IMG/VR virus record: IMGVR_UViG_3300032311_000739
Coordinates: 1 to 21,822 of that record
Direction: 5' to 3' (one strand)
Source of the DNA: a virus
Length of the DNA: 21,822 nucleotides
Under the pieces are notes generated by a model that was not told the origin of the DNA, made no database searches, and saw nothing but the letters and a program-made list of their open reading frames with translations. The translations under genes were made by a program, and so were the position numbers. Positions 1-21,822 of the stretch are shown here, one piece after another. The first letter of the stretch is position 1. Every line of letters starts with the position of its first letter.

Positions 1-134
1 TTGTAACAAATAATGACTACACAAAGAGCGTACAAGATAATGTAGAAAAAGCACAAGAGTTAGCAAAACCTTATGCTGAAGCATATCAAAATACAGTAAA
101 AGCTTTCTTTCCAAATTTAAAGAAAGATAAGTAA
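1..134 (+). CDS. C-terminal end of an unknown protein (cut by window start)
   Basis: An open frame runs in from the window edge with codons beginning at position 3 and ends at the TAA at 132-134, giving 43 residues. The visible tail is helix-prone and rich in Lys, Ala and Glu, and ends PNLKKDK. The next gene's ATG at 136 follows the stop by one base, so the two are probably cotranscribed. No family can be assigned from this fragment. Confidence 0.6.
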   Translation, partial: VTNNDYTKSVQDNVEKAQELAKPYAEAYQNTVKAFFPNLKKDK

Positions 135-135
135 T

Positions 136-339
136 ATGTTTCCATATAACCCTTGCGAAAACAAATGGTTATCTGATATTAAAAAAGGTGGTCAAGTTGA
201 TAAGAAACCTGGCCATCTTTTATCAGGTCAATCTTTTATAGATTATCTAAAGCATAAACTGAATATAAATAATAACATTGATTTTGGATTTGGCTACACA
301 GAACAACACGACATATTAGTTAGAAAAGACGAAATATAA
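136..339 (+). CDS. Small hypothetical protein, 67 aa
   Basis: This 67-residue soluble protein has no signal peptide or membrane segment and an unremarkable composition with several Lys, Asn and Asp. Its ATG follows the previous stop by one base, and its stop lies two bases before the next ATG at 342. It therefore sits inside a tightly packed plus-strand operon. I do not recognise the family. The gene call rests on gene packing and the lack of any better frame. Confidence 0.6.
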   Translation: MFPYNPCENKWLSDIKKGGQVDKKPGHLLSGQSFIDYLKHKLNINNNIDFGFGYTEQHDILVRKDEI

Positions 340-341
340 TT

Positions 342-539
342 ATGATAAAAACAATTATTGTTACTACTATATTAATACTATTAGCATTAGCAATTATAGG
401 TGTTATACGTTCCGATAATACACAATTTACATTGTTAAAAGCATCACCAGAGATTGATCGTAAAGAAAAGATAGCATTTAAGTTTATGTTAATAATGATA
501 ATACTTTTTGTATTATTGTTCATTACTTCTTGGTTCTAA
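342..539 (+). CDS. Small membrane protein, 65 aa, two predicted TM segments
   Basis: The 65-residue protein has a hydrophobic segment at about residues 3-22 (IIVTTILILLALAIIGVI), a short charged loop, then a second at about 46-62 (FMLIMIILFVLLFI). That is a two-TM hairpin. It ends just before the host-type promoter that drives gp33, so it is the last gene of the upstream transcription unit. The family is not recognised. Small inner-membrane proteins of this kind are common in T4-like genomes and may alter the host envelope, but nothing here shows that directly. Confidence 0.6.
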   Translation: MIKTIIVTTILILLALAIIGVIRSDNTQFTLLKASPEIDRKEKIAFKFMLIMIILFVLLFITSWF

Positions 540-547
540 GAATTTAC

Positions 548-576
548 TTGACATTCCTGATAATATATGATATAAT
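548..576 (+). promoter_or_regulatory. Consensus sigma70-type promoter for gene 33, leaderless geometry
   Basis: TTGACA at 548-553, a 17-base spacer and TATAAT at 571-576 match the bacterial housekeeping consensus perfectly. Six bases separate the -10 box from the ATG at 583, so the expected +1 is the A of the start codon. No Shine-Dalgarno sequence fits in between. Confidence 0.85.
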
Positions 577-582
577 TATATT

Positions 583-795
583 ATGAACTCAAAAGAATTT
601 TCTTTACAAATAGAAAAGATAGTACAAGAAAGAAAAGGTATATCTCACATGGATGCTGTGTTGAGATATTGCGAACAAAACGACATTGATCCATCAACAG
701 TTTCTCCTCTATTAACAAAAGCATTAAAAGATAAGATAACTATTGAAGCACAAAACCTAAACTATATTCCGAAAACAGGCCAGTTGCCAGTGTAA
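583..795 (+). CDS. 33: Late-promoter transcription coactivator, gp33-like
   Basis: The 70-residue protein resembles the phage late-transcription coactivator family (T4 gp33). In T4, gp33 bridges host RNA polymerase and the sliding clamp so that the gp55 sigma factor can fire late promoters. Supporting signs are the N-terminal KEFSLQIEKIV helix, the MDAVLRYCEQNDID core typical of marine T4-like homologues, and the position directly upstream of gene 59 and near gene 32 (the T4 order is 33-59-32). It is shorter than T4 gp33 (about 112 aa), as in other marine relatives. A consensus host promoter precedes it with no leader. NATAAATA late boxes elsewhere in the window fit the presence of this regulator. 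Confidence 0.78.
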   Translation: MNSKEFSLQIEKIVQERKGISHMDAVLRYCEQNDIDPSTVSPLLTKALKDKITIEAQNLNYIPKTGQLPV

Positions 796-796
796 T

Positions 797-1405
797 ATGT
801 ATGGTGGGTTTGAAGTATTTAAAATATATCTGGCAGTTAAACTTCACTTCACCACAGATAGTTATGACTACCATAAATATGAAGGAAAGGTTAATTGTAA
901 GTTAGAAACCTTTACTAAAAGAAATGATAGATATTTTTTTCACAAACTTAGCACCAGATACAATCAAGATGATATACTGGGCTTTTTTGTTTCTAATTTT
1001 CTTACTGATAGTAACAAGTGGGTAAAAAGTTTAACTGAACAAGATGGTAAAGATGTTTATACAGATTGGAAAAAACGTAACGAATCTTTTGACTATTATT
1101 TTAGAAGTGATTGTGTATCTATTTTCAATGACTTTAATAATAAGCATCTTTCTTTTGATGATGGTTTTAACTCTTTTGGTGGACAGCATCCTAGATTTTT
1201 TCAATTGGTTTTATCAAAAAAGATATCCTACGAGACTGCTGTTGTTTTTAATAAAATTATATCATACTCTAAACGTTGGGATAAAGAAATTAAAGAACAA
1301 GTAGTCTGGCCAATACATTCCAAAAGATTAGAAAAATATACACAGTTTGTTAAGTATAATCCAACAACTGTAAAATTAATAATGAAAGAAGTATTTGTAA
1401 AATGA
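797..1405 (+). CDS. 59: gp59-like loader of the replicative helicase
   Basis: The 202-residue protein matches T4 gp59 (217 aa) in length and in the N-terminal pattern: a VFKIYLAVKLHF helix, then DSYDYHKYEGKV, then KRNDRYFFHKLSTRY. In T4 the corresponding segments are a KLYLMIKQHM helix followed by a KRRDKYFFQKLSEKY-like stretch. gp59 binds forked DNA and gp32 and loads the gp41 helicase for recombination-dependent replication. It starts one base after the gp33 stop and sits upstream of gene 32, its functional partner. The stop overlaps the start of the next gene by four bases. Confidence 0.92.
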   Translation: MYGGFEVFKIYLAVKLHFTTDSYDYHKYEGKVNCKLETFTKRNDRYFFHKLSTRYNQDDILGFFVSNFLTDSNKWVKSLTEQDGKDVYTDWKKRNESFDYYFRSDCVSIFNDFNNKHLSFDDGFNSFGGQHPRFFQLVLSKKISYETAVVFNKIISYSKRWDKEIKEQVVWPIHSKRLEKYTQFVKYNPTTVKLIMKEVFVK

Positions 1406-1629
1406 ATAAATTAAAATGGGTAGCAGCATCATTTAATATTACAGCTTCTTTAATACAATCAACAGCAATTATTACCGTACAATGGATTGCTTGGGTATTT
1501 TTAATATTGTCCGTATTTTTATGGGGGCATGTTGCTTTAAAAGAAAAAGATTATGCTAGATTAACACAACAAATAGTTTTTGTTATTATAGCTAGTATAG
1601 CATTGTACAATTGGCTTCAACATAAATGA
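1402..1629 (+). CDS. Small membrane protein, 75 aa
   Basis: The ATG overlaps the gp59 stop (ATGA) and the TGA overlaps the next ATG, so translation is probably coupled. The 75 residues form about three hydrophobic segments (near 9-27, 28-46 and 55-70) after a short LKWVA start. A protein of the same length, opening with the same LKWVA motif and with the same three-segment layout, is encoded at 19015-19242, so the two may be paralogues. Function is unknown; I cannot assign a transporter family with confidence. Confidence 0.7.
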   Translation: MNKLKWVAASFNITASLIQSTAIITVQWIAWVFLILSVFLWGHVALKEKDYARLTQQIVFVIIASIALYNWLQHK

Positions 1630-2462
1630 GTAATGTATTTCTAATAGGTAATGGAGAAAGCAGAAAAGGTTTTGACCTTAATATATTAAAACCTTTTGGA
1701 AGAATATATGGTTGTAATGCTATCTATAGAGAATTTACACCAGATGTATTGGTATCAGTTGATCATGGTATAATGCACGAGATATATCATAGTGGTTATT
1801 GTTATAAGAATGAAACTTGGTTTAGAGACTGGACTAGATGTCCAGATTTTATGTATGAAAGTTTAGTTTATGCTGGCCTATCTAAAGTTGATATAGATGA
1901 ATTGAAAAAATGGCATGTTAAGAATGAAAATACAAAGACTGATGAAAAAGAATTTGTAATGCACGGTTCCAATCTATCAGGTATAGTTAAGATATTACAT
2001 AGAGATAAAAATAAGGTAGAAGAAAAAAACATTAATTCAAATCAATTGGCCATCAGTTGGGTAAAAGATAATGACAAGGCAAACAATATAAACGACATAA
2101 TGCCTAATAATATAGATTTAGGCTGGGCAGCAGGTCCAACATCAGGTTATATATCAGTTGTAAAAGAATCACCAACAAAAGTATTTTTGATAGGCCATGA
2201 TTTGAATAGTACTAATAACTTTGTAAATAATATGTACAAAGATAGTAAACATTATGTTATATCAGAACATAGTCCTACTCCTAGTATTAATTGGATAATA
2301 CAATGGAAAACATTGTTTGAGAAACACCAAAATATTACTTTTTATAAAATTAATAAAGAGATCAATGGTAATGACAGTGTTAACATGCCTATTAATGAAT
2401 GGCACCAGATTAACAACTTGAAGTATATTGATTATAATGAGCTTGACAAACTGTTAAAATAA
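1626..2462 (+). CDS. Rossmann-like phage protein of unknown function, 278 aa
   Basis: The N-terminus MSNVFLIGNGESRKGFDL is a beta strand followed by a glycine-rich GNGESR loop, as in Rossmann-type nucleotide-binding folds. It is followed by GRIYGCNAIYREF and VLVSVDHGIM. A second such element occurs late in the protein (KVFLIGHDLNST near residue 190). The pattern resembles uncharacterised Rossmann-like proteins in T4-like marine phages and, more distantly, DUF115/glycosyltransferase-like enzymes. No catalytic residues can be assigned. It is coupled by overlap to the upstream membrane gene and lies between genes 59 and 32. The promoter for the following 45-aa gene begins inside its last codons. 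Confidence 0.75.
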   Translation: MSNVFLIGNGESRKGFDLNILKPFGRIYGCNAIYREFTPDVLVSVDHGIMHEIYHSGYCYKNETWFRDWTRCPDFMYESLVYAGLSKVDIDELKKWHVKNENTKTDEKEFVMHGSNLSGIVKILHRDKNKVEEKNINSNQLAISWVKDNDKANNINDIMPNNIDLGWAAGPTSGYISVVKESPTKVFLIGHDLNSTNNFVNNMYKDSKHYVISEHSPTPSINWIIQWKTLFEKHQNITFYKINKEINGNDSVNMPINEWHQINNLKYIDYNELDKLLK

Positions 2463-2471
2463 TGATATATT
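2443..2471 (+). promoter_or_regulatory. Sigma70-type promoter for the 45-aa gene
   Basis: TTGACA at 2443-2448 lies in the end of the upstream gene, followed by a 17-base spacer and TATATT at 2466-2471. The ATG at 2481 begins nine bases after the -10 box, so the transcript should have a leader of only a few bases. Confidence 0.6.
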
Positions 2472-2480
2472 GGTTATAAT

Positions 2481-2618
2481 ATGATAAGAATATTATTAGG
2501 TATAGATAAAGAAGTTTGGAATATGTTTGTTTCTAATTATAAAAGACAAGGAAAGTCTTTATTTGTGAAGTTTAAAGAGATGGTTCACAATGACGTTAGA
2601 ACAAATAAGTATAGATAA
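2481..2618 (+). CDS. Small hypothetical protein, 45 aa
   Basis: An ATG at 2481 opens 45 codons ending in TAA at 2616-2618. The protein begins MIRILLGIDKEVWNMF and is basic overall, with VKFKEMVHNDVRTNKYR at its end. It has no membrane segment. It fills the otherwise empty space between the Rossmann-like gene and the gp32 late promoter and has its own host-type promoter. No family is recognised. The call rests on promoter, spacing and a sensible composition. Confidence 0.55.
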   Translation: MIRILLGIDKEVWNMFVSNYKRQGKSLFVKFKEMVHNDVRTNKYR

Positions 2619-2623
2619 ACTAT

Positions 2624-2631
2624 TATAAATA
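2624..2631 (+). promoter_or_regulatory. T4-type late promoter for gene 32
   Basis: TATAAATA is the exact T4 late -10 consensus. It is followed by a leader of about 50 bases before the gp32 ATG, with a GGAGA ribosome site at 2674-2678. This is one of the few genes here with a real untranslated leader. Confidence 0.75.
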
Positions 2632-2685
2632 CTTTAGTACGCTTATACAGTACATATACAAATACAATAATACGGAGAAAATACA

Positions 2686-3582
2686 ATGGACTTTAATACA
2701 TTAAAAACAAGCCACTCTAACTTTGATAAACTTACCAAAGCATTAGAAGCTAACCTCAATCCTGAGGATATTAATAAACAATCAAAAGACAAATACACTG
2801 ATGACAGAATATGGAAACCTGAACTAGATAAAACTGGTAGTGGTTATGCCGTTATTCGTTTCTTACCCGCTTCTGAAAAAGAAGAAATGCCATGGGTAAG
2901 AGTTTGGTCTCATGCCTTCCAAGATAAAGGTGGTTGGTATATTGAGAACTCATTAACAACTCTTAATCAAAAAGATCCTGTTAGTGAAGAAAACACTAGA
3001 CTATGGAATTCAGGTGTTGAATCTGATAAAGAGATAGCAAGAAAAAGAAAAAGAAAATTATCTTACTTCTCTAACATATTAGTTGTTAGTGATCCTGCTC
3101 ATCCAACAAACGAGGGTAAAGTATTCATATTCAAATTCGGTAAAAAGATATTTGATAAGATTACAGAAGCAATGCAACCAGCATTTGAAGATGAACAACC
3201 AATTAACCCATTTGATTTTTGGAAAGGTGCGAACTTTAAACTGAAAATCAGAAAAGTAGATGGTTATTGGAACTATGACAAGTCTGAATTTGAGCCTGTT
3301 AAGGCAATTGCTGATAATGACGAAAGTATTAAAGCAATTTGGTCTAAACAGTACCCTCTAACACCTTTCTTGGCCCCTAGTAATTTCAAGACCTATGATG
3401 AACTCAAAGAGAAACTGAATAGGGTAATTACGGGAACTAGAAATACCTCAACTGTTGAAAGCGCTGAACTCCCTCCAGTAAAGTCTAACGGTGCGGTAAA
3501 AAGTAATGGTAAAACTACTACAGCTGCTAGTGATGATGACGACACGTTGTCTTACTTTAGTAAATTGGCAGATGATGAGTAG
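2686..3582 (+). CDS. 32: Single-stranded DNA-binding protein gp32
   Basis: The 298-residue protein corresponds closely to T4 gp32 (301 aa), which coats single-stranded DNA during replication and recombination. The core shows FLPASEKEE, then HAFQDKGGWYIENS, then LSYFSNILVVSDP and EGKVFIFKFGKKIFDKI, all matching the T4 DNA-binding core. The C-terminus is acidic (DDDDTLSYFSKLADDE), the arm that contacts partner replication proteins. The zinc-ligand region is changed: where T4 has ETCSST and CPVC, this protein has ENSLTT and DPVS, and it contains no cysteine in that region. This is typical of cyanophage and other marine T4-like gp32. A late promoter and SD precede it and a hairpin terminator follows. 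Confidence 0.96.
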   Translation: MDFNTLKTSHSNFDKLTKALEANLNPEDINKQSKDKYTDDRIWKPELDKTGSGYAVIRFLPASEKEEMPWVRVWSHAFQDKGGWYIENSLTTLNQKDPVSEENTRLWNSGVESDKEIARKRKRKLSYFSNILVVSDPAHPTNEGKVFIFKFGKKIFDKITEAMQPAFEDEQPINPFDFWKGANFKLKIRKVDGYWNYDKSEFEPVKAIADNDESIKAIWSKQYPLTPFLAPSNFKTYDELKEKLNRVITGTRNTSTVESAELPPVKSNGAVKSNGKTTTAASDDDDTLSYFSKLADDE

Positions 3583-3603
3583 AATCTCTCTCTACTAATA
3601 CTT

Positions 3604-3632
3604 TAAAGGCCATCAGTAATGGTGGCCTTTTT
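3604..3632. terminator. Terminator between converging genes
   Basis: GGCCATCA (3608-3615), loop GTAA, then TGGTGGCC (3620-3627) forms an eight-pair stem with one G-U pair. It is flanked by AAA on the left and TTTTT on the right, so it can act rho-independently for gp32 on the plus strand and possibly on the minus strand for the gene ending at 3631. Confidence 0.8.
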
Positions 3633-5187
3633 AAATCAATATAGTATTTAAATTCTTATAAGTACGATCAAAATTAGAAATCTCAGGAGTAATAACATTA
3701 GTAGAACTTTGATTAATGTTTGATATATTATTTCTTGGTGCTATCACATTATTAACATTAGATTTTTCTTTTGGAGAAATAAATTCCCTATTCATATCAG
3801 TAAATTGATCAGCATTAGGTAAAGACGTTTTTTGTAGGGGAATACCATCTCTCATAGGTTTAATTTTTTGACTATCATCAACAGAAGGATTTAATATATT
3901 ATTATCCATTGATTTTTTATCTTCAATAATAGCTTTTCTTCTTTCAATATCTGATATTAAACTATTTGTTAATTTTCTTTTACCATATCCTAAAGCAAGT
4001 CCACCAGCAATAGCAGCTCCAGTGCCTAAAGCTGCAGGTGTTGTTAATAATCTTGCTGCGCTACCTAAAAGACTTCCACCTGAACCTCCACCTCCCATAA
4101 ATTTCATACCTTTTAAAAATGTACTTATACCACCAGTAAAGCTATTAGATAATGATTTAACACTATTACCTATAAAATTAAATGATTTGTTTAAAGGTGT
4201 TATACCTTTTGTCAAAGAAGATATTTCTCCTCCTAATCCTTTAAAACTTGAAAACATTTCTTTAGGAAAAGATAAAGTATCAACAAAAGATTGTTTCATA
4301 TCTCTAAACATTGTACCAATAGGGCCTTGTACTTTTTCTTCATTACTATTGTTATTGATACCTGCTTTTTCTTTTTTCTTTGTTAAATTTTGTTCTAATT
4401 TTATTAATCTTTCTTTTTTTTCTATAACTTCTTTTTCTTGTTTTCTGGTTAAAGTATCTTTTTTTAAAAGATTATCTATTTCTTGATTTATTTTAATCTT
4501 TTGACTCTGTAAATATCTTTCACTAATTTCTATTTTTTTTTTAAATTGTTGTTCTTGTTTAAATGTCAAAACTCTTAAAGTATTTGTTTTTTCATCTAAA
4601 TGTGTATTGATGCCTTGTTGTCTTAAATTATCTCTTTGAGCTAAACGTTCTTCTTTTATTTTTTCTTTAACATCATTTTCTTTAGAAGTGAGTTCTTTTT
4701 GAAATTTAGCATTATTGATCATCTTATCTATGTTAGTGCCCATAATTTGAGCAATCTGTTTAATATCAAGACCAAATGCTTTTTCCAATTCTTCTGCTCT
4801 ATCTAAACCAGAATCTCTAGCATCTTCATTGGTAGATGTTAATAATTGAATAACTCTTTTAACTTCTACATCAATTGGTAGAAATTGTTTCATTATAGAT
4901 TTTGTAAGTGATTGTGTTTCTAATATTACAGAAGATTGTAATGATTTAAATAAATCAGTTATCTCTTTAGTGCCTAAAGAATTTTTTCCTTGTGATTCAG
5001 AAATTGCTTTAAATGATTTTACTAAATCTAATTTAGGTAATGATTGTTTTATTTGAAAAACATCTTTATCAGCTTTATCTTGTTTTTTTTCAATACTAGT
5101 AATTTGTCTGCTCATTTTACCACCTAATACAGACTTTGCCGCTTCTCTTGATAGTATTTCATCCGTATCGTCTATAAAATCAGCCAT
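3631..5187 (-). CDS. Probable tail tape measure / tail structural protein, 518 aa
   Basis: The protein is mostly alpha-helical: a long charged, coiled-coil-like stretch at about residues 160-275 (many Lys, Glu and Gln), then a Gly-rich hydrophobic zone at about 355-405 (GGGGSGGSLLG, AALGTGAAIAGGLALGYG), then a polar tail. Long helices plus membrane-like hydrophobic segments are the hallmark of tape measure proteins, which set tail length and enter the cell envelope at DNA injection. T4 gp29 (590 aa) has this job and is encoded in the same cluster as genes 26, 51, 48 and 54. No sequence match to gp29 was recognised directly, so the call rests on architecture and context. It begins four bases after the holin-like gene, with no clear SD. 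Confidence 0.55.
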   Translation of the reverse strand: MADFIDDTDEILSREAAKSVLGGKMSRQITSIEKKQDKADKDVFQIKQSLPKLDLVKSFKAISESQGKNSLGTKEITDLFKSLQSSVILETQSLTKSIMKQFLPIDVEVKRVIQLLTSTNEDARDSGLDRAEELEKAFGLDIKQIAQIMGTNIDKMINNAKFQKELTSKENDVKEKIKEERLAQRDNLRQQGINTHLDEKTNTLRVLTFKQEQQFKKKIEISERYLQSQKIKINQEIDNLLKKDTLTRKQEKEVIEKKERLIKLEQNLTKKKEKAGINNNSNEEKVQGPIGTMFRDMKQSFVDTLSFPKEMFSSFKGLGGEISSLTKGITPLNKSFNFIGNSVKSLSNSFTGGISTFLKGMKFMGGGGSGGSLLGSAARLLTTPAALGTGAAIAGGLALGYGKRKLTNSLISDIERRKAIIEDKKSMDNNILNPSVDDSQKIKPMRDGIPLQKTSLPNADQFTDMNREFISPKEKSNVNNVIAPRNNISNINQSSTNVITPEISNFDRTYKNLNTILI

Positions 5188-5191
5188 TTAA

Positions 5192-5488
5192 TTATTTCGT
5201 TTCTTCGTTGTGTTGTGCTTGTAGTTTCTTATCTTCTATTTTCTCTTGTGTTCTACCATATGCTGATATACCTAATACAGCACCCATACATATATGAAAG
5301 AATCCAGCGCCTTGTAATGTTAATGGGTTCCATTGTGTAAACACCACTTGTTTTAAATATGTTGCTTGTGCTAAATTCCATAGTATAGGAAATATAACAA
5401 AATCAAAAGCACATACTGCTAGATATAACCAACCCATAGCTGGTCGCCATTTAGTATTAAAACTTGTTTCTTTATTCTGCGAACTCAT
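5192..5488 (-). CDS. Holin-like small membrane protein, 98 aa
   Basis: Two hydrophobic segments are visible (about 17-40, AMGWLYLAVCAFDFVIFP onward, and 58-78, LQGAGFFHICMGAVLGISAYG). They are preceded by NTKWRPAMGW and followed by GRTQEK and a charged tail. The WRP-GW opening and the LG--x-R-x-EK close resemble the three-TM holin family found in gene transfer agents and marine T4-like phages. Holins permeabilise the inner membrane for lysis. Its ATG overlaps the stop of the gp51-like frame (TAATG), so it is translationally coupled to the tail-chaperone region. No endolysin is seen beside it. It could instead be a tail-associated membrane protein. Confidence 0.6.
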   Translation of the reverse strand: MSSQNKETSFNTKWRPAMGWLYLAVCAFDFVIFPILWNLAQATYLKQVVFTQWNPLTLQGAGFFHICMGAVLGISAYGRTQEKIEDKKLQAQHNEETK

Positions 5489-5676
5489 TACTTCTCCCTT
5501 TGTTTTTTGTCGTTTTCTTCTTTAATATAATTAACTAGTAAAGATACGTAAATATCTCTCTCCCACGGTATCATATTTTCAATCTCAGATAATGAATATT
5601 TATGATGTTGAACTAACGCAAAATTAATTTCGAAATATGCCTCTAGCGTATTGTGGGCGAGGCTAATTCGAAAAAA
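5488..5676 (-). CDS. 51: gp51-like -1 frameshift extension of gp26
   Basis: In the -1 frame relative to gene 26, a TGA at 5677-5679 is followed by 62 open codons to the TAA at 5488-5490. No ATG, GTG or TTG occurs until a Met about two thirds of the way in, so the frame has no usable start of its own. The peptide contains ALVQHHKYSLSEIENM then IPWERDIYVSLLVNYIKEE, which resembles the conserved end of tail/baseplate assembly chaperones (gp51 and GT-like proteins). Slippage on the heptamer at 5670-5676 would produce a gp26-gp51 fusion of about 297 residues (237 plus 60). The function as a baseplate-hub assembly catalyst is inferred from T4 gene order (26-51). Confidence 0.75.
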   Translation of the reverse strand, partial: FFRISLAHNTLEAYFEINFALVQHHKYSLSEIENMIPWERDIYVSLLVNYIKEENDKKQREK

Positions 5677-6380
5677 TCAGATATTCCTGATAATTTAACT
5701 TTGTTAACAACATTAGTTTTAGGGTTTTTAACCTCAACTTCATGTTGTAATTTAGGCATAGTATCAAAGAATTTTCTAATCTTAACAAACGAATCTTGTG
5801 GTAGATTTTCAATAAATTCTTTCAATTCATCTCTAGTAACGTCTTTTGAAGGATATATTTTATCTTCTTCATAGACATGATCTATACAATCAATTAAGAT
5901 ATTAAAAAAAGATTCTAATTCTGCGTTTTGTATATCTTTACCAATATCATAATTTTTTAATGTAGGATATCTTAAAACTAAACCTAGATTTCTTTTTTCA
6001 TCTATTAATACTTTATTTGTATGGTTATCATCAACATGTACTTCTATTTTAGTTAAATCAACTTCAGTTTCAGCATAAGTTATACCGTCATCTTGGCATA
6101 TAGTTCTAAACTTAACAATCTCAGACACAGATTTTGCTCTAATATTTAAAAAAATATATTCTATATCAAAAATTGGTAATTGATCTACTTTTAAAGCATT
6201 GAATGTACAGGCATTAACTATTTCTTTTAATGCTTGAACCATTTGCTTATTGTCTCCAGTTTCTAAAGCAATAAACAATATTTTTTCTTCTTTAACTAAA
6301 AATGGTCGGTATTTAACTTTTATATCTTGTGATGGTAGTATCAACTCATAAGTTGGTATTTCCACTTTTGGTAATGTCAT
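5643..6380 (-). CDS. 26: Baseplate hub / tail assembly protein gp26
   Basis: The 245-residue protein matches the T4-like baseplate gp26 family: an N-terminal PKVEIPTYELILPS, then KYRPFLVKEEKILFIALE, a central FDIEYIFLNIRAKSVSE, and an FIENLPQDSFVKIRKFFDTMP helix. In T4, gp26 (about 208 aa) takes part in assembling the baseplate hub. An SD (AAGGAG) lies just upstream of the ATG at 6380, and an AATAAATA late box at 6404-6411 gives a short leader. The last codons contain a slippery heptamer, and the zero frame ends eight residues later in SPTIR. That makes it the short product of a probable pair, like lambda gpG/gpGT. Confidence 0.92.
   Translation of the reverse strand: MTLPKVEIPTYELILPSQDIKVKYRPFLVKEEKILFIALETGDNKQMVQALKEIVNACTFNALKVDQLPIFDIEYIFLNIRAKSVSEIVKFRTICQDDGITYAETEVDLTKIEVHVDDNHTNKVLIDEKRNLGLVLRYPTLKNYDIGKDIQNAELESFFNILIDCIDHVYEEDKIYPSKDVTRDELKEFIENLPQDSFVKIRKFFDTMPKLQHEVEVKNPKTNVVNKVKLSGISDFFELASPTIR
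5670..5676 (-). promoter_or_regulatory. Slippery heptamer T TTT TTC (programmed -1 frameshift site)
   Basis: On the minus strand the gp26 codons GAT TTT TTC contain T TTT TTC in the correct X XXY YYZ phase. After a one-base slip both tRNAs re-pair with TTT. The -1 frame has a TGA immediately before the heptamer and is open for 62 codons after it. I could not confirm a downstream stimulatory RNA structure. Confidence 0.8.
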
Positions 6381-6403
6381 AATTAACTCCTTATATTATT
6401 ATA

Positions 6404-6411
6404 TATTTATT
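6404..6411 (-). promoter_or_regulatory. Late promoter box AATAAATA for gene 26
   Basis: The minus strand reads AATAAATA, fitting the NATAAATA late motif of marine T4-like phages, 23 bases before the gp26 ATG. The box overlaps the stop codon of the upstream gp54 gene. A good SD follows it. Confidence 0.55.
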
Positions 6412-7411
6412 ACAAATTTAAAGGCGGGAAATTACCAAATGGAGGGAATACTCTTCCACCAGTAATACCACCAATAGGTATTTTTCGTTTTAATCCTTCT
6501 AACACATCAGAACCAGCTCTTCTCAATTCTGGTGGTAGTTTATTTAAAATGCCACCAAAAGCACCAAAACCACTTTTAACTGTTACATCTCTAAAGTTTG
6601 GTGAACCTAATTCTATATTACCCGATCTGTCTAAGAAATAATTAATCCAATATCTGAATGTAAAAGTAACAGTAAATGTTTGAACAGCATTGTTCTCATA
6701 ACTATATTCAACTGGACCTATTATTTTAGGGAAACATTCAAATAGTTTTACAGCATAGGTCATATCATCTCTTTCATTTCTGCTTTGAAAACTACCTAAT
6801 TGAAATATATTAACGTCTGATACGTAATTGTCATAAAAATTATAATTATGCGATTTGGTACTAAATGCGGCTGCTTGCCATAATTCAAAATATGATCTTT
6901 CTCTTAAAAACTTATCACAATAAAATGTTGCTTGTATATCTTCCGATTTATAATCGAAAGCAATTTTTCTAGCAGGACCGTGTGTTCTAATTTCTTTAGT
7001 CTCGATTGATCTATTAGGCATGGCTATAGCACTACAGAATGCTCTAACTCTACGACCATTTGTAGTTTGAACACTTGTAAGTTGAGATTGATCCAAAAAT
7101 GTTTGTGAAGTTTCACCTGTTGTAGCAGACACACCTAATTGACCAACATCATCAATGCCTTGTAAATTGCCTAATAATCCTTGATTGTTACCTTTTGGTA
7201 ATTGAAATTCAACATAGAATCTAGCCTTACGAGCAAAACCTTCTGCTTCATTAACATAAGATTGAAAGCGACCAATAGTAGTTTCTGAATTGCCGCCCGC
7301 CTTTTGTCTAAAACGTGGATCACTTTCAACATTTTCTAAAGAATTGTCTCTAGGCAGACCTATTCTAATATCCATTCCTGCTACTCTTATACCGCCTCTT
7401 AATATTGCCAT
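6410..7411 (-). CDS. 54: Baseplate-tail tube initiator gp54-like
   Basis: The 333-residue protein is close to T4 gp54 in length (320 aa). gp54 caps the central hub and starts tail tube polymerisation. The C-terminal half has the beta-rich pattern seen in tube-fold proteins: FCSAIAMPNRSIETKEIRTH, then DIQATFYCDKFLRERSYFELWQ, then YSYENNAVQTFTVTFTFRYW. The last part is typical of tail-tube-fold proteins in T4-like phages. The ATG overlaps the previous gene's stop (TAATG). It sits next to genes 26 and 51 as in the T4 hub cluster, although gene 48 (its partner) is here on the opposite strand at 8461. Confidence 0.8.
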   Translation of the reverse strand: MAILRGGIRVAGMDIRIGLPRDNSLENVESDPRFRQKAGGNSETTIGRFQSYVNEAEGFARKARFYVEFQLPKGNNQGLLGNLQGIDDVGQLGVSATTGETSQTFLDQSQLTSVQTTNGRRVRAFCSAIAMPNRSIETKEIRTHGPARKIAFDYKSEDIQATFYCDKFLRERSYFELWQAAAFSTKSHNYNFYDNYVSDVNIFQLGSFQSRNERDDMTYAVKLFECFPKIIGPVEYSYENNAVQTFTVTFTFRYWINYFLDRSGNIELGSPNFRDVTVKSGFGAFGGILNKLPPELRRAGSDVLEGLKRKIPIGGITGGRVFPPFGNFPPLNL

Positions 7412-7965
7412 TAGATCATACTCCTTGATGATGAATACACTCCACTATCAGAACGTTTTTGAAATTGTTGAACTGGTAAATAAACTGCTATAGCTGCTTG
7501 TGTTGCATCAATTTTTAAAAATCTTGATCTTACATGCTTGTACAGATATTTTTTAATAGTTGGTTTAACTAAAGGTATATTTTTTACTCTCTTCCAACTA
7601 ACATCAAATCTTGTTGTAGAATCCATTTTATTATTTGTTGCCCATCTTTGCATTTGTTCTAATAACCTAAATCTTAACATTGGTGACAAATAATGAAAGT
7701 TTAATCCACTAAAACCACCTTCTATTGCCTCTAAAGGCAACACTAATGGAAAAGTATCATAAAAAGGTAATGTCTTTTTATATTTTGGATCATAAAAAAA
7801 CATATTTAATAACCCAACATTAGGACGACCTGTCAACTTGCCTTGTGTCATCAATTTGTTAGCAGTTACTTGATCTGCTATTGAAGAAACAGCATTTTTA
7901 TACCAAGAAGCTGATTTTTGAGTATCTCCTTGCTTATTTGCTAGAGTGTCTAATATACTTGCCAT
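7411..7965 (-). CDS. Conserved phage structural protein, 184 aa, unknown role
   Basis: The sequence includes GLLNMFFYDPKYKKTLPFYD then FPLVLPLEAIEGGFSGLNFH and LSPMLRFRLLEQMQRW. I associate this pattern with uncharacterised virion or assembly proteins of T4-like marine phages, but no role can be named. It lies between gene 4 and gene 54, overlaps the gp54 start by the TAATG arrangement, and has a CATAAATA late box only six bases before its ATG. The protein is soluble-looking, basic at its C-terminus and lacks membrane segments. A part in tail completion or baseplate assembly is inferred from position only. Confidence 0.7.
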   Translation of the reverse strand: MASILDTLANKQGDTQKSASWYKNAVSSIADQVTANKLMTQGKLTGRPNVGLLNMFFYDPKYKKTLPFYDTFPLVLPLEAIEGGFSGLNFHYLSPMLRFRLLEQMQRWATNNKMDSTTRFDVSWKRVKNIPLVKPTIKKYLYKHVRSRFLKIDATQAAIAVYLPVQQFQKRSDSGVYSSSRSMI

Positions 7966-7971
7966 TTACTA

Positions 7972-7979
7972 TATTTATG
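7972..7979 (-). promoter_or_regulatory. Late promoter box CATAAATA, leaderless geometry
   Basis: The minus strand reads CATAAATA and ends six bases before the ATG at 7965. With T4 late spacing (about five bases from box to +1) transcription would begin at or next to the start codon. Confidence 0.55.
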
Positions 7980-7980
7980 T

Positions 7981-8415
7981 CTAATTATAGACGCCTATAT
8001 CTTTTTCAGTGAAGATTTTAAACTCTAAATCATTACCCTCGCAATAGGTTTTAGCTGCTGTCCATTTGGCCTGATTTTTAAGATACTCTAATTGTTCACG
8101 TATAAAGTACCTGCTTTTTTTCTTAGGTGCTTTTGGTGGAAAACATTGTTTATATGGTTTAATCTCCACCATATATTTTTTGCCTTCTTTTAACTTAAAA
8201 ATGAAATCAGGATAATATCTATGAATACGATAATCAATAGGCGATCTGTACATAATAGGCAATTCTTCACTTGCCCAAAATTCAATCTTATCATTTTTAT
8301 CTAGGTAAACCATCATACGTCTTTCCAATAATGAACGATATACTATTCTATTTGGATCGCCAATGTATTTCTTAGGATGGATAGGTTTATATATTCCTTT
8401 ATAACTTGCTTTCAT
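7981..8415 (-). CDS. 4: Head completion protein gp4 (nuclease-fold)
   Basis: The 144-residue protein matches T4 gp4/gp50 (about 150 aa), needed to finish DNA-filled heads before tail joining. The sequence shows a TnsA-like PD-(D/E)XK arrangement: Glu31 in SLLERR, Asp70 in RYYPDF, and Glu84-x-Lys86 in VEIKPYKQ. PKKKSRYFIREQLEYLKNQAKW follows, a typical gp4 tail segment. Catalysis is plausible from the intact motif but not proven here. It is the first gene of the minus-strand hub operon and is divergent from gene 48. Confidence 0.92.
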   Translation of the reverse strand: MKASYKGIYKPIHPKKYIGDPNRIVYRSLLERRMMVYLDKNDKIEFWASEELPIMYRSPIDYRIHRYYPDFIFKLKEGKKYMVEIKPYKQCFPPKAPKKKSRYFIREQLEYLKNQAKWTAAKTYCEGNDLEFKIFTEKDIGVYN

Positions 8416-8421
8416 ATCACA

Positions 8422-8429
8422 TATAAATA
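8422..8429 (+). promoter_or_regulatory. T4-type late promoter for gene 48 operon
   Basis: TATAAATA is an exact late consensus 31 bases upstream of the gp48 ATG at 8461. It would drive genes 48, 53 and the gp27-like hub. Confidence 0.7.
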
Positions 8430-8448
8430 TTACTATTAATCACAAAGG

Positions 8449-8456
8449 TATTTATC
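8449..8456 (-). promoter_or_regulatory. Late promoter box GATAAATA for gene 4 operon
   Basis: The minus strand reads GATAAATA, fitting NATAAATA, 33 bases before the gp4 ATG at 8415. It faces the plus-strand TATAAATA at 8422-8429, so the two leaders overlap by a few bases. Confidence 0.5.
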
Positions 8457-8460
8457 GAGT

Positions 8461-9657
8461 ATGGGTGTAGCGGATATAATCAAAAAGAATTTAGGTAATC
8501 TTACAGGAGGCGGTGCGTTAAGTATTGCTTCTGGTATAGCAGGCAGTCTTATGGGTGGGGCTACCAATTCGATACAAACCAATGCCGCTGCTGCTAAAAT
8601 ATTAGGAAAATCGCCATTAGAATTAAACGACACAAGTCCAACATCTCATATGAAACAGAATCCATATGAATATGGTACTGTTTATTACCCTCTTGATGTA
8701 GCAAATCTTGGCACAGGTCATTATATATTATTTGATATTATTATAAATGATAAAACCGTTTATCAAAATTCTACATATCAAAACGGTAAAATTAATCCAA
8801 ATTTTGTTAATGGTAAAACAGGCAGATTGACTGCTGAAGAACCTGGTGCTGGTAACTTTGGTTGGGGAGCAGTTGCAGGTCAATCAGGTTTTCAAAAACA
8901 ACGTGTTAAAAATATTAAAAGTAATGGCATAACAGAAAATAGAATTACCAATCTATCATCAGGTTTACAAAACCAAAGTTTTGGTATTGGTCAATATACA
9001 CATAATCACGTAAGTGATACAATAGTTTTATATACACCACCAGGATTAAAAACTACTTATAATGTAACACATGAAGGAGCAGAAACAGGTTCCGTTTTAG
9101 GGCAAGCAGCAGGTCTTTTAGGATTAGATTTAGGTGCTGGTGTGGGTGGTTTAAAAGCTTTAGGTATTGAGGCAGCTGCTATAGCAACATCATTAACACC
9201 AGGTGGCGGAGATTTAAAAGCAATATTACAAAAAACAGGACCATTCAAAGGCACGGCACTTAATAATAATTTAGAAATGGCATTCAGAGGTGTACCTATG
9301 AGAGAATTTAATTACTCTTTTGAATTTACACCTAGAAATAAAAAAGAATTAGAAAGTGCTCAGAAAATAATTAATTTATTTAAATTTCATATGCACCCTG
9401 AACTAAACTGGATGAATCAATTTGTTACACCATCAGAATTTCAAATAACTTATATGTATCTTGAAAATAGAAACTCATATATTCCTAAAATCAGTCGTTG
9501 TGTATTAAAATCTATGGAGTTGCAACATGGAGACGAAGGCGTGTTCAGTACATTTGCTGGTGATGAATTAGGCGCTTCACCAATTTATACTAAAATGACA
9601 TTAGGTTTTGCTGAAACTGAAATTATGACTAAACAAACTATTGCTGAAGGATTTTAA
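8461..9657 (+). CDS. 48: Baseplate tail tube cap gp48-like
   Basis: The 398-residue protein is a little longer than T4 gp48 (364 aa), which sits on the hub and nucleates the tail tube with gp54. The N-terminal part is Gly/Ala rich (GGGALSIASGIAGSLMGG). The C-terminal third has the gp48 arrangement: FRGVPMREFNYSFEFTPR, then NKKELESAQKIINLFKFHMH, then LKSMELQHGDEGVFSTF and KMTLGFAETEIMTKQTI. These parallel the T4 FTWDLTPRS helix and TLEITMREI segments. A late promoter precedes it and its TAA overlaps the ATG of gene 53 (TAATG). Confidence 0.82.
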   Translation: MGVADIIKKNLGNLTGGGALSIASGIAGSLMGGATNSIQTNAAAAKILGKSPLELNDTSPTSHMKQNPYEYGTVYYPLDVANLGTGHYILFDIIINDKTVYQNSTYQNGKINPNFVNGKTGRLTAEEPGAGNFGWGAVAGQSGFQKQRVKNIKSNGITENRITNLSSGLQNQSFGIGQYTHNHVSDTIVLYTPPGLKTTYNVTHEGAETGSVLGQAAGLLGLDLGAGVGGLKALGIEAAAIATSLTPGGGDLKAILQKTGPFKGTALNNNLEMAFRGVPMREFNYSFEFTPRNKKELESAQKIINLFKFHMHPELNWMNQFVTPSEFQITYMYLENRNSYIPKISRCVLKSMELQHGDEGVFSTFAGDELGASPIYTKMTLGFAETEIMTKQTIAEGF

Positions 9658-10190
9658 TGTACTTTTCATATTTTCCAAAAGGTTATTACGATTTAAAAGG
9701 TGATAATAATTATAAACTAGTTACAGATTTAATGAAACGTGTTAAGGTGCGATCAAAAATAATTAACGAAACAAGTTTATATGATCTATATGATGTACCA
9801 GAAGGAGAGACTCCTGAAACAACATCATTTAAACATTTTGGCAGTACAATGTATCATTGGGTTATTTTAATGACAAATAATATTACAGATAGATATTATG
9901 GTTGGCCTTTATCTTCTCATGAATTTGAACTATATTTAAATGAAAAGTATGATAATCCAGATGCCATACACCATTATGAAATTGCTCAGTCAAGTGGAAA
10001 AACTTCGAGTGAAGGACCAAGTGATTATAATTATTTAATAGAAGTTAATAGTGATACACCAAATGCTGTATCAGTATCTAATAAACAATATGAAGAAAGA
10101 ATACAAGACCAAAAAAGACAAATAAAATTATTGAATGTAGCATATCTTCCCATTTTATTGGAAGAATTTCAAAATTTGATGGTGGAATAA
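9657..10190 (+). CDS. 53: Baseplate wedge subunit gp53
   Basis: The 177-residue protein matches the gp53 family (T4 196 aa). It shows the N-terminal YFSYFPKGYYDL, then KVRSKIINETSLYDLYDVPE, then HFGSTMYHWVILMTNN followed by YGWPLSSHEFELYLNEKY, and a C-terminal helix rich in Gln/Lys that ends in ILLEEFQNLM. gp53 joins wedges to each other and to the hub. Translation is coupled to gene 48, and the gp27-like gene begins three bases after its stop. Confidence 0.93.
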   Translation: MYFSYFPKGYYDLKGDNNYKLVTDLMKRVKVRSKIINETSLYDLYDVPEGETPETTSFKHFGSTMYHWVILMTNNITDRYYGWPLSSHEFELYLNEKYDNPDAIHHYEIAQSSGKTSSEGPSDYNYLIEVNSDTPNAVSVSNKQYEERIQDQKRQIKLLNVAYLPILLEEFQNLMVE

Positions 10191-10193
10191 ATT

Positions 10194-11678
10194 ATGAGTA
10201 CAATATATGACTCACTAGATACTACGGTATTAAAAAAAGCTGGTGATTATGTTTTAAGTGAAATATCTTTAATATCTTATGTAAGCGGAGATAGAAGTAG
10301 TGAACCATCCAAAGTATCAATACAATCACAAGTAGTTGATCTTAACATTTACGAAAGTATATTTAATAAAACTTTATCAGGCAACATTGTAGTAGTTGAT
10401 ACAGAAAACGTTATTGGCAATCTACCTTTAACAGGCAATGAAAGAATAGAATTTAAATTATATACACCATCATCTAGTAGAGGTTTTGATTTCACAATTA
10501 AATCAGGACATCCAATGTATGTTTACAAAATATCTAATAGAACAGAAATATCTCCAAGATCGCAATTATATACATTACATTTTTGCAGTAAAGAAATGAT
10601 AACTAATGAACAGAAATCTGTTTCTTATGCTTCGTTAGACACATATGCAAATATGGTAGCAGACATGGTAAGAGATCCTGATTTATTGTCAACAACAAAA
10701 AATGTTTATTATGAACCATCTATTGGTTTACGTAAACATGTTTTCAATAATGTAAAACCATTTGATGCTATAGATCAATTAGCTTTAGTTACTCAAAGTT
10801 TAAAATTTGATAATGCTGGATATTACTTCTATGAAACCTCATCAGGTTTTAATTATAGATCATTAGAAAGTATGATGGCAGTAGAACAAAACACAGCAAG
10901 ACCTGTTGTAGGTAGATTTTTACCAAAACCTTATAACATAAGACAAGGTGGTAATAAAGATATATTGAGCGAAATGCAAATCGTATCAGATTTTAGAGTT
11001 GTAAGTCAATTTGATACATTAAAGAATTTAAGAAATGGAGTTTACTCTAGTAAGTTAATTACACATGATCAATTAAATAAAACATATGAAGAAACCAACT
11101 TTGATTATCATATAGAATACGAAAAGAATTTTCACACTGAATATGGTAAAGGTGGTACTAAAACAGACAATCAAGGCATATTACCTCTTTACGTAATGGA
11201 CGGCAAGGCATTATCAGACCATCCAGACGGTACTATCTACCTTTGGCCAAATACGACAAACACACATTATACGCCACAGAATAATCCAGTACAAGAAGCA
11301 TCATATAAAGATATACTACAAAAGAGATTATCACAGAGATTGGCGTTTACGACATTAACAATTAATTTAACAGTGCCTGGTTATACAGGAATACAAGCAG
11401 GCGATCTAATTAACTTCGAGATGCCTTCATACGAACCAGCAAACAAATCCGACCCATTGGATAGAGATCCATACCTATCCGGACGATATCTAATAACCTC
11501 GATAAGACATAAACTTGACCGTAAGAAGAGCACACATTGGATGATTTTAGAGTGCATGAAAGACAGCGTTCATAAAGCATATCCAGAAGAAAATATAGAT
11601 ACGTTTATCAATAAAGAAAAAATGGAGGCAGGCGTAGTAGATTTATACGAATTAGATAAAAGGGTATTTAATTCTTAA
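10194..11678 (+). CDS. 27: Baseplate hub protein, gp27-like, 494 aa
   Basis: The N-terminal domain (about residues 20-125) reads as a hub-type beta domain: VSIQSQVVDLNIYESIFNKT then LSGNIVVVDTENVIGNLPLTGNERIEF-type strands. A second region (VKPFDAIDQLALVTQSLKFD) and a C-terminal domain (LTINLTVPGYTGIQAGDLIN, YLISGRY-like end) follow. This matches the large hub proteins of marine T4-like phages, which hold gp5. It is longer than T4 gp27 (391 aa). Position between genes 53 and 5 supports a hub role. Codon usage in the last hundred or so residues shifts toward GC-ending codons, as in gp5 downstream. Confidence 0.68.
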   Translation: MSTIYDSLDTTVLKKAGDYVLSEISLISYVSGDRSSEPSKVSIQSQVVDLNIYESIFNKTLSGNIVVVDTENVIGNLPLTGNERIEFKLYTPSSSRGFDFTIKSGHPMYVYKISNRTEISPRSQLYTLHFCSKEMITNEQKSVSYASLDTYANMVADMVRDPDLLSTTKNVYYEPSIGLRKHVFNNVKPFDAIDQLALVTQSLKFDNAGYYFYETSSGFNYRSLESMMAVEQNTARPVVGRFLPKPYNIRQGGNKDILSEMQIVSDFRVVSQFDTLKNLRNGVYSSKLITHDQLNKTYEETNFDYHIEYEKNFHTEYGKGGTKTDNQGILPLYVMDGKALSDHPDGTIYLWPNTTNTHYTPQNNPVQEASYKDILQKRLSQRLAFTTLTINLTVPGYTGIQAGDLINFEMPSYEPANKSDPLDRDPYLSGRYLITSIRHKLDRKKSTHWMILECMKDSVHKAYPEENIDTFINKEKMEAGVVDLYELDKRVFNS

Positions 11679-11748
11679 CTGAAAGAACCTCAGAGTCCGC
11701 CCGCTCCGAGACCGAAATTTTTTATAGCTATGTAGATATACCTATTTG

Positions 11749-11758
11749 GCTGGCCAGC
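11749..11758. repeat. GC-rich 10-bp palindrome GCTGGCCAGC, copy 1
   Basis: This perfect palindrome lies between the hub gene and gp5. The identical ten bases occur again directly after the gp5 stop at 13201-13210, so the gp5 module is bracketed by them. I noticed no other copy in the window. Confidence 0.6.
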
Positions 11759-11852
11759 TCACAGGTAACCGAGAGAATGGCACACTAAATATTAGAGACT
11801 AACTATGGAAGAAGTGAATATATAATACAAATGAATATAGATATCATAAGAC

Positions 11853-11894
11853 TATGTAAGATTATATTCCCAATAGGTTATGTAAGATTATATT
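11853..11894 (+). repeat. Two copies of a 16-bp direct repeat, 26-bp period
   Basis: TATGTAAGATTATATT occurs at 11853-11868 and again at 11879-11894. The second copy runs into ATAATGG, giving a possible -10 box. The repeat sits about 30 bases before a strong SD and the first micro-ORF, so it may be a regulator-binding site or a duplicated promoter element. Confidence 0.6.
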
Positions 11895-11921
11895 ATAATG
11901 GTATCAGAGGAGACCAACGAG

Positions 11922-12041
11922 ATGATTAAGAGTTTAACAGAACTAAGAGATAAAGTCATGCTAGCGCATGCCTGTACCATTGATAGTATAGAAAAGGCAA
12001 GCGTTTTAGTGTTTTTATTGGTGATTAGATGTCCTGCGTAG
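11922..12041 (+). CDS. Micro-ORF, 39 aa
   Basis: ATG at 11922 is preceded by a strong SD (AGAGGAGA at 11906-11913) and opens 39 codons to TAG at 12039-12041. The peptide begins MIKSLTELRDKVMLAHAC and ends with a hydrophobic segment, SVLVFLLVIRCPA. The next small ORF overlaps its end in another frame and in turn overlaps the gp5 start, so this may be a leader peptide that couples translation into gp5. No family is recognised. Confidence 0.45.
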   Translation: MIKSLTELRDKVMLAHACTIDSIEKASVLVFLLVIRCPA

Positions 12042-12118
12042 AATTGGAGAAATGGTTAAAAATGACGTATGCTGAAGTGTTATTATCAGGCGAGCTAACG
12101 AGAGAAATTTATGTATAA
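12029..12118 (+). CDS. Micro-ORF, 29 aa, overlapping gp5 start
   Basis: ATG at 12029 lies within the end of the 39-aa ORF. The frame runs 29 codons to TAA at 12116-12118, five bases past the first base of the gp5 start codon (12111-12113). The peptide is MSCVELEKWLKMTYAEVLLS followed by GELTREIYV, amphipathic and acidic. It could be a coupling peptide for gp5 or chance; only the nested spacing argues for it. Confidence 0.35.
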   Translation: MSCVELEKWLKMTYAEVLLSGELTREIYV

Positions 12119-13199
12119 CGAAAACTTTATGGGTCTATCCGGATTCGTCTGGTTCGTGGGCGTTGTAGAAGATAGGCAAGATCCACTGAAAGCAGGCAGA
12201 GTTCGAGTAAGAGCATTAGGTCATCACACAGATCATTTAGATTTATTACCAACGGCGGACTTACCGTGGGCAAGTGTTGTATTACCTGTAACTGCCAGCG
12301 GCGTATCTGGGATCGGCCAGTCGGCGACCGGACTACTCGAAGGAAGTTGGGTGTTAGGATATTTTAGAGATGGTCAGAGAAGGCAAGAACCAGTTATATT
12401 AGGTAGTTTACCAGGAAGACCTACACAGGGGGCAAATACCTCACAGGGTTCAAATAAAGGATTTTCTGATCCAAACGGGGTTTACCCCAAATATATAAAT
12501 GAACCAGATGTAAATAGACTGGCGGTGAATGATCCTACGAAACCACATCCAAGTCTGGCCATCAGAGAACAGGCCAGAACGTTAGGCGTACCTACAGCGG
12601 ACTTTAATCCTTATACAGCGGCCGATGGATCGGCAATAACACCATCGGACGGTACAACCTGGAATCAACCTGAATTGCCTTATGCGGCCGTTTATCCAAG
12701 CAATCAAGTATATGAGAGTGAATCTGGCCATATCATGGAGTTTGATGATACAAAGGACAACGAGCGTATTCACATTCGCCACAGATCCGGTACAGGCACA
12801 GAGATTCACCCCAATGGCGACCAGACCACCATTAACAACAATGATTATCACATTACCAAAGGCACATCCAATCACTATATCACAGGCGACTCTAATACCA
12901 CTATAGATGGCCACCATAAGTTATTCATTAACAAATCAGGCGAGGCCAATAACCACTACGATATACACATAGGGCCAAATGCCTCTATTAACATAGTAGT
13001 AGAAACAGGTGATATAAACCTTGTAACTGGCCAAGGTAAAGTAAATGTCAATTCAGCAGGTGATTATAATTTAAAGGTTGGAGGTAATATGACAGTTACA
13101 GTAGCAGGCGAGTTTAATCAGAGAGTAGATGGTGGTTCTATATTAAACACATCAGGCACAGTGGTCATCACAGGCGAGACTATTGATCTTAACCCATAG
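12111..13199 (+). CDS. 5: Baseplate hub spike gp5, OB fold plus beta-helix, no lysozyme
   Basis: Residues 12-104 form the gp5/VgrG OB-type domain (FVWFVGVVEDRQDPLKAGRV, VLGYFRDGQRRQEPVILGSL). After a linker, residues from about 222 onward are a repetitive beta-helix (GTGTEIHPNGDQTTINNND, then GDYNLKVGGNMTVTVAGEF) ending VVITGETIDLNP. The trimeric beta-helix is the membrane-piercing needle that carries the PAAR tip encoded at 20064. T4 gp5 (575 aa) has a lysozyme domain between these parts; here only about 115 residues without lysozyme motifs lie there, so another protein must cut peptidoglycan. The DNA is richer in GC than its neighbours. The SD is weak (GAGAG). Confidence 0.92.
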   Translation: MYNENFMGLSGFVWFVGVVEDRQDPLKAGRVRVRALGHHTDHLDLLPTADLPWASVVLPVTASGVSGIGQSATGLLEGSWVLGYFRDGQRRQEPVILGSLPGRPTQGANTSQGSNKGFSDPNGVYPKYINEPDVNRLAVNDPTKPHPSLAIREQARTLGVPTADFNPYTAADGSAITPSDGTTWNQPELPYAAVYPSNQVYESESGHIMEFDDTKDNERIHIRHRSGTGTEIHPNGDQTTINNNDYHITKGTSNHYITGDSNTTIDGHHKLFINKSGEANNHYDIHIGPNASINIVVETGDINLVTGQGKVNVNSAGDYNLKVGGNMTVTVAGEFNQRVDGGSILNTSGTVVITGETIDLNP

Positions 13200-13200
13200 A

Positions 13201-13219
13201 GCTGGCCAGCAGTAGCTGG
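13201..13219 (+). other. Palindrome copy 2 and 3' hairpin after gp5
   Basis: GCTGGCCAGC (13201-13210) repeats the palindrome at 11749. Its second half pairs again with GCTGG at 13215-13219 (CCAGC-AGTA-GCTGG), making a compact hairpin just after the gp5 stop. No T-run follows, so it is more likely an mRNA 3' structure than a classical terminator. The rest of 13220-13365 shows no gene. Confidence 0.5.
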
Positions 13220-13365
13220 AGCAAAAAGTTAATCTATAAAGTGATGTAATGGTGTATCAATACTAGCAGGCCATTCATATATTAGCCATAGGAACTGGTG
13301 AATTTATCTAACATCCTTAGCCCTTAAAAATTTCCTGGTATATTTTTTACTGTTCCAGGTTTGAG

Positions 13366-13373
13366 TCTAAATA
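13366..13373 (+). promoter_or_regulatory. Late-like promoter box TCTAAATA
   Basis: TCTAAATA differs from TATAAATA at one base and ends six bases before the ATG at 13380. This is the same near-leaderless spacing as several other genes in the window. Confidence 0.4.
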
Positions 13374-13379
13374 TTGTAT

Positions 13380-13712
13380 ATGGCAGATATCATTACATTA
13401 ACTGATAAAGCAAAGAACTATCTTATTGGTATTATGGCCAAGTCTGGTAAAAGACATGTATTTCTACAGGCCAAAGGTGGTGGTTGTGCGGGATTTAAAT
13501 ATGATTGGTCTTATCCGAATGAGATTGATTTAGATAGTCAAGATACTTACATTCATATGGATGAAGGATATTCTTTAGTGATTGATCGTTATAGTGCTTT
13601 TAAATTAATAGGCATGAAAATTGATTATATTGAATCTATCTCTGGTTCTAGTTTAGAAATATCAAATCCAAATGCTACATCTACTTGTGGATGTGGTGAG
13701 TCTTTTTCTTAG
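13380..13712 (+). CDS. hesB: HesB/IscA-type iron-sulfur cluster carrier
   Basis: The 110-residue protein is an A-type Fe-S carrier: Cys36 in GGGCAGFKY, and Cys103 and Cys105 in TCGCGESF, the classic C-x(n)-C-x-C ligands. The core strand ITLTDKAKNYL and the SSLEISNPNA segment are also typical. Such proteins pass clusters to client enzymes. HesB-like genes are common auxiliary genes in marine T4-like phages. I chose ATG 13380 over a TTG two codons upstream because the family starts there and the late-like box fits. It overlaps the converging hydroxylase gene by a few bases. Confidence 0.93.
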   Translation: MADIITLTDKAKNYLIGIMAKSGKRHVFLQAKGGGCAGFKYDWSYPNEIDLDSQDTYIHMDEGYSLVIDRYSAFKLIGMKIDYIESISGSSLEISNPNATSTCGCGESFS

Positions 13713-14278
13713 GGATTGTTTGGCGACATAGGCACGTCAAAGATAAAAGCAATACGTTCTGCTGGCCCTATATTTTCAGCCATGTGGTTTTTCTTATTAT
13801 CAAACCAAAAGAAAGTTCCTGGTTCTACTACAATCACCTCTTTTGTATTATCATCATCGCCATCGTCCCAAACTGTATAACGATATAGGCCTTTAATTGC
13901 TAAATGATAACGATCTTTTGTATGATAGTATTTACCTTGATCAATATGTTTACCTGTAATTTTACCTGCTGGTGTATTTAAAAAAGCACAACGACCTACT
14001 CTTAACGATTTTGATGCTAGCCATTGTTGAATGGCAATATGTCTTGTTGTTGCTTCTGTTGGTACACAAATTTCTGTATCACCTATAAATTCATCAGATT
14101 TAGAAACGCCACCCATGACTAATTGAAGCACATCTGCTGTTACAAGTTTACTATGAGGGTCTTGTCGATCAACACCTTTTAAACGGCTAGCATTACCCCA
14201 GTCTTGAGGATATTGTTCCAACTGTTCACGTATTTTAGATACGTCTATATTCTTTTCAATAATACGTATGTTCTTCAT
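13709..14278 (-). CDS. 2OG-Fe(II) dioxygenase, aspartyl/asparaginyl beta-hydroxylase-like
   Basis: The 189-residue protein carries the iron-binding set of the Asp/Asn beta-hydroxylase group: His111 and Asp113 in GKHIDQGKYY, Arg123-x-His125 in DRYHLAIKG, His165 in DNKKNHMAEN and Arg175 in AERIAFIFDV, the 2-oxoglutarate anchor candidate. These enzymes hydroxylate protein or small-molecule substrates using iron and 2-oxoglutarate. The substrate is unknown. It is the last gene of a minus operon with an exported nuclease and three micro membrane peptides, and its ATG overlaps the stop of the last of these (ATGA). Related oxygenases are frequent in marine myoviruses. Confidence 0.85.
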   Translation of the reverse strand: MKNIRIIEKNIDVSKIREQLEQYPQDWGNASRLKGVDRQDPHSKLVTADVLQLVMGGVSKSDEFIGDTEICVPTEATTRHIAIQQWLASKSLRVGRCAFLNTPAGKITGKHIDQGKYYHTKDRYHLAIKGLYRYTVWDDGDDDNTKEVIVVEPGTFFWFDNKKNHMAENIGPAERIAFIFDVPMSPNNP

Positions 14279-14370
14279 TTACGAAGTATATCTTTAATGA
14301 TTAATACCCAAAAACATATTACGGTAATTATACTCATAAAGAAAAATGTAGTTATTATAAGAGATATCAT
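14275..14370 (-). CDS. Membrane micropeptide, 31 aa
   Basis: ATG at 14370 overlaps the previous stop (ATGA) and the TGA overlaps the hydroxylase ATG in the same way. The 31 residues are almost one transmembrane helix (FFFMSIITVICFWVLII) with a basic KDILRK tail, predicting an N-out or N-in single-pass peptide with a cytoplasmic charged end. Coupled overlaps on both sides strongly favour real translation. The role is unknown. Confidence 0.62.
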   Translation of the reverse strand: MISLIITTFFFMSIITVICFWVLIIKDILRK

Positions 14371-14441
14371 TTACTAATGTAATGTAAAATTATTAAAGCC
14401 GGTATTAACAGTAATAAAGGAAATACAAATTGATAGATCAT
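14367..14441 (-). CDS. Membrane micropeptide, 24 aa
   Basis: ATG at 14441 follows the previous stop by one base, and its TGA overlaps the next ATG (ATGA). The 24 residues MIYQFVFPLLLLIPALIILH-YISK form one hydrophobic helix. It is too short for routine annotation. The support is its place in an unbroken chain of coupled small frames. Confidence 0.55.
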   Translation of the reverse strand: MIYQFVFPLLLLIPALIILHYISK

Positions 14442-14442
14442 A

Positions 14443-14511
14443 TTATCTCATTGAATAATAGGTAGCTACAATTAACACGATAACGGCTACTATAATATAA
14501 AAAGTTGCCAT
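14443..14511 (-). CDS. Membrane micropeptide, 22 aa
   Basis: ATG at 14511 starts one base after the nuclease stop. The 22 residues MATFYIIVAVIVLIVATYYS-MR are a single transmembrane helix. It is the first of three successive membrane micropeptides between the nuclease and the hydroxylase. Role unknown. Confidence 0.55.
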   Translation of the reverse strand: MATFYIIVAVIVLIVATYYSMR

Positions 14512-14512
14512 A

Positions 14513-14944
14513 TTAATTGCACCATGATTGTTTAGCTTCGCCATAATATTCTCTAGCGTAACCATTTTTAATTAATAATGATCTTAGACTTTGTCCATCT
14601 AATATAATATCACCTAACACGCGACCACCAAACTTATCCCAATCAGCAATAGCTACTTCTATTTTCTTAGCATTAGCAATTGATTTCTTTGTAAATTCTG
14701 TAGCAGCTAGACCTTTAGTGTTTTCAGATTCACATTTAGCACGGAATCCTTTTTCTGGTGTATCAACACCATAGACACGAATAGATAATTCTTTTTTAAG
14801 AGGTTCTGGTAAGAAATTTGCTTCAAATGCTACTGTATCACCATCTAATACTCTGGTTAATTTATAATTGTATTTTTTCATTTCTACATCCTTCGCTAAC
14901 GCCAAAGTAGGTAGAATTATTAATATTAATAATAATCTTTTCAT
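14513..14944 (-). CDS. Exported SNase-like (thermonuclease) nuclease
   Basis: Residues 1-17 are a signal peptide (MKRLLLILIILPTLALA). The rest is a staphylococcal-nuclease fold with all catalytic positions recognisable by family alignment: Asp36 in LDGDTV, Arg56 in SIRVYG, Asp61 and Glu64 in VDTPE, and Arg108 in FGGRVL. Two cysteines (71 and 142) might form a disulfide after export. SNase enzymes are calcium-dependent and cut DNA or RNA. The predicted location is periplasmic. It is first in an operon with three membrane micropeptides and a 2OG oxygenase, driven by a strong host-type promoter with almost no leader, which suggests early expression. Confidence 0.9.
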   Translation of the reverse strand: MKRLLLILIILPTLALAKDVEMKKYNYKLTRVLDGDTVAFEANFLPEPLKKELSIRVYGVDTPEKGFRAKCESENTKGLAATEFTKKSIANAKKIEVAIADWDKFGGRVLGDIILDGQSLRSLLIKNGYAREYYGEAKQSWCN

Positions 14945-14951
14945 ATACTAT

Positions 14952-14980
14952 AATATATAACATTTTGTTGATTATGTCAA
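14952..14980 (-). promoter_or_regulatory. Sigma70-type promoter for the nuclease operon
   Basis: The minus strand has TTGACA (14980-14975), a 17-base spacer and TATATT (14957-14952). Seven bases separate the -10 box from the ATG at 14944, so the mRNA is expected to start at or one base from the start codon. Confidence 0.8.
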
Positions 14981-14989
14981 GCGTTTTTT

Positions 14990-14997
14990 TATAAATA
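14990..14997 (+). promoter_or_regulatory. T4-type late promoter for the acidic 57-aa gene
   Basis: TATAAATA at 14990-14997 is an exact late consensus, 27 bases before the ATG at 15025. An AAGGAG ribosome site lies in the leader at 15014-15019. It is back-to-back with the host-type promoter of the nuclease operon. Confidence 0.65.
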
Positions 14998-15024
14998 GTA
15001 TTACCAATTAACCAAGGAGTTAAA

Positions 15025-15198
15025 ATGGGCAGAAAAAAAGTAAAAACTCCTGAAGATATAATTGAATCTATAAAAGAAAAACAATCTGAAATTGACGATT
15101 TATTGTGGGACTTAGAGGACACTATAAGTGTTTCTTCTGATTCAAACGTTTCCGACTTTGACGAGGACGAGGAAATAGACGAAACAGACGAAGAATAA
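15025..15198 (+). CDS. Small acidic protein, 57 aa
   Basis: A good SD and late promoter precede this ATG. The first seven residues are basic (MGRKKVK). The middle is a charged helix (EDIIESIKEKQSEIDDLLWD) and the C-terminus is strongly acidic (DFDEDEEIDETDEE). The acidic tail could mimic nucleic acid or contact a basic partner, which is conjecture. No family is recognised. Two tandem hairpins follow its stop. Confidence 0.68.
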   Translation: MGRKKVKTPEDIIESIKEKQSEIDDLLWDLEDTISVSSDSNVSDFDEDEEIDETDEE

Positions 15199-15215
15199 CA
15201 ACAATCTATATTTCA

Positions 15216-15237
15216 GGTGCCTAGGTAACTAGGCACC
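15216..15237 (+). terminator. Strong GC-rich hairpin, terminator-like or attenuator
   Basis: GGTGCCTAG (15216-15224), loop GTAA and CTAGGCACC (15229-15237) make a perfect nine-pair stem with a stable GNRA loop. Only a short T-poor sequence follows, so termination would be inefficient. Its last two bases are shared with the next hairpin. Confidence 0.7.
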
Positions 15238-15255
15238 CTTTGACTCAACAAAGGG
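15236..15255 (+). promoter_or_regulatory. Hairpin sequestering the SD of the 57-aa membrane gene
   Basis: CCCTTTG (15236-15242) pairs perfectly with CAAAGGG (15249-15255) across a six-base loop. AAAGGG is the only SD-like sequence before the ATG at 15260, so the stem would hide it. It cannot form fully together with the upstream hairpin because the two share CC. Confidence 0.55.
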
Positions 15256-15259
15256 TTAA

Positions 15260-15433
15260 ATGGACAACAAATACATAGGCCTAATTATAGTAGGCATTAT
15301 ATTCTCATTACTAGCATGGTTGTACCTTTCAATCTATTGTCAATCAAAGCGTTATACTAAAAAACTTAAAAGATTAAAGAAGCTGAAATTGTTATCTCAA
15401 CGATTAACAAGGAGAAAACGTGTTCGGTATTAA
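15260..15433 (+). CDS. Small membrane protein with basic tail, 57 aa
   Basis: The ATG is five bases after the SD-like AAAGGG. Residues about 6-26 form one transmembrane helix (GLIIVGIIFSLLAWLYLSIY). The rest is a strongly basic helix (KRYTKKLKRLKKLK, then RLTRRKRVRY) predicted to lie in the cytoplasm near the membrane or nucleic acid. It overlaps the next gene by 14 bases. No family is recognised. Confidence 0.62.
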   Translation: MDNKYIGLIIVGIIFSLLAWLYLSIYCQSKRYTKKLKRLKKLKLLSQRLTRRKRVRY

Positions 15434-15674
15434 GAGAACAAAAAGAAAGAAACCAAATTTAAAAACATTAAAGAAAAAAGCACCAAAGATACCAGACTTT
15501 ACTTGTCCTGATGTAGATCACATCATCAGTTATGTTGAAGATAAAGACTTGTTAAATCGCACTCAATTAGCATACTTCAAAAGACGCATGGAAAAACTAC
15601 GTACTTCTAATGAAAAATTAAGAGATAGTGGTATGTATTGGTATGAAGAAATTAAAAAGTTATTACATAAATAG
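15420..15674 (+). CDS. Small basic protein, 84 aa, GTG start
   Basis: The start is GTG at 15420, chosen because an AAGGAG ribosome site lies at 15408-15413 at proper spacing and no ATG occurs before residue 60. The N-terminus is highly basic (FGIKRTKRKKPNLKTLKKKA), followed by DFTCPDVDHIISYVEDKDLL and a helical C-terminus (RRMEKLRTSNEKLRDSG). It looks like a small soluble, helix-rich protein that could bind nucleic acid. The family is unknown. Its stop contains a CATAAATA box that may serve the next gene. Confidence 0.72.
   Translation: MFGIKRTKRKKPNLKTLKKKAPKIPDFTCPDVDHIISYVEDKDLLNRTQLAYFKRRMEKLRTSNEKLRDSGMYWYEEIKKLLHK
15666..15673 (+). promoter_or_regulatory. Late promoter box CATAAATA, leaderless geometry
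   Basis: CATAAATA ends five bases before the ATG at 15679, exactly the T4 late box to +1 distance, so the start codon itself is the expected +1. The box overlaps the stop of the previous gene. Confidence 0.5.
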
Positions 15675-15678
15675 ATAT

Positions 15679-15837
15679 ATGTACACAGACAGAATAAATG
15701 AGCCTCGGTATAATGCAGGCAATTTTCAAGAGTATGATTGCGAATGTGAATGGATAGAATGTATTTGGAATATTACTTACAAACAAATTGAATTAGTTAC
15801 GGCCTTTACTTATCCTTGGATCAAAAATTCTGTCTAA
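15679..15837 (+). CDS. Small hypothetical protein, 52 aa
   Basis: I chose ATG 15679 over an upstream in-frame ATG at 15628 because the latter lies inside the previous gene and a late box directly precedes 15679. The 52 residues are acidic and rich in Trp, Tyr and Cys (EYDCECEWIECIWNITYKQI). The gene converges on the receptor gene and overlaps its 3' end by 17 bases. Function is unknown. Confidence 0.6.
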   Translation: MYTDRINEPRYNAGNFQEYDCECEWIECIWNITYKQIELVTAFTYPWIKNSV

Positions 15838-17563
15838 ATCCAAATAAAAAATTTCTACCTAACTGATTATAACCATCAGGCCTTTCATATTTTTCATTTG
15901 TTATATTATTTAATTTACTATACAATACAATATTACCTAAAGTATAATCAGCAACCAAATCAAAAGTGCTTATTGAAGGCATATTTTTATTATTATATGT
16001 TATACTATCAATATCTAAATGAGAACCATAATAATTCCAGTTTGCTTTTAAAGATGTATTTTCAATCTTATTATAAGAAACTTCTAAATTATTAACCCAT
16101 TTAGGACGTCTTGCCAATTCTTTACCTTTACTATCTTCCGCTATTATAAATGTAGTTGAATTTTTTAAATCTAAATTTAATACATTATGTTTTAATTTTG
16201 TTTCAATACCTTTTCTTGTGCTTGTACCATTATCATTTTCATATGTATTATTTTTATATATTAATAGATTATTGATTTTACTTTCAAACACCGCAATATC
16301 AATAATTTTATTGTTATAACCTACTTCATAAGTTATACTTTTTTCTGGTATTAAATTAGAGTTACCTAAGAAACCATAGTTATCTTTACCATACATTTCG
16401 TATAGTGTGGGCATTTTATATCCCGTTGATACACTTGTTCTAAAACCATTATAAAAAAGACCGACTCTTTCCGTTAATTGATTATCAAAGTTACTTGGCA
16501 TATCATAGCGAGCCCCACCTGTTACAAATAATTCGTCAGATAAAAACTTACTAACATTAAAATAGTAACCATGATTTTCTCTTTTCTTATCTACGAAAGA
16601 AACATAATCATCTATGTTGGTATTGAATTTCGCATTTGTAAATGTATGTTCAGTACCTAAACTTATATCAGCAATTGTATGAAAAGTGTTTTTAGTTAAT
16701 AGAGTTTTAGCATTACTATCGTAAGTGTCTTTAACGCCTGATTTATTATATTCTCTATTGTGGTCTGTATTATTTAAAGTAAATTCAAAATCATTATTTT
16801 TTTGTAAAGATAGTTGTTGATTTTTAAAATTCCATAAACCAGAATAGTTTGTATTATCAGCACCACTGTCATCCAAATTTGTCTTATTGGTTTTATCTAT
16901 GAAATTTGTTTTTAAAAACCAATCATCTACTATACGAGAATCTGTTTGTAAAATGTAATTACGTGTTCTAAAAGAATCTGTTTCATTACCTTTTGGATAA
17001 ACACTTATACCATCACTAGTTTCATTTTCAATTTGTAAATCTATTATATGATTATCAATTTTTTTGCCTAGCTTAATTGTTTGTGTTTTAGTATTTTTAG
17101 AACCATAAGATAGATCAATCCAATTTTTATCATTAGCCTGAGTTTTCATATTAACAACGCCGCCGATTGCGTCAGGTCCATAAACACTTCCCATAGGGCC
17201 TTTGATAACTTCTAGTGATTGAACTCCTAAAAAATTATGTTGGCTTAAATCATCATTACCTGTAGGTGTACTGGCATCTTTAATTGGTATTCCGTTTAAA
17301 GTAAACAATGTATGATTTGAATTTGTACCACGTGTAAAAGTACTACTGAACTGGCCTTTTGGCCCATACTGTACAATGTTTGTGCTAGTTATATTTTTTA
17401 TATCATTTGGCTCTATAACGTCATAAGAATACGTTAATGGTAAATGTTCCTCTGCCGTTCTAAATGCTTGTATTGTAATTTGAGGAATATTTTCGTAAGA
17501 ATATTGTGAATATGAAGTATTGGTTAAGAATATGAATAATAATAATTTAATGAATAAACGCAT
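15821..17563 (-). CDS. TonB-dependent outer-membrane receptor, BtuB-like
   Basis: This 580-residue protein has a signal peptide (residues 1-20, MRLFIKLLLFIFLTNTSYSQ), a candidate TonB box (ITIQA, 29-33), a plug domain with TRGTNSNHTLFTLNGIPI (78-93) and VIKGPMGSVYGPDAIGGVVN (119-138), then a beta-barrel of alternating strands with aromatic ends. It finishes in GRNFLFGFRQNF, with the terminal Phe required for barrel assembly. Length is near E. coli BtuB (614 aa). It looks intact. Such receptors import cobalamin, siderophores or similar ligands using TonB energy; the ligand cannot be read here. It is unusual as a phage gene. It is preceded by an overlapping 36-aa membrane gene and a host-type promoter. 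Confidence 0.9.
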   Translation of the reverse strand: MRLFIKLLLFIFLTNTSYSQYSYENIPQITIQAFRTAEEHLPLTYSYDVIEPNDIKNITSTNIVQYGPKGQFSSTFTRGTNSNHTLFTLNGIPIKDASTPTGNDDLSQHNFLGVQSLEVIKGPMGSVYGPDAIGGVVNMKTQANDKNWIDLSYGSKNTKTQTIKLGKKIDNHIIDLQIENETSDGISVYPKGNETDSFRTRNYILQTDSRIVDDWFLKTNFIDKTNKTNLDDSGADNTNYSGLWNFKNQQLSLQKNNDFEFTLNNTDHNREYNKSGVKDTYDSNAKTLLTKNTFHTIADISLGTEHTFTNAKFNTNIDDYVSFVDKKRENHGYYFNVSKFLSDELFVTGGARYDMPSNFDNQLTERVGLFYNGFRTSVSTGYKMPTLYEMYGKDNYGFLGNSNLIPEKSITYEVGYNNKIIDIAVFESKINNLLIYKNNTYENDNGTSTRKGIETKLKHNVLNLDLKNSTTFIIAEDSKGKELARRPKWVNNLEVSYNKIENTSLKANWNYYGSHLDIDSITYNNKNMPSISTFDLVADYTLGNIVLYSKLNNITNEKYERPDGYNQLGRNFLFGFRQNF

Positions 17564-17657
17564 AAGCCAGACACCACAGTTCTAGGCCTAATTTGTATAA
17601 TAAAAAAACAACAACGGGACCTAATAATAAACTTAAATAAAAATATTTTTCCTTCAT
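17547..17657 (-). CDS. Membrane micropeptide upstream of the receptor, 36 aa
   Basis: ATG at 17657 opens 36 codons and overlaps the receptor start by 17 bases, so the two are coupled. The peptide is one transmembrane helix (YLSLLLGPVVVFLLYKLGL) with a short aromatic end (ELWCLAYAFIH). It is the first gene after the promoter. Possible roles are a partner for receptor energisation or an independent envelope peptide; neither is shown. Confidence 0.55.
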   Translation of the reverse strand: MKEKYFYLSLLLGPVVVFLLYKLGLELWCLAYAFIH

Positions 17658-17662
17658 ATGTT

Positions 17663-17670
17663 TATTTATT
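17663..17670 (-). promoter_or_regulatory. Late-like box AATAAATA before the receptor operon
   Basis: The minus strand reads AATAAATA, ending five bases before the ATG at 17657. It overlaps the -10 box (TAGAAT) of the host-type promoter, so the operon may be switched on early by host RNA polymerase and again late. Confidence 0.45.
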
Positions 17671-17748
17671 CTATCATAAATTGTTCAAATTGTCAACTTA
17701 TTTACATCAATAAATAGTGTTGACATTAAGTATATTTTAATGTATAAA
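17668..17748. promoter_or_regulatory. Back-to-back sigma70-type promoters with shared inverted repeat
   Basis: Minus strand: TTGACA (17696-17691), 17-base spacer, TAGAAT (17673-17668), driving the receptor operon. Plus strand: TTGACA (17720-17725), 17-base spacer, TATAAA (17743-17748), driving the 375-aa gene; seven bases remain before its ATG at 17756. The two -35 boxes form the ends of an inverted repeat, TGTCAAC (17691-17697) and GTTGACA (17719-17725), with TATTTA/TAAATA inside. This could be an operator for coordinated control. Confidence 0.75.
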
Positions 17749-17755
17749 AACTCAT

Positions 17756-18883
17756 ATGAAACCTAAAGCTCCTAAAGATACAGAACAAAAAGATAAGATT
17801 AAAGTAACTGAAAAGATAGATGTAAAAAGTCGTCTTGGTTATTTTTCTGAGTTTGTAACTGCTTATGAACTTGCCATTATAATAGATAGAAACAAAGGCA
17901 AACTTACAAGTAGAAGTAAAATTGAATTACTTAAACAAAGTATGAATCTTAGAAGAAACGAATTAATAAGATTAAAAGTTTCGGCTGATGAATTAAAAAG
18001 ACAAGAAACAGGCGGTAAAGTTATAGCCAATCAAATATTCAAAGATTTAATTTTGAATGGTAAAGAAGGTAATGATTATCATACTTTAGAATTTGATATA
18101 GAATTAACTGGTGATAGTGCCAAAGGTGTAGAGAAAGCAGACGTTGTTGTTACTGTAAAACGTCCATCTAAAAAACAAATTGTAGATAGAATTGCTGCCT
18201 CATTAAAAACTTATAAAACACCAAATATTAATTTAGCAAACTCTACATTTACAAGTTTATTAAAAGTTCTTTCAGGTGATGATGAATATGAAAATAAAAC
18301 ATTACAAAAATTTGAACACATTATATTTACAGGTATGGTTGCTGAGTTTATGAAAATTAAAAAAATTAAAGATAAAAAATTTGCTGAAGATGCTGTAGGT
18401 TCAGGTGAGAAATTTTTAAAAGAATATGGTTCTGCTTTATTTGGTAAAATAAAAGAAGCGGGCAGAGCAGCATCGAAAGCTTCACATAAAGAAGTATCTA
18501 AACTAATTATAGGAGAATTTGATAAATTGTATAAAGATAATAAAAAGAAAATGAATCAAAATTTATTACATCTAATAGGTATGGATGGAGGTGATGATTT
18601 TTATGCCGCTATAGGTACTGCTGGCAAACAAAAAGTTTTATCATCAAGACAAAGTAAAGAAATGAAAGAATTTTTAGAATCGGTTAAAACAAATAAATTA
18701 AATGTTAATATGAAACCTAGTGATAGTGGTAATGCTATTGATGTTAGTATTCAGTTAGATAAAGAAGTAATTGCTAAATCTACAATAAGTTTTACAGATA
18801 CCGGTATTGGTTCTGGTGGTATGACTAAAAGTAAAGGTGCCGGTAAAACAAACTTTTGGTTTAATGTTAAAGAGTTTATGTAA
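17756..18883 (+). CDS. Phage protein, 375 aa, possible nuclease-like core
   Basis: The gene has a strong host-type promoter and almost no leader. The N-terminal third is charged and helical (residues 22-95). A core at about 108-155 has EFDIELTGDSAKG, then KADVVVTVKR and AASLKTYK, a strand-turn-strand layout that recalls PD-(D/E)XK nucleases (Asp129 then Ser149-Leu-Lys151 as an E-x-K variant). A long helical middle and a beta C-terminal end (SIQLDKEVIAKSTISFTDTG, then NFWFNVKEFM) follow. I associate similar sequences with uncharacterised T4-like marine phage proteins. The nuclease reading is weak, as the first acidic residue of the E-x-K pair is missing. Confidence 0.7.
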   Translation: MKPKAPKDTEQKDKIKVTEKIDVKSRLGYFSEFVTAYELAIIIDRNKGKLTSRSKIELLKQSMNLRRNELIRLKVSADELKRQETGGKVIANQIFKDLILNGKEGNDYHTLEFDIELTGDSAKGVEKADVVVTVKRPSKKQIVDRIAASLKTYKTPNINLANSTFTSLLKVLSGDDEYENKTLQKFEHIIFTGMVAEFMKIKKIKDKKFAEDAVGSGEKFLKEYGSALFGKIKEAGRAASKASHKEVSKLIIGEFDKLYKDNKKKMNQNLLHLIGMDGGDDFYAAIGTAGKQKVLSSRQSKEMKEFLESVKTNKLNVNMKPSDSGNAIDVSIQLDKEVIAKSTISFTDTGIGSGGMTKSKGAGKTNFWFNVKEFM

Positions 18884-19022
18884 AATTTAAATTGTCAACC
18901 TCTTTACACCAATCATCAATTTCTTCTTTTAACATAACATTAGAAAATCCTTTGTACTTAACTAGGTAACATTTCCCCCAAGCACCAACGTAATTAATAT
19001 CAATGATTTCTGGTTTATCCAT
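18876..19022 (-). CDS. Small hypothetical protein, 48 aa
   Basis: ATG at 19022 lies inside the end of the upstream membrane gene (eight-base overlap). The 48 codons end in TAA at 18876-18878, overlapping the 3' end of the converging 375-aa gene by eight bases. The peptide is soluble (MDKPEIIDINYVGAWGKCYL, then KYKGFSNVMLKEEIDDWCKE), with two Cys and several Trp and Asp. It is the last of four coupled minus-strand genes. No family is recognised. Confidence 0.6.
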   Translation of the reverse strand: MDKPEIIDINYVGAWGKCYLVKYKGFSNVMLKEEIDDWCKEVDNLNFT

Positions 19023-19242
19023 TTATATAATATATAATAAGACCTATTGTAGTAACAACGGCAAATATTAAATTGGTAACAATTAAAGACATTTCTTTCC
19101 ACATAATACTTACTATTAACCATACAATAGCACCTAGTCCTAATATGATTGGACCGGCAGGATAATAACCAAGTGAATTGACTAAACTACCAACAATTAA
19201 TATACCGGTAGCAACCCATTTTAAAATTTGATCTGTTTTCAT
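19015..19242 (-). CDS. Small membrane protein, 75 aa, paralogue of the 1402-1629 product
   Basis: Three hydrophobic segments are seen (about 8-25, 28-48 and 51-72). The protein opens MKTDQILKWVATGILIVGS and has a SIMWKEMSLIVTNLIF middle. Length, the LKWVA opening and segment spacing match the 75-aa product encoded at 1402-1629. Such short three-segment proteins can be half-transporters that assemble as oligomers, but that is inference. It is third in the four-gene minus operon. Confidence 0.7.
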   Translation of the reverse strand: MKTDQILKWVATGILIVGSLVNSLGYYPAGPIILGLGAIVWLIVSIMWKEMSLIVTNLIFAVVTTIGLIIYYING

Positions 19243-19244
19243 AA

Positions 19245-19535
19245 TTATCTTTCGTAAATGGCAAACGTATCGGCATAAGTTCTATGAACGTAGTCTCTAG
19301 GCCTACGGTAATATCTATAACCATTAGGAAAATATTTACTAGAACCTCTATAACGTATTCTTAAAGGTTGAACCATTTTAGAATAAGAATAAAATATACC
19401 TAAAAATTGTATAGGTATTCCTTTAGCAACGGAACGTTCACAATCTGATGAACGATATTGATTGATAAGGCCTTCGGCCGACAATAATACATCTTTAAAC
19501 TTTTGTGTATTCATAATTTTATCAGCGTATTTCAT
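19245..19535 (-). CDS. Hypothetical protein, 96 aa, Tyr/Arg-rich
   Basis: I chose the ATG at 19535, which overlaps the previous stop (TAATG), over a TTG three codons upstream. The protein has an N-terminal helix (KYADKIMNTQKFKDVLLSAE), a hydrophobic strand (GIPIQFLGIFYSYSKMV) and a Tyr/Arg-rich C-terminus (FPNGYRYYRRPRDYVHRTYA). It is basic and has no obvious membrane helix. Function is unknown. Confidence 0.65.
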   Translation of the reverse strand: MKYADKIMNTQKFKDVLLSAEGLINQYRSSDCERSVAKGIPIQFLGIFYSYSKMVQPLRIRYRGSSKYFPNGYRYYRRPRDYVHRTYADTFAIYER

Positions 19536-19669
19536 TAAATACAACCTATAATACAGTTAGCAGTACCATAAGCAACCATATATTTTGCTCCAATGTAAAA
19601 TAAAGCGTAACTTCCTAGTACAATAGCAGCAACAAGTAACAATGATTTAACATCTTCTTTAGTAAACAT
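19535..19669 (-). CDS. Small membrane protein, 44 aa
   Basis: ATG at 19669 opens 44 codons ending in TAA that overlaps the next ATG. One transmembrane helix is clear (VKSLLLVAAIVLGSYALFYI), followed by a weakly hydrophobic end with two Cys (YGTANCIIGCI). It is first in the minus operon of four, about 32 bases after a weak host-type promoter. No family is recognised. Confidence 0.6.
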   Translation of the reverse strand: MFTKEDVKSLLLVAAIVLGSYALFYIGAKYMVAYGTANCIIGCI

Positions 19670-19701
19670 TTATTTTATTTTTTTGTTGTTAATATACATA
19701 T

Positions 19702-19730
19702 AATATACACTGTATTTTTGATTAAAACAA
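19702..19730 (-). promoter_or_regulatory. Weak sigma70-type promoter for the four-gene minus operon
   Basis: The minus strand has TTGTTT (19730-19725), a 17-base spacer and TATATT (19707-19702). The -35 box is a poor match, but spacing is ideal and a leader of about 25-30 bases follows. Confidence 0.45.
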
Positions 19731-19787
19731 GCGAAAAAAGCACTTTTTTTAAAGAAATAAAGCAACAAAATCAGTAACTTAAATGAA

Positions 19788-19805
19788 TGTTGTAAAAATA
19801 CAACA
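19788..19805. other. Perfect inverted repeat between divergent operons
   Basis: TGTTGTA (19788-19794), loop AAAA and TACAACA (19799-19805) make a seven-pair stem, 11 bases before the late box at 19817. It may be an operator, or a weak terminator on the minus strand. No gene is seen in 19670-19832. Confidence 0.5.
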
Positions 19806-19816
19806 CAAAAAATCAT

Positions 19817-19824
19817 TATAAATA
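19817..19824 (+). promoter_or_regulatory. T4-type late promoter for the PAAR/gp25/gp6 operon
   Basis: TATAAATA is an exact late consensus and ends eight bases before the ATG at 19833, so the predicted leader is about three bases. Confidence 0.65.
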
Positions 19825-19832
19825 GTAAATAT

Positions 19833-19964
19833 ATGATTGATTTTGACAAAATTGATGATTTATCATTTATGATTGATGATATTGATTCGAAAAAACTAAA
19901 AAAGGCAAAAAATTATGGCAAGAAAAGTAGCAGGAAACACAAACGCATCAAAAAAAACAAGTAA
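19833..19964 (+). CDS. Small charged protein, 43 aa
   Basis: ATG at 19833 directly follows a late promoter. The N-terminal half is acidic (MIDFDKIDDLSFMIDDIDS) and the C-terminal half basic (KKLKKAKNYGKKSSRKHKRI). The last 50 bases are shared, in another frame, with the next gene, which is also basic. No family is recognised. Confidence 0.5.
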   Translation: MIDFDKIDDLSFMIDDIDSKKLKKAKNYGKKSSRKHKRIKKNK

Positions 19965-20064
19965 ACCAAAAAGAACAAGCATTGGACGTGGATTTCACAG
20001 CAAATGTATGATGAATAAACACAAAAGAAGAAGTTTTAAGAAATATAGAGGTCAAGGTAGATAA
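19915..20064 (+). CDS. Small highly basic protein, 49 aa
   Basis: The 49 residues are about one third Lys/Arg, with KPKRTSIGRGFHSK followed by MMNKHKRRSFKKYRGQGR. The YRGQGR end is, to my recollection, seen in short conserved proteins beside PAAR or gp25 genes of marine T4-like phages. The look is that of an RNA/DNA-binding or ribosomal-like peptide. It overlaps the 43-aa gene and its TAA overlaps the PAAR ATG (TAATG), so it is coupled to the spike tip gene. Confidence 0.65.
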   Translation: MARKVAGNTNASKKTSKPKRTSIGRGFHSKCMMNKHKRRSFKKYRGQGR

Positions 20065-20327
20065 TGCCAGGCGTTGCTCGCAAGAATAAAGACATAGCGG
20101 GCGGTGTTGCTATTGAAGGAAGTCAAAATGTTTTAGTAAATGGTGATGGTGTAGTTAGAATTGGAGATAAAGTAGCAAGCCACGGCTTACCTCCACATCA
20201 ACCAACGCCTCCTATGGTTCAAGGTTCACAAAATGTATTTGTAAATGGTATTGGTATAGTAAGAGCTGGTGATAAAGCAAATTGTAATCATAATATCACA
20301 GGTTCTTCAAATGTTTCAGTAAACTAA
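20064..20327 (+). CDS. PAAR-repeat spike tip protein
   Basis: The 87-residue protein shows the PAAR pattern of repeated short beta segments: GSQNVLVNGDGVVRIGDKV and GSQNVFVNGIGIVRAGDKA are near copies. His residues (HGLPPHQP, CNHN) and a Cys lie where the metal-binding tip is expected. PAAR proteins sharpen the gp5 beta-helix spike (T4 gp5.4). It is coupled to the basic peptide gene and is followed by gene 25. Confidence 0.9.
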   Translation: MPGVARKNKDIAGGVAIEGSQNVLVNGDGVVRIGDKVASHGLPPHQPTPPMVQGSQNVFVNGIGIVRAGDKANCNHNITGSSNVSVN

Positions 20328-20335
20328 TATAAATA
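20328..20335 (+). promoter_or_regulatory. T4-type late promoter for gene 25
   Basis: TATAAATA directly follows the PAAR stop and ends eight bases before the gp25 ATG at 20344, again leaving a leader of a few bases and no SD. Confidence 0.6.
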
Positions 20336-20343
20336 TTAACACT

Positions 20344-20769
20344 ATGCCAAATTACGATGCCAGTTCTACGAATACTAGCAAGCGAGCTAATGTAAAATAT
20401 AAAGATTTGGATTTAGATTTTGGTCGTAATACAGTAACAAGTGATGTAAATAAATTAACAGATGTTGAAGCTGTTAAAAGAAGTGTTAGAAATTTAATTA
20501 ATACATCACACTTTGAAAGGCCTTTTCATCCAGAAATAGGTTCTAGTGTTAGAGCAATGTTGTTTGAATTGATGACACCACTTACAGCATTAAATCTTCA
20601 AAGAAAAGTACAAGAAGTTTTAGTTAATTATGAACCAAGAATTAAATTAGTACAAATAGCTGCTAGACCAAATTATGATAGTAATGCTTACGATTTAAGT
20701 ATTTATTTTTATATTATAGGTTCTAATGAACTAGTAAATGTAGAAACGTTTTTAGAAAGACTAAGATAA
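20344..20769 (+). CDS. 25: Baseplate wedge subunit gp25
   Basis: The 141-residue protein matches the gp25 family (T4 132 aa; sheath initiator in the wedge, shared with type VI secretion TssE). It shows the DLDLDFGRNTVTSDVNKLTD start, DVEAVKRSVRNLINTSHFER, then PFHPEIGSSVRAMLFELMTP (the EIGSxxxxxLFE signature) and YEPRIKLVQIAARPNYDSNA. The ATG lies next to a late box, and gene 6 follows after one base. Confidence 0.95.
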   Translation: MPNYDASSTNTSKRANVKYKDLDLDFGRNTVTSDVNKLTDVEAVKRSVRNLINTSHFERPFHPEIGSSVRAMLFELMTPLTALNLQRKVQEVLVNYEPRIKLVQIAARPNYDSNAYDLSIYFYIIGSNELVNVETFLERLR

Positions 20770-20770
20770 G

Positions 20771-21822
20771 ATGGCAAGTAATAAATTAGAAGTATCAGAT
20801 TTTGATTTTGATAATATAAAATCAAATTTAAAAACATTTTTACAAAGTCAAACAGAATTTTCTGATTATAACTTTGAAGGTTCAGGATTTGCCGTTCTTT
20901 TAGATATACTAGCATACAATACACATTATCTAGGTTTCAATGCTAACATGTTAGCAAATGAAATGTATTTGGATAGTGCTGACATTAGAAAAAATATAGT
21001 ATCTTTAGCAAAGATGTTAAATTATACTCCATCTTCTGTTAGAGCGCCTGTAGCAAACTTAAATATAACTGTAAATGACGCAACAGGTTCAACTTTAACA
21101 TTAACAAAAGGAACTGCATTTGTAACTTCTGTTTTAGGAACAACGTATCAATACTTAACGAATCAAGATTATACTATTTCTCCTGTAAATGGTGTTTATA
21201 ATTTTTCAAGTGTAAATGTTTATGAAGGAACTTTAGTTACTTATAGATATGTTGTTGATAAAAATGATCCTGATCAAAAATTTATAATTAATAGTTTAAA
21301 CGCTGACACAACTACATTAAAAGTTTCCATACAAAATAGTTCTACTGATACAATTACAAATATTTATTCTTTAGCTGGTGGATACAATGGTGTGTCTAAT
21401 ACTTCTAACGTCTATTTTTTACAAGAAGGAGAAGATGGAAAATTTGAAGTTTATTTTGGTGATGGTGTTGTAGGAACTTCTTTATCAGACGGTAATATTA
21501 TAATATTGGAATATATTGTTACAAATAAGGATCAATCCAATGGTGCTTCTTCATTTACATTATCTACAACGATCGGTGGGTTTTCAGACGTGTCTATAAA
21601 AACAAATTCAGCATCACAAGGAGGAACAGAAGCTGAATCTAAAGAGTCAATTCGTTTTAATGCTCCTTTAAATTATTCTGCTCAAAATAGAGCTGTAACA
21701 ACAACAGACTATGAAACGATTGTTAAGTCGATTTATCCAAATGCTTTATCCGTAAGTGCTTGGGGCGGCGAAAATGATGAGACAGCAATATATGGTGTTG
21801 TTAAAATTGCTATAAAAGCAAA
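20771..21822 (+). CDS. 6: Baseplate wedge subunit gp6 (3' cut by window end)
   Basis: The frame from ATG 20771 stays open to the window end (about 350 codons). It shows KSNLKTFLQSQTEFSDYNFE, then GFAVLLDILAYNTHYLGFNA and NEMYLDSADIRKNIVSLAKM, the typical N-terminus of gp6, with the LDILAYNTHY motif shared with J-like baseplate proteins. T4 gp6 is 660 aa, so roughly half is present. gp6 dimers form the inner ring of the baseplate with gp7 and gp53. Confidence 0.95.
   Translation, partial: MASNKLEVSDFDFDNIKSNLKTFLQSQTEFSDYNFEGSGFAVLLDILAYNTHYLGFNANMLANEMYLDSADIRKNIVSLAKMLNYTPSSVRAPVANLNITVNDATGSTLTLTKGTAFVTSVLGTTYQYLTNQDYTISPVNGVYNFSSVNVYEGTLVTYRYVVDKNDPDQKFIINSLNADTTTLKVSIQNSSTDTITNIYSLAGGYNGVSNTSNVYFLQEGEDGKFEVYFGDGVVGTSLSDGNIIILEYIVTNKDQSNGASSFTLSTTIGGFSDVSIKTNSASQGGTEAESKESIRFNAPLNYSAQNRAVTTTDYETIVKSIYPNALSVSAWGGENDETAIYGVVKIAIKA

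Follow-up and report, generated by a model that had tools for sequence, protein, structure and literature searches.

Gene 26 of this marine T4-like phage carries near its 3' end a predicted programmed -1 ribosomal frameshift site, which almost certainly yields a long tail assembly chaperone beside a short one, as with the G and GT proteins of lambda and their counterparts in many further tailed phages. Most ribosomes translating gene 26, itself a putative tail assembly chaperone gene, would halt at the TAG codon and release a short form of 245 aa. A minority, we infer, stalled on U UUU UUC by a hairpin 6 nt downstream, would slip back by one base and go on to a 297-aa form, the last 60 residues of which correspond to the protein annotated as gp51 elsewhere. 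If lambda G/GT is a guide, the N-terminal part common to both forms may coat the tape measure protein, and the additional C-terminal part of the long form may recruit tail tube subunits. The finding pins down, in phages abundant in the ocean, a precise site and hairpin that can be put to the test.

Predicted slip site and hairpin in gene 26

In the window (the whole stretch of 21,822 nucleotides that was analysed), gene 26 occupies positions 5643-6380 of the minus strand and its 3' end reads ...GGA ATA TCT GAT TTT TTC GAA TTA GCC TCG CCC ACA ATA CGC TAG. The slippery heptamer T TTT TTC lies in phase within GAT TTT TTC (5670-5676, minus strand), with a TGA stop of the -1 frame immediately 5' of it (5677-5679). 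From there the -1 frame is open for 62 codons (5676-5491) up to a TAA at 5490-5488, which overlaps the ATG (5488) of the next, holin-like gene to form TAATG. Its translation is FFRISLAHNTLEAYFEINFALVQHHKYSLSEIENMIPWERDIYVSLLVNYIKEENDKKQREK, and its first ATG, GTG or TTG is an ATG at codon 35 (5574-5572), directly 5' of PWERDIY. A slip would produce 237 + 60 = 297 aa, the -1 frame (5488-5676, minus strand) providing the C-terminal 60 residues of the putative long form (TAC-NC, lambda GT-like). An earlier note, made from the letters of this DNA, had described the in-phase heptamer, the stop directly before it, the 62-codon frame lacking a start until late, the TAATG end and products of 245 and about 297 aa, and all of these hold. 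The genes of the window contain in-phase T TTT TT at 7 of their 5464 codon positions, three of these in gene 26 itself; as in-phase T6 is not rare in such an AT-rich window, a single genome could not decide the matter, and conservation did.

Folding the RNA downstream of position 5670, which the earlier note had suggested without reporting a hairpin, revealed a stem-loop. Its 5' arm GCCUC (5659-5663, minus strand) begins 6 nt after the heptamer and is invariant in 24 of 24 near relatives, and its 3' arm GAGGC (5639-5643) contains a GAG that is invariant as a codon in the same 24. The whole segment (5629-5670) includes a lower CGAA/UUCG stem that overlaps the last base of the heptamer, and these 42 nt fold with -11.8 kcal/mol compared with -4.7 kcal/mol in dinucleotide shuffles (z -3.5). 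The initial window folds of 69-131 nt gave a z of only about -1, owing either to their long AU-rich flanks or to the loss of the lower stem. A heptamer of the form X XXY YYZ followed by a structure at 5-9 nt defines the dnaX-type signal, and the window shows this arrangement, with the hairpin at 6 nt.

All five core pairs are invariant in the 24 divergent near relatives. The third positions in the stem are fixed (CTC, GAG and NGC, each in 24/24) although the codons could vary, and the third-position C of the codon preceding CTC is kept even where Ser is replaced by Gly or Cys. Covariation of pairs in this near group was not significant, which speaks neither for nor against the hairpin because the core stem never varies. 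When compared with random synonymous recodings of the same peptide, the fold was more stable in 48 of the 59 representatives (p<0.05, mean z -3.3), with weak support for a hairpin in Mosig, HTVC008M, the rhizobial phages and Mendera. In the cyanophage group this place is taken by another stem, in a different register (GUAUG.CUC/GAG.CAUAC), with a single compensatory pair, and S-N03 has a third stem type of 10 bp. A long-range pseudoknot between the loop CCCAC and the PWER codons (GUGGG) was considered and rejected, as changes of the loop base are not matched in the Pro codon and the pairing is missing from most relatives.

Upstream, AGGA (5685-5688, minus strand) forms a weak Shine-Dalgarno (SD)-like element 8 nt before the heptamer, at a place where the cyanophage group carries GGAGGG; the element is picked out by a position-specific peak of anti-SD pairing. 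This peak, about 15 nt before the heptamer, is owed mostly to the cyanophage GGAGGG and is weak in the window; in the corresponding recoding test, anti-SD pairing was significant in 5 of 59 representatives, with a mean z of -2.1 in the cyanophage group and -0.9 in the near group.

The gene order around the site runs from a tail-tube-like gene (6410-7411, minus strand; phrog_45, 8e-40) through gene 26 and one holin-like gene of 98 aa, whose ATG overlaps the -1 stop (5192-5488, minus strand; PF11351, 25.7 bits against a cut-off of 24.8), to a 518-aa protein (3631-5187, minus strand), a candidate tape measure protein by its position. The 518-aa protein matched no PHROG or Pfam family and had no detectable similarity to the HTVC008M protein in the same position; the HTVC008M gene in the corresponding place matches tape measure families. 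Elsewhere the window encodes a HesB/IscA-like iron-sulphur cluster biosynthesis protein, likely an auxiliary metabolic gene (13374-13712, plus strand; PF01521), a Staphylococcal-nuclease-like protein with a signal-peptide-like N-terminus (14513-14944, minus strand; PF00565) and a PAAR-motif protein, probably a tail spike tip, which adjoins a gp25-like baseplate wedge gene (20064-20327, plus strand; PF05488). A TonB-dependent receptor with plug and beta-barrel (15821-17563, minus strand; PF07715 3e-13, PF00593 2e-26) is also present, an outer-membrane receptor gene being unusual cargo on a T4-like phage contig.

Conservation of the site and alternative explanations

Related loci were collected from three IMG/VR scans and from annotated phage records, and 59 representatives are related loci below 90% nucleotide identity. 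The 174 loci in which the end of gene 26 is intact, a set that leaves out four Ackermannviridae-type loci already seen to be without the heptamer, all carry an in-phase T TTT TT[C/T/G] close to that end, followed by an open -1 frame, 58-68 codons long in complete loci. The 0-frame stop follows the heptamer after 3 nt in 114 loci, 24 nt in 54, 0 nt in four and 6 nt in two. A start codon is absent in all 59 representatives from the stretch that runs from the upstream -1 stop to the slip, so that the heptamer and the start-less entry into the -1 frame, whose conservation in relatives the earlier note had put forward as a check, are both retained. The chance of finding T|TTT in all 59 from codon usage alone corresponds to a log10 P of about -17.9, with the representatives treated as independent, which they are not fully. 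The slip Phe is TTT even in GC-richer phages whose gene 26 otherwise mostly uses TTC for Phe (Synechococcus S-N03, Sinorhizobium phiN3 and phiM9, Rhizobium P10VF, Ochrobactrum ORM_20 and Stenotrophomonas Mendera). The heptamer is found in Kyanoviridae (pelagiphages included), in Vibrio and Aeromonas Straboviridae, in Pootjesviridae and in Menderavirus; named carriers of both heptamer and open -1 frame include Vibrio ValKK3, Aeh1 and Sinorhizobium/Rhizobium and Stenotrophomonas phages, and Pseudomonas phage Astolliot (Otagovirus) has both as judged by eye.

Mismatches in pairwise comparisons cluster at wobble (third) positions, those of the 0 frame as far as the heptamer and those of the -1 frame beginning with the codon that follows it. 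This switch is present both in loci with an immediate 0-frame stop and in those with eight further 0-frame codons, and since the coding constraint moves to the -1 frame at the slip, the eight-residue 0-frame tail is little constrained. Together with the heptamer in 174/174 loci and the hairpin, the frame switch strongly supports the proposal of the earlier note that a programmed -1 slip joins gp26 to a gp51-like frame.

The same comparisons bear on other readings of the locus. Homopolymer runs are error-prone, and an assembly or sequencing error might split one open reading frame into two; the identical frame break in 174 records, isolate genomes included, and a 0-frame stop at a fixed distance of 3 or 24 nt in 168 of the 174 refute this reading through many concordant records. 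Slippage of RNA polymerase on the T run, which would give mixed mRNAs, agrees with the nature of the site and with the 7-8 T seen in a few relatives. The T count is usually exactly six, however, and transcriptional slippage generally requires longer runs; codon phase, a hairpin with a 6-nt spacer and the SD-like element of the cyanophages point to the ribosome instead, leaving polymerase slippage extremely unlikely.

A separate gene 51, translated from its own and perhaps non-canonical start by re-initiation after the gene 26 stop, also appears very unlikely, although public records annotate gp51 on its own and TAATG or TGATG overlaps occur in rhizobial, Vibrio and Mendera phages. The earlier note had named a conserved start codon of gene 51 as a finding that would speak against the slip. 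The cyanophages do keep an ATG as the sixth codon of the -1 frame, and separate initiation may just conceivably occur in that group, but this ATG lies inside the stem, and their GGAGGG, about 25 nt before it, is too far away to serve it. Across the 59 representatives the first ATG of the -1 frame is scattered over codons 4-34 (counted from zero), and the window has none before codon 35 of 62. The start thus shifts from lineage to lineage, whereas conservation of the peptide sets in at the codon immediately after the slip. A separate gene would moreover leave heptamer and hairpin without a role, and T4 has the same region fused in frame.

In public records gp51 starts at differing internal ATG codons (eleven of our loci), and it is omitted from the annotation of S-CAM1, ORM_20 and Aeh1; its N-terminal part is consequently misannotated or missing.

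Gene 26 product and the T4 proteins gp26 and gp51

The 245-aa product of gene 26 matches PF12322 (1.3e-59) and phrog_150 (6.4e-65) and is the putative short form (TAC-N, lambda G-like). Its AlphaFold2 model has a pLDDT of 84.5, with values below 50 for residues 238-245, the last eight, which follow the slip and are predicted to be disordered. The best match of this model among solved structures is 2ob9, the HK97 tail assembly chaperone (HK97 gp14), over residues 1-85 (Z 7.8, rmsd 3.7, 83 aligned); the next match has a Z of 5.0, and the Z of 7.8 is below the safe level of the tool. Foldseek alone ranked 2ob9 21st with an E of 4, which makes the structural evidence moderate. Profiles of gp26 and gp51 searched against the sequences of solved structures gave no convincing match, and a PDB fold search with the gp51 model returned nothing of interest among the matches listed.

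The peptide encoded by the -1 frame matches phrog_634 (baseplate hub assembly catalyst; 8.4e-29) and the C-terminal end of phrog_150 (baseplate hub). The match to phrog_150 extends over all of T4 gp51, whose C-terminus also matches phrog_634, and T4 gp26 matches phrog_150 minus the C-terminal end. In the alignment, T4 gp51 passes in frame through the slip and along the whole fusion, T4 gp26 stops at the slip (...RGLKEFFELL), and T4 gene 26 ends in TTC TTT, without a heptamer. As judged from these alignments, T4 gp26 and gp51 are paralogues, a short form and an in-frame long form, not two halves of one protein, and T4 uses two paralogous genes for what the phage in the window would get from one. 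The earlier note was right that T4 genes 26 and 51 are adjacent; they lie, however, on opposite strands, and it had not recognized them as paralogues. Homology and modelling strongly support gp26 and gp26-51 as the probable short and long tail assembly chaperones, and the lambda G/GT analogy, also drawn earlier, is likewise supported because T4 gp51 homology spans the whole fusion and the gp26 model resembles the HK97 chaperone.

Ackermannviridae and some other phages, seven loci in all (Kuttervirus EP75, Klebsiella Croc, Dickeya Ds16CZ, Vibrio YC, K362 and SUMAE, and Pseudomonas Cygsa01), have a gene 26 end of the form xTT TTC Axx TAA without the T6 heptamer, and conservation of their -1 frame continues past this point. 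The four Ackermannviridae-type loci left out of the set of 174 are among the seven. The stop overlaps an ATG (TAATG) in several of them and an ATT in EP75 and Klebsiella Croc.

It is tempting to speculate on a wider picture, which we put forward tentatively and with some doubt. A dnaX-like cassette of U6 heptamer, 6-nt spacer and hairpin may have been kept across several T4-like families, with the hairpin rebuilt in different registers, in which case hundreds of annotated gp51 genes would not be separate genes. The cassette would then have been lost in the T4 branch, which has two genes, and in Ackermannviridae and some others a non-canonical slip site, xTT TTC A, would have taken its place.

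Relation to known frameshift systems

According to Atkins et al. (2016, PMC5009743), conservation of G-T frameshifting is widespread among phages with long tails, "except T4". The earlier note knew of no description of a slip in this gene pair, but such slips had already been described: according to two papers that cite the work, Vladimirov, Gautam and Davidson (2022, Virology 566:9-15) identified tail assembly chaperone genes of T4-like phages, the PRFect paper citing it for short and fused long chaperone copies in some of these phages (PMC10885494) and the Pseudomonas phage Adele paper crediting it with poly-T slip sites in T4-like TAC-N genes (PMC12846349). As far as these citing accounts go, the gene in the window belongs to the same family and is an additional member. 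The predicted slip is therefore not new in kind but a further, well documented case of the known T4-like chaperone frameshifts, to which hairpin and frame-switch data are added here. In the literature searched, mostly without subscription papers, we found no description of the hairpin or of pelagiphage-like members.

In lambda G/GT, as predicted for the window, ribosomes slip by -1 towards the 3' end of a tail gene and so make a short major and a long minor chaperone, upstream of a presumed tape measure gene. The two differ in that gene 26 belongs to the T4-like baseplate family PF12322, and in their heptamers, that of lambda being G GGA AAG. T4 gp26 and gp51 are homologous to the proteins of the window over their whole length, but in T4 they come from two genes, the long form being made without a frameshift. 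With E. coli dnaX the window shares the order of a possible SD-like element, heptamer, short spacer and hairpin; the heptamer is A_AAA_AAG there and U_UUU_UUC here, and the SD-like element is clear here only in the cyanophage group. In E. coli, U_UUU_UUA and U_UUU_UUU are reportedly less slippery than A_AAA_AAG (PMC5009743), a point that weighs against the proposed slip. The chaperones of Vandenendeviridae and Andersonviridae likewise have a conserved -1 slip at a T-rich site at the end of TAC-N, although in other phage families and with a GTTTTT motif (PMC12846349).
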